DNA from: Planctomycetota bacterium | GTDB lineage: Bacteria > Planctomycetota > Phycisphaerae > Phycisphaerales > SM1A02 | NCBI GenBank assembly: GCA_003671025.1 | Contig: QWPW01000003.1 | Coordinates: 51,941 to 115,940 of the forward strand | Direction: 5' to 3' | DNA length: 64,000 nt | Shown here: positions 1 to 64,000 of the stretch, in pieces | Layout: each line of letters begins with the position of its first letter | Position numbering within the stretch: position 1 is the first letter of the stretch | Notes under the pieces: generated by a model | Told to the model about the DNA's origin: nothing | What the model saw: only the letters and a program-made list of their open reading frames with translations | The model's database searches: none | Made by a program: the position numbers and the translations under genes

Positions 1-1
1 C

Positions 2-904
2 ACGGCAAAGAGTCGCGGCGCATCGTTTGTATGTGTCGGCGTCACTGCCGACCGACGCGTGTTGGTCGATCTCGCGCTGCGCGGGCAAGATCCGCAAATA
101 CATGGAGCGCCGACGGGACTCGTGCGCGAAGTCGGCATCGCCTCGCTGGCAATCTATGAACTCGCGGTTGATCTGGTGCGATTCAGCGGCGAACTCGTGT
201 TGGTCGCGGTGCAGCTCGTGTTCAAGCCTCGCGGACTGCGTGTGCGCGACACACTCAACGCGATGGCGCGCCATGGAACCGATGCCGTTCCTGTGGTGTC
301 ACTCTTAGGACTGTTGATTGGCGCGATCATCGCCTTCCAAACATTCGATCCGCTTTCGAAGTACGGCGCGAAGTTGCAGGTCGCCGATGTGGTGGCGATT
401 TCCATCGTGCGCGAACTCGGTCCGCTCATCACCGCGATCATTCTCGCGGGTCGCTCGGGCAGCGCGTTTGCCGCGGAAATCGGCACGATGAAGGTCACCC
501 AAGAACTCGACGCGCTGCGCACCTTCGGCATTGATCCCGTGCGTTTCTTGGTGATGCCGCGCATGATCGCCGCGGTGTTGGTGACGCCGCTGCTTTCTGT
601 GTGGGCATCGATGCTCGGCGTCGCTGGTGGATACGCCGTCTTGGGCGCGCATGGATTTACCGTCGCGCAATACATGAGTGAAGTGAAGGTCGCACTTACC
701 GTGGGCGGATTTGTGCAAGGGCTGATCAAGGCCGCGATCTTCGCGTTGCTGGTCTCGGCCATCGGTTGTCTCGCGGGTCTGCGCACGGGGCAGGGGCCTG
801 GCGCTGTCGGTGTGAGCACAACGCGCGCGGTCGTCGCGGGCATCGTCGCCATCATCCTTGCGGACAGCGTGCTCGGCGCGTTCTTCTACACCATCGGAAT
901 CTAA
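2..904 (+). CDS. mlaE: MlaE-type ABC lipid transporter permease (5' end outside window)
   Basis: Inner-membrane permease of a Mla/MCE-type ABC system that moves phospholipids or related lipids between membranes. About 300 residues are visible. The frame is open to the first base of the window with no stop, so the gene very likely starts upstream. The first 20 residues look like the end of a STAS domain, which many planctomycete MlaE proteins carry (inference). The family core is clear from position 280 onward: several hydrophobic segments and the typical stretches GLLIGAIIAFQ, RELGPLITAII, AGRSGSAFAAEIGTM and ELDALRTFGIDP. A GTG at 59 is a possible internal start if there is no STAS domain. 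mlaF, mlaD and an auxiliary lipoprotein follow on the same strand, the standard order for this system. Confidence 0.93.
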   Translation, partial: TAKSRGASFVCVGVTADRRVLVDLALRGQDPQIHGAPTGLVREVGIASLAIYELAVDLVRFSGELVLVAVQLVFKPRGLRVRDTLNAMARHGTDAVPVVSLLGLLIGAIIAFQTFDPLSKYGAKLQVADVVAISIVRELGPLITAIILAGRSGSAFAAEIGTMKVTQELDALRTFGIDPVRFLVMPRMIAAVLVTPLLSVWASMLGVAGGYAVLGAHGFTVAQYMSEVKVALTVGGFVQGLIKAAIFALLVSAIGCLAGLRTGQGPGAVGVSTTRAVVAGIVAIILADSVLGAFFYTIGI

Positions 905-929
905 GGTTTTCGCGCGAAGGTTTAGCAAT

Positions 930-1009
930 CTGAAGTGTGAGAGCTGAAGTTAGAAGTCTGAAGTTAGGGCATTGAAGTTAAGACATTGAAGTTAAGGCAT
1001 TGAAGTTCG
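930..1009 (+). repeat. 14-bp minisatellite between mlaE and mlaF
   Basis: Five and a half degenerate tandem copies of a unit reading ctgaagttagaagt or cattgaagttaagg. Units begin at 930, 944, 958 (12 nt), 970, 984 and 998. The array fills nearly the whole 109-bp gap between mlaE and mlaF and ends 4 bp before the mlaF ATG. It holds no SD-like or terminator-like sequence. Its AT content is clearly higher than that of the flanking genes. Confidence 0.85.
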
Positions 1010-1013
1010 ATTC

Positions 1014-1820
1014 ATGAACACCGCGGCACCAACTCCTTCCAACACCGCCGCCGTCGCGCCCGCAAGCAAAATTGCCGTGGCGTTGCGCGGCGTGTCCATT
1101 GGCTACAACGGTGTTCCCGTCGTGGAAGACATCGATCTCGAGATCTTCGCGGGCGAAATCCTCTTCATCGGTGGCGGTTCGGGATGCGGCAAGACCACGC
1201 TGCTCTCTTCGCTCAACACATTGCGTCCGCCGATTTCTGGTTCGATCAAGATCGATGGCATCGAAATTGTGGGAGCGGACCAAGAGACATTGCAATCGGT
1301 TCGTCGTCGCTTTGGAATGATGTATCAACTGGGCGCGCTCTTCGGCGGAATGACGCTGCTGGACAATGTGCGCCTTCCGCTCGAGGAATTCACTGATCTC
1401 GATCGCGCCTCGATGGACGAAGTCGCGCGCGCCAAGCTGGGCTTGGTTGGCCTAGGAGAGCACGCGCTCAAGCAGCCTTCGGAAATTTCTGGCGGCATGC
1501 AGAAGCGCGCGGCCATCGCGCGTGCGTTGGCACTCGATCCGCAAATCATCTTTCTCGATGAGCCCAGCGCGGGATTGGATCCTGTGACGAGCGCCGATCT
1601 TGACGCGCTCATCGTCGCGCTCAATCACATGCTGGGCACGACGTTTGTCATCATTTCCCACGAGCTCGCAAGCATCTTTGCCATCGGTCATCGCTTCGCG
1701 ATGCTTGATGGCGCGCGCAAACGATTGGTGGCACTCGGGCCACCGGCAGAGTTGCGCGATCATTCACCCGATGAGTGGGTGCGCCGATTCCTTAGTCGCG
1801 TCCCGTCTTCCGAAACCTAA
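1014..1820 (+). CDS. mlaF: MlaF-type ABC transporter ATPase
   Basis: Cytoplasmic ATPase that drives the MlaE permease. It is 268 residues, normal for the family. Residues 1-20 are a poorly conserved Ala/Pro/Thr-rich tail. Walker A is GGGSGCGKTT (about residues 58-67), the signature is SGGMQKRAAIARAL (about 159-172), and Walker B with the catalytic Glu is IIFLDEPSAGLDP. The SGGMQKR signature is typical of MlaF rather than of general ABC ATPases. No SD is visible before the ATG, and the 14-bp repeat ends immediately upstream. It is probably co-transcribed with mlaE and mlaD. Confidence 0.95.
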   Translation: MNTAAPTPSNTAAVAPASKIAVALRGVSIGYNGVPVVEDIDLEIFAGEILFIGGGSGCGKTTLLSSLNTLRPPISGSIKIDGIEIVGADQETLQSVRRRFGMMYQLGALFGGMTLLDNVRLPLEEFTDLDRASMDEVARAKLGLVGLGEHALKQPSEISGGMQKRAAIARALALDPQIIFLDEPSAGLDPVTSADLDALIVALNHMLGTTFVIISHELASIFAIGHRFAMLDGARKRLVALGPPAELRDHSPDEWVRRFLSRVPSSET

Positions 1821-1871
1821 GTCTCTGACCATGAAGCACTGCCACGCCAACATTAATTTCCGGAGCTTCCC

Positions 1872-3020
1872 ATGAGCGCGATGAGCGAATTCAAAGTGGG
1901 CGCGTTCGTCATCACATCGGTGGCGCTCATTCTTGGCGGTGTGGTGATCCTCGGATCGGGCGCCATCTTCAAGGACACCGCGACGATCGAGACTTCCACC
2001 ATGGAGTCGGTCAACGGATTGCAGATTGGCAGCCCCGTGAAGTTTCGCGGCGTCCCGATCGGCGAAGTGACGGTCATTAGTTTTGCCGATCGCTTCTATC
2101 CCGAGAACCCCTTGGGCGAAACGCAGTTTGATTACGGCAGTCCCGTGGTGATTCGCATGAAGGTGCGCATTGACGTGTTTGGTCCCGAGCAATCGGAACT
2201 CTTCACCAAAGATCTCGAACGCGGGGTGATCCAAGGACTGCGCGCGCGTCTCACTTCGGCGGGATTGACCGGCGGATTGTTCGTCGAGCTCAGCGTGCTT
2301 GATGCGGAAACAGTACCCGTGGTAAAACTGGCCTTTACCCCTGAATTTCCCTACGTTCCCAGCGCGCCTAACAAACTCGATCAAATGCTCACCAGCATAG
2401 AAACCATCACCGCGAGTCTCTCTCAGGTTGATTTCTCGTCGCTAGGCTCGAGTTTGCAATCGACGATCAGCAGCGTCGATGACACCGTGAAGCGGCGCGT
2501 TGATCCCCTGATGGTCGACGCTGATGCGTTCGTTGACGAAGTGCGCGAAAGCAATCGTAAGTTGCAGGCGATCCTGACCAATCCCGACATTAACTCGTTC
2601 ATTGCTAACGCCAACTCGATCTCGGCGGATCTCAACGATGTGCTTCATCCCAACACTGAAGGACTGCGCGCGGCGTTGCTCGATCTTCCGCTCATGATGA
2701 AATCCGCACGCGATGCCGCGGATCGCCTCGACAAGTTGGTTGCTTCGGACCAAGTCACGCGCATCTTGGCCAACGTGGATAGCGCTGCAGGTGATTTGAC
2801 TCCGACGCTCGATCAGTACCGATTGCTAGGCGCAGAACTCACCAGCTTCCTCGAGTCAGAGAGCTATGAGTTGCGTCAGCTCATCACCGCGCTGCGGCAA
2901 ACGTCGCAAAATCTCGAACAACTCTCCGAACGCGCCAAGCAAGATCCATCACAACTCTTGTTTGGCCAGCCACCGCCGAAGTTGGCGCCGGGTGCCACGG
3001 CTCCGAGTACTCCGCAGTAA
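1872..3020 (+). CDS. mlaD: MlaD/MCE-domain lipid-binding protein
   Basis: Periplasmic MCE protein anchored by one N-terminal helix (about residues 8-30, FVITSVALILGGVVILGSG). It carries lipid between the MlaEF complex and the envelope. The MCE domain follows at about residues 35-150, with the family's NGLQIGSPVKFRGVPIGEV stretch. Residues 170-350 are predicted long helix or coiled coil with repeated Leu, Ser and Asp, as in other long MCE proteins, and the tail is Pro/Ala-rich. The ATG has an SD-like ggag 6-8 nt upstream. At 382 residues it is longer than E. coli MlaD and closer to the PqiB/Mce1 subfamily in architecture. Confidence 0.94.
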   Translation: MSAMSEFKVGAFVITSVALILGGVVILGSGAIFKDTATIETSTMESVNGLQIGSPVKFRGVPIGEVTVISFADRFYPENPLGETQFDYGSPVVIRMKVRIDVFGPEQSELFTKDLERGVIQGLRARLTSAGLTGGLFVELSVLDAETVPVVKLAFTPEFPYVPSAPNKLDQMLTSIETITASLSQVDFSSLGSSLQSTISSVDDTVKRRVDPLMVDADAFVDEVRESNRKLQAILTNPDINSFIANANSISADLNDVLHPNTEGLRAALLDLPLMMKSARDAADRLDKLVASDQVTRILANVDSAAGDLTPTLDQYRLLGAELTSFLESESYELRQLITALRQTSQNLEQLSERAKQDPSQLLFGQPPPKLAPGATAPSTPQ

Positions 3021-3088
3021 AGAGTTCTTGTTCGCGACGGCAAGTTCATTGCCAAAAATTTTGCATCAAGCTTCGCAAGAGTTACACC

Positions 3089-3790
3089 ATGCTTCGACAT
3101 CGCTCCCTTCAACTCTTCACGTTTGTCTTGTGTTCCGCGGCGCTTGCGGGCTGCAGCTTGTTCAACCGCAAGTCGCCATCGGGCGAGATGTTTCGGCTCA
3201 ATCCCATTGTGGCCGCCGAGTTTCCAGGACCGAAGTTGGGCTCGATTCTCATCGATCGCACCAACGCAGCGCCTCCATTTGACGGCGCGGCGTTCATCTA
3301 TCGCCTCGGTGATGGCTCGTGGCGCATCGATCCTTACAACGGATTCATCGCGAATCCCGGCGACATGCTGACCGCGAATCTGCTGCAAGCGTTTGATGGG
3401 AGTGGTCGCTTCACTCTCGTCGCGACATCGCGCGCGGGTGTGCGTTGCGATTTCGCGCTTGAGTCGGTGCTTACCGATTTCTACGCCGACTTCACTGACC
3501 CGCTCGCGCCCGTCGCAATCACCAACATTCGCGGTTATCTCGTGGATCGACGTGGCTTCAAGCAGGTCGTTCTCGCAGCATTCGACGGTGCAGGCAGAGC
3601 GCCCATCGAGTCCGATACACCTCGTGTCGTTGCGGATGCGTTTTCCCAGTCGAGTGCGAACGCAATCACCGCGCTGCTGCAGCAGATTCCACAAACGATT
3701 CCTCCAATTGCGATCGGTAATGCGCCGTTGTCTACGACGACGTTCGCGCCGCCCGTAACCGAAGCGCCTCCCGCGACGCCAAGCAAATAA
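3089..3790 (+). CDS. ABC-transport auxiliary lipoprotein (PqiC/ABC_trans_aux-like)
   Basis: Small lipoprotein, 233 residues, with a signal peptide and the lipobox LAGC at residues 19-22. Family knowledge: ABC_trans_aux (PqiC-like) proteins sit in the envelope and partner MCE systems. The mixed alpha/beta body contains the typical FIYRLGDGSWRIDPYNGF and LTANLLQAFDGSGRF segments, which match the RYxxxNxWaxpP...L...L...G.f layout of the family. It closes the mlaE-F-D operon, 68 bp after mlaD. The assignment rests on context plus this motif layout and is fairly secure. Confidence 0.82.
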   Translation: MLRHRSLQLFTFVLCSAALAGCSLFNRKSPSGEMFRLNPIVAAEFPGPKLGSILIDRTNAAPPFDGAAFIYRLGDGSWRIDPYNGFIANPGDMLTANLLQAFDGSGRFTLVATSRAGVRCDFALESVLTDFYADFTDPLAPVAITNIRGYLVDRRGFKQVVLAAFDGAGRAPIESDTPRVVADAFSQSSANAITALLQQIPQTIPPIAIGNAPLSTTTFAPPVTEAPPATPSK

Positions 3791-3837
3791 CGCTGCACTG
3801 ATCGCGCATCACATCGCGACAAGCCCGCGGCGCGCGC

Positions 3838-3866
3838 CTGACAACTTGTCGCGACTCGTCTAGGCT
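3838..3866 (+). promoter_or_regulatory. Candidate sigma70-type promoter of the men operon
   Basis: CTGACA (3838-3843) and TAGGCT (3861-3866) are separated by exactly 17 bp. The -10 hexamer ends 9 nt before the menF ATG at 3876, so the transcript would start at or very near the start codon. This is the best-formed -35/-10 pair among the leaderless-type promoters in the window. Confidence 0.6.
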
Positions 3867-3875
3867 GCGCGATTC

Positions 3876-5252
3876 ATGGTCAAGGCCTCATCGCATCGAA
3901 ACCTCTCGCGCGACGATGCGCCGCTCACGCCTGAGCACGGCGCGCGCGTGTTGTTCGGGCGTGTGTCAGAGCTCGTGTCCGCGCTCGCTGATTCGGCGAT
4001 GCCGCGCGCGCGCGAATTCGTGCGACTGGAAACTGCGCTCGAACCGTGCGACCTGTTGCAGTGGTTACGTGGAGCGCCCGCGGGCGCGCGCCGCTACTTC
4101 CGCGATCGAAGTGCCAAGTTTGAAGTCGCCGGAATCGGCATCGCGGCTGCCGATCAGTTTGGCGCACACGAATCATGGGAACAGCGCGAGGGATCAAGCG
4201 CGACGGCATCGACATGGTTTGTCGCGTTGCCCTTTGATCCCGCACGCGCGCGCGATCCACAGTGGGGCGCGTTCGTCGATAGTGAATGCGTCCTGCCCCT
4301 CATTGAGCTGCGCCGTTCAGGTGAAACGCATCAACTCGCGGTGAACATCACTGCGTCCACCGATGTGGTGGCGCTGCTCGAGTTGCTTGAACGTGTCGCG
4401 AATCCCGACAAGAGTTGCATAGTCGAGCCCGCGTTGGTGCGCGAGAACGATGGCACAGGCGAGGCCGAGTGGACGCGTGCAGTATGCGCGGGGTTGACGC
4501 GCATTCGCGAGGGATCGCTGCGCAAGATCGTGTTGGCGCGCACGCGTCGCTACAGCGCCAGTGCGCCGCTTGATCCTGTCGCGGTGCTCATGCGCTTGGC
4601 CGCGCGCGAGACGCGTGGATTTCGTTTTCTGCTGGAAACCGCGCCGCGCTGCGCGTTTTTGGGTGTGACGCCGGAACGCCTCGTGTCGCGCACTGATCGC
4701 ACCGTTCGCAGTGAAGCCGTCGCAGGAACGCGCCCGCGCGGAGTGGACAGCGTTGCGGATCGCTTGCTCGGCGAGTCCTTGCTCGCGAGCGCAAAGGATC
4801 GTCGTGAACACGAACTGGTGATCGAATGTGTGCGCGATGCACTCGCCTCGCGCGCACTCACGTTGCGGGTTGATGCGGAACCGCGACTTCTCCGCTTGGC
4901 CTATGTGCAGCATCTCGCCACGCGCGTACACGCAGAAATGCCGGCGGGAACGAGCGACGCAGATTTGGTTGCGCTTCTGCATCCCACGCCCGCCGTTGCC
5001 GGCTCACCTGTCCCGCGCGCAGTGGAAACGTTGCGCGAGTTCGAGCCGTTTGACCGCGGTCTCTACGCTGGCCCCATCGGTGTTGTCTCGCGTGATGGCG
5101 CGGAGATCGCCGTTGCGATTCGCTCCGCGCGCATTGATGGCGATGTGCTCACGGCGTTTGCTGGTGCGGGCATCGTCGAAGGATCCGATCCCGCCGAAGA
5201 GTGGCGCGAAACAGGACACAAGTTGCTCGTGTTTGAGCGACTCGCTAACTGA
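3876..5252 (+). CDS. menF: Isochorismate synthase
   Basis: Converts chorismate to isochorismate, the first committed step of menaquinone synthesis. It is 458 residues. The C-terminal chorismate-binding domain is complete, with all signature blocks in order: AGTRPRG, KDRREHELV, HLATRV, LHPTPAVAGSP, FDRGLYAGPIG and FAGAGIVEGSDPAEEW. The N-terminal third is poorly conserved, as usual for MenF/EntC/DhbC. Placement directly before menD favours MenF over a siderophore or salicylate enzyme. There is no SD; a TAGGCT hexamer 9 nt before the ATG suggests a leaderless mRNA. Confidence 0.95.
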   Translation: MVKASSHRNLSRDDAPLTPEHGARVLFGRVSELVSALADSAMPRAREFVRLETALEPCDLLQWLRGAPAGARRYFRDRSAKFEVAGIGIAAADQFGAHESWEQREGSSATASTWFVALPFDPARARDPQWGAFVDSECVLPLIELRRSGETHQLAVNITASTDVVALLELLERVANPDKSCIVEPALVRENDGTGEAEWTRAVCAGLTRIREGSLRKIVLARTRRYSASAPLDPVAVLMRLAARETRGFRFLLETAPRCAFLGVTPERLVSRTDRTVRSEAVAGTRPRGVDSVADRLLGESLLASAKDRREHELVIECVRDALASRALTLRVDAEPRLLRLAYVQHLATRVHAEMPAGTSDADLVALLHPTPAVAGSPVPRAVETLREFEPFDRGLYAGPIGVVSRDGAEIAVAIRSARIDGDVLTAFAGAGIVEGSDPAEEWRETGHKLLVFERLAN

Positions 5253-5264
5253 ACCCACGACTCG

Positions 5265-5290
5265 TTCGCAGTCACATTCGCAGTCACACT
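5265..5290 (+). repeat. 12-bp tandem repeat upstream of menD
   Basis: Two copies of ttcgcagtcaca (5265-5276 and 5277-5288) lie in the 44-bp gap between menF and menD, a few bases before the menD ATG. It is one of several very short tandem duplications in this window. Confidence 0.6.
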
Positions 5291-5296
5291 TGTCTT

Positions 5297-7009
5297 ATGC
5301 GCGGCGCGCCCAACATCAACCTCGCGTGGACCATGCTCGCCGCCGAGGAGTGTTCGCGTTTGGGCATGCGTCACGCGGTGATCTGTCCTGGTTCGCGCAG
5401 CGCTCCGCTCGCCGTCGCGTTTGCGCGGCACGCTGACATCGCCGTTCACATCGCACATGATGAACGCGGCGGCGCGTTTCTCGCGCTCGCCATTGGCAAG
5501 GCGACTGGTGTTCCTGCCGCGCTGATCATGACCAGCGGCACCGCGGTGGCCAACGCTCTTCCTGCGTTGGTGGAAGCGCGCCTGACGCGCACGCCGTTGT
5601 TGTTGTTTGCAGCCGATCGTCCACCAGAACTGCGTGATTGCGGGGCAAATCAAGCGATTTCGCAGGCATCACTGCTCGATGGCGCGGTGCGTTGGTCGTG
5701 TGATTTGCCTGCGCCCACCACCGACATCGCTGCGGAGTATGTGCTCTCCACCATCGACGAAGCATTCGCGCGCGCGGTGGGTGATGCGGGTTCACAGGGC
5801 GGCGGCGTGCATCTCAATTGGCAGTTTCGCGAACCGCTCGCGCCCGAAGTGGTGCCGTGGGATATCGCGTGGTTGTGGAGCATCGCGCGTTGGACTCGAG
5901 ATGGGCGCAAGCAGCGCGCGCCGTGGAGAAGTGCGGTGCGCTTGGCCCCAAGCGAGATCGTCATTGATGATGCAGTGATCGTTGCGGGGCACATGACTTC
6001 GACGCGCGCCACCCATGCGCTGCGCAAATGGCGCGGCACACTCTTGGCGGATGTCGCGAGTGGCTTGGCTTGTTCGAGCACCGTCGGCGCGGATCTCGTG
6101 TTGCGCGCGGCGGCGCAGCATCCTGCAATTCTCGATGCACTCAAGCCAAGTCAGTTAGTGGTGATCGGTGACGGAGTTGTTTCCAAGCGCGTGAACGAGT
6201 GGATGTCGCGGCTGACGTGTCACACGACGGTGGTAGGGGCGGGCGATCCTCGAGTCGATTCGTTTCATCGCGCAAACGCGTCGATTGCGGCCACTGATGT
6301 CACATGGGTCAGTAATCGCAATCTGCGCGCACATCGCGGTTGGAAGCGCGCGTTGCACTGCGCGACGCACGCGACGCAGCAAGCGTTCGCGCAAGAGAAG
6401 ACGCTGTGCGAACCTGTCGCGATTCATGATGCAACTACGACGGCAGCCGCGCTTGATGGCAGCGGCACGATGTTCTACGGCTCGTCGATGCCTATTCGCG
6501 ATGGCGATTTTCTCGCGATCGCGCCGCCGAGCGGTTGGGCCAGCGCGTCCAATCGCGGCGCGAGCGGGATCGACGGACTCATAGCCTCGGCGACGGGGCA
6601 TGGGTTGGCAACTGCGCGTCCGGTGCTCGCGTTCATTGGCGATGTGAGCGCGTTGCATGACATCAATAGTCTGTTGCTCGCGGCGCAATGCACCACGCCG
6701 CTGGTGCTCGTCGTGCTCAACAACGATGGCGGTGGAATCTTTCGTTACCTCCCAATCGCTAAATATCCCGAGTTTGAGCGGTGTTTTGCCACTCCGCATG
6801 GACTGCAGATTTCCGGCATCGCCCGCGCGCTGGGTGTGCGCTGCGAAACTCCCACCACGCGAAGCGCGATGTGCAAATCGGTTCACGCGGCACTGCGTCG
6901 CAGCGGAGTCACCGTGATTGAAGTGGTGTGCACTCGTGAGCAGAGCGAAGCCGCGCGCGCGCGCATTGCTGCCGCGGCGGTTGCTGCGTTGGCGCGGGAG
7001 TTCGTGTGA
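5297..7009 (+). CDS. menD: SEPHCHC synthase (2-succinyl-5-enolpyruvyl-6-hydroxy-3-cyclohexene-1-carboxylate synthase)
   Basis: ThDP-dependent enzyme that joins isochorismate and 2-oxoglutarate. At 570 residues it is the usual length. The N-terminal PYR domain carries the MenD hallmark CPGSRSAPL (about residues 31-39) and the TSGTAVANALPA stretch. The C-terminal PP domain has GDVSALHDINSLL and the MenD-typical NNDGGGIFRYLPI, which form the ThDP/Mg site. Its stop overlaps the GTG start of menH by 4 nt, indicating translational coupling. Confidence 0.97.
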   Translation: MRGAPNINLAWTMLAAEECSRLGMRHAVICPGSRSAPLAVAFARHADIAVHIAHDERGGAFLALAIGKATGVPAALIMTSGTAVANALPALVEARLTRTPLLLFAADRPPELRDCGANQAISQASLLDGAVRWSCDLPAPTTDIAAEYVLSTIDEAFARAVGDAGSQGGGVHLNWQFREPLAPEVVPWDIAWLWSIARWTRDGRKQRAPWRSAVRLAPSEIVIDDAVIVAGHMTSTRATHALRKWRGTLLADVASGLACSSTVGADLVLRAAAQHPAILDALKPSQLVVIGDGVVSKRVNEWMSRLTCHTTVVGAGDPRVDSFHRANASIAATDVTWVSNRNLRAHRGWKRALHCATHATQQAFAQEKTLCEPVAIHDATTTAAALDGSGTMFYGSSMPIRDGDFLAIAPPSGWASASNRGASGIDGLIASATGHGLATARPVLAFIGDVSALHDINSLLLAAQCTTPLVLVVLNNDGGGIFRYLPIAKYPEFERCFATPHGLQISGIARALGVRCETPTTRSAMCKSVHAALRRSGVTVIEVVCTREQSEAARARIAAAAVAALAREFV

Positions 7010-7734
7010 GCGCGCGTGTGACTCTGCTGCATGGATTTCTCGGCTCGCCCGCAGATTGGGCCGACGTCCTCGCGCATCTCGCGCCGAACATCGCCTGCGA
7101 TTGCGTGTCGCTCGAAGAACTCAACTGCGCTTCGATTGCCGCAGCAGCGCTCGCGCTCGAGCAGCGATTGCAAGCACGCCCCTCCGATCTCGTCGTGGGC
7201 TACTCCATGGGCGGACGCATCGCGCTTGAACTCGCCGCAACGCGAGACACCTTGCCCACGCATTCATTGTTGCTGAGTACGAGTTTGGGTATCAGCGACC
7301 AACGCGAGCGACTGCAGCGTCGAGACGAAGACCTAGAGCGATCGCGCGCGATTGGTCGCGATGGCCTCGAAGCGTTTCTGCAGTCGTGGTATCACCTGCC
7401 GATGTTTTCTTCGTTGCGCGCGAACGCGGCCTTCGAGTCGATGCTCGCCCGGCGAAGTGTGGGAAATGCCGCGTTTTGGGCTGATTGCGTACGCAATTGC
7501 TCGCCCGGCATTGCCCAGTCGCACTGGGATCTGTTGCCTAGCATTGCCCCTCACCTCACGCTCGTCGCTGGCGCCAACGACGAGCGATATGCTCTGATGA
7601 ATGTTGCAGCGCAACGCGTGGCACCTGTGATTGCGGTGCACACCATCGAAGGCGCAGGTCACGCGTTGCCTCTTGAAGCGAGTGCGCGCGTGGCACAGCT
7701 CATCGAGCAACAACTCCATACTCTGCGCCGCTGA
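7006..7734 (+). CDS. menH: SHCHC synthase, alpha/beta hydrolase
   Basis: Removes pyruvate from SEPHCHC to give SHCHC. It is 242 residues with an alpha/beta-hydrolase fold. The oxyanion motif is [11 protein letters not shown] (about residues 6-16), the nucleophile elbow is GYSMGGRIA, a likely catalytic Asp lies in GANDERY, and the catalytic His is in GAGHALPLE. The GTG start lies inside the end of menD (GTGA overlap). Position between menD and menB supports MenH over a general esterase. Confidence 0.93.
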
Positions 7735-7769
7735 ATTCGCGATCTCCTTCACTCAACCCTCGAGCCACC

Positions 7770-8639
7770 ATGACGACTCTGCCGAAGCCTACGACCGAAA
7801 CCACCGAGAAGATTCGCGTCGCCCTTGATTGGCAAGCCGTCGCCAGCGCGGCCGCGTTCACCGAAGTGAAATTTCACAAAGCGGAATCGATCGCCAAGAT
7901 CACCATCAATCGCCCCGAGGTGCGCAATTCATTCACGCCGCGCACCGTCGAAGAGATGCGCGCCGCGTTGCTTGACGCGAAGAATGATCGCGACATCGGT
8001 GTGATCATCTTGACTGGCGAAGGCGAACGCTCGTTCTGCGCGGGCGGCGATCAACGCGTGCGCGGACATGCGGGCTATCGCTCCGAGAGCGGCGATGAGA
8101 TGCTCAACGTGCTCGAGTTTCAGCGCGAGATTCGCACCTGTCCTAAACCCGTCGTGGCCATGGTGGCGGGCTGGGCCATCGGCGGAGGCCATGTGTTGCA
8201 CATGATGTGCGACCTCACAATTGCCGCAGAAAACGCCCGTTTTGGACAGGTTGGTCCGCGCATGGGCAGCTTCGATGGCGGATTCGGCGCGAGTTACATG
8301 GCGCGCATCATCGGACAGAAGAAGGCGCGTGAGATGTGGTTTCTCTGCCGCAGTTACTCCGCCCAAGAGGCGCTCGACATGGGCTTGATCAACACGGTCG
8401 TTCCTGTCGCGGCTCTGGAAGAAGTCACCGTGCAGTGGTGTCGTGAGATGCTGGCCAACTCGCCCACCGCGATGCGCGCGCTCAAGGCAGCGCTCAACGC
8501 CGACTGTGATGGTCAAGCAGGATTGCAAGAGCTTTCGGGCATCGCCACCATGCTCTACTACATGACCGATGAAGCGAAGGAAGGACGCGACGCGCAAATG
8601 GAGAAGCGTCGCCCCGACTTTCGAAAGCACGCGCCGTGA
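7770..8639 (+). CDS. menB: 1,4-dihydroxy-2-naphthoyl-CoA synthase
   Basis: Crotonase-fold enzyme that cyclises o-succinylbenzoyl-CoA to DHNA-CoA. It is 289 residues. The diagnostic MenB segments are all present: [42 protein letters not shown] and [18 protein letters not shown]. The C-terminus ([11 protein letters not shown]) is typical for the subfamily. It lies 35 bp after menH, and its stop overlaps the GTG of menA. Confidence 0.97.
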
Positions 8640-9547
8640 GTTCACCAAGGCGTTCGCGCATGATCGCAGTGTGGATCAGCGCGCTGCGGCCGAAGACACT
8701 CGGCGCATCGCTCTGTCCTGTGATGATGGGTGGAGCTCTCGCATGGCATGACGGAGTGTTTGCGTTGCTGCCCGTCCTCGCCGCGTTGATCGGTGCGTGG
8801 CTCTTGCAGATCGCAAGCAACTTCGCCAATGACTTGTTTGATGGCGTGCGCGGAACCGATTCAGTTGCGCGACTCGGTCCGCAACGCGCCGTGGCTAGCG
8901 GAGCAATCGCGCCGCGCACGATGAAGTTCGCATTGCTGTTGACACTGGTATTTGCGGCGATTCCCGCAGTTTTCTTGACGATGCATGGCGGTCTCGCCTT
9001 CGCCGCAATCGCCGTTCTCGGCGCAGTGTGCGCGGTGGGCTACACGGGCGGACCGATGCCATTGGCCTATGTCGGACTCGGCGACATCTTCGTGTTCGCG
9101 TTCTTCGGTCCGCTCGCCGTCGCGGGAACGCGCGCGGCGTGTGACGGAAGTTGGACCTCACTCGCATGGTGGTGCGGAGTTGCGCCAGGCGCCATCGCGG
9201 TGGCGTTACTCGCGACCAACAATCTGCGCGACCGCGTTGGTGACGCACTCAACAACAAGCGCACGCTCGCGGTGCGATTTGGATCGAGATTCACTCGCGC
9301 GCAGATCGTGATCTGCCATCTCTGCGCCATCGTGGTTCCCGTCATCGCAGTTGTTGTCGGGAAACTTTCGCAAGGCGCACTCGCGGCGTCGCTGCTGGCG
9401 TTGCTCATGATTCCGATTTCGATTTCGATCATGGGCGGCCGTGATGGCGTGCTGCTCAACAGAACTCTCGCCGGGTTTGGCGCGATGCTTTATCTGTACG
9501 GCGTCGCGTTTGCCATCGGCGTGCGCATGAGCGGAGTGTTTGCATGA
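8636..9547 (+). CDS. menA: 1,4-dihydroxy-2-naphthoate polyprenyltransferase
   Basis: Integral membrane UbiA-family enzyme that prenylates DHNA to demethylmenaquinone. It is 303 residues with about eight or nine hydrophobic helices. The first Asp-rich motif is [14 protein letters not shown] and the second is [16 protein letters not shown]; both bind Mg-prenyl diphosphate. The opening [15 protein letters not shown] is typical of MenA. The GTG start overlaps the menB stop by 4 nt, and its own stop overlaps the menC ATG by 4 nt. Confidence 0.95.
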
Positions 9548-10527
9548 GCGTGGAGATGTTGCGCGTCTCGTTTCCCGTGGTCGCTAAGGCGCGCGCGCTC
9601 GTCGGTTCGCCCACGCGCGAAGCAGTCTTCTTGCGGGTAAATGACGGTGTTTGTGCAGGTTTTGGCGAGTGCGCGCCGCTCGCGGGTATGCATCACGAAT
9701 CACTCGACGATGCGATGACCGCGCTCGAAGAGTGGAGCGACGGCGCGCGCGAGTTGGAAGAACTTCCGCCTTGCGCAGCCTTCGCAGCGTCGTGTGCGGT
9801 GGAGACGATGGAGGGCTTCGGGCAGCAAGCCGTGCGCAACGCCGCGGTCGCGCACCTCTTTGTCCGTGATGGCAACGCACACGATGATGAACTGTTCTTC
9901 GAGTTGCGCGACGCACGCGTGGTCAAAGTCAAGATCGGTCGCGCGAGCGCCGCGTTTGAGATGCAGTTGCTGCGCACACTTTTGCGCGAGCTTCCGCACA
10001 TTCAGCTGCGCCTCGACGGCAATCGCTCGCTCACGCGCGACGAGTGCATGGAACGCGTGCATGGGTTGGACGCCGCGCGCATCGAGTACCTCGAAGATCC
10101 GCTGCGCAATCCTCACGAGCTCGCGTCGCTGGCCCATGCGACTGGCATTCGCATCGCGCTCGACGAAACGGTGCTGGATGATTCGATCGAAGCGATTGCG
10201 CTGCGTGAATCGCTCGCGCGTGACGGCTGCGTCGCGGCGTGGGTCTTGCGTATGTCGCGGCTTGGTTCGCTCGAATCGGTGCGCACGCGCGCGGCGCAAG
10301 CGGCTTCACTCGGCGCGGACGCCGTGCTTTCGACCGCGTTTGAGAGTTCGTACTCATTGCGCGTGGCCGTGCATTTGGCAGCCTCGATACCCAACGCGCG
10401 TCGAGCTCATGGCCTCGGCACTGCATGGGTGTTGGCCAATGATTCGTGCGCGCCCGCACTCATCGAAGACGGAGCGATCGCGGGCACACCGCTACCGATT
10501 CCTTTTGCGCAAGCGTGGGAATCATGA
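9544..10527 (+). CDS. menC: o-succinylbenzoate synthase
   Basis: Enolase-superfamily enzyme that dehydrates SHCHC to o-succinylbenzoate. It is 327 residues. The catalytic KxK is K128/K130 (VVKVKIG), and the metal ligands are D158 (LRLDGN), E184 (EYLEDP) and D207 (LDETV). These align well with E. coli MenC D161, E190 and D213. The second catalytic Lys (E. coli K235, in IKPT) appears as Arg236 here (AWVLRMSRLGS), which is unusual. Everything else, including the operon position with 4-nt overlaps on both sides, says MenC. Confidence 0.9.
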   Translation: MSVEMLRVSFPVVAKARALVGSPTREAVFLRVNDGVCAGFGECAPLAGMHHESLDDAMTALEEWSDGARELEELPPCAAFAASCAVETMEGFGQQAVRNAAVAHLFVRDGNAHDDELFFELRDARVVKVKIGRASAAFEMQLLRTLLRELPHIQLRLDGNRSLTRDECMERVHGLDAARIEYLEDPLRNPHELASLAHATGIRIALDETVLDDSIEAIALRESLARDGCVAAWVLRMSRLGSLESVRTRAAQAASLGADAVLSTAFESSYSLRVAVHLAASIPNARRAHGLGTAWVLANDSCAPALIEDGAIAGTPLPIPFAQAWES

Positions 10528-11906
10528 GGTCTTGGCGCGACGCGTTGATGGGACACTCGATCGTGTCGCCGATCTTGTTCAGCAGCGAAGGCGCCGTTTC
10601 GCGCGGAGAAATCATCGTCGACTCGCTGTACATCGATCGATGGCTCACGCGGCGTAAAGTCGGTTCCTATGCCGTGATTGCCTGCGACGCATCGCTGTCG
10701 CGCGAGTTGGTGGCACTCATTTTCGCGGCGGCGGCGGTCGGTGCCACACTGTTTCCCATCGCGGATGGGCTTCCCCCGGCGGCGCGGGCACAGCTTGAAC
10801 GCGCCGCCGGCGTCACGCTCACGCTGACCAACAGCACGTTGCGCGAGATCCTCGCCGAGGAGTCACTCACGCCTGCTCCGCCGCCACCGTTGATCGTGCG
10901 GCGAATCTTGTCGCACGCGGCATTCGCGGTTGCCACCAGCGGATCGACAGGCACGCCGCGCGTGATTTCGATTCCGTGGTCCGCGGCGCATATGAGCGCG
11001 ATCAATGGAGCAAGTGTGATTCCGTTTCGCATCGGCGACGTGTGGCTCGCCTCACTCTCTTGCGCGCACATCGGCGGATTGATGATCGTGGTGCGCGCGC
11101 TTGTGCTTGGTGGTGCGGTGCGCGTCGCTACAGCACCACGACTCTGGCGTGATCTCGACGGCGTGACTCACGCATCATTAGTCGCCACGCAATTAGCGCG
11201 TTTGATGGAGGATCCGGCATCGCCTCCACCGTCACTGCGCGCAGTGATGCTCGGCGGCGGTCCGAGTTCTGCAGCGCTGCGCGACGCGGCGGTGGCGCGC
11301 ATCGGCGCGCTCTACTCGACATACGGCCTCACCGAAACATCATCGCAAGTGGCCACGACGAAGTTGCAGCATGGCGATCCCGACACGCTCGTCGGCGCGC
11401 CGCTGCCTGACGTGAAAGTCGTGATTGATGCACGCAACAATGAGATCGTGCTCGATGGCCCGATGCTCGCGGACGCAGAGTTCATCGATGGTCGACGTGT
11501 GCGACTGCCGCGGCCGCTGTACACACGCGACGTCGGTTGGATCGACGACGCGCGAAGACTGCATGTCACTGGTCGACTCGACGGAATGTTCATTTCCGGC
11601 GGGAAAAACATCCATCCCGAAGAGATTGAACGTGCACTCAGTGCCATCAGCTCTGTGCGTGCCGTGTGTGTCGTCGCCGTCGCGGACGAGAAGTGGGGCG
11701 CGCGTCCAGTGGCGTTCATCGCGGTCGCGGACCACGCATACATGACGAAGTCGCAACTCAACTCGGCTGCGCGCGCAGCGCTGGCGCCGCACCTCATCCC
11801 CGACGCGTATTTTCTGATGCCCGAGGACGAAGCCGCGCGCGCCAAGCCTTCGCGTGCCGCACTTGCTGCGCGCCTTGCCGCGGGCGAACAGTTCACTTCG
11901 CTGTGA
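10524..11906 (+). CDS. menE: o-succinylbenzoate-CoA ligase
   Basis: Adenylate-forming enzyme that activates o-succinylbenzoate with CoA. It is 460 residues from the ATG at 10524, which overlaps the menC stop as ATGA; an in-frame ATG at 10446 exists but lies deep within menC. ANL-family motifs are present in order: the P-loop-like TSGSTGTPRV, YGLTETSSQV, and TRDVGWIDDARRLHVTGRLD followed by FISGGKNIHPEEIE. The expected catalytic Lys near the C-terminus could be in ARAKPSR. The last 14 nt overlap the convergent thioesterase gene. Confidence 0.93.
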   Translation: MRSWRDALMGHSIVSPILFSSEGAVSRGEIIVDSLYIDRWLTRRKVGSYAVIACDASLSRELVALIFAAAAVGATLFPIADGLPPAARAQLERAAGVTLTLTNSTLREILAEESLTPAPPPPLIVRRILSHAAFAVATSGSTGTPRVISIPWSAAHMSAINGASVIPFRIGDVWLASLSCAHIGGLMIVVRALVLGGAVRVATAPRLWRDLDGVTHASLVATQLARLMEDPASPPPSLRAVMLGGGPSSAALRDAAVARIGALYSTYGLTETSSQVATTKLQHGDPDTLVGAPLPDVKVVIDARNNEIVLDGPMLADAEFIDGRRVRLPRPLYTRDVGWIDDARRLHVTGRLDGMFISGGKNIHPEEIERALSAISSVRAVCVVAVADEKWGARPVAFIAVADHAYMTKSQLNSAARAALAPHLIPDAYFLMPEDEAARAKPSRAALAARLAAGEQFTSL

Positions 11907-12321
11907 CGCATTGCTGAGTGTGCGTGATCCATGCGCGCAACTTTTCTGGCAGCGTCACTGAGTTGCGCGAGGCAACATCAATACCCACGCGCTTCACCGT
12001 TGCGCTCATCACCACTTGCGCGTCGAGCGTGAATGTCCACTCCAACGAATAGCTGCTTTTGCCTATTTCTACGCGGGAAATGCGCACCATCAAGCGGTCA
12101 CCCGCGCGTACTGCGAGGCGAAAGTCTGCAGAGCAATGCACGATCGGAGTCGGCGTCAACGCGCCCGAAAGCATTTCGTGCAATTCCATTCCCCCGAGTT
12201 CGAGCCAGCGTTCGAAGAGCTCTTGCTCGAGCTCGAAGATTCTTCCATAGAAGATCACGCCCGCGGCATCGGTGAGTGGAAGTCGAATGACGAGGCGTTC
12301 GGAGAAGTCATCGATATGCAT
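11893..12321 (-). CDS. menI: Hot-dog thioesterase, probable DHNA-CoA hydrolase
   Basis: A 142-residue 4HBT-type hot-dog thioesterase. The active-site block is TDAAGVIFYGRIFELEQELFE (residues 17-37), matching the D-x-x-GVxxY...E signature of the 4-hydroxybenzoyl-CoA thioesterase family, which includes the cyanobacterial DHNA-CoA thioesterase. It converges on menE with a 14-nt overlap, and the cluster otherwise lacks the step from DHNA-CoA to DHNA, so hydrolysis of DHNA-CoA is the likely role (inference). A TATCCT hexamer lies 6 nt before its ATG, so it probably has its own leaderless promoter. Confidence 0.75.
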   Translation of the reverse strand: MHIDDFSERLVIRLPLTDAAGVIFYGRIFELEQELFERWLELGGMELHEMLSGALTPTPIVHCSADFRLAVRAGDRLMVRISRVEIGKSSYSLEWTFTLDAQVVMSATVKRVGIDVASRNSVTLPEKLRAWITHTQQCVTAK

Positions 12322-12327
12322 AATTTG

Positions 12328-12333
12328 AGGATA
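12328..12333 (-). promoter_or_regulatory. -10-like hexamer of the menI thioesterase
   Basis: On the minus strand TATCCT is followed by 6 nt and then the ATG at 12321. It is the same leaderless layout as other first genes here. No clear -35 is seen. Confidence 0.45.
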
Positions 12334-12419
12334 CGACTTTTCCCCTCAACTTCGTGGGTGCGGATCTGAGGTACAAGAGTCGCTCGGCATCACTTCGCAC
12401 CTCTCACTGAGATTCTTCC

Positions 12420-13205
12420 ATGCGCCTCTGCCCACTCTGCCCCATCGTCTTGGCTGTCGTTCCTGTTGCTCTTCTACTTGCCGCTGCACCGTTTGCGCAA
12501 AACGCAACTCCAACTGCAACTAAGGAGTGGGGCGTGCACGACCTCAAGCGTCCGCAACCCGCGCGCGTGACTGCGGGCACCTGCACCGCCAACGGCTGCA
12601 CTGCGCCGAGTGATGCGATCGTGCTCTTTGACGGCAAAGATCTGTCGAAGTGGACGGGCAACGGGGGCGACGCGAAATGGGCAGTGAAGGATGGTTACTT
12701 CCAGGCCACTTCCGGCGCGGGCAGCATCAAGACCAAGGACTCGTACGGCTCGTGCCAGATTCACATTGAGTGGATGGTGCCCGAGACTTGCAAGTGCGAG
12801 AGCCAACATGGCTGCAACAGTGGTTTGTTCTTCATGGATCGCTATGAACTGCAGATCCTCGGCTCGAATCCCAACGAAACCTATGTCGATGGCATGGCCG
12901 GCGCGATGTATGGCCAACATCCTCCGATGGTCAATCCTTGCCGACCAAATGGACAATGGAATACCTACGACGTGGTGTTCCATGCGCCCGTGTTCAAGAA
13001 GGACGGGACGCTCGAGACCGAGGGTTCGATGACCGTCTTCTTCAACGGCGTCCTCGTGCAGGACAACTCCAAGATTTTGGGCGCGACTGCCCACGCCGCG
13101 AAGGCGACCTACTCCGCGCACGAAGCCAAGCTTCCCATTGGTTTGCAAGATCACGGCGATCCCCTGTGCTTCCGCAATGTGTGGCTGCGTCCGTTGGCAA
13201 ACTAA
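12420..13205 (+). CDS. Secreted DUF1080 (3-keto-disaccharide hydrolase-like) protein
   Basis: Exported protein of 261 residues with an N-terminal signal peptide (residues 1-27, hydrophobic core IVLAVVPVALLLAAAPF). The body is a DUF1080 beta-jelly-roll domain (about residues 65-258). It starts with the family opening IVLFDGKDLSKWTGN, then DAKWAVKDGYFQ, GLFFMDRYELQIL and a WNTYDVVFHAPVF strand. DUF1080 proteins are abundant in planctomycetes, and some act on glycans or 3-keto-glycosides; the substrate here cannot be read. Extra Cys residues (CKCESQHGC, NPCRP) could form disulfides. Confidence 0.88.
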   Translation: MRLCPLCPIVLAVVPVALLLAAAPFAQNATPTATKEWGVHDLKRPQPARVTAGTCTANGCTAPSDAIVLFDGKDLSKWTGNGGDAKWAVKDGYFQATSGAGSIKTKDSYGSCQIHIEWMVPETCKCESQHGCNSGLFFMDRYELQILGSNPNETYVDGMAGAMYGQHPPMVNPCRPNGQWNTYDVVFHAPVFKKDGTLETEGSMTVFFNGVLVQDNSKILGATAHAAKATYSAHEAKLPIGLQDHGDPLCFRNVWLRPLAN

Positions 13206-13277
13206 GAGAGTTCGCGCGACGATTACCACGACGCAGTTGACTGCAAACGCGCGTGAACACTGGTCACGGGAAAACCC

Positions 13278-13526
13278 ATGGGATTCACTTTTCGTCGTTC
13301 GATGAATGTTGGCCCGTTCCGCGTCAACCTTTCTAAGGGTGGTGTGGGTTGGTCCGTCGGCGGGCGCGGGTTTCGTACTGGAACCAGCGCCCGCGGGCGT
13401 AAATACAGCGTTTTTTCGATCCCCGGCACCGGCGTGGGCTATCGCGCGTCTCGCGGTTGTTTGCTGGCACTCGTCGCGCCGAGCGCCGTGCTGCTCGCAC
13501 TCGCGGCCATCACTGCTTCGCAATAA
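13278..13526 (+). CDS. DUF4236 domain protein
   Basis: Small protein, 82 residues. Residues 1-58 are a DUF4236 domain, recognised from MGFTFRRS, VNLSKGGVGWSVGGRGFRTG and SIPGTGVGYR. A single hydrophobic helix follows (about residues 60-80, CLLALVAPSAVLLALAAI), so it is probably membrane anchored. The function of DUF4236 is unknown. No SD is obvious. A GC hairpin without a T-run follows at 13531-13548. Confidence 0.8.
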   Translation: MGFTFRRSMNVGPFRVNLSKGGVGWSVGGRGFRTGTSARGRKYSVFSIPGTGVGYRASRGCLLALVAPSAVLLALAAITASQ

Positions 13527-13573
13527 ACATGCCGCCTTCTTTGGCGGCTCCCAACCAACATTAGGAGACTCAA

Positions 13574-13930
13574 ATGAGCAACCGTCCCAACATCGTCGCC
13601 ACTCTTCATTTCAAACGCACGCTGCGCACGGCGAGCAGCGAGCGTCTCGTTGCACTGCATGGAACGCGCGATGCAGTCGCGGTCGATCTTCACTTTCTTC
13701 CCGACGGCACTGCGGCGGGAACAGTCACTGTGCTCGATGGATCGGGCATTACTGACGCGGATGTCCCTGAGTTGCTCGAGCGCATCGATGAAGACTTTCT
13801 TCCCGGCATCCAGCTCGGCGACGAAGACGAAGAAGGCAATGCCGGCGTGAGTTTCACCGTTGTCTTCGCGCGCGGAGCGGAGAGTTTTCAGAGCGCACCT
13901 TCGACGCCTTCGCCTGCGCGCGGACGCTGA
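13574..13930 (+). CDS. Hypothetical cytoplasmic protein, 118 aa
   Basis: I do not recognise a family. It has a good SD (aggag, 6-9 nt before the ATG) and no signal peptide. The first half is basic and beta-rich, and the middle is strongly acidic (LLERIDEDFLPGIQLGDEDEEGN). A 20-residue Ser/Pro/Ala tail ends the protein. Codon choice matches the neighbours. It sits between a DUF4236 gene and a lipoprotein gene; nothing in the context suggests a role. Confidence 0.7.
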   Translation: MSNRPNIVATLHFKRTLRTASSERLVALHGTRDAVAVDLHFLPDGTAAGTVTVLDGSGITDADVPELLERIDEDFLPGIQLGDEDEEGNAGVSFTVVFARGAESFQSAPSTPSPARGR

Positions 13931-13976
13931 GCGCGCAAAGTGCACAGAGAGTATCGCGGCAGTCGAAACAACCGCC

Positions 13977-14738
13977 ATGAACACGACTCTGTCACGCGCG
14001 TCCTTGTTAGCTCCTCGCTGGTTGTGCATGATGGTGACCATCATCGGTGCGGCATTGATTGCATTGATGAGCAACGGTTGCGCCACGGCTGCGAAGTCGG
14101 GCGTGAACGTCAGTTTGGATCAGGCGAGTCTTACATCCATAGACGCCGTTGGCTCATGGACGTTGACCGACGATGAGAACACGACCTTCGACGTGGTGTT
14201 GGCGGAGAGCGGCGTCGCGAGCAGTAATTGGTCCAAAGGCCCAACAGGTGCGCAGGGAGAAATCGGTACGTGGTCGTTGCGCGATGACTGCATCGTCGCC
14301 GAGTACGAAGACGGTTGGTGCGACACGATTTTTCGCAATGAGCAAGGCAAGATGAGCAAGCGTTCGTACGCGCCCGGCGTTGCGCGAACCGGCGCGCCGA
14401 GCAACACCGGTCAAGCGGTGCGCACGCCCGCCGCCTATGCATCGTGGGTTGGGGTCTACGAGACGCCGATGGCGCAGTCGCGGGTTGGACGCCAGTTCTA
14501 TGTGGCCATTCAATCGAGTCACGTCGCGTGGAAGACCGCCGATGAGGTGCGTGTCGGCAGCTGGTGGATCGAAGGCGGGTGGCTGCGCGTGCGCTGGGCC
14601 GATGGTTGGTTCGATGAGTTTCGGCCCCTTGCAGGCAAGATCGAAGTGCGGTCGTGGAAGCCGGGATCTCCGCTCGACGGCAAGGGCAACCCTGCGGGCG
14701 AGCCGACAAACATCGGTGTTTCGCGGCGAATGCACTAG
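13977..14738 (+). CDS. Hypothetical two-repeat lipoprotein
   Basis: A 253-residue exported protein. The ATG at 13977 is preferred because it begins a clean signal peptide ending in SNGC (residues 26-29), an imperfect lipobox; upstream in-frame starts overlap the previous gene. The mature part holds two related modules of about 75 residues. Each has a G(T/S)W core, a DGW(C/F)D(T/E)(I/F) strand and a closing RS(Y/W)xPG, at about residues 56-135 and 155-235. This suggests a duplicated Trp-rich beta domain. The function is unknown. Confidence 0.75.
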   Translation: MNTTLSRASLLAPRWLCMMVTIIGAALIALMSNGCATAAKSGVNVSLDQASLTSIDAVGSWTLTDDENTTFDVVLAESGVASSNWSKGPTGAQGEIGTWSLRDDCIVAEYEDGWCDTIFRNEQGKMSKRSYAPGVARTGAPSNTGQAVRTPAAYASWVGVYETPMAQSRVGRQFYVAIQSSHVAWKTADEVRVGSWWIEGGWLRVRWADGWFDEFRPLAGKIEVRSWKPGSPLDGKGNPAGEPTNIGVSRRMH

Positions 14739-14901
14739 TTTCGCGCGCGTGGCTTCTGTGTGCATCGACGCGAGCCGGCATCGCGCTTGGGGTGGAGCGA
14801 AGGCTCACCGGCTCGCTGCCACGTTGCCGCATGTCGGACGCACAAACTTTTCGTCTCGCTCCAAATGGACGCTTGCGACTAGCCTTCGTGTAGTCGCGCA
14901 C

Positions 14902-14910
14902 TAGTATCCA
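14902..14910 (+). promoter_or_regulatory. -10-like element before the GH13 gene
   Basis: Overlapping TAGTAT (14902-14907) and TATCCA (14905-14910) hexamers lie 9 and 6 nt before the ATG at 14917. The spacing matches the leaderless layout and favours 14917 over the internal ATG at 14959. Confidence 0.35.
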
Positions 14911-14916
14911 TTACTC

Positions 14917-17127
14917 ATGCGCACGATTCCCGTGCGGGTGTTGTTGCCCCGAGATCCCATGAACAGATTCGCATCGTCCATCCGTCGCGCAGGATCATTC
15001 ACTCTCGTTTGCGTGCTCGGCCTCACCGGTTTCGCACAGGCGCAGAGTGCGCGGCCCGGCGTGGGCGCGATTCCATACTTTTCGCCGCTGCCTGCGGGAA
15101 CCACCTTTCGCGTTTGGGCCCCCAACGCTTCTGCGGTGCGCGTGGCGGGTTCGTTTAACGGGTGGAACGCGACGAGTCATCCGCTCGTGAACGAGGGCAA
15201 CGGATACTGGTCCAACGACATCAACTATGTCTATGCAGGAACGCAATACAAATATGTGATCACCAACGCGAGCCTGACGTTGTGGAAAAACGACGCGCGC
15301 GCGCGGCAACTTACGAACTCCGCGGGCAACTCGGTGGTCTATTCGCCAGTCGCCTATCAGTGGCAGAATCCAAATTTTCAGATCAGTAGTTGGAACGAGC
15401 TCGTGATCTATGAGATGCACATCGGAACCTTCGGTCAAACGCCCAAAGGAACCGTGCCCGCCAACTTTGATCAAGCGAAAGCGAAGCTCGATCAACTGCA
15501 AGATCTCGGAGTCAACGCGATTCAAGTGATGCCGTTTTGCGAGTTCCCCCAAGGCGTTTCTTGGGGTTACAACGGCGCGCATCCGTGGGCCGTGGAGTCG
15601 GCGTATGGCACGCCCACCGACCTCAAAGAATTCGTGGATGCCGCGCATTCTCGGGGAATTGCAGTACTTGGTGACCTCGTGTTCAACCACATCGGTCCCA
15701 ACGATGTGGATCTCTGGCAGTACGACGGATGGAACCAGAGCAGCGGTGGGGGCATCTACTTCTTCCAAGATTCGCGCGCGGTCACTCCTTGGGGCAACAC
15801 CCGTCCCGACTACTCGCGCAACGAAGTGCGTTCCTACTTGCGCGACAACGTGATGTATTGGCTCGAGGACTTTCATCTCGATGGTCAACGCATGGATGGA
15901 ACCAAGTACATCCGCAAAGTCGATCAATTCGGCCCCGACATTCCCGAGGGTTGGACGCTGCTGCAGTCGATCAATGATTCAATGAATGCCACGCAAGGCG
16001 GCAAGATTTCGATTTGCGAAGACCTCGACAACAACGCGTGGCTGACGAAGAGCACCGGTGCGGGCGGCGCGGGATTCGATGCCCAATGGGACGCGCAGTT
16101 CTACTGGCCCGTGCGCACGAATCTCATTTCTGCCAATGACTCTGATCGCGATATGTATGCCATCAAGAATGCGGTGCTGGCCAACTACAACGGCGACGCA
16201 TTTCAACGCGTGGTGTACACCGAGAGTCACGACGAAATCGCCAACGGACAATCGCGCATGCCTGAGGCGATTTGGCCGGGGAACGCGGCGAGTTGGTATT
16301 CGAAAAAACGCTCGACTCTCGGCGCCGCAGTGGTGATGACTTCGCCGGGGATCCCCATGATTTTCCAGGGACAGGAGTTTCTTGAGGACGCGGCGAGTTG
16401 GTATTCGAAAAAACGCTCGACTCTCGGCGCCGCAGTGGTGATGACTTCGCCGGGGATCCCCATGATTTTCCAGGGACAGGAGTTTCTTGAGGACGGTTAC
16501 TTCCAAGACACCGATCCCCTTGATTGGTCCAAAGGCACAACCTTCGCGGGAATTCGTGCGCTGTACAAAGATCTCATCGCGCTGCGCAAGAACACCGCAG
16601 GCCTGACCCGCGGACTTTCGGGCCAGAACACCAATGTCTTTCATGTCAACAATTCGCTGAAGACGCTCGCATATCACCGTTGGATGAACGGTGGCCAGCG
16701 CGACGACACCGTGGTGGTGATGAACTTCTCCAACACGCCGCGCATCGGCTATCGCATCGGCATGCCGCGCGATGGGCAGTGGAAGGTGCGCTTCAACAGC
16801 GATTGGAATGGCTACGACAGCGGATTCGCCAACACGGGCGCGTTCGACATCGACGCGAGTTACGCCACGCCGTGGGACGGACTTGCTGCAAGCGCGGTGT
16901 TCGACATCGGCCCGTACACCTGTCTGATTTTTTCGCAGGGCGACGCGCCTCCCGTGGGAAATCCTGCGGACATCAACAGTGATGGCGCGGTGAACGGTGC
17001 CGACCTTGCGCTGCTGCTCGGTGCGTGGGGACAAACGGGCGGCTCGGCCGACGTGAACGACAACGGAATCGTGGATGCCGCGGATCTCGCGGCGCTGCTC
17101 GCGCAATGGGGTTGGACCGCGCCGTAA
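14917..17127 (+). CDS. Secreted GH13 alpha-glucan enzyme with CBM48-like N-domain and dockerin-like tail; internal 105-bp duplication
   Basis: Exported glycoside hydrolase of 736 residues. Signal peptide about residues 1-42; CBM48-like domain (FRVWAPNASAVRVAGSFNGWN) about 62-140; GH13 barrel about 160-600. All four GH13 blocks are visible: LGDLVFNHIG (I), LDGQRMDGTKYI with the nucleophile Asp (II), ISICEDLD with the acid/base Glu (III) and TESHDEIANG (IV). Domain order resembles branching enzymes and trehalohydrolases; the exact reaction is uncertain. The tail has two dockerin-type calcium repeats (DINSDGAVNGADLALLLGAWG and DVNDNGIVDAADLAALL). Residues 457-491 and 492-526 are identical because of an exact 105-bp duplication covering the GIPMIFQGQE strand, which may impair folding. 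An alternative start is 14959. Confidence 0.88.
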   Translation: MRTIPVRVLLPRDPMNRFASSIRRAGSFTLVCVLGLTGFAQAQSARPGVGAIPYFSPLPAGTTFRVWAPNASAVRVAGSFNGWNATSHPLVNEGNGYWSNDINYVYAGTQYKYVITNASLTLWKNDARARQLTNSAGNSVVYSPVAYQWQNPNFQISSWNELVIYEMHIGTFGQTPKGTVPANFDQAKAKLDQLQDLGVNAIQVMPFCEFPQGVSWGYNGAHPWAVESAYGTPTDLKEFVDAAHSRGIAVLGDLVFNHIGPNDVDLWQYDGWNQSSGGGIYFFQDSRAVTPWGNTRPDYSRNEVRSYLRDNVMYWLEDFHLDGQRMDGTKYIRKVDQFGPDIPEGWTLLQSINDSMNATQGGKISICEDLDNNAWLTKSTGAGGAGFDAQWDAQFYWPVRTNLISANDSDRDMYAIKNAVLANYNGDAFQRVVYTESHDEIANGQSRMPEAIWPGNAASWYSKKRSTLGAAVVMTSPGIPMIFQGQEFLEDAASWYSKKRSTLGAAVVMTSPGIPMIFQGQEFLEDGYFQDTDPLDWSKGTTFAGIRALYKDLIALRKNTAGLTRGLSGQNTNVFHVNNSLKTLAYHRWMNGGQRDDTVVVMNFSNTPRIGYRIGMPRDGQWKVRFNSDWNGYDSGFANTGAFDIDASYATPWDGLAASAVFDIGPYTCLIFSQGDAPPVGNPADINSDGAVNGADLALLLGAWGQTGGSADVNDNGIVDAADLAALLAQWGWTAP
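16285..16494 (+). repeat. Exact 105-bp in-frame tandem duplication inside the GH13 gene
   Basis: Units 16285-16389 and 16390-16494 are identical. They encode 35 residues beginning AASWYSKKRSTLG and ending FQGQEFLED. In GH13 enzymes this segment (helix 7 plus strand 8 of the barrel) occurs once. The duplication keeps the frame. Confidence 0.97.
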
Positions 17128-17297
17128 CTTTCCGCGTCGTTCGCCCCGTAACTCGCGCCGGAATTCCTGCGCACGCATCGCGGCTGATCGCGCGATGGAA
17201 ATATGCCGCGAACTTTTCCGCGATAAAGCTCTTGAAAGCGCGGCTACTTCGCAGATTTCATTTGTGAGCGAGCAACTCCTGAGCTAGGTTGTATGAC

Positions 17298-17328
17298 TTG
17301 ACCGTTCTTTCGGATCGCGGACGATAGT
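17298..17328 (+). promoter_or_regulatory. Possible promoter of the dockerin-tailed secreted protein
   Basis: TTGACC (17298-17303) and GATAGT (17323-17328), spaced by 19 bp, lie about 40 bp before the ATG at 17369. The spacing is longer than ideal. Confidence 0.3.
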
Positions 17329-17368
17329 TGCTGCGATCTGTACTCGCACCAACTCCGGAGATCGTTAG

Positions 17369-18394
17369 ATGCGTTCGAAATTGTTCTTTACCGCGCTCCC
17401 AATGTGCCTCGCAATTGCCGCAGCCTCGCAGGCTCAGGTCGTTCTCGATGGTTCCGCGGAAGCGAAGCTCTACGGCGCGGCCATCGCTGTGCAAAACACG
17501 CAGACGCAATTCGGCGATGCCACGCAGGGCACAGTTGATTTCGCGAGCGGCTCTGAGCTCGATGCCTGCTACGCGACCATCGATGGCAACTTCCTGTTCA
17601 TCGTGTTCGCGGGCAACCTCGAGTCGAACTACAACAAGCTGGACATCTTCATCGATGGCGTGGCTGGTGGACAAAATCGCCTGCGCGGCAACAATCCCGA
17701 TGTCGACTTCAACGGCATCAATCGCATGGGCGACGATGGCACGGGCAACGGCTTGACCTTCGACGCGGACTTCAGCGCGGACCTCTGGATGAGCCTCACC
17801 TGCGGCGGCGCGCCCCTCGCCGTGTACATGAATCAGGCCCAATTGCTCACCGAAGGCGGGGGAACCGGCGGCTATCTCGGTACCGGCGGCGCGGGCGCAG
17901 CGGGCGCAGTCATCTTCAAGAGCGGCTTCGGCTTCGGCCTCGACAACTCCAATATCGCGGGCGTTGCCTCTGGTTCTGAGTTGGCCGACACAGCTGCCGC
18001 CGAACTGGTGCGCACGGGCGTCGAAGTGCGCATTCCGCTTTCGGCAATCCCCGGCTACACCGTGGGCGACCTCAAAGTGTGCGCGTTCATCAACGGTGGC
18101 GGTCACGATTACCTGTCCAACCAGGTCCTCGGGCCTCTCGGCGGCGGCGCCAATCTCGCCGAGCCACGCTTGGTCAACCTCGAGAATTACCCGGGTTCGC
18201 AGTACGTGTTGATCGCCAACAGCGGCGCAACTCCTTGCCCTTCCGATCTCGACCTCAATGGATCTGTCGACGCGGCTGACCTCGCGGCGTTGCTCGGTGC
18301 GTGGGGCGGAACCGGCGGAGATCTCGATGGCAGCGGAACCACCGATGCCGCTGATCTCGCGATCATGTTGGGCGCGTGGGGCGCTTGCAGCTAA
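17369..18394 (+). CDS. Secreted protein with dockerin-like C-terminal repeats
   Basis: A 341-residue exported protein. Signal peptide about 1-22 (cleavage after AQA). The body, about 23-285, looks like an all-beta, Gly/Asp/Asn-rich sandwich; I do not recognise a named family. The C-terminus carries two dockerin-type repeats (DLDLNGSVDAADLAALLGAWG and DLDGSGTTDAADLAIMLGAWG) and ends ACS. Such tails are common on phycisphaeral secreted proteins and probably serve surface display or sorting rather than cellulosome assembly (inference). An SD-like ggag lies about 8 nt before the ATG. A strong terminator follows. Confidence 0.8.
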   Translation: MRSKLFFTALPMCLAIAAASQAQVVLDGSAEAKLYGAAIAVQNTQTQFGDATQGTVDFASGSELDACYATIDGNFLFIVFAGNLESNYNKLDIFIDGVAGGQNRLRGNNPDVDFNGINRMGDDGTGNGLTFDADFSADLWMSLTCGGAPLAVYMNQAQLLTEGGGTGGYLGTGGAGAAGAVIFKSGFGFGLDNSNIAGVASGSELADTAAAELVRTGVEVRIPLSAIPGYTVGDLKVCAFINGGGHDYLSNQVLGPLGGGANLAEPRLVNLENYPGSQYVLIANSGATPCPSDLDLNGSVDAADLAALLGAWGGTGGDLDGSGTTDAADLAIMLGAWGACS

Positions 18395-18443
18395 GCCGCG
18401 ACTTGCAGCGAGGGACAGACTTCGCTCGCAGTGCATAAATTCA

Positions 18444-18486
18444 CGCGCGACCGCATCAGGACACTGATGCGGTCGCGCGCATTTTT
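18444..18486 (+). terminator. Rho-independent terminator
   Basis: A perfect 16-bp GC-rich stem (arms 18444-18459 and 18464-18479) with loop gaca, followed by a short T-run (ttttt, 18482-18486). It lies 50 bp after the dockerin-tailed gene and about 95 bp before the next promoter region. Confidence 0.9.
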
Positions 18487-18581
18487 ATGGCTAATTGCTG
18501 CAGGCTTCTCTCGATTGCACGAACTCGATTTTCTGCACGCGGTATGAGCGGCTCCCCCAATTGTCGCGGGGGCGCTTGTCG

Positions 18582-18587
18582 TACAGT
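18582..18587 (+). promoter_or_regulatory. -10-like hexamer of the metalloprotease gene
   Basis: TACAGT lies 53 nt before the ATG at 18641. A ggag SD sits closer to the ATG, so this gene appears to have an ordinary leader, unlike many others here. Confidence 0.35.
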
Positions 18588-18640
18588 GGACATTGACGCG
18601 TTCCGATTCGCGGAGCGCCACTTCATAACGGAGTCTTCAC

Positions 18641-21400
18641 ATGATGTGTTCTTTTCTTCGCGCGAGCGTCGCGCTGCTTCCGACACTTGCCGTCGCCGTA
18701 ACCTTTGCGGGTCCTGACCTGCCGCCATTCGCGGATGTGTCAAAGGATTACGAGCGCATAAACTCAACCCCTGATGGGACGTCGCTCTTCGGACTGTTCG
18801 TCAACAAAAAGGAAGATCAACTTCTCGCCGAGCTTCCGCGTGGTTGGGAGAAAATGAAGTTCCTCATCGCTGCGACTCCCGCTGGCGGCGAAATCTTCAG
18901 TGGTTTACAAGGCCCCGAAAAGTATGTGTTTTGGCGGCAATACGGCAATCGCCTCGCGTTGGTGCAGCCACAAGTAGATGTGCGTTCGACTGGTGAACAA
19001 ACATCGAAGGACTCGGTCAAGCGCATCTTCACCGACAACGTGCTCATCGAAGTTCCCATCGTGGCCACTGGTCCAAACGGTCAACCAGTCGTCGATCTCG
19101 ACGCAATGTTGGTGGGACAATCGCAGCAACTCGCGGGCACCAGCCTCAATGCGCGACTGGCCAAGATCGCCAAGTCCAAGAGCTTCCCGCAGAATCTTGA
19201 AGTCGCCATCGAAGCGCCGGACAACGCGGGCAACTTCAAGCTGGTGCACTACTCGATCTCCGTGCTTCCCGAGAACTCGGGCTACAAGCCGCGCGCTGCA
19301 GATGATCGCGTCGGCTACTTCCTCACCGGCTATCGCGACCTCGGCCTCTACGGCACCGAGACCAACGCGACGCGCAACATCAATCGTTGGAATCTCGAGA
19401 AGCGCGACCCCAAACTCACGCTCTCGCCGCCCAAGGAACCCATCGTGTATTACGTCGAGCACACGGTTCCCGTGCGCTATCGCCGTTACGTGAAGGAAGG
19501 GATTTTGCAGTGGAACGAAGCGTTCCGCAAGATCGGCATCGACAGCGCGATTGAGGTCTATCAACAGGACGAAGTCACCGGCGCGCACATGGACAAGGAT
19601 CCTGAGGACGTGCGTTTCAACTTCGTGCGTTGGCTCAACAACGACGTCGCCACCGCGATCGGGCCAAGCCGCGCGCATCCGCTCACGGGTCAAATTCTTG
19701 ATGCGGACATCGTGCTCACCGACGGTTGGATTCGCGCGTTCTACAACTGGTACGACGATCGTCCGAGCGAGATGACCCAGAGTCTCACCGCCGAAAGTTT
19801 GGTGTGGCTCGAGTCTCATCCGCAGTGGGATCCGCGATTGCAATTGCTCTCGACTGCAGAGCGACAAGAAGTGCTCGCCGATCGCGCAACTCGCGCGGCG
19901 GCAGGCGATCTTGATTCGGCCGACAGTCGCAAAGATCCCGCGCTTGCCGCGAGTCCACAGTTGCGTCAAGTTGCCGATTGGTATCGCGCGGCCGGAGGAT
20001 CTGATCACTCCAAGTGCGGCGCGATGTGTTTCGCTGCGCAAGGAATGGCCAGCGACATGGCGATTGCAAGCATGGCGTTTGACACGCTTGATTTGCTCAG
20101 CGCCGCCGATGATCCCGCCGCGCCCAAGACCGATGCACCGAAGCCAGTGATCGAAACGCTCGACGGCGTCCCCGAGTCATTCGCGGGTCCACAGTTGGCG
20201 CACTTGGTTGCGCACGAAGTTGGCCACACGTTGGGACTGCGTCACAATTTCAAGGGCTCGTCGTTGTACACGCTCGATGAAATCAATTCCGCCGTGGTCA
20301 AGGGCAAGCCGCTCGCCGCGTCGGTCATGGATTACATGGGCACAAACTTCAACTTGGATAAGGACAACCTTCAAGGCGACTACACCATGGTGGGCATTGG
20401 TCTGTACGACATGTGGGCCATCGAGTACGGCTACACCTTTGACGATCCTGCCAAGGTTGCGGCGCGTGTGGGCGAACCAGGCCACATGTACCTCAGCGAT
20501 GAAGACACCGGCGGCCCCGATCCGCTTGCTCGTCGCTACGACTTCTCCAAGAATCCAATCGATTTCGCGCAGGCAGAGATGAATCTCGTGCGCCAGTTGC
20601 GCGCGGCGTTGCTCGAGAAGTACGTGAAGAACGGCGACAGCTGGGAGCGCGCACGCAAGGGTTACGTCAAGACTCTCAACAAGCAGCGCAAGTCGATGGA
20701 CATGATGGCATCGTGGATTGGCGGCACCTACGTCAATCGCGTCAAGAAGGGCGATGCCAACACCAGCGATCCGTTGGTTCCTGTTGAAGTGGCCAAGCAG
20801 CGCGAGGCGTTGCAATTCATCATTGAGAACGCATTCCGCGATGAAGCGTACGGCATCACGCCTGAGTTGCTCAACAAGATGACCATTGAGAAGTGGATGG
20901 ACGGACCGCAATCGATGATGGCTACGAGCACGTTCCCCATCAACGATCAGATCGCGGGCACGCAATCGATGGCGCTCACGATGATCATCAATCCATCGAC
21001 CTTCACGCGCATCTACGACAACGAGAAGCGCGTTGGCGCAGATCAAGAGGCACTGACACTTCCTGAGGTCATGCAGACGCTGACCGACGAGATTTATTCA
21101 GAGGTCTCGCCGTCGAAGTTGGGTTCATCGGATGCACGAAAGCCCATGATTTCGGCCTATCGCCGCAATCTTCAGGCGGACATGACCGATCGACTCATCG
21201 CCATTGCCACGGGCAAGGCGGGTCTTCCTCGCGTGGCACGTCAGTTGAGTGCACAAGAGTTGCGTGATCTCAAGGTCGCTCTCGATGCCACGATGGCCAA
21301 GGCCAGCGCGAGCAACATCGACCCCTACACACGCGCCCATTTGGCTGACTTGCAAGCACGGACCGACTCTGCCCTTCAGGCAATCGTCGTGCTGCAATAA
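18641..21400 (+). CDS. Secreted zinc metalloprotease (DUF5117/DUF4953 metzincin)
   Basis: A 919-residue exported protein with a short signal peptide (residues 1-24). The N-terminal half (about 70-330) matches the DUF5117 type. The catalytic part holds the metzincin zinc motif HEVGHTLGLRHNF at about residues 524-536 (HExxHxxGxxH), followed by an SVMDYMGTNF Met-turn-like stretch, as in the DUF4953 family. The C-terminal 350 residues are helical. Such proteins are exported peptidases of unknown substrate, frequent in Planctomycetes and Bacteroidota. Terminators lie on both sides, so it is probably monocistronic. Confidence 0.9.
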   Translation: MMCSFLRASVALLPTLAVAVTFAGPDLPPFADVSKDYERINSTPDGTSLFGLFVNKKEDQLLAELPRGWEKMKFLIAATPAGGEIFSGLQGPEKYVFWRQYGNRLALVQPQVDVRSTGEQTSKDSVKRIFTDNVLIEVPIVATGPNGQPVVDLDAMLVGQSQQLAGTSLNARLAKIAKSKSFPQNLEVAIEAPDNAGNFKLVHYSISVLPENSGYKPRAADDRVGYFLTGYRDLGLYGTETNATRNINRWNLEKRDPKLTLSPPKEPIVYYVEHTVPVRYRRYVKEGILQWNEAFRKIGIDSAIEVYQQDEVTGAHMDKDPEDVRFNFVRWLNNDVATAIGPSRAHPLTGQILDADIVLTDGWIRAFYNWYDDRPSEMTQSLTAESLVWLESHPQWDPRLQLLSTAERQEVLADRATRAAAGDLDSADSRKDPALAASPQLRQVADWYRAAGGSDHSKCGAMCFAAQGMASDMAIASMAFDTLDLLSAADDPAAPKTDAPKPVIETLDGVPESFAGPQLAHLVAHEVGHTLGLRHNFKGSSLYTLDEINSAVVKGKPLAASVMDYMGTNFNLDKDNLQGDYTMVGIGLYDMWAIEYGYTFDDPAKVAARVGEPGHMYLSDEDTGGPDPLARRYDFSKNPIDFAQAEMNLVRQLRAALLEKYVKNGDSWERARKGYVKTLNKQRKSMDMMASWIGGTYVNRVKKGDANTSDPLVPVEVAKQREALQFIIENAFRDEAYGITPELLNKMTIEKWMDGPQSMMATSTFPINDQIAGTQSMALTMIINPSTFTRIYDNEKRVGADQEALTLPEVMQTLTDEIYSEVSPSKLGSSDARKPMISAYRRNLQADMTDRLIAIATGKAGLPRVARQLSAQELRDLKVALDATMAKASASNIDPYTRAHLADLQARTDSALQAIVVLQ

Positions 21401-21448
21401 GACGCACAACACCGCAGGCGAGATGCCGGCGGGCCAGAGACAGCAACC

Positions 21449-21487
21449 AACGCCGCCCCGCGAATCTGCGGGGCGGCGTTGTTGTTT
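21449..21487 (+). terminator. Rho-independent terminator after the metalloprotease
   Basis: A 13-bp perfect GC-rich stem (21449-21461 with 21468-21480), loop gaatct, then gttgttt. The T-run is interrupted by G, so the strength is moderate. Confidence 0.75.
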
Positions 21488-21576
21488 GGAGTCACGGGCG
21501 CTGTCGCGCAAACACATGATCGCATCCAAGTCAGTGATGACTGTATTTGGGTGATGGAATGGCACAGCGCGTGCGA

Positions 21577-21582
21577 TATCCT
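21577..21582 (+). promoter_or_regulatory. -10-like hexamer of the DUF1549/DUF1553 gene
   Basis: TATCCT is followed by 6 nt and then the ATG at 21589. This supports that start and a leaderless mRNA. Confidence 0.45.
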
Positions 21583-21588
21583 CAGCCG

Positions 21589-23877
21589 ATGCGCGTTGCG
21601 GTACTCGCTCTTGCTCTGTCCATGTGTGCGCTGCTCATCAGTGGCGGTGCGCGCGTTGGCGCGAATGATGTTGTCGCAACACACAGCGCATCATCACCTG
21701 ATGCGCCCGTCGATTTCGCGCGCGAAGTGTTGCCCGTGCTGGCCTCGCGTTGCTTCCGTTGTCATGGCGGCGTGCGTGAGATGGCGGGGCTAAATCTTTC
21801 GGATCATGCGCGCGTGACCAGTGCGCTCAAGAGTGGACACATCGCGGTGGTGCCTATGGATCCGCTGCGCAGCGAGTTGCACACGCGCGTGACCAGCGTC
21901 GATGCCAATGAACGCATGCCGCCCGACGGCGATCGACTCAGCATCGAGCAAGTGGCGACGATCACGCGATGGATTGAACAGGGCGCGCCGTGGGGCACAC
22001 ATTGGGCGTTCACGCCGCGCGTGGAGCCGCCGATTGTGATGCGAGCGGATGACTCATGGTCGCGTAAGGATCTCGACCGCATCGTGCTCGCGCGAATCAC
22101 TCAAGCACAGCTCACGCCCGCGGAAGAAGCGCCCGCCGAAATGCTGCTGCGTCGCGTATGCCTTGATATCACGGGAATTCCGCCGAGCCTCGAGCAACGC
22201 GCGGAGTTCCTCAACGACACGCGCACAGACGCGTACGAGCGCCTCGTTGACACGCTGCTCACCGACAACACATACGGCGAGCGATTCGCGCGCGTGTGGC
22301 TCGACCTCGCGCGTTACGCCGACACGCAGGGATACGAGAAGGATTCGACGCGCGAGATTTGGGCGTGGCGTGATTGGGTCATCGACGCGCTCAATCGCGA
22401 CATGCCCTACGACCAGTTCGCGGTGCGCTTGCTCGCGGGGGATCTGCTCGCAAACGCGAGCGATGACGATCGGCTCGCGACGGCGTTTCATCGCAACACG
22501 CTAACCAACTCTGAAGGCGGAACCGATGACGAAGAGTTCCGCATGGCCGCGGTCTTCGATCGCGTCTCCACCACATGGCAGTCGTTTCTGGGCGTGACCT
22601 TTCAATGCACCCAATGTCATGGTCATCCCTACGACCCCTTCACGCATCGCGAGTACTACGAGTTTCTCGCGTGCCTCAATCAAACCGAAGATGCCGACCG
22701 CGATGACGACGCACCGCGACTTGCGATCACGCGCAACGGCATCAATGCCAGTGTTCCGGTTATGCGCGAACTCGCGTTGGAGTTGCGACGCACCACGCAT
22801 GTGTTGGCGCGCGGCGCGTTGACCAGTCCGACCGATGTGGTCGACGGCGGAGTCCCCGCAACAATTGCAACACAGAGCCTAGGTGCATCGCACACGCTCT
22901 CGCAGGACGCGCCGATGGATCGATTGGCGATGGCGCAGTGGATCGCGTCGAAAGAGAATCCTCTCTTTGCGCGGGTTGCGGCCAATCGTGTGTGGGAGTT
23001 GTTCTTCGGTCGCGGCATCGTGCATACCAGCGAAGACTTCGGCGTCATGGGCTCGGGCGCGTCCGATCAAGCGTTGCTCGATCATCTCGCGGGTGTGCTG
23101 ATTGCCCATGATTTCTCGATGAAATCGCTGATCAAAGAAATCGTGTGCAGCGCCACCTATCGCCAATCGTCGATTGCCTCGGCGCGAACGCGCGCGCGTG
23201 ACAGCGAGAATCTGCTGTGGTCGCGCGCGCCACGTATGCGACTCGAAGCGGAGCAAGTCCGAGACAGCGCTCTCGCCGTGAGCGGCTTGCTCTCGCGTAA
23301 GCAAGGCGGCGCACCAGTGATGCCGCCGCAACCCGAGGGCGTGTGGCAAGTGGTGTACTCGGGTGACGCGTGGAAAGTGAGCGAAGGCGAAGATCGCTAC
23401 CGCCGCGCGATCTACACGTTCTTGCGCCGCAGTTCGCCGTATCCAAGTTTCATCGCGTTTGATTCGACGAGTCGCGAGACTTGCACAGTGCGGCGCATTC
23501 GCACCAACACGCCGTTGGCCGCGTTGGTATTGCTCAACGATCCCGTCTATCTCGAATGCGCGCAAGCGTTGGCGCGATCGGTGCACGACGAGCACGATGA
23601 CGTCGATGCGGTGCGCGTCATGTTGCAACGCGCACTCGGCCGTGATGGCTACGACGATGAAGTGACGACGCTGACTGCTCTAGTCACGCGCGAACGCGAG
23701 CGCTACGCAGCACACGAGAGTGAAGCGCGCCTCTTATCCGGTGATGCATCGATTGCGGCTCAAAGCGCGGGCGAGAGCAGCACGAACGCAAACGCCGTCG
23801 ACTTCGCGCGTCAGGCGGCGCTGGTCGCTGCGGCCAACGCCATCCTCAACCTCGACGACTTTCTCACACGCTCATGA
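21589..23877 (+). CDS. PSCyt1/DUF1549/DUF1553 planctomycete cytochrome-like protein
   Basis: A 762-residue exported protein. The ATG at 21589 is chosen because it opens a clean signal peptide (MRVAVLALALSMCALLISGG) and follows a -10-like hexamer; a longer frame from 21547 is possible. A heme-binding CFRCH (CxxCH) lies at about residues 54-58 in the PSCyt1 domain. DUF1549 covers about 145-350 (LARYADTQGYEKDSTREIWAWRDW, FQCTQCHGHPYDPFT), and DUF1553 covers about 440-690 (NPLFARVAANRVWELFFGRGIV). Family knowledge: these planctomycete proteins pair with DUF1501 proteins; the biochemical role is unresolved. The stop overlaps the next ATG as ATGA. Confidence 0.93.
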   Translation: MRVAVLALALSMCALLISGGARVGANDVVATHSASSPDAPVDFAREVLPVLASRCFRCHGGVREMAGLNLSDHARVTSALKSGHIAVVPMDPLRSELHTRVTSVDANERMPPDGDRLSIEQVATITRWIEQGAPWGTHWAFTPRVEPPIVMRADDSWSRKDLDRIVLARITQAQLTPAEEAPAEMLLRRVCLDITGIPPSLEQRAEFLNDTRTDAYERLVDTLLTDNTYGERFARVWLDLARYADTQGYEKDSTREIWAWRDWVIDALNRDMPYDQFAVRLLAGDLLANASDDDRLATAFHRNTLTNSEGGTDDEEFRMAAVFDRVSTTWQSFLGVTFQCTQCHGHPYDPFTHREYYEFLACLNQTEDADRDDDAPRLAITRNGINASVPVMRELALELRRTTHVLARGALTSPTDVVDGGVPATIATQSLGASHTLSQDAPMDRLAMAQWIASKENPLFARVAANRVWELFFGRGIVHTSEDFGVMGSGASDQALLDHLAGVLIAHDFSMKSLIKEIVCSATYRQSSIASARTRARDSENLLWSRAPRMRLEAEQVRDSALAVSGLLSRKQGGAPVMPPQPEGVWQVVYSGDAWKVSEGEDRYRRAIYTFLRRSSPYPSFIAFDSTSRETCTVRRIRTNTPLAALVLLNDPVYLECAQALARSVHDEHDDVDAVRVMLQRALGRDGYDDEVTTLTALVTRERERYAAHESEARLLSGDASIAAQSAGESSTNANAVDFARQAALVAAANAILNLDDFLTRS

Positions 23878-25370
23878 GTCATCCGCGAAACAACTTCGAT
23901 ATCGATGCACTCGCGCAGACGACGCGCCGAACATTTCTCGGATCGCTTGCAGGCGGCGCTTCTGCGTTTTCGTTGGGTTCGATCGCGCTCTCACAGTTGC
24001 TTGCGCGCGAGGCGCACGCGGCGCCGATGGCTGATTCTCCGCACGAATCGACGCAACTCTCGCGCGCGCCACACTTCGCCGCGCGCGCGAAAAACGTCAT
24101 CTACATTCACCTCGCTGGTTCGCCCAGTCAGCTCGAACTCTTCGATTACAAACCGACGCTCACGAAGTTCAACGGACAGTCATGTCCCGATGAATATCTC
24201 AAGGGCGAAAAGTTCGCGTTCATCAAAGGTCATCCCACGTTGCTCGGCCCCGTGTGCAAGTTTGCGCAATCGGGCACAGCGGGATTGTGGACTAGCGAAT
24301 TCATTCCTCACTTCCGCTCGATTGAACATGAAGTCTGCGTCATCAAGTCGATGACCACCGATCAATTCAATCACGCGCCCGCGCAGTTGTTGTTGCACAC
24401 GGGCGAGGCGCGATTTGGCGGCGCGAGCTTTGGATCGTGGGTGGGATACGGACTCGGCAGCGAAGCGCGTGACTTGCCCGGATTCGTCGTGTTGGTCTCA
24501 GGCGACAAGACTCCCGATGCGGGAAAGAGCGTGTGGGGAAGCGGATTTCTTCCCAGCGTCTATCAAGGGGTGCAGTGTCGAGCGAGCGGAGATCCCGTGC
24601 TCTACGCGAAAGACCCCGAAGGCATGCTGCGTGCGACGCGTCGCGCGACGATTGATGCGATCACCGAGATTGCGCGCGCGGGCGTGACGCGTCACGGTGA
24701 TGGCGAAACACAATCGCGCATCGCGCAGTACGAACTTGCGTATCGCATGCAGATGGCGGTGCCCGAAGCGATGGACATCACCCGCGAAAGTGCGGCAACG
24801 CTGAGCGAATACGGCGCGACGCCGGGCACGCCGAGTTTGGCGAATTCATGCGTGCTTGCGCGGCGATTGGTGGAACGTGGCGTGCGCTTCGTGCAGCTTT
24901 ACGATTGGGGTTGGGATGGACACGGCACTGGCACGTCAGATGATTTGCTCACACAGATGCCCAAGAAATGTCGCGAGATGGATCAACCAGTCGCGGCGCT
25001 GGTGCGCGATCTGCGACGACGTGGATTGCTCGACGAAACGCTGGTGATCTGGGGCGGCGAGTTTGGTCGCACTCCCGTCGCGGAGTTTCGCAACGGAGTC
25101 AAAGAGTTCCTCGGTCGCGATCATCATCCGCATGCGTTCACCATGTGGATGGCGGGCGGCGGAGTGAAGGGCGGCCACACCTACGGCGAGACCGACGAGC
25201 TCGGTTACAAAATCGCACGCGACCCTGTGCGCGTGAAGGATTTCCAAGCAACGGTCTTACATCTGCTGGGACTCGATCACTTGCAATTGGCCTATCGCCA
25301 TTCGGGACTTGACCACCGACTCACAGGAGTGCAGGGTGATGCGAAGGTCATTCACGGCCTCCTCAGCTGA
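23874..25370 (+). CDS. Tat-exported DUF1501 (sulfatase-like fold) protein
   Basis: A 498-residue protein with a twin-arginine signal (TTRRTFLGSLAGG, residues 16-28, then a hydrophobic helix and AHA). The DUF1501 body shows VIYIHLAGSPSQLELFDYKP near residue 75, VKSMTTDQFNHAPAQL, GWDGHGTGTSDDL, ETLVIWGGEFGRTP and GRDHHPHAFTMWMAGGGVKGG, all standard in the family, which has an alkaline-phosphatase/sulfatase-like fold. It is translationally coupled to the DUF1553 gene by a 4-nt overlap. Export through Tat suggests it folds, perhaps with metal, before leaving the cytoplasm. Confidence 0.94.
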   Translation: MSHPRNNFDIDALAQTTRRTFLGSLAGGASAFSLGSIALSQLLAREAHAAPMADSPHESTQLSRAPHFAARAKNVIYIHLAGSPSQLELFDYKPTLTKFNGQSCPDEYLKGEKFAFIKGHPTLLGPVCKFAQSGTAGLWTSEFIPHFRSIEHEVCVIKSMTTDQFNHAPAQLLLHTGEARFGGASFGSWVGYGLGSEARDLPGFVVLVSGDKTPDAGKSVWGSGFLPSVYQGVQCRASGDPVLYAKDPEGMLRATRRATIDAITEIARAGVTRHGDGETQSRIAQYELAYRMQMAVPEAMDITRESAATLSEYGATPGTPSLANSCVLARRLVERGVRFVQLYDWGWDGHGTGTSDDLLTQMPKKCREMDQPVAALVRDLRRRGLLDETLVIWGGEFGRTPVAEFRNGVKEFLGRDHHPHAFTMWMAGGGVKGGHTYGETDELGYKIARDPVRVKDFQATVLHLLGLDHLQLAYRHSGLDHRLTGVQGDAKVIHGLLS

Positions 25371-25386
25371 TTGATGCATCGCGTGT

Positions 25387-26412
25387 TCAACGTGCGCGCG
25401 CGTGTTCAACATCAATCGCGTACACGCCAGTGCTCGCAGTAATCCACAGCGTTTTGCCGTCTTTCCCGCCGAGTGCGCAGTTGGAGGGGCGCTCGGGCAA
25501 GCGAATTTCTCCCAGCGGTTTTCCTTGCGGCGAAAGCACGTAGATCGCGCTGCGCGCAGGAACCGTGATGTAAACATTTCCTTGTGTGTCGACGGTAAGC
25601 CCATCTCCGCCAATCGTCTCGCGCGTTCCCGCTGGAATCTCGTAGAAGAGTTTTCCCGCGCCGAGTTTTCCAGGGCCTTCGATGGGATAGGCCATCATCG
25701 CGCGCGTCGAGTAAGGCAACACGTACAACGTCTTGCCGTCGGGCGAGAGATGCACACCGTTGGGCGCGCGCATTTCTCCGGGAGCAATGACTTCAATCGC
25801 TTCGCCGCCTGTAGTGGGAACGTAATACACGGAGTCAGGCGCGCGCTTGGCACGCACGCCGCCGATGACCGGCGCGGTAAACCAAATTCCGTTGTCATCA
25901 TCAATCACCAAATCATTGAGTCGACCGAGTGAAACGCCAGTCTCACCAATGGGTGAACGTTTGTCGCACACGATGCGCGTCTCATTCTTAACCACATCGA
26001 TGGCCACGATCGCGCCAGGATTTCCTTGGCATCCGTAAAGCGTGCCGTCCTTCGCGAAGTAGAGCCCGTTCATTCCCTTCGAATCTTTGAGCGCGATTCT
26101 CGCACCCATGGCATCCACTTGCATCACTTGATTGCCCGGGATGTCGGTGAAGTACACGCGTCCGTCGGGCGCGCACGCGGGACCCTCGGTGAAGTTGTGA
26201 CCCTCGGACCACTTGTAAATCGTGGTCCCTTTCTTCACGACACCAGAGATGTCTTCACCCGCGGCGCCCGCAATTTGCGGCCATTTCGCGGGCAAAACCG
26301 CGAGCTCAGGCGTGATGGACACCGGCGGCGTCGCGGTCGGCGTCACGGTCGGCGTTGAAGAGGGAGCAACACTCTGCGCAAGGACGAGAGCGGCGATGAT
26401 CGATACGAGCAT
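25387..26412 (-). CDS. Exported SMP-30/gluconolactonase-like beta-propeller protein
   Basis: A 341-residue protein. Signal peptide about 1-17, then a Pro/Thr linker made of near-perfect 12-bp repeats (TPTVTPTATPP). The six-bladed SMP-30 propeller covers about 60-335: EGPACAPDGRVYFTDIPGNQV, LNDLVIDDDNGIWFT, APNGVHLSPDGKTLYVLPY and GDGLTVDTQGNVYITVPA. Metal-binding Glu, Asn and Asp of the family appear present. It is the last gene of a minus-strand operon, 38 bp after the membrane-fusion gene. The substrate is probably a sugar lactone, unproven. Confidence 0.88.
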   Translation of the reverse strand: MLVSIIAALVLAQSVAPSSTPTVTPTATPPVSITPELAVLPAKWPQIAGAAGEDISGVVKKGTTIYKWSEGHNFTEGPACAPDGRVYFTDIPGNQVMQVDAMGARIALKDSKGMNGLYFAKDGTLYGCQGNPGAIVAIDVVKNETRIVCDKRSPIGETGVSLGRLNDLVIDDDNGIWFTAPVIGGVRAKRAPDSVYYVPTTGGEAIEVIAPGEMRAPNGVHLSPDGKTLYVLPYSTRAMMAYPIEGPGKLGAGKLFYEIPAGTRETIGGDGLTVDTQGNVYITVPARSAIYVLSPQGKPLGEIRLPERPSNCALGGKDGKTLWITASTGVYAIDVEHARAR

Positions 26413-26450
26413 CAGCGAATCGTAACGACGCGCGGCACAACTTCGCGTGT

Positions 26451-27578
26451 CTACTGAACGTCGCGGATGGACTTCGATGCCACCGCGACATCAACCAACA
26501 TTCCTGGTTGCACGAATGGAGGAGGATTCTCCATTGCGTAAATCACCTGCACTACGCGGGTGTCAATGCGCTCGCCGTTCTCGCCAGTAAGTGTGCGCTT
26601 GGGTGCAACATCGGGAACCACGCGCACAAAGTGCAGCGCAACTTGCTGGCGACTTCCGCCGCGAATGATCGCCAACGCCTTGCCCGCACTGTCGAAGCGC
26701 CAACTGTCGAGCTCGTCTATGTCCGTGCGCACGTGCAGTGTGTTGATGTTTCCCAAACGCAACAGCGCGCTCGAATTGCCGGCGCCGCCTTGTCCGCCAC
26801 CTTGTCCTGACGCTTTGAATTCGCCGACATGGGTATCGATCCGCAGCACCGTGCCCGCGATGGGCGCGCGCACGACCAGAATCTCGCGCGTGACTTCGGC
26901 TTGCCTGAGTTCCGCCTCAAGCGCGAGCAGTTCACTGTTTGCCGTTTGCGCGTCGCTCTCGGCCACGGCGCGTTCTTCGGGATACGCGCCCGCTTCGACG
27001 CGCGCTAACTTCGCCTCCGCTTCGATCAACTGGGCCGCAGCAATGGCGACTCCAAACTCCAGCGTTGGCTGTTCGTTCGCGGTGGTTCCGCGATCTCCCA
27101 CGCCGAGCAAACGATCGAGTCGCCCCTGCGCATCGGCCAGCGAGGCTTGGCGCGCGCTCACCAACGCCGCGGCTTGCGCAACATCTTCGGCGCGAGGAAG
27201 CGCGTCGAGCTGGGCAATTCGCGCCGAGGCCGCATTCACGCGACTCCTTCCGCTCTGGACACGCGCGCGTGCGGAATAGATTCGTGCCTCGGCATCGCGC
27301 GTGTCGAGTTCGATGAGCGCTTGCCCCGCAGTAACGCTCTCGCCTTCGATCACGAAAATCTTGGCGATGATTCCACCCACGGGCGCGCCCAACAAAATGG
27401 TTTCGCTCGCGGGCTCCACGATTCCCACTCCAGCAACGCGATCAAGAAATGGAATCGGCGTGGGCGCGATCGGCTCTGGGCCGATGGCGGGAGGCGCGTT
27501 GAACTTGATCACCGCGACCACAGTGATTCCAAAGCCAGCGAGCGCAAGAATTGGAAGGGCGATGAGTCGAAGTTTCAT
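26451..27578 (-). CDS. HlyD/DevB-like membrane fusion protein
   Basis: Periplasmic adaptor of an ABC exporter, 375 residues. One N-terminal anchor helix (residues 2-25), a lipoyl half-motif (ILLGAPVGGIIAKIFVIEGESVTAGQALIELD), a helical hairpin rich in Ala/Arg/Glu (about 95-230), and the returning beta-barrel (ILVVRAPIAGTVLRIDTHVGE). A Gly/Gln-rich insertion (GQGGGQGGAG) follows. The C-terminal part resembles DevB/MacA. It lies 15 bp after the ATPase gene; partners are the permease and ATPase just upstream in the operon. Confidence 0.9.
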   Translation of the reverse strand: MKLRLIALPILALAGFGITVVAVIKFNAPPAIGPEPIAPTPIPFLDRVAGVGIVEPASETILLGAPVGGIIAKIFVIEGESVTAGQALIELDTRDAEARIYSARARVQSGRSRVNAASARIAQLDALPRAEDVAQAAALVSARQASLADAQGRLDRLLGVGDRGTTANEQPTLEFGVAIAAAQLIEAEAKLARVEAGAYPEERAVAESDAQTANSELLALEAELRQAEVTREILVVRAPIAGTVLRIDTHVGEFKASGQGGGQGGAGNSSALLRLGNINTLHVRTDIDELDSWRFDSAGKALAIIRGGSRQQVALHFVRVVPDVAPKRTLTGENGERIDTRVVQVIYAMENPPPFVQPGMLVDVAVASKSIRDVQ

Positions 27579-27593
27579 GAAGTGTGCTCGGAG

Positions 27594-28340
27594 TCAATGT
27601 GCGGCGCGTGCAGGCGTGTCACGCGGCACTCGGTGTAGTTGATCAATGCGGCCATCATCGAGATGCGCAATCGAATCGGCGAGGTGAAAGATGCGATCGT
27701 CGTGGGTGACGACCACCACCGCTCGATCAGGACTGGTGGAACGACCGCGAATGAGTTCCATCACTCGTCGTCCAAGCTCGGCGTCGAGTGCGCTGGTTGG
27801 CTCGTCGCACACCAACAAACGTGGGTCATGAATCAACGCGCGCGCAATCGCGACGCGTTGCTGTTGTCCGCCGGAAAGGTTGAGCGGCGCGCTCTTTCCT
27901 CGGCCCTCGAGGCCCAACGTCTCGAGCAACTCGTTGGCGCGACGCACCGCGCTAGCCACCGATTCGCCCTGCAAAACCAGGGGAACCGAGACATTCTCGG
28001 CGACGGTGAGTTGCGGCACGAGGTTGAACTGTTGGAAGATGAAGCCGACATTGTCGCGACGCCAACGCGCAAGTCGATCGCGTTTGAGTGTCGCGAGATC
28101 TTGGCCAAAGACGCGCAACTCGCCGCCATCACGCGCGAGCAATCCGGCAAGAATCGAGATGAGGGTGGTCTTGCCACAACCCGACGGGCCGACCAACATC
28201 GTGAGTTCGCCCGCGGGAATATCAATATCGATTCCGCGCAATGCAGCGACCGCGCTCTCGCCACGACCAAATGTTTTGGTCACGTTGCGCAAGCGAATCG
28301 CAATCGGGTGTGCTTCGACGATGGTGTGCTGCGTGCTCAT
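27594..28340 (-). CDS. MacB/DevA/LolD-like ABC ATPase
   Basis: A 248-residue ATPase. Walker A GPSGCGKTT (about residues 53-61), Q-loop FIFQQFNLVPQLT, signature LSGGQQQRVAIARAL, Walker B LLVCDEPTSALD, and H-loop VVVTHDDRIF. The FxxQxFNL and SGGQQQR forms are typical of the MacB/LolD/FtsE group that powers mechanotransmission-type exporters. Its start overlaps the permease stop (4 nt). Confidence 0.93.
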   Translation of the reverse strand: MSTQHTIVEAHPIAIRLRNVTKTFGRGESAVAALRGIDIDIPAGELTMLVGPSGCGKTTLISILAGLLARDGGELRVFGQDLATLKRDRLARWRRDNVGFIFQQFNLVPQLTVAENVSVPLVLQGESVASAVRRANELLETLGLEGRGKSAPLNLSGGQQQRVAIARALIHDPRLLVCDEPTSALDAELGRRVMELIRGRSTSPDRAVVVVTHDDRIFHLADSIAHLDDGRIDQLHRVPRDTPARAAH

Positions 28341-29539
28341 GCGCCTTTAAACACATCCGCAGGATCGAGGCGAATCACTTTCCACATTGAGATCACGCTG
28401 GCGAAGACGCAGATGATGAGGACCGCAGCCGCAGCGATGAGGGGGATTTGCCAGAGCATCTTGAACGCGAGCTTTCCGCCCGACGCATTGAGTCCAAACA
28501 CGCTCACGGCGCCGAGTCCAAGGCCTAAGCCGAGCACGCCCGCGACCAACGCTTGCAACGCGACCATTCCCAGCAGCGTCCTCGTCGATGCGCCCATCGC
28601 TTTGAAGGCGCCGAAGTAGCGCAAGTTGTCGAGCGTGAAGTTGTAAAACATCTGCCCCGCGATCGCGACGCCGACAAAAAATCCCAGTGCAATCGCGATT
28701 CCGAAATTGATGGGGATGCCAGTTTCGCGTAACCAATAGCCGAGTGTGCGTTCTGAGTACTCACTTGGAGTGAGCGCTGCGAGACCGGTTTCATCGCGAA
28801 TGCGTTGCGCCAATGTTGCGGGCGTGACATCGGGCGCGGCCTTCACCAGCACCGCGCTCATCACGCGGCGCGATGGCGGAGCGAAGGTGATCGCCCGCGA
28901 ATACACGGTGTACAGCGTGGGTGCCGGGACAAATGTTTCGGCGCACTTCACCAGTCCGACCACACGCGCACGCCTTTCGTTGAGCTCGATGATGTCGCCG
29001 ATTTCAACGGCTCGCTTGGGTCCGAGCGGATCGAATTTCTGTCCTGGCGCGGGAACTGCGCCGGGCGGAAGTTCCGCGGGAAACTTCAATCGTTGCTGCG
29101 ACGAGCCCACTTCAGCCATCACTGCATCAGGAAGCCGAAGATCAGCGAGTGAACCCGACACGATTTCCACAGGCCCACCCGCAAGCGTGTCATCATCAAT
29201 GCCAAGAACATCGCACACTTGCCGCGATCCATCGGGAAGCGTCGCCACCAACAAACCCTTGTACAGCGGCGCGGCCCATTCGACTCCAGTCACGCCACGC
29301 ACGCGATCGAGTGCAGTGGTGCGCAGCGGTTTCGGTTCATCGACATACGACTGCGTTGGATCAAACACCCACAAGTCGACGTGTCCTACTTCGCCGATGA
29401 ACGCGAAGGTGCGACTGATCAATCCCACAAAGATCGACGCTTGCTGCGCGATCAACAGCGACGCGAATCCAAGTCCCAGCAAGATGCCGTAAAACTTCGC
29501 GCTGTCGCCAAAGAGCATCTTGATGGCAAAGCGAAACAT
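28337..29539 (-). CDS. DevC/MacB-like ABC permease (FtsX fold)
   Basis: A 400-residue membrane protein from the ATG at 29539. That start shares one base with the upstream DedA stop (TGATG); a longer frame from 29572 would overlap DedA. One N-terminal helix (FYGILLGLGFASLLIAQQASIF), a large periplasmic MacB-like domain (about residues 45-270), then three C-terminal helices (GIAIALGFFVGVAIAGQMFYN, ALVAGVLGLGLGLGAVSVFG, IPLIAAAAVLIICVFASVI). This 1+3 helix layout is the DevC/FtsX type. It forms an exporter with the next two genes. Confidence 0.92.
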   Translation of the reverse strand: MFRFAIKMLFGDSAKFYGILLGLGFASLLIAQQASIFVGLISRTFAFIGEVGHVDLWVFDPTQSYVDEPKPLRTTALDRVRGVTGVEWAAPLYKGLLVATLPDGSRQVCDVLGIDDDTLAGGPVEIVSGSLADLRLPDAVMAEVGSSQQRLKFPAELPPGAVPAPGQKFDPLGPKRAVEIGDIIELNERRARVVGLVKCAETFVPAPTLYTVYSRAITFAPPSRRVMSAVLVKAAPDVTPATLAQRIRDETGLAALTPSEYSERTLGYWLRETGIPINFGIAIALGFFVGVAIAGQMFYNFTLDNLRYFGAFKAMGASTRTLLGMVALQALVAGVLGLGLGLGAVSVFGLNASGGKLAFKMLWQIPLIAAAAVLIICVFASVISMWKVIRLDPADVFKGA

Positions 29540-30186
29540 CAGGCCTTCGCCGCCGCTTTGCGTGCGCTCCACCAGGCGGCCATCACGGGAATCAAACTGA
29601 CGAACACGATGGCCAACACGATCTTGGTGAAATGTTTTTCAACGAACGGAAGGTTGCCAAAGAAGTAACCCGCGCCCACAAACAGTCCCACCCAGATGAG
29701 TGCGCCGACGACGCTCGAAAGCAGAAAGCGCGGATAGGGCATGACGCCGACGCCCGCAACAAACGGCGCAAAGGTGCGCACGATGGGAGCGAAGCGCGCG
29801 ACGATGACTGCTTTCGCGCCGTGCTTCTCAAAGAATGCTTGCGTGCGCAGAAGATGTTCGCGCTTGAGCCAGCGATAGCGACCAGAAAACGCGCGCGGCC
29901 CGATGGCGCGACCAACGCGGTAATTGAGATTGTCGCCCACAAGTGCGGCGCAGAAAATCGTCACGCTCGCCGTCCACACATCCAAGTGCCCCATTCCGCA
30001 CAACGCGCCCGTGGCAAACAGCAGCGAATCGCCGGGAAGAAGCGGCATGATCACCAGACCTGTTTCCGCGAACACGATGGCGAACAACACGACATAGGTC
30101 CATGAGCCTAGTGCGCCGAAAATTTCGCCCAGCACTTCTTTGGTGTCGGTGAAGATGCGCAGAAAATCGTGGAGCAACTCAGGCAT
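29539..30186 (-). CDS. DedA family membrane protein
   Basis: A 215-residue DedA/SNARE-associated-type membrane protein. The ATG at 30186 is chosen because it gives the normal DedA N-terminus and overlaps the TerC stop by only 8 nt. Family hallmarks: FAETGLVIMPLLPGDSLLFATGAL, a GDNLNYRVGRAIG motif, and the conserved VARFAPIVRTFAPFVAGVGVMPYPRF block, then GALIWVGLFVGAGYFFGN. Family knowledge: DedA proteins act in undecaprenyl-phosphate or lipid flipping and membrane homeostasis. Confidence 0.92.
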   Translation of the reverse strand: MPELLHDFLRIFTDTKEVLGEIFGALGSWTYVVLFAIVFAETGLVIMPLLPGDSLLFATGALCGMGHLDVWTASVTIFCAALVGDNLNYRVGRAIGPRAFSGRYRWLKREHLLRTQAFFEKHGAKAVIVARFAPIVRTFAPFVAGVGVMPYPRFLLSSVVGALIWVGLFVGAGYFFGNLPFVEKHFTKIVLAIVFVSLIPVMAAWWSARKAAAKA

Positions 30187-31399
30187 TGTGATTCTCTTCG
30201 CGCGCGTCGTCGCCGTTGGAACCGTTGGTTGCGTCGTGTTGATCCTCGCTCGCAACCGCAGGCTTGGGAGGAATGATCATCGACAGCGCCATGGTGGCGA
30301 GGATGAGTCCAATGATCACACACAGCGAGAGCACGATGGGCACGTGGCCATCGAAGAGGTAAGGCAAGAGGGTCATCTTGAGACCGACCCACACCAACAC
30401 GAAGCCGAGTCCGTACTTGAGCAGATGAAACTTTTGCATCGCTTCGGCGACGACAAAGAACATCGCGCGCAGTCCGATGATGGCGCAGATGTTGGAGCCA
30501 AACGCCACAAACGGTTCTTGCGAAATCGCCAACACCGCGGGCACTGAGTCAACGGCGAATGCGATGTCCGTGGTCTCGATCACGATGAGAGCGACAAACA
30601 ACGGCGTGGCTGCGAGACGACCAATGCGCTGCGATGCGTTGCTGCCCGCTTTGAGTCGCGTGAAAAATCGCGTTCCGTCGAAGGTCGTCGAAACAGGAAC
30701 CACGCGCGAAAGCATGCGAATGAAGGGGTTTTTCTCGGGGTGAAGTTGCTTTTCTTCACCAGTCACGAGTTTCGTTCCCGTCACCACTAAGAACACGCCC
30801 ATCGCAAACAAGACCCATTCAAACTGCACCAACAAACTTCCAACGCCGATGAACACCGCGCGAAATACCACGGCGCCGACGATGCCCCAGAAGAGCACGC
30901 GATGTTGCCGCTCATGGGTGAGTCCGAAGTAGCGAAAGATCACCAAGAAGACAAAGAGGTTGTCGACGGAGAGCGAGATCTCGACCAGATAGCTGGTGAC
31001 AAACTCAAGGAAGAGTCGAGCGCCGGCGTCGACTGGTGTGAGCGCGGCGTACTTGGTGCCTTCGAGCAGCGCGGGATGCGCCGTGAGTTCGCTCACCGCG
31101 AATAAACGAAATGCAAACGCCGCACCGATGGCCAGCGCAACACAGATCGCGGTCCACACAAGACAGACGCGAAATCGCGCGCGTTGATGCTGGGCATCAC
31201 TCTCTATCTGGTTCGGCTTGGAACGCGTGAGTCGTTCGATGACCAAGAAGTCGAACGCGAGCAGTGCCGCAACCGACGCAAGAAAAATCGCGAGCACGAG
31301 CCAGTAGTCGAGTGGAGAGAAGACGGCGTGCGAGAGCAATCGATGCCTTAGAGGAATAGGGAGTTCGTGGCTGACGGAGAAACACGTCCTTGCAGCCAC
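30179..31399 (-). CDS. TerC/Alx family membrane protein
   Basis: Polytopic membrane protein with TerC core, up to 406 residues. Conserved segments are SVDNLFVFLVIFRYFG, RVLFWGIVGAVVFR, IVIETTDIAFAVDSVPAVLAI and FVAFGSNICAIIGLRAMFFV, holding the acidic residues in membrane helices linked to metal (Mn/Ca) or tellurite traits. The start is uncertain. The frame opens with GTG at 31399, but a TTG at 31339 with an SD-like taagg 6 nt upstream would give a more typical N-terminus. A TACACT hexamer at 31423-31428 (minus strand) may be the promoter of the whole six-gene operon. Confidence 0.88.
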   Translation of the reverse strand: MAARTCFSVSHELPIPLRHRLLSHAVFSPLDYWLVLAIFLASVAALLAFDFLVIERLTRSKPNQIESDAQHQRARFRVCLVWTAICVALAIGAAFAFRLFAVSELTAHPALLEGTKYAALTPVDAGARLFLEFVTSYLVEISLSVDNLFVFLVIFRYFGLTHERQHRVLFWGIVGAVVFRAVFIGVGSLLVQFEWVLFAMGVFLVVTGTKLVTGEEKQLHPEKNPFIRMLSRVVPVSTTFDGTRFFTRLKAGSNASQRIGRLAATPLFVALIVIETTDIAFAVDSVPAVLAISQEPFVAFGSNICAIIGLRAMFFVVAEAMQKFHLLKYGLGFVLVWVGLKMTLLPYLFDGHVPIVLSLCVIIGLILATMALSMIIPPKPAVASEDQHDATNGSNGDDAREENHNA

Positions 31400-31771
31400 A
31401 AGCCTCGCGGATCAGGGGTCGCAGTGTAGGGTCGGCGAACACTTACTTCGCCCGCTCGGGGATGAAGTCCGCGCATTCGCGCGCCGATGTCGAGCACGCC
31501 GTCGCTATCCATTTGCATCGACAGGATTCGTCGCCGATGAAGTTTCAATTGATCGATCGTCGCCACTACGCGCTCGCGCAGAACGACGATTCAGTTAATG
31601 ACGAAGCACTCGCAGGCGTGAGCGACAGCTTCGACGCGGCCGAACTTATCCCTGCCGCAGCCAGCGCGTTTGAGCCGATTCTCTCGGGACAGGATCCAGG
31701 CGGGCGCGAACGTGGTGCTGCAGTACCCGTCATCGCCTGCGCGTGCAGGGTTTCGCATCGCCGCGAAACAG
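31400..31771. other. Intergenic gap, 372 bp, no supported gene
   Basis: The gap lies between the end of the importer permease gene and the start of terC, both on the minus strand. It holds the TACACT hexamer near 31425 for the terC operon. Open frames across it on both strands have compositions like antisense shadows and no recognisable domain. I see no T-run terminator, tRNA or repeat. A decayed gene cannot be excluded. Confidence 0.5.
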
Positions 31772-32569
31772 TTAAACGCGCATCCATCGTGCAAGCACGA
31801 CGCGGCTGATCAGACTCACCGCGCCAAACACGGTGAAGCCGACGCACGCAGAGAGCAGCACGGACACGAAGACGCGATCGGTTTGGAAATTGCGCAGCGC
31901 GGTTGTGATCATGATTCCCAGTGGCGCACGGTCGCCGCCGACGCCCGCGATGAACTCGCCCGCGATGGTGCCGATCACTGCGAGCCCAGCGGCAATGCGG
32001 AGGCCAGTGACGATGGAAGGAACTGCAGAGGGGAGCGAGAGTTTCCACCACACCGTCAAGTGTTTCGCGCCGAGGATCGTGAAGAGTTCGAGGTGTCGCT
32101 CATCGCGTGAACGCAAGCCAGTCAGTGTGTTGGCAATGATGGGAAACACCGAAACGATCGCAGCGCTGGCGACAATCGTTGGTCGTCCGTAACCGAACCA
32201 CAACACTAAGAGTGGCGCGATCGCGATCAGTGGAACCATCTGAAAAAGCAGCGTGAGCGGATAGACGCTGCGTTCAACGAGACGTGAAAGCGAGAGCGCG
32301 CTGGCCAGCGACACGCCCACGATGACCGCGATGAGGAAGCCGAACGTTGCGCTCAATGCCGTCTCGAAACTTCCGACCAGAAACGGACCAGGAGCGTCGA
32401 GAAATGCGAGCAACACGCGCCACGGTGAAGGCAGCACGAAGTCCTGCAGGTCGAACACGATTTTGATCAACGCCCAAGCGATGACGAGCACAGCGATGGC
32501 GGCGAACGGGGCGCTCGCGTGCAACACGCGCACCGTCAAGCGGGGAGCCTTGTCTGCGCGCGCACTCAT
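31772..32569 (-). CDS. ABC importer permease (ThiX/SsuC/TauC type)
   Basis: A 265-residue permease from the ATG at 32569, which overlaps the ATPase stop as ATGA. About six helices. The binding-protein-dependent EAA loop is NTLTGLRSRDERHLELFTILGAKHLTVWWKLSLPSAVP, split here for reading. Sequence style (LPSPWRVLLAFLD near the start, TGLRIAAGLAVIGTIAGEF) is that of the taurine, nitrate and HMP-precursor group. The receptor gene is divergently transcribed (33372). Confidence 0.9.
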   Translation of the reverse strand: MSARADKAPRLTVRVLHASAPFAAIAVLVIAWALIKIVFDLQDFVLPSPWRVLLAFLDAPGPFLVGSFETALSATFGFLIAVIVGVSLASALSLSRLVERSVYPLTLLFQMVPLIAIAPLLVLWFGYGRPTIVASAAIVSVFPIIANTLTGLRSRDERHLELFTILGAKHLTVWWKLSLPSAVPSIVTGLRIAAGLAVIGTIAGEFIAGVGGDRAPLGIMITTALRNFQTDRVFVSVLLSACVGFTVFGAVSLISRVVLARWMRV

Positions 32570-33339
32570 CGACGCTGCTCCGAGATTCCTGCGAGTAAGA
32601 AGTCGCTCGCCTTTCGTACGCACGTTCCCATTGCATCGCTGGTCCATGCGTGCGCGTCACGCTGGTCGTGTGGCGTTTCAACTTCCGCGATGATGCGTGC
32701 AGGACGCGGCGTGAATACGAGCACGCGTTGCGCGAGAAACACTGCTTCGGGAATCGAGTGAGTCACGATTACCGCGGTAAAACGCTGTGATTCCCACAGT
32801 GCGCGCAATTGCGCATCGAGCTCGTAGCGGGTGACTTCGTCCAACGCCGCGAAAGGTTCATCGAGCAACAGCAGTTGGGGTCTCGACACCAACGCGCGCG
32901 CCAGTGACGCGCGCATCATCATGCCGCCCGAGAGTTGATGAGGAAATCGTTGCGCGGCATCGCTGAGTTGCACTTGTTCGAGCGCATCATTGGCGCGTTC
33001 GATGCGTTGCGCACGAGGCACGCCCGCTAACTCAAGTGGCAACGCGACATTCTCAATCGTGGTGCGCCACGGAAGCAGTCGCGGCTCTTGAAAGCAAAAA
33101 CTTGTGCGCATCGATTCGCGCGTCACCGTGCCGCGATCCGCATGATCGAGCCCGCCCATCAAACGCAGCAACGTGGTCTTACCGCAACCAGACGGACCGA
33201 CCAATGCGGTGAAAGATCCTTCTGCGCACTCGAGCGAAACCTCGGCCACTGCAGCGACTTCTGCAAATGAACGGGTGACGCGATCAAGGCGAATCGACGA
33301 GCCATGCGAGGTGGAAGGCGGCGCGAGTTGAGGGTCCAT
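32566..33339 (-). CDS. ABC importer ATPase (ThiZ/SsuB/TauB type)
   Basis: A 257-residue ATPase. Walker A GPSGCGKTTLLRLMGG, Q-loop CFQEPRLLPWRTT (typical of Ssu/Tau/Nrt ATPases), signature LSGGMMMRASLARAL with an unusual MMM in place of the common MKQR or QRQR, and Walker B LLLLDEPFAALD. It is coupled to the permease by a 4-nt overlap. The minus-strand hexamer TAATGT at 33354-33359 overlaps the divergent receptor promoter. Confidence 0.92.
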   Translation of the reverse strand: MDPQLAPPSTSHGSSIRLDRVTRSFAEVAAVAEVSLECAEGSFTALVGPSGCGKTTLLRLMGGLDHADRGTVTRESMRTSFCFQEPRLLPWRTTIENVALPLELAGVPRAQRIERANDALEQVQLSDAAQRFPHQLSGGMMMRASLARALVSRPQLLLLDEPFAALDEVTRYELDAQLRALWESQRFTAVIVTHSIPEAVFLAQRVLVFTPRPARIIAEVETPHDQRDAHAWTSDAMGTCVRKASDFLLAGISEQRR

Positions 33340-33358
33340 GCGTGCGGTGAGCGCACAT

Positions 33359-33364
33359 TACACT
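33359..33364 (+). promoter_or_regulatory. -10-like hexamer of the receptor gene, in a divergent promoter
   Basis: TACACT is followed by 7 nt and then the ATG at 33372, the leaderless layout. Its first base is shared with TAATGT on the minus strand, a possible -10 for the ATPase/permease pair. Divergent transcription from a 32-bp gap suggests joint regulation. Confidence 0.5.
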
Positions 33365-33371
33365 CCGCGTC

Positions 33372-34406
33372 ATGAACTCGAATCTTCCACGTGCGCTGCT
33401 GCTCGCATTGTTTGCAAACACCGTAATCGCGTTGCTCGGTTGTGATGGTGACGTGCCGCTTCCACCAAGTACTGACTCTGCGCAAGGCGGCGCAGTCATT
33501 CCTGAGTTCACCAACGTGAAGTTGCAGCTGAACTGGGTTGCCGAGCCTGAATTTGGCGGGTTTTACGCCGCGCAAGAAAAAGCGCTCTATCAAGCGGAGG
33601 GACTTCAAGTCGAGTTGATCCAAGGTGGTCCTAGTGTTCCCGCGCCGCAATTAGTGGCCAGCGGCAAGGTCGAGTTTGCCATCGTTGCGGGATCACAGTT
33701 GCTCGAGTTGCGTGAGCAAGGCGGCGATCTCGTCGCGCTGTACGCGGTCTATCAGGGCAACCCGATGGGCGTGATGGTGCACGAGGCTTCGCCCTATCAA
33801 ACGCTGCGAGAACTCTGGGAGTCGGATGCGACGGTTGCGTTTGAGCAGGGGCTTGCGGACTTTCGTTGGATCACCAAATCGTTTCCTGGTGGACATCTCA
33901 AACTCGTGCCGTACTCGGCCAATCTCGCACAGTTTGCCAGCGATCCAACGATGGCCGCCCAGTGTTTCATCACTTCGGAGCCGGTCACGCTCGCGTTGCA
34001 AGGCGTGAAGACGCGTGTGTTTCTCGTGGGCGAGTCGGGCTTCGATCCCTACAACCAAGTGTTGGTCACGACTCGCGCGTATTACGACTCGCACACGGAC
34101 TTGTGCCAGAAGATGGTGCGCGCGACGGCAGCGGGATGGCGTGCGTATCTCGATACGCCTGAGCCATTCAACGCAGTGATGACGCGCCTCAACGCTGGCA
34201 TGAGTCTCGATGCGATGAATCGCGGCGCAGCGCTGCAACGAGTGTTGGTGGAGAACGACGAAACCAAACGCATCGGCCTCGGCGGCATGCGTGCGGTGCG
34301 TTGGCAAACCACCATCGATCAACTGAACGAGTTGGGTGCGATCAAGACTCGTCCCGATCCTACGACTCTTTTCGTGTGGGACAACGAAGCTCCGACTGCT
34401 CGCTGA
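33372..34406 (+). CDS. NMT1/THI5-like ABC receptor lipoprotein
   Basis: Substrate-binding lipoprotein, 344 residues. Signal peptide with lipobox ALLGC (Cys about residue 24). The NMT1/THI5 domain is recognised from VKLQLNWVAEPEFGGFYAAQEKALY, GKVEFAIVAGSQLLELREQGGDLVALYAVYQGNPMGVMVH and the late TTRAYYDSH stretch. Family knowledge: close relatives bind thiamine pyrimidine precursors (HMP or formyl-aminopyrimidine) or riboflavin; the ligand here is not provable. No TPP riboswitch-like sequence was seen upstream. dinB follows after 12 bp. Confidence 0.88.
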   Translation: MNSNLPRALLLALFANTVIALLGCDGDVPLPPSTDSAQGGAVIPEFTNVKLQLNWVAEPEFGGFYAAQEKALYQAEGLQVELIQGGPSVPAPQLVASGKVEFAIVAGSQLLELREQGGDLVALYAVYQGNPMGVMVHEASPYQTLRELWESDATVAFEQGLADFRWITKSFPGGHLKLVPYSANLAQFASDPTMAAQCFITSEPVTLALQGVKTRVFLVGESGFDPYNQVLVTTRAYYDSHTDLCQKMVRATAAGWRAYLDTPEPFNAVMTRLNAGMSLDAMNRGAALQRVLVENDETKRIGLGGMRAVRWQTTIDQLNELGAIKTRPDPTTLFVWDNEAPTAR

Positions 34407-34418
34407 GCGACGACTTGC

Positions 34419-35564
34419 GTGAAGAATCGCGTGAACACACCGCGTCTCATTCTGCACATCGACATGGACGCGTTCTTCGCGTCGGTGGAGCAACGTGACA
34501 ATCCCGCGCTGCGCGGCAAGCCGGTGTTGGTGGGGGGTCGTGATGGTCGCGCCGTTGTGTGCGCGGCCAGTTACGAGGCGCGCAAATTCGGGTGCGCCGC
34601 GGCGATGCCCATGATGAATGCGTTGCGACTCTGTCCCCACGCCGTGACGGTTTCCCCACGATTTGCCGCGTATTCCGCCGTTTCCGCGGCGATGCGGGAG
34701 ATCTTCGAACGCTACTCGCCGCAGATCGAACCACTCTCACTCGACGAAGCGTTTGTGGATGTCAGCGCGTCGCTCGCGTTGTTTGGAACTGCGCGCGCGA
34801 TCGGCGAAGCGATTCGCGCGGCGATTGCCCACGAACTGCAACTCACCTGTTCCGTCGGCATCGGTCCCAACAAGTTTGTCGCCAAGATTGCCAGCGATCT
34901 CGAGAAACCAAACGCGTTGGTTGAGTTTGACGCGGCGACGCTGGCCGAGCGACTCGCACCACTGCCGCTGCGACGCATGTGGGGCGTGGGACCTGTCGCT
35001 GAAGCATCACTGCGCGCGGAGGGACTCGAGACTTTCGGCGACGTGCAACGCGCGGGCATCACCCAACTCACGCGGCGCTTCGGCGATGCGGGGCGCACTT
35101 GGTTTGAATTGGCGCATGGAATCGATGATCGCGAAGTGGAGAGTTCGCGCGAATCGAAATCAGTGGGCGAGGAAGAGACGTTTCCCGTCGACATCGATGA
35201 TCGCGCGAAAGTCGAAGCGCATCTCCTCAGCCAAGCGGACACGGTCGCCCGGCGATTGCGTGAGAAGCAATTGTTCGCCCAAGTGCTGACTATCAAGATT
35301 CGCTTTAGCGATTTCGCAACCCACACCCATGCGAAATCGCTGCTCACCCCGACTGATCACACCCACGAGTTGCGTGATGCCGCGCGTCAGTTGTTGCGCG
35401 AATTCGAGGTGAAAGAATGGCGTGCCGTGCGTTTATGCGGATTCACCGCGAGTCGCTTGACGGCATCACTGGGCCAACTGCCGCTGTTTGATGAACCCAA
35501 GCGAGCCAAGCTGGCCACGCTCGATGATCTGCGCGATCAGATTCATCGTCGCCTCGGTCGGTGA
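34419..35564 (+). CDS. dinB: DNA polymerase IV (Y family)
   Basis: Translesion polymerase, 381 residues. Palm and active-site motifs are intact: ILHIDMDAFFASVEQ (metal Asp), AASYEARKFGCAAAMPM, and SLDEAFVDVS (catalytic Asp-Glu). The HhH thumb is IGPNKFVAKIASDLEKPN. The little-finger domain covers about residues 235-350. The extreme C-terminus (QLPLFDEP) is a good beta-clamp-binding QLxLF motif. The GTG start at 34419 is followed by an alternative GTG at 34431. It may be co-transcribed with the receptor gene; no LexA-type box was seen. Confidence 0.96.
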   Translation: MKNRVNTPRLILHIDMDAFFASVEQRDNPALRGKPVLVGGRDGRAVVCAASYEARKFGCAAAMPMMNALRLCPHAVTVSPRFAAYSAVSAAMREIFERYSPQIEPLSLDEAFVDVSASLALFGTARAIGEAIRAAIAHELQLTCSVGIGPNKFVAKIASDLEKPNALVEFDAATLAERLAPLPLRRMWGVGPVAEASLRAEGLETFGDVQRAGITQLTRRFGDAGRTWFELAHGIDDREVESSRESKSVGEEETFPVDIDDRAKVEAHLLSQADTVARRLREKQLFAQVLTIKIRFSDFATHTHAKSLLTPTDHTHELRDAARQLLREFEVKEWRAVRLCGFTASRLTASLGQLPLFDEPKRAKLATLDDLRDQIHRRLGR

Positions 35565-35597
35565 TTTGCAACGGCGCACAGTCGCGCGCTCGAAGCG

Positions 35598-36500
35598 TTA
35601 CGACTTCGCGGCCTCAAGCAAGCGAATCAGATCAGTCGCGGTGGCGATTCCTATCGGCGTCTCGTCGGCGCGTCCGTGCTCGGTGATGATCACCGCTTCG
35701 AGTCGCGGATTCTTTGACCACAGCGTGAGCGCATCGTCGGCAGAAGCATCGCGGGCGAGCAGGGCGAACTCATCGCGACGATGGTCACGCGCGAGCACTT
35801 CACTCACAGCGACCGAGGCGATGGTGCAGATCACTCGTTCGCTGCTGCCATTGCTATTCGTGGCATCGAGCGCGCCAGCTTGTGGCGAGCGAGCGCTGTT
35901 GGATTTGTGCGTCGGTGTTGGCAATGCGCACGCATCCAAATCGTGCGAGGCGATCCATCGCAACACTCCGCTGGCAGTGAGCAACGCCGCGATGCGTCCG
36001 TCCACTCGCACCGGAAAGCGCACAAAGCCCTTGTTTTGCACCAACGTCAACACGGCACCGATGCGGTCGGTCGCGTTGATGGTCACGACATCTTTCGCCG
36101 CCAATGCGCGCAATGGGACGGGTTTGCGCAACTCTTCGTCAATCGATTCGAGGGTCTGCACCGTGGTCATGGTGGGAACCGCGATGTATTCGGTGGCGCC
36201 GAAACGATTGTGAATCAACGCGTTGCGCAGCTCGCCTACTTCAAGCAAGAAGTCGAGATGTCGGCCGAAGTGTCGGCGCTGCGCAGCGATCTGACGCACG
36301 CACGAGGAGTAGCCGCGTCGTCGACCGTCGCGCGGCTCATCGAGCACATGCTGCATTTCGCGATCGATGCGGTTGTACGCGCCCTCGAAGCGGTCGATGC
36401 AAGAGCGATCAGCGTTGGAGCGATCACTCGCACTCTGGTTGTCATTTGAGCGCACTGAGGATTCGGTCGAGAATGTTTCCCGTTCGCGTGGATCGTTCAT
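35598..36500 (-). CDS. CBS-pair protein with HEPN-like N-domain
   Basis: A 300-residue cytoplasmic protein. The ATG at 36500 overlaps the upstream stop as ATGA. Residues 1-35 are low complexity. About 37-140 is helical and contains LRNALIHN, an Rx4H motif as in HEPN domains (suggestive only). Two CBS motifs follow: AKDVVTINATDRIGAVLTLVQ...RFPVRVDGRIAALLTASGVLRWI and a second at about 225-298 ending GIATATDLIRLLEAA. The pair probably binds an adenosine nucleotide. It is the last gene of the vWA-ExbB-ExbD operon and faces dinB convergently. A role as a regulator of that operon's machine is inference. Confidence 0.8.
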   Translation of the reverse strand: MNDPRERETFSTESSVRSNDNQSASDRSNADRSCIDRFEGAYNRIDREMQHVLDEPRDGRRRGYSSCVRQIAAQRRHFGRHLDFLLEVGELRNALIHNRFGATEYIAVPTMTTVQTLESIDEELRKPVPLRALAAKDVVTINATDRIGAVLTLVQNKGFVRFPVRVDGRIAALLTASGVLRWIASHDLDACALPTPTHKSNSARSPQAGALDATNSNGSSERVICTIASVAVSEVLARDHRRDEFALLARDASADDALTLWSKNPRLEAVIITEHGRADETPIGIATATDLIRLLEAAKS

Positions 36501-38620
36501 CGTGCGTTCTCTCTTGCCGGAGTTTCTTGTCGATTGGTGGAGGGTGCGCGGAGTGCGCGCCAACGCGAAGCGAGTCGCCCTTGGTCAAGCGTCGGGTCGA
36601 GCGCTTCAAGTCGGTTGAGACGCGATGCGATGTCATTCGCGCGTGATGGCTGGTCGATCAACATTTCCAGTTGCATCAGTTGCGCGCGCCACCACCATGC
36701 ATCTCGCGTCGGCGCGGCGATGGGCGCGAGATCGCGTGCCAGCGAAAACGCTTCTGCGCGCGCTGAATCCGTGCGATTTTGCATGAGGCATTCGGCGAGC
36801 AGCCAACGCGCCGCACGATCGGTGTCATCGGAAGCGACCATCGCGCGCGCGCGAGCGGTGGCCCGATCGATTGCATCTGTTGCAAGACTCGCCCACACCG
36901 CGGCGAAATCGAGTGCGCGTGGAGCAACGCTTGGAGCAATCAGCGCGAGTGTGGTCATGGGCAGCAATTCTTCGCGCGCGAGTGTCGCTGCATTTGCTTT
37001 GTCTTCGCTCATCCACGCTTCATCGACTTGCGTCGTCACGCGCGCAATCGGAGCCATGAGCGCGTCGCGAACCGAGAGATCAGTTGCCGCCAGCGCAATG
37101 AGGTCGGGTGGCGCGTCAAATTCGAGCGAGCCTGATGTGGCTGCGCTGATCCACACCGAAGCCGCGCGTGCCGCAGCGCGTGAATCCACAATCGGTGGAG
37201 CGAACGCGCGTGCGGCGACGGTCATCGCTTCGCGCGGGTGAGAGAGCGCGAGTGCCAACGCAGCGCGCAACACCTCAGCGCGCGGCAGCACCGACGTGGC
37301 GCGCGTGGCAGCACCAACGGGGCGCACTTCGATTTCAAGCTTGGTCGCGACTAGGCCCACGCGGCGCGCGAGATCAGCAAGGTGCGACGCGTTTTCGATA
37401 CCGCGCGCGTGTTCGATTTCGAGTGAGCGCAACTCACGCACCGTGTTGAACTCGCGCGACGTTGGAACCGCGAGAAGTGTTTGCCCAGCGAGATCAAGTG
37501 TGGGCGCGGACCAGCGCGGAAACAGCGCGAGATCAACTCGTTCCAGAAGCCAATCAGCGTGTGCGTCATCGTTGGGAAGGCGCGCGCACGCGATGGCCAG
37601 CGCTGCATCGAGGTTCCGTTCACCCGCAGCGTCGCGCTGTGCCAATGCTCGCTCCATCGTGAGCGCAAGCGCCATCGCGGCGGCGGCGTTGGGATGTGTT
37701 GGCGCACGACTCACGAGATCAAGAATGTGTTCGCACGCGCGTGCGATTTCTCCTCGCGACGCGAGAAAACGCGCGTAACGCAGGGAAAACCAAGGCATCA
37801 CCAGCGGATCGTCTGCGCAACGCTCGGCCGCTGCGGGATGCGCCGTCAACAGCGCATCGCTCTCGTCGCTGAGCACGGCGAGCGCAAACAACACTGGCGG
37901 CGCATCGTCGGAATCCGCGAGTGCGCGTAGCGGCGCATTGATTCTCTGCGAGAGCGTTGAAGCCGCGTCGAGCAAGGCAAGGGTTGAAGCCGCCTGCGTG
38001 CTGCGCGTTTGCGATTGGAGAAAATTGCGCAGCGCCGCATCGACCGTGGTCGCGCCTTCGCTCACGCGCAGCGATGCTTGCGCTGTTGCCGCGAGTAACG
38101 CTAACGAGTCGCGCTCTGTCACGAGATAAGGGAAGGGCTGCGCGTTCGTGCGATCACGCCATGATTCGACTTGCGCGACATAGCGCGTGGTTTCGTCTCG
38201 ACTGCGCATCGCATCTTGCAACAGCCGCGCGCGCAACGCGGTGTCGTTGTTTGCACGCGAGCGCGCGAGCGCAAGAATCGCAGCAAGCTCGCTGTCGATG
38301 GGAAGTTCGGTAGAGGCAGCGCGCGTGAGCAACGCGTTCGCTCGCGTGCGCGTTGCGCTGTTGATCGCAGGATCGTCGACGCCGCGAGTCAAGTCAGCTT
38401 GCGCGAGTGTCGCGAGTCCGGCAAGCGCGTTTGCGCGGAAAACCGCAGGATTTGTGGCAATCGCGCTGTCTGCGGCGAACAACGACTGCAACGCTGGCTC
38501 CGCCAACCATCCTTGCACGCGCGCGAAGATCTCTGTTGCCCATGCGCGCTGCGCTGAGCTGGGGATGCCGATCGCGATCATGGCATCGCTGCCATCGGCG
38601 GGCAGTGCGCGCAGCAGCAC
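36497..38620 (-). CDS. Large helical-repeat protein, C-terminal part of a frameshifted gene
   Basis: Encodes about 707 residues, nearly all predicted alpha-helix and rich in Ala, Arg and Leu, in irregular 30-40-residue pairs that resemble TPR or HEAT repeats. No named family is recognised. The real N-terminus is the fragment at 38620-39044 in another frame. Removing one copy of a 31-bp tandem duplication at 38623-38684 joins the two into a single reading frame of about 837 codons. The stop overlaps the CBS gene ATG. The context (ExbB/ExbD/vWA operon) suggests an envelope-associated scaffold, if the gene is intact. Confidence 0.75.
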   Translation of the reverse strand: MLLRALPADGSDAMIAIGIPSSAQRAWATEIFARVQGWLAEPALQSLFAADSAIATNPAVFRANALAGLATLAQADLTRGVDDPAINSATRTRANALLTRAASTELPIDSELAAILALARSRANNDTALRARLLQDAMRSRDETTRYVAQVESWRDRTNAQPFPYLVTERDSLALLAATAQASLRVSEGATTVDAALRNFLQSQTRSTQAASTLALLDAASTLSQRINAPLRALADSDDAPPVLFALAVLSDESDALLTAHPAAAERCADDPLVMPWFSLRYARFLASRGEIARACEHILDLVSRAPTHPNAAAAMALALTMERALAQRDAAGERNLDAALAIACARLPNDDAHADWLLERVDLALFPRWSAPTLDLAGQTLLAVPTSREFNTVRELRSLEIEHARGIENASHLADLARRVGLVATKLEIEVRPVGAATRATSVLPRAEVLRAALALALSHPREAMTVAARAFAPPIVDSRAAARAASVWISAATSGSLEFDAPPDLIALAATDLSVRDALMAPIARVTTQVDEAWMSEDKANAATLAREELLPMTTLALIAPSVAPRALDFAAVWASLATDAIDRATARARAMVASDDTDRAARWLLAECLMQNRTDSARAEAFSLARDLAPIAAPTRDAWWWRAQLMQLEMLIDQPSRANDIASRLNRLEALDPTLDQGRLASRWRALRAPSTNRQETPARENAR

Positions 38621-39044
38621 GTCTTCTATGCATTCGAGTAACAGTTCGCGCGCCTTCTATGCATTCGAGCAACAGTTCGCGCGCCGCGAGAGTGTCCAGT
38701 CCTTGGGTGTGCGCGAGATCCGCACGGAGCCCAACAAGTCGCACTTCTACGCTGCGAAGCTCTTGCGCGGAGTGGGCCGCGGCGCGTAATGAAATCGCCT
38801 CGCGCGCCAGGGCCGCGCGGATCGCGACTTTGCTCGACGGTGCCTCGCGCGTGATGACATCAATCTGTGCGAGATCATCGGCCACTTCCGCAGCGCGCAG
38901 CTGCGCATACACACGCGCGAGCGAGTTCACAGTCTCCGCAGCCGTCTGCATGGATGCCCGTGAGTTTGCGCCTTCGTCTGTGTGTGGCGCAGCGCAGTGC
39001 AATCCAGTCGCAGTCATGAGCAGCGACGCGATTGGAGCGATCAT
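38621..39044 (-). pseudogene. N-terminal part of the helical-repeat protein, cut off by a 31-bp duplication frameshift
   Basis: The ATG at 39044 overlaps the exbD stop as ATGA. The first 20 residues look like a signal peptide (MIAPIASLLMTATGLHCAA). The next 120 residues are helical and continuous in style with the downstream 707-residue frame. After LLLECIE the frame enters the duplicated unit and becomes nonsense, stopping at 38394. The distance between the two starts is 424 nt; subtracting 31 gives 393, a multiple of three, so one deletion restores the frame exactly. This is either a true frameshift mutation or an assembly error. Confidence 0.75.
38623..38684. repeat. 31-bp tandem duplication causing a frameshift
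   Basis: Units 38623-38653 and 38654-38684 begin cttctatgcattcgag and end aacagttcgcgcgc. They differ at a single base (t versus c after gag). The length is not a multiple of three, so it breaks the minus-strand gene. Confidence 0.95.
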
Positions 39045-39523
39045 GGTTGCGTGTTCCCAAAGGCCACCGAGCGATAGCCCGCAGCAATGATCGCGTTGAA
39101 TGCTCCCACGACATCCTCCCAGGCCACATCGCTCGCGGCGGCAATGCGAATGGGATGATCGGCGGCGAAGAGTCCGCGTGGTGTGTCGCGCGTCAACAAC
39201 ACATCCGCGAGTCGGCGCTCGAGTTGCGCGGCGTTGTTCACGGGCGCGAGTCCCGCGCTGAGCGTGATGTACACCGCGCCATCACGGTCCGTGAGTTCGA
39301 TGATGAGCGGATCAGTTTCGAGCGCGAAGGGATCGGAGTTGCTGGAAACCCCTTTGGAATCAGGCATTTCCGCGCGCAGCACGCGCTCGTTGGCCGCCGC
39401 TCCCGAGGTAAGCAGAAAGTACACGAGCAACATGAACACCACATCCACCATGGCGGTGATCGAGAGCGAGAGGCGCATGCGGGTGTGCGGCTCGCGAAGA
39501 TTGGCGCGGTGCTTACGAGCCAT
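39041..39523 (-). CDS. exbD: ExbD/TolR family protein (second copy)
   Basis: A 160-residue inner-membrane proton-channel subunit. A short cytoplasmic basic tail (MARKHRANLREPHTRMRLSLS), one TM helix with the conserved membrane Asp (TAMVDVVFMLLVYFLLTSG), then a periplasmic ExbD domain. The ATG at 39523 gives an 11-nt overlap with the first exbD; an ATG at 39532 is an alternative. Its stop overlaps the next gene by 4 nt. Two different ExbDs with one ExbB is common in Planctomycetes and Bacteroidota. Confidence 0.92.
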   Translation of the reverse strand: MARKHRANLREPHTRMRLSLSITAMVDVVFMLLVYFLLTSGAAANERVLRAEMPDSKGVSSNSDPFALETDPLIIELTDRDGAVYITLSAGLAPVNNAAQLERRLADVLLTRDTPRGLFAADHPIRIAAASDVAWEDVVGAFNAIIAAGYRSVAFGNTQP

Positions 39524-40001
39524 GCGTGCCACTCCCGCTTGGGATCTCTACGACGAGATTCAGTCGTGGCAACGCGCCGCCACCAGCGATACGCGCTCCT
39601 GTTGTCGCGGCCCGCATCGCCGGTTCGACCCACATGTACTGGGTCGAGCGATCTGCGCGCAGATGCACCGCGAGCGTTGGGTTGAGTCGATATCCATCCG
39701 CGAGCGCGAGCGCGAGTTGTCCAACGCCTTCCGCAGACGCCGCGTAGGTCGTGCCGTTGAGCAGATATCCGAGCGCGCCGCCATTGTCGTCGGGCAAGAC
39801 ATTGATGATGTATCGCGTCTCCTCAACTGCTCGACTGGAGGCTCCGGCGGAAACGCGAGCGAGCGACATGTCGACATGTTCACTCTCACTCAGTCGTGAG
39901 GCCAGCGTGAAAAACACCAACAAGAAAAACATGACATCGATCATCGGGATGAGATTCATCTCGATCTGCGCATACGCGGGACGTGATTTGCGGCGGGCCA
40001 T
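39513..40001 (-). CDS. exbD: ExbD/TolR family protein (first copy)
   Basis: A 162-residue ExbD/TolR protein. The N-terminal AQIEMNLIPMIDVMFFLLVFFTLAS contains the conserved membrane Asp in NLIPMIDVMF, the standard ExbD signature. The periplasmic domain follows and ends PRLNLVVEIPSGSGTHGS. It is 18 bp after exbB and overlaps the second exbD. Confidence 0.94.
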   Translation of the reverse strand: MARRKSRPAYAQIEMNLIPMIDVMFFLLVFFTLASRLSESEHVDMSLARVSAGASSRAVEETRYIINVLPDDNGGALGYLLNGTTYAASAEGVGQLALALADGYRLNPTLAVHLRADRSTQYMWVEPAMRAATTGARIAGGGALPRLNLVVEIPSGSGTHGS

Positions 40002-40019
40002 GAACGGTGGTTGAGTGGG

Positions 40020-40682
40020 TTACTTGTTGGCGGCGGCGTCGTGCGCAGGACGAAAGAGCGCGATGAGTTCTTCGGTCGCGGCGAGCGCTTCGTCGGAGTG
40101 GGCGATGGCGTTGTTGCGCATCGCGGCGTAGGCGCCTGTGGCTGGAATCGCTATGAAAAGGCCCCAAAACGTCGACACCAGCGCGGCACCGATACCGCCG
40201 GCAAGCATCACCGGATTCGCGGCGCCTCCAGTGCTGGCGATGGTTTGAAACGCGGCGATCATTCCGTAGACCGTTCCAAACAAGCCGAGCATCGGCGCAA
40301 CTTGCCCGAGGATGTTGAGTCGCTCCAATGCGCGTAAGCGAACGGCCAGCAGTTCATCCGCGCGTTCTTCCGCGGCGTGCGACATCGCCTCGACTCCTTG
40401 TGGTGATCGATCGAGCGCGCGCGCCACCATGAGCTCGAGGTCGCTTGTTCCTCGCGTGGCGCGTTGGATCGCGTCGTTGTAGCGGCCACTCGCGAGCAGT
40501 TCGCGCAATGCATCGCAGGCACTCGCAGAAAAAACCGTGCGCCGTTGGTTGCCCATCATCGATTGAACGATGAGTGAAATGTTGACCACGGAGAGAAGCA
40601 GCAGCACCCAAATCATGGTGCTGCCAACCCAATCGAGCGCGCCTTCGCCGTTGAGCGCGTAGAAGAAAATGCTGCCGTTCAT
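40020..40682 (-). CDS. exbB: ExbB/TolQ/MotA family proton channel protein
   Basis: A 220-residue protein from the ATG at 40682, which overlaps the vWA gene stop as ATGA. Three TM helices: about 12-35 (STMIWVLLLLSVVNISLIVQS), and two in the conserved C-terminal core LNILGQVAPMLGLFGTVYGMI and GGIGAALVSTFWGLFIAIPA. These are the MotA/TolQ/ExbB channel-domain signatures. It forms the pentameric stator with ExbD subunits and uses proton-motive force. The acting effector here is probably the vWA protein rather than TonB (inference). Confidence 0.93.
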   Translation of the reverse strand: MNGSIFFYALNGEGALDWVGSTMIWVLLLLSVVNISLIVQSMMGNQRRTVFSASACDALRELLASGRYNDAIQRATRGTSDLELMVARALDRSPQGVEAMSHAAEERADELLAVRLRALERLNILGQVAPMLGLFGTVYGMIAAFQTIASTGGAANPVMLAGGIGAALVSTFWGLFIAIPATGAYAAMRNNAIAHSDEALAATEELIALFRPAHDAAANK

Positions 40683-41734
40683 AAATTTGGCTCCGTCGGA
40701 TGTGTTTCCGTCGCCGATGGTGTCGATGGCGCATCGAGTCCCGATGCGCTGCGTGAGATGAAGCGGTATCCGCCTTCGCCGTAGTGTGCAGCGGCGACGG
40801 CTTCGAGTGTTCGTCCTGGGTCTTCTTCGAGAAACTGAATGCACTGAATGGTCGCGAGCCGTCGCCCACTCGATGCGTCGCGCGGATTGAGTCGCTCTAA
40901 AAGTTGCAGCAACGAGACGCGGTCAAGTTCGTGTCGCCCTGGACCAGTGATGGTGGTCGAGAGCAAAAACACGCAATCTGCGCCGGAATCAAGTGCTTTC
41001 GTCAACGCTTGAATCGGGCTCGATCGTCCCGCAGGCACGATGCTCTGGCGCAACCACTGAAGACTTTCCGCGCGATGGGCACGGCTGGCGCTGCGCAAGC
41101 CAAGTTCGTCGCGCAACGTTTCTGCGCCGTCGCGACGAAACACGATGATGGTGAATTCTTGCGTGGGTTCGAGTTGCGCCAACGAGCGCTCGACTTCATC
41201 GACGATGGCGGAAAAACTTCCGATCATCGAGCCCGAGGCATCGACCACATACGCAACTTTGGTGGCGTTCCCTGCGACGAGTCCTGCGAAGGTCGCGCCC
41301 GCTCGCATCGGTGCACGCGAGTCATCACGCGCGCGTTGGTCATCGTCGCGCGATCCGCTGCCTGTCGAAATCGCACCGAAGCGTCGTGCCAGCGCGTCGA
41401 GCTCGCTGTTGTCGGCACTGCTCGCCTCAAGCGCACGCAACTGCTGTGCGAGATCGGCGGCGTTCGCGTCTTCATTGCGCGCAGGTTGCTGACGAGCCGC
41501 GGGGGTCGCATCAACGCGAGCACCGTCGGTCGCGCGAGGCGCGGGAGAAAAGAAATCTGCAACAAGCACAACCGGAGGCAACTCGTTGGTCGCAATGCGC
41601 GTCACGCCCCATGCTGTGCCCAAGATTCCAAAGCCGATCAGCCCGTGGATGCACAGCGAAACTGCGAGACTCGTTCTCGCGCGTCGCTTCGTCGCAGCGT
41701 GCGCGTGCGCGGTTGCTCCCGTCACTCTTGCCAT
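40679..41734 (-). CDS. TonB-position membrane protein with von Willebrand A domain
   Basis: A 351-residue protein, first gene of the ExbBD operon. A short basic cytoplasmic tail, then one TM helix (SLAVSLCIHGLIGFGILGTAWG, with the SxxxH arrangement seen in TonB anchors), a Pro/Ala/Asp linker (about 50-155), and a vWA domain (about 158-345) starting VAYVVDASGSMIGSF. The DxSGS MIDAS core is intact, so it could bind metal and a protein ligand. No TonB C-terminal domain is present. A TAGGAT hexamer 6 nt before the ATG suggests a leaderless mRNA. Confidence 0.88.
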   Translation of the reverse strand: MARVTGATAHAHAATKRRARTSLAVSLCIHGLIGFGILGTAWGVTRIATNELPPVVLVADFFSPAPRATDGARVDATPAARQQPARNEDANAADLAQQLRALEASSADNSELDALARRFGAISTGSGSRDDDQRARDDSRAPMRAGATFAGLVAGNATKVAYVVDASGSMIGSFSAIVDEVERSLAQLEPTQEFTIIVFRRDGAETLRDELGLRSASRAHRAESLQWLRQSIVPAGRSSPIQALTKALDSGADCVFLLSTTITGPGRHELDRVSLLQLLERLNPRDASSGRRLATIQCIQFLEEDPGRTLEAVAAAHYGEGGYRFISRSASGLDAPSTPSATETHPTEPNL

Positions 41735-41740
41735 TGGCGC

Positions 41741-41746
41741 ATCCTA
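41741..41746 (-). promoter_or_regulatory. -10-like hexamer of the vWA-ExbBD operon
   Basis: On the minus strand TAGGAT is followed by 6 nt and then the ATG at 41734. No clear -35 is seen. Confidence 0.45.
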
Positions 41747-41905
41747 CGGTTGCAAGGTGCGACGCTCGCACAACAGGCAGATTTCCCTAGCAAACAAGGG
41801 CAATTTTGCGACGAGCCACTTCTCACAGCACGATGACAACTTGAGTCGCGTCACACACAAGCGTTGTCGATGGCGCCTGCGTAGTGATGGGTGAACCGTG
41901 ATCGA

Positions 41906-42535
41906 TCACCCATCATCATGGTCATTGCCCGCGTCACGACGGAAGATGAGTCCATCGAGGCTGAACTTTCCTGGACCCATGAGCATCAGACCAAGTGCGA
42001 CGACCAAGATTGCCAACAGGCTCAACGCGAGCGCTCGAGGAAGGAGCGCATTAGGGTCGGTCGGCGTCCACAGCGCGAAGAACGTGTCGGAAACGGAAGA
42101 TGTGCTGAGGTAGAGCAATGCCAGCGACCACAGCGAGAGCCCTGCGGCCCACACGCGAGTGAACAGTCCCACCAACAACAGTGATCCGCCCACCAGTTCG
42201 AACACAGTCACGGTCCACGCCCAAACTTCGGGACGGGGTAAGCGCAAACCGTCGAACACCAACGTGAGTTCGTGCAATGAGCGCGTCTGCACACCAAGCG
42301 CTTCGAGCGCCTCGGGCGAAAGTGGTGGCGCGTCCTGCTGCCACGCGACATGCGTGATGTCAGAGGGTGCCGCGGCCGAAACGATTCCGAGGTCGCGCAA
42401 TCGTCCCGCGTGCGTGCCGCTGAAGTCAGTGAATTGCATCGCGTGATGCCAACCCGCAGGAACAAACGCAAGAAACAGCAGCACTCGCGCGAGAAACGGA
42501 ACGACGTTGGCGGCTGCTTGCTGGCTGAATTTCAT
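41906..42535 (-). CDS. DoxX family membrane protein
   Basis: A 209-residue protein with about four hydrophobic helices: VVPFLARVLLFLAFVPAGWHHAM, VWAWTVTVFELVGGSLLLVGLFTRVWA, and ALALSLLAILVVALGLMLMGPGKFSLD. The ELxGG...LGL.TR layout and the GPGKFSLD end are typical of DoxX. An extra soluble stretch of about 60 residues lies after helix 1. The start at 42535 is preferred over 42568 because it gives the standard short N-terminus. It stands alone between the vWA operon and a tRNA. Confidence 0.85.
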   Translation of the reverse strand: MKFSQQAAANVVPFLARVLLFLAFVPAGWHHAMQFTDFSGTHAGRLRDLGIVSAAAPSDITHVAWQQDAPPLSPEALEALGVQTRSLHELTLVFDGLRLPRPEVWAWTVTVFELVGGSLLLVGLFTRVWAAGLSLWSLALLYLSTSSVSDTFFALWTPTDPNALLPRALALSLLAILVVALGLMLMGPGKFSLDGLIFRRDAGNDHDDG

Positions 42536-42689
42536 ATTGGTTGGTCCGCGCCTGATCCGTGTGTGCACCCGTTGGCAAATGCGGGGTCATGAGCAGAGTC
42601 ATGATCAAACTCTCTCGCTGCCCACCGCGACACCGATGAGTCGGCGATTGTCGCAACCTTGATGAATCGGCTCGACGCGGCAAAACCGT

Positions 42690-42695
42690 ACAATC
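42690..42695 (+). promoter_or_regulatory. -10 element of the tRNA-Leu gene
   Basis: TACAAT ends 10 nt before the mature tRNA 5' end, as expected for transcription starting a few bases upstream of the tRNA. No convincing -35 was found at 16-18 bp. Confidence 0.55.
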
Positions 42696-42705
42696 TCCAC
42701 CGCTG

Positions 42706-42788
42706 CGGGCGTGGCGGAATGGCAGACGCGCGGGATTTAGGTTCCCGTGGGGTAACACCTGTGCAGGTTCAAGTCCTGTCGCCCGCAT
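42706..42788 (+). tRNA. tRNA-Leu (anticodon TAG)
   Basis: An 83-nt class II tRNA. Acceptor arms gcgggcg (42706-42712) and cgcccgc (42781-42787) pair fully, with discriminator A. Anticodon stem cggga/tcccg encloses loop tttaggt, giving anticodon TAG. The long variable arm (tggggtaacacct) is typical of Leu. The T-loop is ttcaagt. CCA is not encoded; attt follows. Confidence 0.97.
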
Positions 42789-42936
42789 TTGATGGGAGTT
42801 CGTTGGGGTTTCGGTGCTCGCGCATCGCTCCCTCATTCGGGCGTGTGCGCAGCCGTCCGCCGCGGCGCGCGCGGATCATGGACCATCGCATCGAGAAGTC
42901 GCGGTCGGGCAACAGCGGGCAGGGGCGATGCGCCGA

Positions 42937-42942
42937 TACTCT
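42937..42942 (+). promoter_or_regulatory. -10-like hexamer before the DAHP synthase gene
   Basis: TACTCT is followed by 6 nt and then the ATG at 42949. This supports that start among several in-frame choices. Confidence 0.4.
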
Positions 42943-42948
42943 CTGTCC

Positions 42949-44364
42949 ATGCCTGCTCGCCTTGACTCTGGATCGCAGCCTTCCTCTTCGTCTGCTTCGC
43001 CGTCGGTCTCTTCGTGGACGGTCTCTTCGTGGCGAGACCTCGCGTGTACGCAGCAACCGATCTATCCAGATGAATCAGCGCTCGTGCGTGTTCTTGACGA
43101 AGTCAGGGCGCTTCCGCCGTTGGTGACGAGCTATGAGATTGAGGCGCTCAAGCTCGCCTTGGCCGAGGCGGCACGCGGTGAACGGTTCGTGCTTTGGGGC
43201 GGCGATTGCGCGGAGAGTTTCTCCGATTGCACGTCCGCTGCCATCGCGTCCAAACTCAAGATCCTCTTGCAAATGAGTCTGGTCTTGGTGCACGGAACGC
43301 GCAAGCGCATCGTGCGAATTGGCCGTTTTGCAGGGCAATACGCCAAGCCGCGCAGTACACCGACTGAGACAAAAAACGGCATCGAGTTGCCCACGTTTCG
43401 CGGCGACAATGTCAATCGTCCTGAGTTCACCAAGGAGGCGCGCACTCCCGATCCGACGTTGCTCCTGCGCGGCTACGAACGAAGCGCGTTGACACTGAAC
43501 TTCGTGCGCGCCCTCGTCGATGGCGGATTCGCCGACCTCCATCACCCCGAGAACTGGGACCTCGAATTTGTAAAGCATGCTCCGCTTGGAGGCGAATATC
43601 AGCGCATGGTCGATTCGATCGGTGAGAGCCTGCGTTTCATGGAAACGCTTGCAGGCGGAACCATCCTGGCCATGCAGCGCGTCGACTTCTTCACCAGCCA
43701 TGAGTTGCTCGTCCTCGCTTACGAAGCGGCGCTCACGCGCCAAGTTCCGCGCCGCGAGGGCTGGTTCAATCTCTCGACCCATCTCCCTTGGATCGGATTG
43801 CGCACGAGCGATCCTACTGCGGCACACATGGAATTCTGCCGAGGAATTCGCAATCCCGTCGGAGTCAAAGTCGGGCCAGACACGGCGATCGAGACTTTGC
43901 TGCACACCGTGCGCGTGCTCTCGCCGGACAATGAGCCAGGGCGTGTGGTGCTCATCTCGCGCTTTGGCGCCCATCGAATTGGCCGCGCGTTGCCACCATT
44001 AGTCCGCGCCATTCGCGATGCGAAGCTGCACGTCGTGTGGATCTGCGACCCTATGCATGGCAACACGGAAACGGTGGTTCCGACCGCCGGCGAGTGGGCG
44101 GGAAAGAGCGTCAAAACCCGCAAATTCGCGCACATTTTGGCGGAAGTGGAGCAGGCGTTTGAGATTCATCGCAACGAAGGAACCGTGCTCGCGGGCGTGC
44201 ATGTTGAACTCACTGGCGAGAACGTCACCGAGTGCACCGGCGGCGCGCGTGGGTTGACTGACGACGATCTTTCGCGCGCGTATCGCTCACAGGTTGACCC
44301 TCGACTCAACTACGAGCAAGCGCTCGAACTCGCGATGCTCATTGCTCGCCGCGCCGCGCCATAA
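42949..44364 (+). CDS. Class II 3-deoxy-7-phosphoheptulonate (DAHP) synthase
   Basis: Joins phosphoenolpyruvate and erythrose 4-phosphate, the entry to aromatic synthesis. It is 471 residues, normal for the plant/Mycobacterium-type class II enzyme. Diagnostic blocks: LWGGDCAESF, RIGRFAGQYAKPRS, RGDNVN, THLPWIGLRT, PVGVKVG and the late GGVHVELTGENVTEC-type stretch (AGVHVELTGENVTECTGG). The N-terminal 25 residues are Ser-rich and include a 15-bp tandem repeat. The start at 42949 fits the class II length and follows TACTCT; 42928 and 42814 are alternatives. Chorismate made from DAHP feeds the men pathway elsewhere in the window. Confidence 0.94.
   Translation: MPARLDSGSQPSSSSASPSVSSWTVSSWRDLACTQQPIYPDESALVRVLDEVRALPPLVTSYEIEALKLALAEAARGERFVLWGGDCAESFSDCTSAAIASKLKILLQMSLVLVHGTRKRIVRIGRFAGQYAKPRSTPTETKNGIELPTFRGDNVNRPEFTKEARTPDPTLLLRGYERSALTLNFVRALVDGGFADLHHPENWDLEFVKHAPLGGEYQRMVDSIGESLRFMETLAGGTILAMQRVDFFTSHELLVLAYEAALTRQVPRREGWFNLSTHLPWIGLRTSDPTAAHMEFCRGIRNPVGVKVGPDTAIETLLHTVRVLSPDNEPGRVVLISRFGAHRIGRALPPLVRAIRDAKLHVVWICDPMHGNTETVVPTAGEWAGKSVKTRKFAHILAEVEQAFEIHRNEGTVLAGVHVELTGENVTECTGGARGLTDDDLSRAYRSQVDPRLNYEQALELAMLIARRAAP
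43004..43033 (+). repeat. 15-bp tandem repeat in the DAHP synthase N-terminus
   Basis: Two units of cggtctcttcgtgg plus one base (43004-43018 and 43019-43033), in frame, encode the repeated VSSW. It lies in the non-conserved tail, so the effect is probably neutral. Confidence 0.7.
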
Positions 44365-44416
44365 GCGCGACAGGAGTGCATCCCCAAGCACAGTCAGGCT
44401 CGCTGCGACGTACCGA

Positions 44417-44422
44417 TATACT
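44417..44422 (+). promoter_or_regulatory. -10-like hexamer of the ketosynthase pair
   Basis: TATACT is followed by 9 nt and then the ATG at 44432. It is the closest match to TATAAT among these sites. Confidence 0.5.
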
Positions 44423-44431
44423 CCGCTCCCT

Positions 44432-45757
44432 ATGTCTCGCCGCCGCGTCGTTATCACTGGCCTTGGCCCCGTTACAGCTCACGGCAACGGGATCGCGCCG
44501 CTCTGGGATGCGTTGTGCGAGGGGCGCTCGGCGCTGGCACCGATTCGTGTCTTCGATGCCCGTGGATTTCGCGCGGCCTCAGGCGCGCAGTTGCCGGACT
44601 CTTTCGATGTGAAGGAGTTCGTGCCCAAGAGTTACCGCAAGGCGACCAAGGTGATGGCGCGTGATATCGAGATCGCCGTCATCGGTGCGCACTGTGCAGT
44701 CAAAGACGCAGGGCTGATCACGCGCGGCACCGATCCCGAGCACGCCGCCACCATCGCGCCCGACCGTTTCGGTTGCCACATCGGCGCGGGACTGATTGCT
44801 GCGGAGCTCGACGAGTTGACTGCCGCATTGGCCACCTCGCGCGATGAGAACGGGAAGTTCGATCCTGCGCGTTGGGGCGCGCAGGGGATGCAAGAGCTCA
44901 CCCCGTTGTGGCTGCTCAAGTACTTGCCCAACATGCTCGCGTGCCATGTGACCATCATCCATGATTGTCAAGGTCCATCGAACACGATTACTTGCAATGA
45001 GGCATCGGCCGGGCTTTCGCTTGCCGAATCCCAGCGGGTGATTGAGCGCGGCGCCGCCGACGCTTGCCTCTCCGGTGGCGCGGACAGCAAACTCAACCCG
45101 ATGGCCTATCTCCGCCAAGAGTTGGCGGGACGACTCGCGCTGTGTCCGATCGATGTCGACGCGACCACTATCGTGCGCCCCTTCGATATTTCTGCGGCGG
45201 GAACCCTAGTTGGAGAGGGCGGAGGACTTCTAGTCGTCGAAGCCGAAGAGTGCGCCAAAGCACGCGGCGCACGGATTCACGCGGTGCTTTCGGGCACGGG
45301 TGCATCGCAAAGTTGGTGCGAAGACACGGTGGGATTGCTTCCCGATTGCTCGGGCGAATCGCTCGCCGATGCCATCCAAGCGGCGCTGCAGGATGCGAGT
45401 ATTTCGCCCTCTGATATTGACGCAATCATCCCCTATGGATCTGGCGTTGCCGCGTTGGACTCGCTCGAAGCGAAGGCGCTCGCGTGGGTGTTTGGCGACG
45501 CGCTGAAAGACAAATGGATCATCACCTTGGCGCCATCGGTTGGCGCGACCTACGCGGGCTTTGGCGCCATCGCGGTCGCGGTCGCGGCCAAGTGCGTGAG
45601 CGAACAACGCGTTCCCGCGCGACTCAACTCACAGAACACACCGACGCTTTGCGCGACGGTCGCCGCAAGCGCGTCGCGCTCTTTGCGACACATTCTTGTG
45701 TGCACTCCAAGCCTCGGCGGACAAAACAGCGCCGCGATCATCTCCCGATCGAACTGA
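44432..45757 (+). CDS. Ketosynthase-like protein lacking catalytic residues (KS-beta/chain-length-factor-like)
   Basis: A 441-residue thiolase-fold protein with full FabF architecture (RRRVVITGLGPVTAHGNG at the start, PFDISAAGTLVGEGGGLLVVE in the middle). The three catalytic positions are lost. The nucleophile position after GPS is Glu190 (ITCNEASAG; a Cys lies two residues earlier, out of register), the first His is Tyr (PYGSGV for AHGTGT), and the KSxxGH Lys and His are Ala (APSVGA). This is the pattern of a non-catalytic partner such as KS-beta. An intact ketosynthase follows 25 bp downstream. The start at 44432 follows TATACT and gives the normal N-terminus. Confidence 0.85.
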   Translation: MSRRRVVITGLGPVTAHGNGIAPLWDALCEGRSALAPIRVFDARGFRAASGAQLPDSFDVKEFVPKSYRKATKVMARDIEIAVIGAHCAVKDAGLITRGTDPEHAATIAPDRFGCHIGAGLIAAELDELTAALATSRDENGKFDPARWGAQGMQELTPLWLLKYLPNMLACHVTIIHDCQGPSNTITCNEASAGLSLAESQRVIERGAADACLSGGADSKLNPMAYLRQELAGRLALCPIDVDATTIVRPFDISAAGTLVGEGGGLLVVEAEECAKARGARIHAVLSGTGASQSWCEDTVGLLPDCSGESLADAIQAALQDASISPSDIDAIIPYGSGVAALDSLEAKALAWVFGDALKDKWIITLAPSVGATYAGFGAIAVAVAAKCVSEQRVPARLNSQNTPTLCATVAASASRSLRHILVCTPSLGGQNSAAIISRSN

Positions 45758-45782
45758 GTCGCGAACCGCGAAGCCACTGACG

Positions 45783-47147
45783 ATGAGCACAACGATGACC
45801 AACACGACTTTCGCTTCTAGTCAACAATCCGCCGCATCGCGTCGCGTGGTGGTGACAGGCATGGGTTGGGTGACGCCGCTGGGACACGATGTCAATAGCG
45901 TGTGGCAGCGACTGATGAACAGTGAGTCAGGAATGGGGCCGATCACGCGCTTCGATGCGCGCACGTTTCCCACCACCTTCGCGGCGCAAGTGAAGGACTA
46001 CGACATCGCGCGCTTCGTAAAGGATGCCTCAGTGCATGCGAGCGCGGGACTCAACTCACAGTTTGCGCTCGGCGCGGCCTGTCAAGCATGGGCGCAGTCG
46101 GGGCTCGACCGCTGTGCGACGCTGAACAAGAAACGTGTCGGTCTCTATCTCGGCGCGGGCGAAGGTGTGGTCGACTTTGAGAATTACGCGGCATCGAATC
46201 TCGCGGGTTGGGACGAAGCGACCCAGAAGCTCGACGGCGTGAAATGGGCTGATTTCGCGCATAAAGCGATGGATCGCATGCGTGAAGTTGAGCAAGAACC
46301 CAACATGCCGCTCGCGCATCTCGCGCGCGAATTCGGAGTGCGCGGACCCGCACTCAATTGCCTCACCGCATGCGCCGCGAGTACCCAAGCCATCGGTGAA
46401 GCCTTCTCGCTCATCCAGCGCGGCGATGCTGACGTGATGATTTCGGGCGGCACGCACACCATGATTCATGTGCTCGGCGTGACTGGATTCAATCGCCTCA
46501 CCGCGCTCTCGACATCGAAGGGTGATCCCACGAAAGCGTCGCGACCGTTTGACAAGACGCGCGATGGATTCGTGATGGGCGAAGGCTCGGGGATGATCGT
46601 GCTCGAGAGTCTCGAGCATGCACTCGCGCGCGGCGCAACACCGCTGGCCGAAGTGGCGGGATACGGTTCAAGCGCCGATGCATTTCGCATCACCGACATT
46701 CAACCAGAAGGCCGCGGTGGCGCAGCATCGATGGGCGTCGCGCTCAAGCAAGCGGGCATCGATCCCGCGGCTCGACGCAGTGACGGTCGCGCGGCGATTG
46801 ACTACATCAGCGCGCACGGAACCGGAACCAAAGAAAACGACTCCATCGAAACGCGAGGCGTGAAACGAGTCTTCGGCGAGAACGCCAAAGACATTCCCAT
46901 GAGTTCGATCAAGAGCATGATGGGACATCTCATCGCCGCTGCGGGCGCGGTCGAGTTCATCACGTGCGTGTTGGCGATTCGTGACGGCATGCTTCCGCCC
47001 ACCACCAACTACTCGACGCCTGACCCCGACCTCGACTTGGACTACGTGCCCAACGTTGCGCGCGCGGCCAAGGTTGACATTTGTCTCTCCAACAGCTTTG
47101 GTTTTGGCGGGCAGAACGACACGTTGGTGGTAAAGCGCTACCTGTGA
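45783..47147 (+). CDS. Catalytically intact beta-ketoacyl-ACP synthase (KS-alpha/FabF-like)
   Basis: A 454-residue ketosynthase. Catalytic Cys in NCLTACAASTQAIG, His in SAHGTGTKENDSIE, and Lys/His in SSIKSMMGHLIAAAG. It extends fatty acyl or polyketide chains by decarboxylative condensation with malonyl-ACP. About 15 residues of Ser/Thr-rich tail precede SRRVVVTGMGWVTPLG. The ATG at 45783 is preferred over 45696, which overlaps the preceding gene. It sits 25 bp after the inactive homologue, so a heterodimer is likely (inference). No ACP gene is visible beside it. Confidence 0.93.
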   Translation: MSTTMTNTTFASSQQSAASRRVVVTGMGWVTPLGHDVNSVWQRLMNSESGMGPITRFDARTFPTTFAAQVKDYDIARFVKDASVHASAGLNSQFALGAACQAWAQSGLDRCATLNKKRVGLYLGAGEGVVDFENYAASNLAGWDEATQKLDGVKWADFAHKAMDRMREVEQEPNMPLAHLAREFGVRGPALNCLTACAASTQAIGEAFSLIQRGDADVMISGGTHTMIHVLGVTGFNRLTALSTSKGDPTKASRPFDKTRDGFVMGEGSGMIVLESLEHALARGATPLAEVAGYGSSADAFRITDIQPEGRGGAASMGVALKQAGIDPAARRSDGRAAIDYISAHGTGTKENDSIETRGVKRVFGENAKDIPMSSIKSMMGHLIAAAGAVEFITCVLAIRDGMLPPTTNYSTPDPDLDLDYVPNVARAAKVDICLSNSFGFGGQNDTLVVKRYL

Positions 47148-47254
47148 TTTGTCGCTGACGATGCGACTTTTTCGGCCGATTGCCTGCGGTTTGATGCGCG
47201 AGGCACACCGTTGCGCTCACCGTTGATGGCGTCGTCGTGGGCGAAGACCTCGCC

Positions 47255-47282
47255 ATGCGCTCTCCAACATGTGCTCTCCAAC
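47255..47282. repeat. 14-bp tandem repeat upstream of the membrane-anchored unknown
   Basis: Two copies of atgNgctctccaac (47255-47268 and 47269-47282) differ at one base. They lie in the 200-bp gap between the KS-alpha gene and the next start. Confidence 0.6.
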
Positions 47283-47335
47283 TGGGGCGCGTTGAACTGA
47301 GCGCGACACACGTGCGAGTCGCGTGCATGAAGCGG

Positions 47336-47341
47336 TACTCT
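47336..47341 (+). promoter_or_regulatory. -10-like hexamer before the membrane-anchored unknown
   Basis: TACTCT is followed by 6 nt and then the GTG at 47348, the same layout as other leaderless starts. Confidence 0.4.
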
Positions 47342-47347
47342 TCTCGC

Positions 47348-48040
47348 GTGAGTGCATCGATCGGATCATCTGCCGCGAGTTCATCAAGCACCCCGCGCGT
47401 GCGACAAACATGCATCGCCTCGGTGATTGGCGCAGCAGTCGCGTTGCTCGTGTTGCTCTTCCTCCCACCAGCGCAGCGCAGCGTGCTTCCTGTTGATGCC
47501 ACGGTGCGCGGTGAAGCGCTCGAGCAAGCGTTCGCCGCGGCGATCACCAAAGTCCGCGAGCCTCACAGCGAGTGGTCAATCGCCATCGATCCCGCAGACA
47601 TCAACGCGTGGTTGGCCACGCGGCTGCCTCGTTGGATCGAGCACGATCCCTCGCTGGCTTCGCTCACTTCGTTGACCACGCTGCGCCTCGCATCGATCGA
47701 CGGCGCGCTGCAAATCGAACAACCGCTGCAGCTGATGGTGGGATCGATCATCGCGTCATTGCGATTCACACCCACCATCGAAAACGGCGCGCTCGCGCTC
47801 GAGGTCTCGACACCGAGACTGGGACGCATGCCCATTCCTGGAGTCGCCTCCGAACTCACACAAGCACTCGCGTCGCATGTTCGCGACAGCGCGTCGCTCT
47901 CCGCAGCACGTTTTCGTTTGGCCGATGGTCGCGTGGTCGAAGTGCGTGAGATTCGTTGCGATGCGGGACAAATCGCGATTCTGTTTGCCACGCGCACAGC
48001 GCTTGATGTTGCTGAGCGCGAAACGCCGCCGACGCGCTGA
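47348..48040 (+). CDS. Membrane-anchored protein of unknown function
   Basis: A 230-residue protein from the GTG at 47348; in-frame ATGs at 47327 and 47255 are alternatives. A Ser-rich N-terminus, one TM helix (CIASVIGAAVALLVLLFLPPA, about 19-39), then about 180 residues of alternating beta strands and helices facing the periplasm. The sequence resembles lipid-binding or AsmA/LolA-style beta proteins only in general composition; I do not recognise a family. It follows the ketosynthase pair, so a role in envelope lipid handling is possible but unproven. Confidence 0.7.
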   Translation: MSASIGSSAASSSSTPRVRQTCIASVIGAAVALLVLLFLPPAQRSVLPVDATVRGEALEQAFAAAITKVREPHSEWSIAIDPADINAWLATRLPRWIEHDPSLASLTSLTTLRLASIDGALQIEQPLQLMVGSIIASLRFTPTIENGALALEVSTPRLGRMPIPGVASELTQALASHVRDSASLSAARFRLADGRVVEVREIRCDAGQIAILFATRTALDVAERETPPTR

Positions 48041-48052
48041 TCGATTCAACAA

Positions 48053-50725
48053 TCACACGCGCTCGACTTCACCGCGGTCGATGTACGGCTGCAGCGTGGC
48101 GTGAAGCTCGATCATCGTGTCGATGAGTTGCTCATGAATTTCCGACCATTGCTCGATCGGCGCCTCGTATCCGCGCGCAAGGGGAATCGAAAGTTGACAG
48201 CCATTCCTGCCTTCGATCGCGATCCACTTGAGCGCGGGCAACGCCTTAGCGATTTCGCGACGATGCGATTCAAACCACGCGAACTGCCGCTTGGGACGAG
48301 TGGGGTCTTTCTTGCTGACTTGAAAGTACAACTCCACGCGCCCTGTCTGGCGTCGAACCACGTACTGATAGGCGAGCCCGCGTACGCCACTGGTGGCCGA
48401 AACATAGCTGTCGCTCTGCGGACTCTGATTCGCATGCAGCGGCGTGCGCAGTCGTGCTGCGGCCAACAACTGTTCGAACCATGTCATTTGAATGCGTCCG
48501 ACCTCAGCGGTTCGTTGTCGCTTTCGCTTGGCGCCAATGTCTTCGAGCGATGGTTCGACGGCCACACGAAACGCATGCGCTTGATTCGCGAGCCACATGA
48601 TCGCCGACGCTTCGCCTTGAGCCGTGGACAGACCAACATTGGAACGTTCGATCGAAAACCCCGGCGTGCGCCCTCTGCGCGCTTCTTGCTCCCCGACACT
48701 TGCGCCTAGTCGTGTTTCGATGCGCGCACGTTGTGTGCGCAGGGTGGCGAATTGCCGTAATCCATCGGCGCCGCAAAACGAAGCGCGCACACCAATCTGA
48801 TCGGTCGCGCGGTCGAAGCGCAGCACGATGCGCAGGCTCCGGAAGTTTGTCGCCGCGATCATGCTGGTCTGCCCGCAAGGCGTACCCGAAAAGTCCGCGC
48901 TCTCGAGTGCGCCAAGCGCAGTCGCAACCTGTTTCCAAAATGCGCGGTTGATATCTGCGCGCTCAGTGCGCTGTACTTGATCGATGCCATCGTCGATCGG
49001 CGCACTCCCGACAACTGGAAACAATGAGCAGAACGTCGCGGCCAGTTCGTCGCCTCGTGCTTCGATCACGCTCGCGTTCCACTTGCGACGGGCGACGATC
49101 GGATCATTCAGTCCGATCTTGCTCTTGCGCAGGGTGGCACATTTTGTCGCGAATGCCTTGTTTGAAAGGGTTTGATTGAATCCCGTCAGCGTGAGGTTTC
49201 CCAGCGTGTGCACTCTCGCGGCATGATCATCACGCCAATTCTCACCGAGCATTGCTTTCCATTCCTGTCCATCCGCGCCGCTGAGTTTCTGCGGAAGTAC
49301 GTGCTCGATTTGCAGAGCAGCCAATTGCGATGCTTCGGGATGCGCTTCGGCGCGTTCGAGTTCCTCGAGGATCAATCGTGCCTTCATCGGCTCAGAGCGA
49401 TACAGCGCGAATGAACGCAGCTCGTTCACCACGATGTTGTCGCTGGGCCAGCCGATGCGATGCAGCTCGGTTTGCAAACACGCGCGCACCGGCGCTTCGA
49501 GTCGGCGCGCGATCTCGACGAACTTCTTTGCGTAGATCTTCGATTGCTCACCCGCGAATGCGCGGCGGAGCAAGAAGCCGACGATGTCGTGCATGCAGTG
49601 AACGAGTTCGCCCTTCTCGAGCTTGCCTTCCTGCTCGCGATCAAACAACTCAAGAATGAGCGGCATCGCCGAGCGCGCGTCGCAAAAAGCCAATTGCAAC
49701 AAGCGTTTGTCGATCGCGTTCTTGGGCCAATCGGCTCCCGCATCGCCACGATTGCGTTGATCGCGAATGCGCTCGACGCGACGAAAGTCTGCGTCGATGT
49801 CCGCACTCTTCTTCATCATGGCCACGATTTCTGCGGGGGAGTTGCCCAACCCATCGGCCCACGCTTTGAACTGCACGAACACTTCACCGCGCGCGAAGTA
49901 GCCAACCTTGCGCATGAGAAAGTGACGCAGGAACACAGTCGCGCTCGTGCCCACCGAACCATCCTTCGCCGCGCAGTCGATCCAACTACGCTCGAAGTTG
50001 CGCCACACTTTTTGATCGAAGAGTTCTTGCTCGGCGACAGGCACTTTCATGAAGAGGTGATTGCGCACGAGATCAAACTCAGTGAGCGCGAGGCCCGTGG
50101 TGTTGAGACTCTCGAACACGCGATAGGGATTTTCATCCTTGATGGTGATGGCAACAAACGCGAGCCGCTGACTCGCCGCATGCAGAAGTCGGTTGAGGAC
50201 ATCAACACCGTCGCGTTGCACCAACGGTTCGAGTTGCTCCTGAAACCAACGCCACGCGTCATCGATTTTGCTTTGATCGCAGTGCGTATCCGCATCGCGA
50301 TCGATCAGCCGTTGCCACACTCCACGATCGGTGGTGCGAGGCACGAGCTTGTAACGAAAATGGTCCTTGCGCCGATGGTGCAGCAAGAAGTCTTCGTTGA
50401 TCTGATCGGCAAGATCGTGGTGACCAAATTTGTGTGCGACATCGCGCATCGCGCCAAAGAGCGTGGACAAGGTGGTCAGCCGTTGTTGTCCATCAATGAC
50501 TTCGAAGCGCACCACGTTCTCGCCCGCAACAAATGGCAGCGCGGCGCACACCAAGGGGCCGATGAAATGTTGCCGCTGCGCGTCGCCGGATGCGACGTTG
50601 TGCAAGTCGGCCCACAATCGTGCCCATTGCTTTTCGCCCCATGAATAGGAGCGCTGAAAGTGGGGGATGAGAAACACGCTGCTGCCGTGGAGCAGCGACT
50701 CAACAGTGCTGATGTCTGCTTTCAT
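48053..50725 (-). CDS. DUF262-DUF1524-DUF4268 protein (GmrSD-like, probable defence nuclease)
   Basis: An 890-residue cytoplasmic protein. The N-terminal DUF262 domain (about 1-330) has FQRSYSWGEKQW, DGQQRLTTL (nucleotide-hydrolysis motif) and the family's FESLNTTGLALTEFDLVRN. DUF1524 (about 440-540) carries the HNH-type start IEHVLPQKL and LGNLTLTGFNQTLSN. The C-terminal part (about 745-880) matches DUF4268 (YVVRRQTGRVELYF, FAWFESHRREIAKALP). DUF262/DUF1524 fusions include the type IV restriction enzyme GmrSD, which cuts modified phage DNA. It stands alone here, convergent with the membrane-anchored gene. The start at 50725 is preferred over 50758. Confidence 0.88.
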   Translation of the reverse strand: MKADISTVESLLHGSSVFLIPHFQRSYSWGEKQWARLWADLHNVASGDAQRQHFIGPLVCAALPFVAGENVVRFEVIDGQQRLTTLSTLFGAMRDVAHKFGHHDLADQINEDFLLHHRRKDHFRYKLVPRTTDRGVWQRLIDRDADTHCDQSKIDDAWRWFQEQLEPLVQRDGVDVLNRLLHAASQRLAFVAITIKDENPYRVFESLNTTGLALTEFDLVRNHLFMKVPVAEQELFDQKVWRNFERSWIDCAAKDGSVGTSATVFLRHFLMRKVGYFARGEVFVQFKAWADGLGNSPAEIVAMMKKSADIDADFRRVERIRDQRNRGDAGADWPKNAIDKRLLQLAFCDARSAMPLILELFDREQEGKLEKGELVHCMHDIVGFLLRRAFAGEQSKIYAKKFVEIARRLEAPVRACLQTELHRIGWPSDNIVVNELRSFALYRSEPMKARLILEELERAEAHPEASQLAALQIEHVLPQKLSGADGQEWKAMLGENWRDDHAARVHTLGNLTLTGFNQTLSNKAFATKCATLRKSKIGLNDPIVARRKWNASVIEARGDELAATFCSLFPVVGSAPIDDGIDQVQRTERADINRAFWKQVATALGALESADFSGTPCGQTSMIAATNFRSLRIVLRFDRATDQIGVRASFCGADGLRQFATLRTQRARIETRLGASVGEQEARRGRTPGFSIERSNVGLSTAQGEASAIMWLANQAHAFRVAVEPSLEDIGAKRKRQRTAEVGRIQMTWFEQLLAAARLRTPLHANQSPQSDSYVSATSGVRGLAYQYVVRRQTGRVELYFQVSKKDPTRPKRQFAWFESHRREIAKALPALKWIAIEGRNGCQLSIPLARGYEAPIEQWSEIHEQLIDTMIELHATLQPYIDRGEVERV

Positions 50726-50878
50726 GATCTGTTTCCCAGACGCGTTTTGTCGAGGCAAAAGCCGCGATGGCTTGGCAAACTAACAGAGGTAGCTTGCGGG
50801 GTCGGCTTTGATTCTCGCCGCGTGTGCAACGCGTCCGCGACTTCTCGCGCAACGCCTCCCCGCATGCGATTGCTGCGC

Positions 50879-50884
50879 TACATT
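50879..50884 (+). promoter_or_regulatory. -10-like hexamer of the nuoG-like gene
   Basis: TACATT is followed by 8 nt and then the ATG at 50893. Confidence 0.45.
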
Positions 50885-50892
50885 GCGTCGCT

Positions 50893-52554
50893 ATGGCTGA
50901 GCTCACGATCAACGGCACGAAGTATCCCTTCACCAAGGGTCAAACCATTCTGCAAGCCGCGCTCGACGCGGATGTCGAGGTTCCGCACTACTGCTATCAC
51001 CCGGGTCTTTCGGTGGTGGCGAACTGCCGCATTTGCCTCGGTGAAGTGTGGGCGCCTAATCCGCGCACGGGCAAACTCGAAGCCTTTCCTAAGCTCGTTC
51101 CCACGTGCCAACAGGCTGCATCCGAGGGCATGGTGGTTTACACCGACAGCCCGAAAGCGGTAGCCAATCAGAAGGCGGTGATGGAGTTCTTGCTCATCAA
51201 TCACCCCGTTGATTGCCCCGTGTGCGATCAAGCTGGCGAGTGCCATTTGCAGGACTATTCGTATCAATATGGGCGCGGACAGAGCCGTTTTAGCGAAGCC
51301 AAGATCAAGCAACCCAAGAAGGACATCGGTCCCAATGTGTTGCTCTACAGCGATCGCTGCATCATGTGCACGCGCTGCGTGCGCTTCACCCGCGAGGTCA
51401 CCGGCACCAACGAACTCATGGTCGATGGACGCGGTTCTACCGAGCAAATCGACATCTTTCCTGGCATGGCGCTCAACAACGAGCTCTCGGGAAACGTCGT
51501 CGATCTCTGCCCCGTGGGTGCGTTGCTCGACAAAGATTTCTTGTTCCAGCAGCGCGTGTGGTTCCTCAAGAAAACCCCTTCGATTGACGGCATTACTGCG
51601 TCGGGCGACAACATTTCTGTCGAGCACAATGACGGCGTCGTCTATCGCCTCAAGCCGCGCGCGAACGAAGCGGTCAACAAATGGTGGATCACCGACGAGG
51701 TTCGCTACGGATGGAAATTCGTGCACGCGCCAACGCGACTGCTGATGCCTTCGATGAAGGGTCGCGACGCGTTTGATCCGCTCAAGCCGATGGAAGCGTG
51801 GAGTGAGGTGATCAACGCGGTCGACAGCGCGATGACCACGTTGCGCAGCGTGAGCAAGAAGAATCTCGCGTTGCTGGTGAGTCCGATGTTGTCTTGCGAA
51901 GATGCGTTTCATCTCGCGCGCTATGCGTTGTCGATCGATCCTGACACGCTGCTTGCCGTGGGACCGATTCCGTTTCATGGCGAAGACAAGACCTTCCCCG
52001 GCGGCTTCACGATTCGCGCCGAAAAAGCGCCCAATGCGCGCGGCGTGCGTCGTGTGCTCGAAGCGCTTGCGGGTAGAACACCAGTGGCCAACGCGCAGGG
52101 GTTTGAATCCGCGCTGGCTACGGGCAAGTTCGGCGCGGCGATTGTCACGGGCAACTATCCCTCGCGTTGGGTGACTCCAACGCTCACCGCTGCACTCAAG
52201 CAAGTGTCCACCATCATTGCCATCGACACCCTCGCAAGTGGGCTCACCGAAATCGCGACGATCGTGCTTCCTGGCGCGGTTTGGCTCGAGAAAGCGGGCT
52301 CATTCGAGAACGCAACGGGTCGTCTGCAAAGCTTCGAGCAGGCCATCGATCCGGTCGAGTTTGCGCGCAATGAATCGCAAATCGCGCTTGATCTCGCGGC
52401 GGCTCGCGCGGGCAAACACGCGGCTCGCGCGTGCGCCAACAACTCACGCATCGAGATGGCCAAGATGGCCGGCCTCGAGTGCATGGCCAACGCGCTGCAC
52501 GCTCCCGCGCACAGCGAGACGGTCGAAAGCGACATGGTCACCGTCGAACTCTAA
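50893..52554 (+). CDS. nuoG: NuoG-like NADH-quinone oxidoreductase subunit
   Basis: Iron-sulfur subunit of respiratory complex I, 553 residues. The N-terminal [2Fe-2S] ferredoxin has HYCYHPGLSVVANCRICLGEV. The His-Cys cluster is HPVDCPVCDQAGECHLQDYSY, and the two [4Fe-4S] sites are DRCIMCTRCVRFTREVTGT and DLCPVGALLDKDF. A shortened molybdopterin-type domain follows (about 215-530), clearly shorter than in E. coli NuoG (about 900 residues). No other nuo gene is adjacent, so the complex is scattered in this genome or this subunit serves another NADH-linked enzyme. The start at 50893 follows TACATT. Confidence 0.9.
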   Translation: MAELTINGTKYPFTKGQTILQAALDADVEVPHYCYHPGLSVVANCRICLGEVWAPNPRTGKLEAFPKLVPTCQQAASEGMVVYTDSPKAVANQKAVMEFLLINHPVDCPVCDQAGECHLQDYSYQYGRGQSRFSEAKIKQPKKDIGPNVLLYSDRCIMCTRCVRFTREVTGTNELMVDGRGSTEQIDIFPGMALNNELSGNVVDLCPVGALLDKDFLFQQRVWFLKKTPSIDGITASGDNISVEHNDGVVYRLKPRANEAVNKWWITDEVRYGWKFVHAPTRLLMPSMKGRDAFDPLKPMEAWSEVINAVDSAMTTLRSVSKKNLALLVSPMLSCEDAFHLARYALSIDPDTLLAVGPIPFHGEDKTFPGGFTIRAEKAPNARGVRRVLEALAGRTPVANAQGFESALATGKFGAAIVTGNYPSRWVTPTLTAALKQVSTIIAIDTLASGLTEIATIVLPGAVWLEKAGSFENATGRLQSFEQAIDPVEFARNESQIALDLAAARAGKHAARACANNSRIEMAKMAGLECMANALHAPAHSETVESDMVTVEL

Positions 52555-52634
52555 GTTGACGTGAATGCGCGTTGCGTTGGTGAGTTCGCGTGATCGCGCG
52601 CACTCACGCAACGAAAGTGTTGGCGCGTGTTGGT

Positions 52635-52640
52635 TACGCT
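52635..52640 (+). promoter_or_regulatory. -10-like hexamer of the MATE gene
   Basis: TACGCT is followed by 7 nt and then the ATG at 52648. Confidence 0.4.
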
Positions 52641-52647
52641 AAGTCCC

Positions 52648-54099
52648 ATGATTCAGCGACTGCGCGCGCGAGGCGACGACATTGGTGAAGTTTGGAAGCA
52701 AGCGTGGCCCACGGTCATCGCGATGCTCAGCTACACCTCGATGCAGTTTGTCGACAGCCTGATGGTGTCGGTGCTCGGCCCCATCGAAGTCGCCGCCCAA
52801 GGCAACGGAGGAATCTGGTCGTGGGTTCCACTGGCCGCAGCATTCGGCGCGCTCACGCTGGTGAACACACTCGTCGCGCAACGAGTCGGCGCAGGGCGCA
52901 CCAACGAAATCGCACGGTACGGCTGGGCGGGTTTGTGGTTGTGCGTGTTCTATTGGCTGGTCGTGTTGCTTCCGTTTGCGCTGTTCATCCCAATGCTCTT
53001 CGAGTCGATGGGGCACGATCCAACGTTGGTGGCGATGGAGAGTTCGTACGCGCGCATTCTTCTGGTGGGCGGCGTGATTCTGCTGATCAGCAAAGCGCTC
53101 TCGAACTTTTTCTTCGGTCTGCAAAGACCCAAAGTTGTGACCATCGGCGCCATCGCGGGCAACATCGCCAACGTGCTGGGAAACTACGTGCTGGTCTATG
53201 GCGAGCGCGGACTGCCCGAGCTGGGATTGCCTGGAATTCCAGGCGTTCCCGCACTCGGCGTCGCGGGATCGGCGATCGGTACCGTCATCGGCACCACGGT
53301 TGAACTCATCGTGCCGCTGATGTTTTTTCTCTCGCGCAAACTCAACGCGCAGTTGAATGTGTGGCGCGAGTGGCGGCCAAATGTTGCCGCGATGCGCGAA
53401 GTGTTGCGCCTCGGTTGGCCCGCGGGATTTCAGTTTGGCAACGAGATCGTGTGTTGGGCCATCTTCATGACCGTGCTCGCAGGAAGTTTCGGCAACGAAC
53501 ACATGACCGCGGGTTGGGCGGCGATGCGTTTCGTGCACATTTCATTTATGCCTGCGGTAGGACTCGCAACGGCGGCGACGAGTTTGGTGGGCAAGCACAT
53601 CGGCGAAGGGGATCTTGTGCGCGCGGCACGAAGCGCGCATGCGTCGGTGGCCATCGCGGTGCTGTGGATGAGCGTGTGTGCTGTGATCTTCGTGGTCTTT
53701 CGCCATGAACTCACCAGCGTGTTCATTGACGCCGACACTCCTGCAGACAGCGCGGCGCGCATCCGCGACATCGGTGCAACGATCTTCATTTGCGCCGCGA
53801 TCTTTCAGACGCTCGACGCAGTGGGGCTCGTGTACACAGGCGCGCTGCGCGGCGCTGGCGACACGCTCTTTCCAGGACTGGCCACCGTCGTACTCTCATG
53901 GACCATCATTGTCGGCGGCGGCTTTTTGATGACGCGCTACCGCCCCGATCTTGCATCGACAGGCCCGTGGATCGCCTCAACGGCGTACATCGCGATCTTG
54001 GGAGTTGTGCTTGCCGTGCGCTTTGAGCGTGGCGGTTGGCGCGCGCTTCATCTGCTCGCGCCCGTGCCCAAGCCTGTGCTTGACTCTGGGGAAAAATAG
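52648..54099 (+). CDS. MATE family multidrug/toxin exporter
   Basis: A 483-residue integral membrane protein with about 12 helices in two related halves. Typical MATE segments: AWPTVIAMLSYTSMQFVDSLMVS near the N-terminus, GNGGIWSWVPLAAAFGALTLVNTLVAQRVGAG, and in the second half GWPAGFQFGNEIVCWAIFMTV and GLATAATSLVGKHIGEGD. It exchanges cationic compounds for Na+ or H+; the substrate is not predictable. The ATG at 52648 follows TACGCT; a TTG/GTG region at 52627 is an alternative. Confidence 0.92.
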   Translation: MIQRLRARGDDIGEVWKQAWPTVIAMLSYTSMQFVDSLMVSVLGPIEVAAQGNGGIWSWVPLAAAFGALTLVNTLVAQRVGAGRTNEIARYGWAGLWLCVFYWLVVLLPFALFIPMLFESMGHDPTLVAMESSYARILLVGGVILLISKALSNFFFGLQRPKVVTIGAIAGNIANVLGNYVLVYGERGLPELGLPGIPGVPALGVAGSAIGTVIGTTVELIVPLMFFLSRKLNAQLNVWREWRPNVAAMREVLRLGWPAGFQFGNEIVCWAIFMTVLAGSFGNEHMTAGWAAMRFVHISFMPAVGLATAATSLVGKHIGEGDLVRAARSAHASVAIAVLWMSVCAVIFVVFRHELTSVFIDADTPADSAARIRDIGATIFICAAIFQTLDAVGLVYTGALRGAGDTLFPGLATVVLSWTIIVGGGFLMTRYRPDLASTGPWIASTAYIAILGVVLAVRFERGGWRALHLLAPVPKPVLDSGEK

Positions 54100-54170
54100 C
54101 GGCAAAAGCAGGAGCGGCGGTTATGGGAGTTGGAGCGCGTCGCACGCTCAGCGCGCGCGAAGGTTGCGGC

Positions 54171-54176
54171 TACACT
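54171..54176 (+). promoter_or_regulatory. -10-like hexamer of the TPR-alphaCTD gene
   Basis: TACACT lies about 80 nt before the ATG at 54257, so this gene would have a leader of about 75 nt, unlike the leaderless set. Confidence 0.35.
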
Positions 54177-54256
54177 CGCCGATTCGCGAAGGCCTGACAG
54201 AGGTGTGACCTCTCACTTGCGCGCTGAACTTCTTGTATCTGCGATCTGGAACACAC

Positions 54257-55183
54257 ATGACAACGAGCGGACTCGACACGGTAATCGGCGGAAAAGCGGG
54301 CAATCCAGACGCAGTCAAGAAGCACCTCGCGGAAGCCGCTCGTCTCGAGAAATCACGCGATCGTTACGGAGCGATTGTTGAACTCCGCGCCGCGCGTGAA
54401 ATTTCCGGCGACCCCAACGTCACCTTCAAACTCGCGTATCTCCTCGACCTCGCGGGCGAAGAGAACGAAGCAGTTGCGCTCTACACCGAAATCACCAGCG
54501 CCAAGCGTCCGCACATGAACGCGCTGGTCAACCTCGCGGTCATCTGCGAAGACCGCGGCGAGTTTCTTCGCGCCGAGCGTTTGCTCACCCAGGTCGTCGA
54601 TACCGATCCCAATCATCCGCGCGCGCGCCTGTTCATGAAGGACGTGCAAGCGAGCAAGTTCATGCAGGTCACCGAAACGGTGAGCACGATCAACGCATCG
54701 AACGCGATACTGGACACCCCAGTCACCGACTTCGAACTCTCGGTTCGCGCGCGCAATTGCCTGAAAAAGATGCAGATTCGCACGTTGGGCGATCTGCTCA
54801 AGATCACCGAAGCAGAGTTGCTCAGCTACAAGAATTTCGGCGAGCAGTCGTTGGTCGAGATCAAGGCCATGCTGCAATCCAAGGGGTTGCGTTTGGGACA
54901 AGGACTCGAGAGCCAGGGCGGTCGACCGAGTGTGCGTAAGGACATTCTCGACGAACTTAAGGCGCTCGTTCCTGAGACCGTGCTCAACAAGCCAATCGCG
55001 GCGCTCGAACTTTCCGTGCGCGCACGCAAGGCTCTGCAACTTCTCAACATCGCCACCATCGGCGAACTCGCCTCGCGCACCGAAGCGGAGCTCATGGGCG
55101 TGAAGAATTTCGGCGCGACCAGCTTGGTCGAGATTCGCGAGCGTCTGTTGACCAACGGCCTCACGCTGCGCCAGTTGACGTGA
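54257..55183 (+). CDS. TPR protein with two RNA polymerase alpha-CTD-like domains
   Basis: A 308-residue cytoplasmic protein. Residues 15-135 are TPR-like helical pairs (RYGAIVELRAAREISGDPNVTFKLAYLLDLAG). Two domains of about 65 residues follow at about 155-220 and 240-305. Each matches the HhH fold of the RNA polymerase alpha C-terminal domain: ELSVRARNCLKKMQIRTLGDLLKITEAELLSYKNFGEQSL and ELSVRARKALQLLNIATIGELASRTEAELMGVKNFGATSL (each longer than shown in the genome context). No alpha-NTD is present, so it is not RpoA. It may bind DNA or transcription factors. An ATG at 54257 begins the conserved part. Confidence 0.85.
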   Translation: MTTSGLDTVIGGKAGNPDAVKKHLAEAARLEKSRDRYGAIVELRAAREISGDPNVTFKLAYLLDLAGEENEAVALYTEITSAKRPHMNALVNLAVICEDRGEFLRAERLLTQVVDTDPNHPRARLFMKDVQASKFMQVTETVSTINASNAILDTPVTDFELSVRARNCLKKMQIRTLGDLLKITEAELLSYKNFGEQSLVEIKAMLQSKGLRLGQGLESQGGRPSVRKDILDELKALVPETVLNKPIAALELSVRARKALQLLNIATIGELASRTEAELMGVKNFGATSLVEIRERLLTNGLTLRQLT

Positions 55184-55269
55184 GTGCGCGACTGACTGCG
55201 CGAGTGCCGATGAGACCTGTGGTGTAAGAACAATTCAAGCACCGCTCGCCGCAAACGAAGGAAGGCTGC

Positions 55270-56820
55270 ATGGACTCGCAAGCCCCTGATCGAGATCGCC
55301 GTTTCTTTCTGCTCGCCTCCGCGGTCGCGGCCTCGGGCGCGGTTGTCGCGTTGATCCCATCGTGTGAGCAGCCGCAGGGATTGAAGCGGCCGCGCAACGC
55401 GAGTGCTTCGCAGAGCGGCTCGTCAAGTGGATCATCAAGCGCAGCGCCTGCAGCGAACACCCCGACGAAACTTTCTCCGCGCGCGCAAGCCGAAAAGGAT
55501 GCCGCCGAAGCCGCCGCAGCCGCAGAGGCAGAAGCGAAGCGCAAACAACAAGCGCCGACTGAGCGGCCGATTCCGCCCACGAGCGAGCCCGCGATTCGCA
55601 TCAAATCAGGCGGATTGCCCAAGAGTGAGCCGCTTGCGCCGAGCAGTTCTTCGCAAGGCGCGAAGTCGCGTGTGCGTATCGAAGGTCCCGGTCCATCGAT
55701 TTGGATCATCGAGCCAGATGCCGGTCGACCAGGCACAGTGGCCGCGGGACCAGTCGATTTCGAATGGACAACGTCGGGCTGGAAAGTGACAGAACTCGCA
55801 GGCACACGCGAGGCAGCCACTGTCGCTGTGCCGCCATACGCGACCCTCGAGATCATGGCGCTGCGCAACGAGCCGCAGCAACTGCGCGTGTACGGAAGCG
55901 ATTGGCCGGGCAAGGTGCGATTGGTGTTGCAGCGCGATGATCCGCGCGAGCCCGTCGACATCGTGCATGAAGTGCCGATGGAAACGTATCTCGCGGGCGT
56001 CATCGCCAAAGAGTTGTTCAACGGTTGGGGCGTTGCGACACATCGCGCGCAAACTGTGGCCGCGCGTAGTTACGCGTTGTGCGAGATGGCGATGTGGAAA
56101 GGTCGTCGCCACTACGACGTGGTTGCGGGCGAGCAAAGTCAAGCGTGGATCGGAACCACCAAGCATGAACGGAGCCTCAACGCCGTCGCGCACACGCGTG
56201 GGCAAGTGCTGTTGTTCGACAGTCGAGTCGTGCCTGCGTATTACTCGAGTTGTTGCGGCGGCGAACGCGCGGCGGCACGCGATGCGATCTCCGGTTCGAT
56301 CATGCACGACATCGCGCCGCTGTCTGTGACCGGAAGCGATGGACGCGATTGTTGTTCGTGGGCGCCGACGTATCGCTGGAAGTCGCGCGTTGATCTCGCG
56401 ACGTTTGCGCGCGCGCTTCCCGCGTGGGCGCGCAACGAAGGCTACGCATCACTACTCAAAGTCGATGGTGTGCGCCGCGTTGATTTGCTCGAGCGCAACG
56501 CCGCAGGTCGACCGGTGCGCTTTCGCATCACGGATGCCAAGGGCGCTTCGTATGAAGTGACCGCGGAGCGTTTGCGTTGGGCACTCAATGCCGATCCTCG
56601 CGATCCCGCGCTGCTGCGTCCCTCCAAAGATCGCGTCAAGAGCGCGAATTTCGAGGCACTCATTTCTGGTCGCGAGTTGGTGCTCGCAGGTCGCGGGCAC
56701 GGCCACGGCGTCGGCATGTGCCAGTATGGCGCCGAAGCGATGTCGAAAAAAGGCGCGAAAGAAGCGGCAATTCTCTCGCGCTACTACCCCGGCGCGAAGG
56801 TTGTCACCGCGTACACCTAA
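55270..56820 (+). CDS. Exported SpoIID/LytB domain protein
   Basis: A 516-residue protein. The N-terminus has DRRFFLLASAVAASGAVVALIPSCEQ, a twin-arginine-like signal ending in a possible lipobox (PSC). An Ala/Glu/Pro-rich linker covers about 35-130, then a beta domain, then SpoIID (about 235-515): VPMETYLAGVIAKEL, HRAQTVAARSYAL, YYSSCCGGERAAARDA and the closing GRGHGHGVGMCQYGAEAM. Family knowledge: SpoIID cleaves stem-free peptidoglycan strands, and related LytB domains act in cell-wall turnover. A good SD (gaagg) precedes the ATG. Confidence 0.9.
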   Translation: MDSQAPDRDRRFFLLASAVAASGAVVALIPSCEQPQGLKRPRNASASQSGSSSGSSSAAPAANTPTKLSPRAQAEKDAAEAAAAAEAEAKRKQQAPTERPIPPTSEPAIRIKSGGLPKSEPLAPSSSSQGAKSRVRIEGPGPSIWIIEPDAGRPGTVAAGPVDFEWTTSGWKVTELAGTREAATVAVPPYATLEIMALRNEPQQLRVYGSDWPGKVRLVLQRDDPREPVDIVHEVPMETYLAGVIAKELFNGWGVATHRAQTVAARSYALCEMAMWKGRRHYDVVAGEQSQAWIGTTKHERSLNAVAHTRGQVLLFDSRVVPAYYSSCCGGERAAARDAISGSIMHDIAPLSVTGSDGRDCCSWAPTYRWKSRVDLATFARALPAWARNEGYASLLKVDGVRRVDLLERNAAGRPVRFRITDAKGASYEVTAERLRWALNADPRDPALLRPSKDRVKSANFEALISGRELVLAGRGHGHGVGMCQYGAEAMSKKGAKEAAILSRYYPGAKVVTAYT

Positions 56821-56875
56821 GTGTGAGTCGACGCCGATGCCGTGCCGATGCTCGCGCGCGACGCGTGATGGCGAC

Positions 56876-56881
56876 TACATT
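56876..56881 (+). promoter_or_regulatory. -10-like hexamer of the PrpB-like gene
   Basis: TACATT is followed by 6 nt and then the ATG at 56888. This supports that start over an upstream in-frame ATG at 56588 inside the SpoIID-like gene. Confidence 0.45.
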
Positions 56882-56887
56882 CCCCTC

Positions 56888-57757
56888 ATGTCGAAATTGC
56901 ATTCGGGCGCGCAATTGCGCGCACTCATGGAGCGCGGCACCGTGTTTGTTCCGGGCGCGTTCAATGCGCTGGTGGCGCGAGCGGTCGCGCGTGCGGGCTT
57001 CGCTGCGACGTACATCTCCGGTGGAGCGACGGCGAACGTCGCGGGTTTCCCCGACATCGGACTGATCACATTGAGTGAGATGTGCCGCACGATTCGCGAA
57101 ATCAGCGACGCATCAGGAATCCCCGTGATCGCCGACGCAGATACGGGCTACGGCGAAATCGAATGCTGTGTGCGCACGGTGGTTGAATACGAACGCGCGG
57201 GCGCCGCAGCACTTCATCTTGAAGATCAAGTCTTCCCCAAACGCTGCGGCCATCTCGACGGAAAAGATCTCATCACCGCGCAAGAGATGGCGGACAAAGT
57301 TGGAGCAATGGCCAAGCACCGCTTGTCTGACGACTTCGTGATCATCGCCCGCACTGACGCGCGTCACGTCACCAGTTTCGAAGACATGATTGCGCGCGCG
57401 AATCTCTATCGCGAGGCCGGCGCCGATGTGATATTCCCTGAGGGTTTGCATGACGCCGATGAGTTTGCGCGGTTCATGAAAGCGTCGAGAGGGAAGACGC
57501 TTGCGAACATGACCGAGTTTGGCAAGACCGCGCATCTCACCGCCGACGACTTTCGCGCATTGGGTTGTTCGATCGTGATCTATCCGCTCTCGCTCATGCG
57601 CATGGCGATGAAGGCAGTCGACGATGGACTCGCGCTGCTCGCGCGCGACGGCGGGTTTCACAGCTCCATCGATCGCATGCAAACCCGCGCCCAGTTATAT
57701 GAATTGATGGCGTATTCCCCGGGAAAGCCTTGGGTATACCCTGCGAACAGCAGGTGA
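56888..57757 (+). CDS. prpB: 2-methylisocitrate lyase-like protein (ICL/PEP mutase superfamily)
   Basis: A 289-residue TIM-barrel lyase. It has the ICL/PrpB metal and catalytic signatures YISGGATANVAGFPDIG, VIADADTGYG (Asp pair for Mg), LEDQVFPKRCGHLDGK with the KRCGH catalytic loop Cys, and RTDARHV. Length and motifs match 2-methylisocitrate lyase (pyruvate plus succinate from methylisocitrate). A citrate/methylcitrate synthase gene lies 5 kb downstream, but no prpD is in the window. The last residues and stop fall inside a 25-bp tandem repeat. Confidence 0.88.
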   Translation: MSKLHSGAQLRALMERGTVFVPGAFNALVARAVARAGFAATYISGGATANVAGFPDIGLITLSEMCRTIREISDASGIPVIADADTGYGEIECCVRTVVEYERAGAAALHLEDQVFPKRCGHLDGKDLITAQEMADKVGAMAKHRLSDDFVIIARTDARHVTSFEDMIARANLYREAGADVIFPEGLHDADEFARFMKASRGKTLANMTEFGKTAHLTADDFRALGCSIVIYPLSLMRMAMKAVDDGLALLARDGGFHSSIDRMQTRAQLYELMAYSPGKPWVYPANSR

Positions 57758-57840
57758 AACATCGCCTGCAAACAGCAGGTGAATCATCGTCTGCGAACAG
57801 GCGGGCGAATCATCGTCGGCGAACAGCAATTGCAACATCA
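57740..57840. repeat. Four 25-26-bp tandem repeats spanning the prpB stop codon
   Basis: Units at 57740-57764, 57765-57789, 57790-57815 and 57816-57840 share ctgcgaacagcagg followed by tgaatcatcg. The first two contain a small cctgc/gcagg hairpin. The stop TGA (57755-57757) lies in unit 1. The array fills the gap between convergent genes and could act as a weak bidirectional terminator, though no T-run follows. Confidence 0.85.
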
Positions 57841-57872
57841 TGGGCGACTCGTCGCACAAGTAAGCACGCTCG

Positions 57873-59525
57873 CTATTGATTGGTGAGTGTCGCCGCGATT
57901 CCCACCACAGCGCCCAGCGCGAGTAGCGCCATGATCAAGACTCCAATCGCCGCAGCGAGTGCGCGCGGACGAACTGCGGGCGGCTCTTGCGGAAGTGGAC
58001 GCACCGTCTCAACGCGGTACGCGCCCGTCCACCAGTTGATCAAGCGCAGCGTGGGCCTCGTTGAAGTGGTCGCGTCCGGAGGAGGCACAGGCGTGCGCAC
58101 CGAATCACTGCGCAGCGTGGCGTCGAGAAATCGTTCTTCGTCGCTCTTCGCTTCTTCCACGCCGCTGCGCATCGATGGGAGATCAGCGGGGCGCACCGCA
58201 GCAGGATCGCCGCCGAAAATAGCGTGATCGAGGTCGCGCAACATTTCATCGGCGTTGGCGTAGCGCGCATCAAACTCGGCCATCGCGCGACGCGCGATCC
58301 ACTGCAAGCACGCGGGGCTCTCCTTGCGAAATCTGCTGAGCACGCCATGCGCAGGAAAGGTGCCTTCGAGCACAAAGTACAACACCGCACCGGCACCGTA
58401 GAGATCAAATCGTGCCGCGTCGACTTCGGAAACGCGCGTGCCGCGCATCGCCTGTCGCACCAACTCAGGATCACGAAAGTACTCCGTTCCGTGGGTTGTG
58501 AGCGTCATTTGACTGGCCAGCGGCGTGACCAATCCAAGATCAACCACGGTCGCGCGACCCTCATGCACGATCGCGTTCTCTGGCTTGATGTCCTTGTGCA
58601 TCAATCCCGCGCCGTGCCAATCACGGAGCGTGGCCACGATGTCGCGCACCAGTGATGTGACCAACACCAATCGCTCGCGGTCGAGGCCCGGAGTGCGATC
58701 GAATGCATGCGCGTCCACGTTTGCGCTCGCTGCAGTTTCGTGCAGCGTGCGCACGAACTTGCCCAGATCAACTCCCTCGTAGTAGCGCATCACGTAATGA
58801 AATCGCCGCTGTGACGCCTCATGATCGAGCACCAATCCCAACGTGCGCGCCGAATCAAGCGAGCGCGACTCGCGCAGCATTTCTGCCAGTCGCGTGCCTT
58901 CGTCAAAATCGAAACTCTTGATGACCACCAGTCCGTGTGCGAGGCTGATGCGCCGACGCGTTCGATCATCGGGTTGCGCCACCAAGAGTCGCGCACCCGA
59001 ACCGCCGCGCGCAAGTTCGCGCAGCACGGTGTAACCCTCGAATACGGCGCTGTCGCTGCGTAAAGACGTGTGCTCTTTTCCATCAAGCGCGACAGGTAAG
59101 CGCGCTGCAACATGACCGACGATGCTCGAAAAGCCGAGCAATTGCAGTGGTCGCAGCAGCAATGCAGAGATGAGCGCACGACCTGCATCGCGCAATTCGC
59201 GCCATGATGAATGAAGGCACGCGCGAGCCGGCACAGGCTTGAGCATCACCAGTCGCGCCAATGCAACCGGCAAGAGCAGGAGGGACACGATGAACCCGCC
59301 GATGAAACGGACGAGGTCGCCGCCGAAGCCGCGCACGGCTTTACCGATGTGTGCGAACAGCAAGGCCACTGCGACACCGAGTCGAGTCAAGACCATTCCA
59401 AATGCGATGAGCGCGGCACTCGCTGCGATAACGCCAACCGCGCTGAGCACCCAAGCGAGCGGACCGAGCGCGCTAAATCGCGTCAAGATGTCGGGCGCCG
59501 CCGCCGCGAGATCAAGCTCGGTCAA
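57873..59525 (-). CDS. Membrane Ser/Thr protein kinase
   Basis: A 550-residue protein. Two or three N-terminal TM segments (about 25-50 and 70-95), a kinase domain (about 175-440), then a linker and one C-terminal TM helix (about 520-545). Kinase landmarks: Gly-rich ELARGGSGARL, Lys in VVIKSFDF, catalytic loop MHKDIKPEN (HKD in place of HRD), metal loop VDLGLVTP (DLG in place of DFG), and a GTEYFRDPEL activation-loop end. These changes are mild and the kinase is probably active. Its ATG overlaps the sigma-factor stop as ATGA, so the two are coupled. Confidence 0.88.
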   Translation of the reverse strand: MTELDLAAAAPDILTRFSALGPLAWVLSAVGVIAASAALIAFGMVLTRLGVAVALLFAHIGKAVRGFGGDLVRFIGGFIVSLLLLPVALARLVMLKPVPARACLHSSWRELRDAGRALISALLLRPLQLLGFSSIVGHVAARLPVALDGKEHTSLRSDSAVFEGYTVLRELARGGSGARLLVAQPDDRTRRRISLAHGLVVIKSFDFDEGTRLAEMLRESRSLDSARTLGLVLDHEASQRRFHYVMRYYEGVDLGKFVRTLHETAASANVDAHAFDRTPGLDRERLVLVTSLVRDIVATLRDWHGAGLMHKDIKPENAIVHEGRATVVDLGLVTPLASQMTLTTHGTEYFRDPELVRQAMRGTRVSEVDAARFDLYGAGAVLYFVLEGTFPAHGVLSRFRKESPACLQWIARRAMAEFDARYANADEMLRDLDHAIFGGDPAAVRPADLPSMRSGVEEAKSDEERFLDATLRSDSVRTPVPPPDATTSTRPTLRLINWWTGAYRVETVRPLPQEPPAVRPRALAAAIGVLIMALLALGAVVGIAATLTNQ

Positions 59526-60304
59526 TGATCTGTGCTCCGATCGTCGCGCACCATGGCGTCGCGCATCGCGAGATCGCGCAGCAGAAGTTCTTCTTGTGCG
59601 CGCCAGATTTCGCCGAGCGCATCATCAAATGCGGCATCGTCGGCCACGAGTCCTGCGTCGCGTGGCTCGCTTCGTTCGTCGTCGGTGAAGCTCCACTCTT
59701 CCACCGCGGTGCGCAGCGAATCGCGCAGCACGGTGCGCACGCGTTGGCAATGTCGCGTCACCGTTGGTTCGCTCACACCGAGCAACACGCCGATGTCGCG
59801 GCCAGGCTTCGACTCGAGCACGCGCATGCGATACGCCTCAAAGTGCACGAATTCACAGCACTTTTGCGTGGCGCGCACGGCGGCGTGAATCTTGGCTCCC
59901 AAGATGCGACGCTCGTACTCGACATCGGGCGTGGCCTCGCGCGACTGTCCCATCCATGTGTCATCGAGGCTCACACCGCGACGACCGCTGCCGCGCTTCT
60001 GCGCAAAGCGACGATCGAACTCGTCGCCGAGCACATGCTTGGCGATGGCCAAGAGCCACGTCGAAAAACGAACCCCACGGGTGGGATCGAAGCGATCAAT
60101 GGAGTGATCGAGTGCGGCAAGCGTGTCTTGCGTGAGGTCGCGCAGCGTCTCTTCGCCCAGACGCCCGCCGCCCCAACGCGCGAGCATGGCGCGAATCACT
60201 GGACCAAACGCCTCCCACAATTCAAACCACGCGGACTGGTCGTGGGCGCGGAGCCGGCGCAGAAACGAAGTATCAACTTGGTGCATGATGAGTGGAGCGG
60301 ACAT
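59522..60304 (-). CDS. ECF-like RNA polymerase sigma factor linked to a Ser/Thr kinase
   Basis: A 260-residue sigma70-family protein. Region 2 at about 15-100 (LRAHDQSAWFELWEAFGPVI, LTQDTLAALDHSIDRFDPTRGVRFSTWLLAIAKHVL) matches ECF sigma2; region 4 at about 130-190 ends in a helix-turn-helix (RDIGVLLGVSEPTVTRHCQRVRTVL). A C-terminal acidic extension of about 60 residues is not part of sigma4 and could be a regulatory or phosphorylation target (inference). Starts at 60304 and 60286 are both plausible; 60304 is used. No anti-sigma gene is adjacent; the kinase is its partner candidate. Confidence 0.85.
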   Translation of the reverse strand: MSAPLIMHQVDTSFLRRLRAHDQSAWFELWEAFGPVIRAMLARWGGGRLGEETLRDLTQDTLAALDHSIDRFDPTRGVRFSTWLLAIAKHVLGDEFDRRFAQKRGSGRRGVSLDDTWMGQSREATPDVEYERRILGAKIHAAVRATQKCCEFVHFEAYRMRVLESKPGRDIGVLLGVSEPTVTRHCQRVRTVLRDSLRTAVEEWSFTDDERSEPRDAGLVADDAAFDDALGEIWRAQEELLLRDLAMRDAMVRDDRSTDH

Positions 60305-60347
60305 GAGTTCCGCTTGGGGTTTCGAGTGACGACATTTCGCCGTCACC

Positions 60348-61793
60348 CTATGGTTGATCGAGAAGGTTGCCTGATGGAGTGGGAGGGTTCGCGGTGGGGT
60401 TAGTCGCGGGAATGCGCTTGTATTTGGGCGTTTTCGGAGCTTCGCGCGGGGAGAGCAACTCGTACTCGAAATCATCGCCGCTCTTGCTGCGCTTCCACTT
60501 GAGCACCAATTCACGAGGTTCCAACCCGCGCGTGGTGATCACCGAAGGCGTTGGATGCAACTCATCGAGCGCGCGTCGTGCGGAGGATCCTTTCGCGCGC
60601 GGCGCCGGCATCAACTCAAACACTGGTTGAGCAGCCGCGAGTCCGTCCTTAGGAATGGTGATCACTTGCGGCGTTGCTTCCATTGTTTGTGTGCATCCAT
60701 GCACGGTGACCGTCGTGGTGAACTTGCGCTCCGTCAGTTGCGCCAAGAGATCGTCGAGGGTTTCCGAGCGCACGCCTTCGCGCGAGAGCACGCGCATCCC
60801 CTCGGCGAGATAGGTGATTCGACTGGCTGCCACGCTCAACGCCGAGGGCTGCGCCACGAGCGCCCACGTGGTCCATGCCTTCTCGAATTTGTCCACTTCG
60901 TCGGCACCGAATGCTTGAACGAACGCTTGCTCGCTGGGCGTGCCAGCATGGAGCGCGCGCAAGTACTGTTCAAAACCCGCTTGATAGCGCCCGTTTTCTG
61001 CCCATCCTAAAAATTGCACCATCGACCACGCCTGTTGATATTGGATGGTTGCGTTGCCGTCGCGAACATTTGCGCTCCACTCGTCGCTCGACATTCCGAG
61101 CATGCGCTTGAAGCCAATGGTGCTTCCTTGCTCGATGGCGCGGCGCACTGCTTCCACGGGAGCAGAACTCGATTGTCCCACGATGACTCGATCGCCAATC
61201 ACCACCGCTTCGCCGAAAAACTCTGCCAGTCCCTCGTTGACCCACATGGGCAGCGTGTTGGCGAAGCGACTGTTGGCGTACTGATGAAACCCTTCGTGCT
61301 GCATCACATGAAACACGCGCATGCGCGGATGGTCGCCCGTAAAAAACGCGAGCGCGCTTCCCGCAGGAGTGGTGAAAAACATTCCTCCGCTTCCGTTGGC
61401 GTTGATGCCGTAGCGGTCTCGCAGCACGTCGAGGTAATCGCGTTCATGCGCGAACATGAGCACGAAGGGAACTTCCGGAGCCTGCTGCGCGAGGCCGCTC
61501 AAACGTCGCGCATACTCGTCGTACATGAGTTCAAGGTGCGCGCAGTACAACTCAGTGAGGTCGCCGCCGAGATCGCTCAGCACGCGGTAGTGCTTGGTGC
61601 GGATCTCGCGCCCTGCGCGCGCGAAGTAGTTTGGCTCGTCTTGCGTCGTGGTGCGAATCGCGCACGGCACACTGGGTTCGGCGCGCACCAGTGCGACACT
61701 CGTCCACGCCATCAGGATCGAGATCGCCAACCGCGCGCTGCAAAAGCGATTTCGAGGACAAAGCCTTGGCTGAGCTCTTATCCATGACGGCAT
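60348..61793 (-). CDS. Exported DUF1570 putative metallopeptidase
   Basis: A 481-residue protein with a signal peptide (residues 1-38, ending VALVRA). A gluzincin-like zinc site: HEGFHQYANSRF (HExxH, about residue 165) followed by NEGLAEFF about 20 residues later, as in DUF1570 proteins. The C-terminal part is beta-rich and the tail is Lys/Pro-rich. Exported peptidase activity is likely but unproven. It is the first gene of the sigma-kinase stretch (43-bp gap). TAGACT lies 7 nt before the ATG with TTGAGC 18 bp further upstream. Confidence 0.87.
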   Translation of the reverse strand: MPSWIRAQPRLCPRNRFCSARLAISILMAWTSVALVRAEPSVPCAIRTTTQDEPNYFARAGREIRTKHYRVLSDLGGDLTELYCAHLELMYDEYARRLSGLAQQAPEVPFVLMFAHERDYLDVLRDRYGINANGSGGMFFTTPAGSALAFFTGDHPRMRVFHVMQHEGFHQYANSRFANTLPMWVNEGLAEFFGEAVVIGDRVIVGQSSSAPVEAVRRAIEQGSTIGFKRMLGMSSDEWSANVRDGNATIQYQQAWSMVQFLGWAENGRYQAGFEQYLRALHAGTPSEQAFVQAFGADEVDKFEKAWTTWALVAQPSALSVAASRITYLAEGMRVLSREGVRSETLDDLLAQLTERKFTTTVTVHGCTQTMEATPQVITIPKDGLAAAQPVFELMPAPRAKGSSARRALDELHPTPSVITTRGLEPRELVLKWKRSKSGDDFEYELLSPREAPKTPKYKRIPATNPTANPPTPSGNLLDQP

Positions 61794-61800
61794 GGATGGC

Positions 61801-61830
61801 AGTCTATGAGCGGACTCAGGGAACGCTCAA
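61801..61830 (-). promoter_or_regulatory. Candidate promoter of the DUF1570-sigma-kinase operon
   Basis: On the minus strand TTGAGC (61825-61830) and TAGACT (61801-61806) are 18 bp apart, and TAGACT is followed by 7 nt and then the ATG at 61793. It is one of the better -35/-10 pairs in the window. Confidence 0.55.
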
Positions 61831-61994
61831 TCCGCTGCGCCTGGGCTCGTCGGGCGCGGAATCGCTGATGCCAACGAGGCGTCGCATCAACAAACGCCCA
61901 TAAGCGATTCACATGTTGCGCGCGTTGCCGAAGTGCAAAAATCAAGAATATCGACAGATTGCGCAACACAAATCGCCAATCAAACGGAACAATG

Positions 61995-62197
61995 CTCTTG
62001 GCTGGCTTCGGTCAGCCGCTCAGGCGCGTTAGGGACTCGCTTGGGTATTCGCAAGTCTTTGGGTTGAGGGACCTGAAGACGGGCGGAGGTAAAAAGGGAC
62101 AGCAGTCGACTTCGGTTGGCTGCTCGTGTGCGGCGGAAAGGGAACCTGCCGCTCACAGACTTACAGCCGAGCTTCGCGCTCGGCTGTAAGTTTTTTT
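61995..62197 (+). ncRNA. Candidate structured non-coding RNA ending in a terminator
   Basis: A roughly 200-nt stretch in a 922-bp gene-free gap with five successive hairpins on the plus strand. H1 62000-62017 has a 7-bp stem with a TTCG tetraloop. H2 62034-62057 has a 7-bp stem with one mismatch. H3 62101-62124 has a 10-bp stem with two G-T pairs and a TTCG tetraloop. H4 62130-62152 has a 7-bp stem. H5 is a 14-bp terminator stem with a T7 run. The two c(TTCG)g loops and the T-run all mark the plus strand as transcribed. I do not recognise 6S, tmRNA, RNase P or SRP RNA. The 5' end is unknown; 61807-61994 shows no other feature. Confidence 0.4.
62159..62197 (+). terminator. Strong rho-independent terminator
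   Basis: Perfect 14-bp stem (62159-62172 with 62178-62191), loop ttcgc, followed by seven T (62191-62197). No protein-coding gene on the plus strand lies directly upstream, so it probably ends the candidate RNA. Confidence 0.93.
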
Positions 62198-62216
62198 ATG
62201 GCGTGAGGGCGTAACT

Positions 62217-62396
62217 TTCGCCGTCGACCTTCGTCGCCGAACGTGCCGAACTTTCGCCGTCGACCTTCGTCGCCGAACGTGGCAAACCTTCGCCGTCGAC
62301 CTTCGTCGCCGAACGTGGCAAACCTTCGCCGTCGACCTTCGTCGCCGAACGTCCAGAACTTTCGCCTTCGACCGTCGACCCTCGATGCTCGATGCG
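62217..62396. repeat. 36-bp tandem repeat array (block 1)
   Basis: Units start at 62217, 62253, 62289, 62325 and a degenerate one at 62361, a strict 36-bp period. The core is ttcgccgtcgaccttcgtcg followed by ccgaacgt and a variable 8-nt end (gccgaact, ggcaaacc, ccagaact). There are no unique spacers, so it is not a CRISPR. Open frames on both strands through it give only 12-residue Arg/Pro-rich repeats and are not credible genes. Confidence 0.9.
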
Positions 62397-62615
62397 ACGC
62401 GTCGCTCGCGAGAGCGATTCGCAGCGACGCTCGCGCGCGAGTTCATCATGCAACTCCGTGTAGACCCGAACGTGGCAAACCTTCGCCGTCGACCTTCGTC
62501 GCCGAACGTCCTGAACTTTCGCCGTCGACCCTCGATGCTCGATGCGACGCGTCGCTCGCGAGAGCGATTCGCAGCGACGCTCGCGCGCGAGTTCATCATG
62601 CAACTCCGTGTAGAC
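62372..62615. repeat. 94-bp direct repeat enclosing further 36-bp units
   Basis: Positions 62372-62465 and 62522-62615 are identical (94 bp, offset 150). Each contains an inverted repeat with arms gcgtcgct and agcgacgc and ends cgtgtagac. Between them are two more 36-bp units (starting 62482 and 62518). So the 36-bp array plus the 94-bp element forms a higher-order repeat that ends about 100 bp before the citrate synthase ATG. Confidence 0.93.
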
Positions 62616-62715
62616 TCACGCCTGAGTGGGCGACAGAGTTGTCGTTCACGTTTTGCGTTGAACAAGTGGTGTGCGAGCGTCTTCGCTCGTTGCCGATCAA
62701 ACTTGGAGTTCTGCC

Positions 62716-63870
62716 ATGACCGCTGTCCCAGCTCCTGCGACGAAACCAGTTGACACTCGCGGCCTCGCGGGACAAACCGTTGGCGACACCGCGATCTGCG
62801 CGGTGACGCAAACCGAACTGATCTATCGCGGTTACGAAATCGCGGATCTCGCGGAGAACGCGACCTTTGAAGAAGTCGCACACTTGTTGCTCATCGGGCA
62901 CAAGCCATCGGCAGCAGAACTCGCAGCGTTCTCGAAGGAGATCGCTTCGATGCGCGCGATTCCCGCCAGCGTCCGCGCCGCGATTGTGCGTGTCGCACAA
63001 GAGTCGCCAAACGCGCATCCGATGTCGATTCTGCGCACCGGTGTTTCGCTGTTGTCGCATCTTGATCCTGATTGCGAAGACAACTCGCCCGCCGCGGGTT
63101 TGCGCAAATCCAAACGATTGCTCGCGCAGATTCCGTCGCTCATCGGCGCGTGCCAGATGACGCTCGACGGCAAGACGCCGGTTGAACCTGATGCATCACT
63201 GGGCCACTCGGCGAACCTCTTGTGGATGATGAGCGGGCGCAAGCCCGACGAACTCGCCGCGAAGATCATGGATGTCTCGCTCGTGCTTTACGCCGAGCAT
63301 GACTTCAACGCGAGCACCTTCTCGTGCCGCACCATCGCGTCAACCGAGACGGATATGCATGGCGCGGTCTGCGGCGGAATTGCCGCGCTCAAGGGACCAC
63401 TGCACGGCGGCGCCAATGAGATGGCGATGGAGATGCTCAAGGACCTCGATCGTGATTGCCGCGGTGGCGCGATGACCATCGATGCGTGGATGCAGCGCGC
63501 GTTCACCGAGAAGCGCAAGTTGATGGGCTTCGGACATCGCGTCTACAAGAACGGCGATCACCGCGCGGGCATCTTGCGCCGATGGGGACTCAAGCTCGCG
63601 GCCAAGCACGGAGCCGAGTCGCAGAAATGGTTTGACATGGGCGACGCCGTGCAAGCGATCATGCTGCGCGACAAGAACATTCATCCCAACGTCGACTTTC
63701 CCTGCGGCATGACCTACTTCATCCTCGGCATTCCGGTGCCGCAGTACACGCCGATCTTTGTGGCGAGCCGCATCACCGGTTGGTGCGCGCACATCATGGA
63801 GCAGCATGCGAGCAATCGCATCATTCGTCCGCTGGCGAATTACACCGGTCCTCTCGCGCTCAAGTGGTAA
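62716..63870 (+). CDS. Citrate synthase / 2-methylcitrate synthase
   Basis: A 384-residue enzyme. Condenses acetyl-CoA or propionyl-CoA with oxaloacetate. Short type-II-like form near 375-390 residues, as in Bacillus CitZ and PrpC. Signatures: IYRGYEIADLAENATFEEVAHLL, the catalytic His regions AEHDFNASTF and HGGANEMAMEML, and MGFGHRVYKNGDHRA, followed by the catalytic Asp in NVDFPCGMTYF. It may be the main citrate synthase or PrpC; a prpB-like gene 5 kb upstream slightly favours a shared propionate role. The ATG at 62716 has an SD-like ggag 8 nt upstream; TAGACT at 62611-62616 is a possible -10. Confidence 0.93.
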   Translation: MTAVPAPATKPVDTRGLAGQTVGDTAICAVTQTELIYRGYEIADLAENATFEEVAHLLLIGHKPSAAELAAFSKEIASMRAIPASVRAAIVRVAQESPNAHPMSILRTGVSLLSHLDPDCEDNSPAAGLRKSKRLLAQIPSLIGACQMTLDGKTPVEPDASLGHSANLLWMMSGRKPDELAAKIMDVSLVLYAEHDFNASTFSCRTIASTETDMHGAVCGGIAALKGPLHGGANEMAMEMLKDLDRDCRGGAMTIDAWMQRAFTEKRKLMGFGHRVYKNGDHRAGILRRWGLKLAAKHGAESQKWFDMGDAVQAIMLRDKNIHPNVDFPCGMTYFILGIPVPQYTPIFVASRITGWCAHIMEQHASNRIIRPLANYTGPLALKW

Positions 63871-64000
63871 GAAGCGATCTGTCAGATCACGAACGCGTGT
63901 TGGGCAGGTGCCGACCGCAGTGACCGATGATGAATCGTTGACGCACCTCGTCGTGCCACCAGTGAATGGAAATGCAGGTGTTTTGGCTGCGGGAGCCTAG

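Follow-up and report, generated by a model that had tools for sequence, protein, structure and literature searches.

In this work, a six-gene operon of a Phycisphaerales bacterium was found to combine a vWA protein on a TonB-style membrane anchor with ExbB- and ExbD-type stator subunits and a TPR-type alpha-solenoid protein. The operon is probably a force transducer powered by protons; its vWA domain, replacing the C-terminal domain of TonB, would pull on or release the solenoid. The vWA fold and the alpha-solenoid are both predicted from models, and the pulling mechanism is inferred.

Genes of the operon

The genes lie on the minus strand of the analysed stretch of DNA (the window, 64,000 nt) in the order vWA, ExbB, ExbD, ExbD, TPR-type helical gene and CBS gene. 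Their junctions are 4- to 11-nt overlaps, save a single 18-nt gap, and re-reading of the sequence returned the same genes and junctions as the initial annotation. The promoter/terminator scan gave 0 promoter-like sites against 1.4 expected and 11 terminator-like sites against 7.8 expected. A gene for a DoxX-family membrane protein (220 aa; 41906..42568, minus strand; Pfam DoxX 9.1e-09), absent from the gene list of the initial annotation, lies 171 nt upstream of the vWA gene.

The vWA protein (351 aa; 40679..41734, minus strand) consists of the anchor S26-x-x-x-H30, a linker and a vWA domain at about residues 144-333. The columns of Ser26 and His30, an anchor motif of the TonB/TolA type, are each kept in 102 of the 104 aligned vWA proteins, which upholds the earlier view that this protein has a TonB-style anchor and takes the position of TonB. 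The linker of about 90-100 residues (~49-142) has mostly low pLDDT, with short helices at 92-105 and 110-118, and AlphaFold2 predicts a vWA fold for the C-terminal domain. No TolA/TonB C-terminal domain was found in the vWA protein, as had been stated earlier of a TonB domain, and Pfam gave no TonB_C match among the operon's proteins; folds missing from structure-neighbour lists were not counted as evidence. The metal site had been described as an intact MIDAS, and this description was withdrawn. Judging from sequence, the canonical pattern (DxSxS, Thr, Asp) seems to be kept only in DASGS, with Ser238 at the Thr position and Thr260 at the position of the third-ligand Asp. By sequence alignment only, this third position is Asp in 28/104 vWA proteins. 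Since Thr stands there, the vWA grip would depend on metal weakly or not at all.

The ExbB/TolQ-type stator subunit (220 aa from ATG 40682; 40020..40682, minus strand; PF01618 2.1e-23) is closest to TolQ among PDB sequences (5.3e-11), and its NCBIfam tolQ match (7.8e-17) falls under the family's cut-off. Both ExbD/TolR-type subunits have a membrane Asp, in MIDVMF for subunit 1 (162 aa; 39513..40001, minus strand; PF02472 9.4e-16) and in MVDVVF for subunit 2 (39041..39523, minus strand; PF02472 1.9e-13), the latter being 160 aa long from ATG 39523 or 163 aa from GTG 39532. Across the related loci, the membrane Asp pattern was found in 63/63 first and 63/63 second ExbDs after broadening; the initial narrow pattern had given 48/63 and 62/63, and its printed misses had MIDM. 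The narrower second threonine pattern of ExbB was found in 36 of 70 only. Overlaps of 1 or 4 nt were counted in 43 of 58 rows, a figure that leans towards these lengths because the start codons were hand-picked as those nearest the ExbD stop.

The gene of the TPR-type alpha-solenoid protein (36497..39044, minus strand) is cut in this assembly by a 31-nt tandem duplication (38617..38678) that shifts the frame, leaving ORFs at 38394-39044 and 36497-38620. The assignment comes from P0121, a near-identical intact relative of 838 aa without the duplication. AlphaFold2 models it entirely as helices (mean pLDDT 89.3), and the best PDB neighbours of this model are TPR superhelices. The large helical protein of the initial annotation is refined by the P0121 model to a predicted all-helical TPR-type solenoid, while the window's own gene is broken. 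The solenoid protein is probably exported, as judged by eye from its N-terminus.

The last gene encodes a lineage-specific CBS-domain protein (300 aa; 35598..36500, minus strand; PF00571 1.2e-09, two stretches). Of the 51 loci in which the helical gene is followed by more than 1 kb of sequence, 10 have a CBS gene, so that it was rejected as a core part of the machine and is no standing partner as first supposed; the protein is probably a local regulator outside the core. The HEPN-like domain once ascribed to it was found in neither the Pfam nor the PDB searches.

Conservation of the gene set and its neighbours

Related loci were collected with the pattern V[VI]DASG[SA]M[IVL], which gave 94 confirmed loci, of which 80 were kept. 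Because DASG is within this pattern, its conservation in the 80 loci is circular; the Ser/His motif, the third position of the MIDAS and the neighbouring genes fall outside it. Downstream genes were counted when they lay within 8 kb and on the same strand, and gene order was taken from the listing of each locus. In 57 named loci the sequence runs on for 6 kb or more beyond vWA; ExbB and two ExbDs were present in 51 of these, and the helical protein as well in 47. The set is therefore kept across the taxonomic order, beyond the host genome. The solenoid is not present in every locus, since three (L077, L080, L085) have vWA, ExbB and two ExbDs and no large protein after them despite more than 7 kb of room. 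An ExbB match was absent downstream in 10 of the 80 loci. Five of these have short contigs (L052, L090, L094, L097, L099), and the other five (L100, L101, L104, L106, L109) lack it despite 6 kb or more of downstream sequence, so linkage of the stator is not universal.

The host genome (G000) holds a second, paralogous module (L140), and the vWA-ExbB-ExbD grouping occurs in altered forms in further families and classes (L144, L148, L150, L158, L172, L177). Outside the order, 21 of the 49 best vWA hits stand beside ExbB and at least one ExbD, a count that may fall short because the profiles were trained on near loci and could overlook distant ones. The 49 loci are one hit per genome, taken from the strongest among the matches listed; they do not include nine other genomes of that listing (G428, G424, G106, G127, G345, G278, G285, G224 and G110), weaker or unlisted genomes, or the second hits L143, L146 and L149. 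The earlier concern that the gene order might end with this genome or that the vWA gene might usually be unlinked does not apply within the order, and outside it the linked loci are a minority.

A DoxX homologue was found directly upstream of vWA in 76 of the 80 loci, among them all 61 whose upstream sequence spans 3 kb or more. The homologues were detected with a profile built up from the DoxX protein of the window, Pfam confirming those of L053 and L109, and the distances to vWA are approximate, measured from the first ATG/GTG. Elsewhere in the order or in its paralogous modules, only 12 of 36 loci had DoxX (some with less than 300 nt upstream, and several rows duplicating the same place). 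None of 47 more distant loci had it, and it is absent in other families, by which the idea of a universal DoxX neighbour was cut back. A DAHP synthase gene lies upstream in 47 of the 61 loci and in none of the 47 distant loci tested.

Comparison with known stator systems

The operon shares with TonB-ExbB-ExbD the stator type and the Ser-x-x-x-His anchor. It differs in that vWA replaces the TonB C-terminal domain, in its two ExbDs and its solenoid protein, and in that no TonB-dependent receptor match was found on its contig. The likeness of its ExbB to TolQ (PDB, NCBIfam) recalls TolA-TolQ-TolR (Tol-Pal), whereas two ExbDs are present and neither TolA, TolB nor Pal was matched among the operon's proteins (Pfam, NCBIfam). 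The gliding motor AglRQS of Myxococcus has one TolQ-type and two TolR-type subunits, a composition common to both systems; its operon is not known to include a TonB-anchored vWA protein. Anti-phage defence (Zorya-like MotAB) was rejected, with 0 PADLOC matches at E <= 0.01 for seven proteins.

The statement of the initial annotation that no machine with this set had been described is outdated, because such a set has since been put forward as the class of 'vWA force transducers' (Williams-Jones et al., 2025; PMC12204202, section 8 and legends of Fig. 4a/b). As presented there, these proteins occur in Planctomycetes and other phyla and have a TM anchor, a linker and a C-terminal vWA domain, beside a tolQ-like gene, a tolR-like pair and a TPR gene; the anchor bears the SHLS motif and also a conserved His, through which it is stated to dock on the motor edge. 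Our operon is alike in its anchor motif, linker, vWA domain and gene set: Ser26 and His30 stand for the SHLS-type helix and its His, the low-pLDDT region ~49-142 for the linker (domain II, ~100 residues, disordered or proline-rich), and all the accompanying genes are present, the window's TPR-type gene being split by the duplication. The TPH-vWA family of the same paper (legends of Fig. 4c/d) also pairs a vWA protein with a tolQ-like gene, but it is described without tolR/exbD genes and without SHLS, whereas our operon has both ExbDs and an SHLS-type motif. The main text of PMC12204202 does not mention DoxX, MIDAS, CBS, DnaJ or Phycisphaer-. The upstream DoxX-family gene, the loss of the MIDAS Asp and the CBS gene as a local add-on are additions to the description given there, as are the stator-less loci that keep the anchor motif.

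Proposed mechanism and alternative readings

We hypothesize that an ExbB pentamer would surround one ExbD of each kind, and that His30 would dock the anchor on this stator, as in TonB/TolA. Proton flow would then move the anchor, and the vWA head would grip the solenoid or its cargo, so that force could reach the peptidoglycan or the outer membrane. The upstream DoxX protein may be a membrane partner. It is doubtful whether in Phycisphaerales a metal-independent vWA gripper and a DoxX-family redox membrane protein tie envelope pulling to the membrane redox state, with the DoxX-vWA pair, not the stator, as the core there; this idea was drawn from the persistence of the pair where stator genes have left. 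One locus outside the 80 (L157) has neither ExbB nor DoxX beside vWA, which counts against it.

The vWA protein could also be a gate and not an effector, sensing the envelope via the solenoid and opening or closing the ExbB-ExbD proton channel, which would make the operon a sensor or a regulated leak. The known ligand binding of vWA domains and the CBS gene that closes the operon in some lineages are both in keeping with a gate; however, Ser and His of the TonB/TolA type (102/104 each) mark driven transducers and CBS is limited to 10/51 loci, so we regard a gate as unlikely. More improbable still is a conserved neighbourhood only, that is, a long-frozen chromosome segment in which vWA has no working stator partner. 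The DAHP synthase gene upstream in 47/61 loci and the five evaluable loci with vWA and without ExbB would agree with it, but vWA-ExbB-ExbD recurs in L140 of the host genome and in other families and classes, and DoxX or DAHP synthase neighbours occur in 0/47 distant loci.

The same anchor and stator type could suggest TonB-type import, with vWA replacing TonB at TonB-dependent receptors. The host genome has a single TonB_C match, which is on a different contig and some 3.3 kb away from the genome's only detected TonB-dependent receptor, and three genomes (G037, G041, G042) gave no match to PF00593 and TonB_C and have the vWA protein nonetheless, which makes import very improbable. Since the sole TonB_C match sits on the receptor's contig, TonB is not the partner of the operon, and the alternative of an obligatory TonB elsewhere was rejected; two relatives without detected TonB retain vWA near ExbB.

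Only a few effectors of ExbB-ExbD-type motors are known. If the operon is a force transducer, a vWA head that takes the place of TonB, across a phylum with unusual envelopes, would add another kind of proton-driven envelope work, and the upstream DoxX gene and the missing MIDAS Asp are concrete handles for testing the published gene set.

Organization of the operon and its disrupted helical gene

In this work, the six minus-strand genes that the initial annotation described, in the order vWA-ExbB-ExbD-ExbD-helical-CBS, were found as an operon at 35598-41734. According to the start-codon list and the sequence, the vWA and ExbB genes overlap by 4 nt and 18 nt separate ExbB from ExbD-1. The two ExbD genes overlap by 11 nt when ATG 39523 is taken as the ExbD-2 start, and 4-nt overlaps join ExbD-2 to the helical gene and the helical gene to the CBS gene. 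ExbB, both ExbDs and CBS exceeded the Pfam cut-off; the vWA protein of the window was below it, and its relatives in loci L144, L148 and L140 were above it. A 31-nt tandem duplication (38617-38678) shifts the frame of the helical gene in this assembly, splitting it into two minus-strand ORFs (38394-39044 and 36497-38620). The database relative P0121 is intact (838 aa, 46 member sequences) and fully covers the 707-aa piece of the window gene at a rounded identity of 100%, although it lacks the duplication and, by eye, differs in at least two residues. A second relative, P0122, is likewise intact and 76% identical. The source field of P0121 is blank, as it is for the window's own proteins, and from the identity to the window piece we infer that P0121 belongs to the same species.

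Conservation of the gene set

Gene order was looked up in 80 near loci kept from a scan of named genomes, labelled mostly Planctomycetota, Phycisphaerae or similar. In 57 of them, vWA is followed by 6 kb or more of sequence; ExbB and two ExbDs lie downstream on the same strand in 51 of these, and the helical-protein profile was also matched in 47. The six exceptions are L092, where ExbB and one ExbD were detected, and the stator-less L100, L101, L104, L106 and L109. The stator is present without a helical-profile match in L077, L080 and L085, with nothing large after it, and in L110, yet there an 823-aa protein comes next. Of the 51 loci that have the helical gene and more than 1 kb beyond it, only 10 carry the CBS gene there, which argues against the proposed CBS partner. 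A DoxX-family gene lay directly upstream of vWA in all 61 loci with 3 kb upstream and in 76/80 near loci overall (median distance about 51 nt), including the five stator-less ones; the misses were at contig edges (L040, L056, L071), except L094, which has 2.1 kb upstream.

The vWA protein was matched (E ≤ 0.001) in 57 of 61 genomes, the window's own and 60 relatives, the sole match being weak in G013 and G015. In the phylum sample, 132/392 genomes matched at E ≤ 1e-10, and among the matches listed all above 115 bits belong to the window's order. Outside that order, vWA preceded ExbB and at least one ExbD in 21 of the 49 best hits, and ExbB and two ExbDs in 15. Two loci of the class that belong to other families, L148 and L158, show vWA-ExbB-ExbD-ExbD followed by 787- and 797-aa proteins and a further large protein; TPR matches were obtained for the 787-aa protein and a DnaJ match for the one that follows it, all below curated cut-offs. 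A single ExbD was detected after vWA-ExbB in L164, L166, L167, L168, L170 and L171 of the same class. The taxon labels of some contigs (L040 and L100, also L034 and L039) look doubtful: those labelled Limnohabitans or Vicinamibacteraceae carry this planctomycete-type operon, and two are labelled Kuenenia despite a close match to the window's genus.

Variant loci and the second module

The window's own genome holds a second, paralogous module (L140, contig C5, 14500-31500), with vWA (containing FLTDGE), a 462-aa protein, ExbB, ExbD, ExbD and a 959-aa protein, after which one more protein is truncated where the examined stretch ends. The same genome has five ExbB-type matches, one TonB_C match and one TonB-dependent receptor match, the latter two both on contig C32. 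An extra gene between vWA and ExbB occurs in 7/80 near and 11/49 distant loci (L053 at 5288-6454, L055, L067, L144, L150, L153, L177 and others); besides the 462 aa of L140, its product has about 315-430 aa, and for L153 it matches TPR models above cut-off. L152, L153 and L156, which represent other families of the order, carry a tandem vWA pair ahead of the stator genes. Two genomes from a single family have an ABC transporter and a large unassigned protein immediately upstream of vWA (L153:1804-6922, L155:9204-14765), with a GldA-like ATPase and an ABC-2-type permease match, both below cut-off. A large protein follows vWA with no ExbB match nearby in L104 and L109, where it fits the helical profile, and in L157 (711 aa); in L106, also with no ExbB match nearby, vWA lies within one 851-aa frame. 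No DoxX gene was found beside L140, L152, L153, L156 or L157.

Metal site, anchor and published class

The MIDAS of the vWA domain had been called intact; DASGS is present, but Thr260 occupies the third-ligand position. Across 104 aligned proteins this position holds T (30), D (28), E (19), S (12), R (7), N (4) and others, and Asp is kept in the more distant L140, L144, L145 and L148. Thus, judged from the alignment, the site is probably altered in the window's clade. In the anchor, the Ser26 and His30 columns are each conserved in 102/104 proteins, and a plain string search found S-x-x-x-H in the most hydrophobic segment of 100/104. The motif is kept in all five loci that lack the stator despite 6 kb or more of downstream sequence. 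According to PMC12204202, TonB and TolA use their SHLS residues to bind the motors. The main text of that paper contains no DoxX, MIDAS, CBS, DnaJ or Phycisphaer-. In Rhodopirellula, the consulted part of PMC2754498 describes exbB/exbD induction under high salt without a tie to vWA. The core idea of the initial annotation, a stator that may drive, or be gated by, a vWA domain, was right in kind, apart from the metal site, the CBS partner and the view that no such machine had been described, since PMC12204202 already proposed the class in 2025. The operon is real, widely conserved and a member of that class, for which a pulling mechanism is well motivated, although we infer it.
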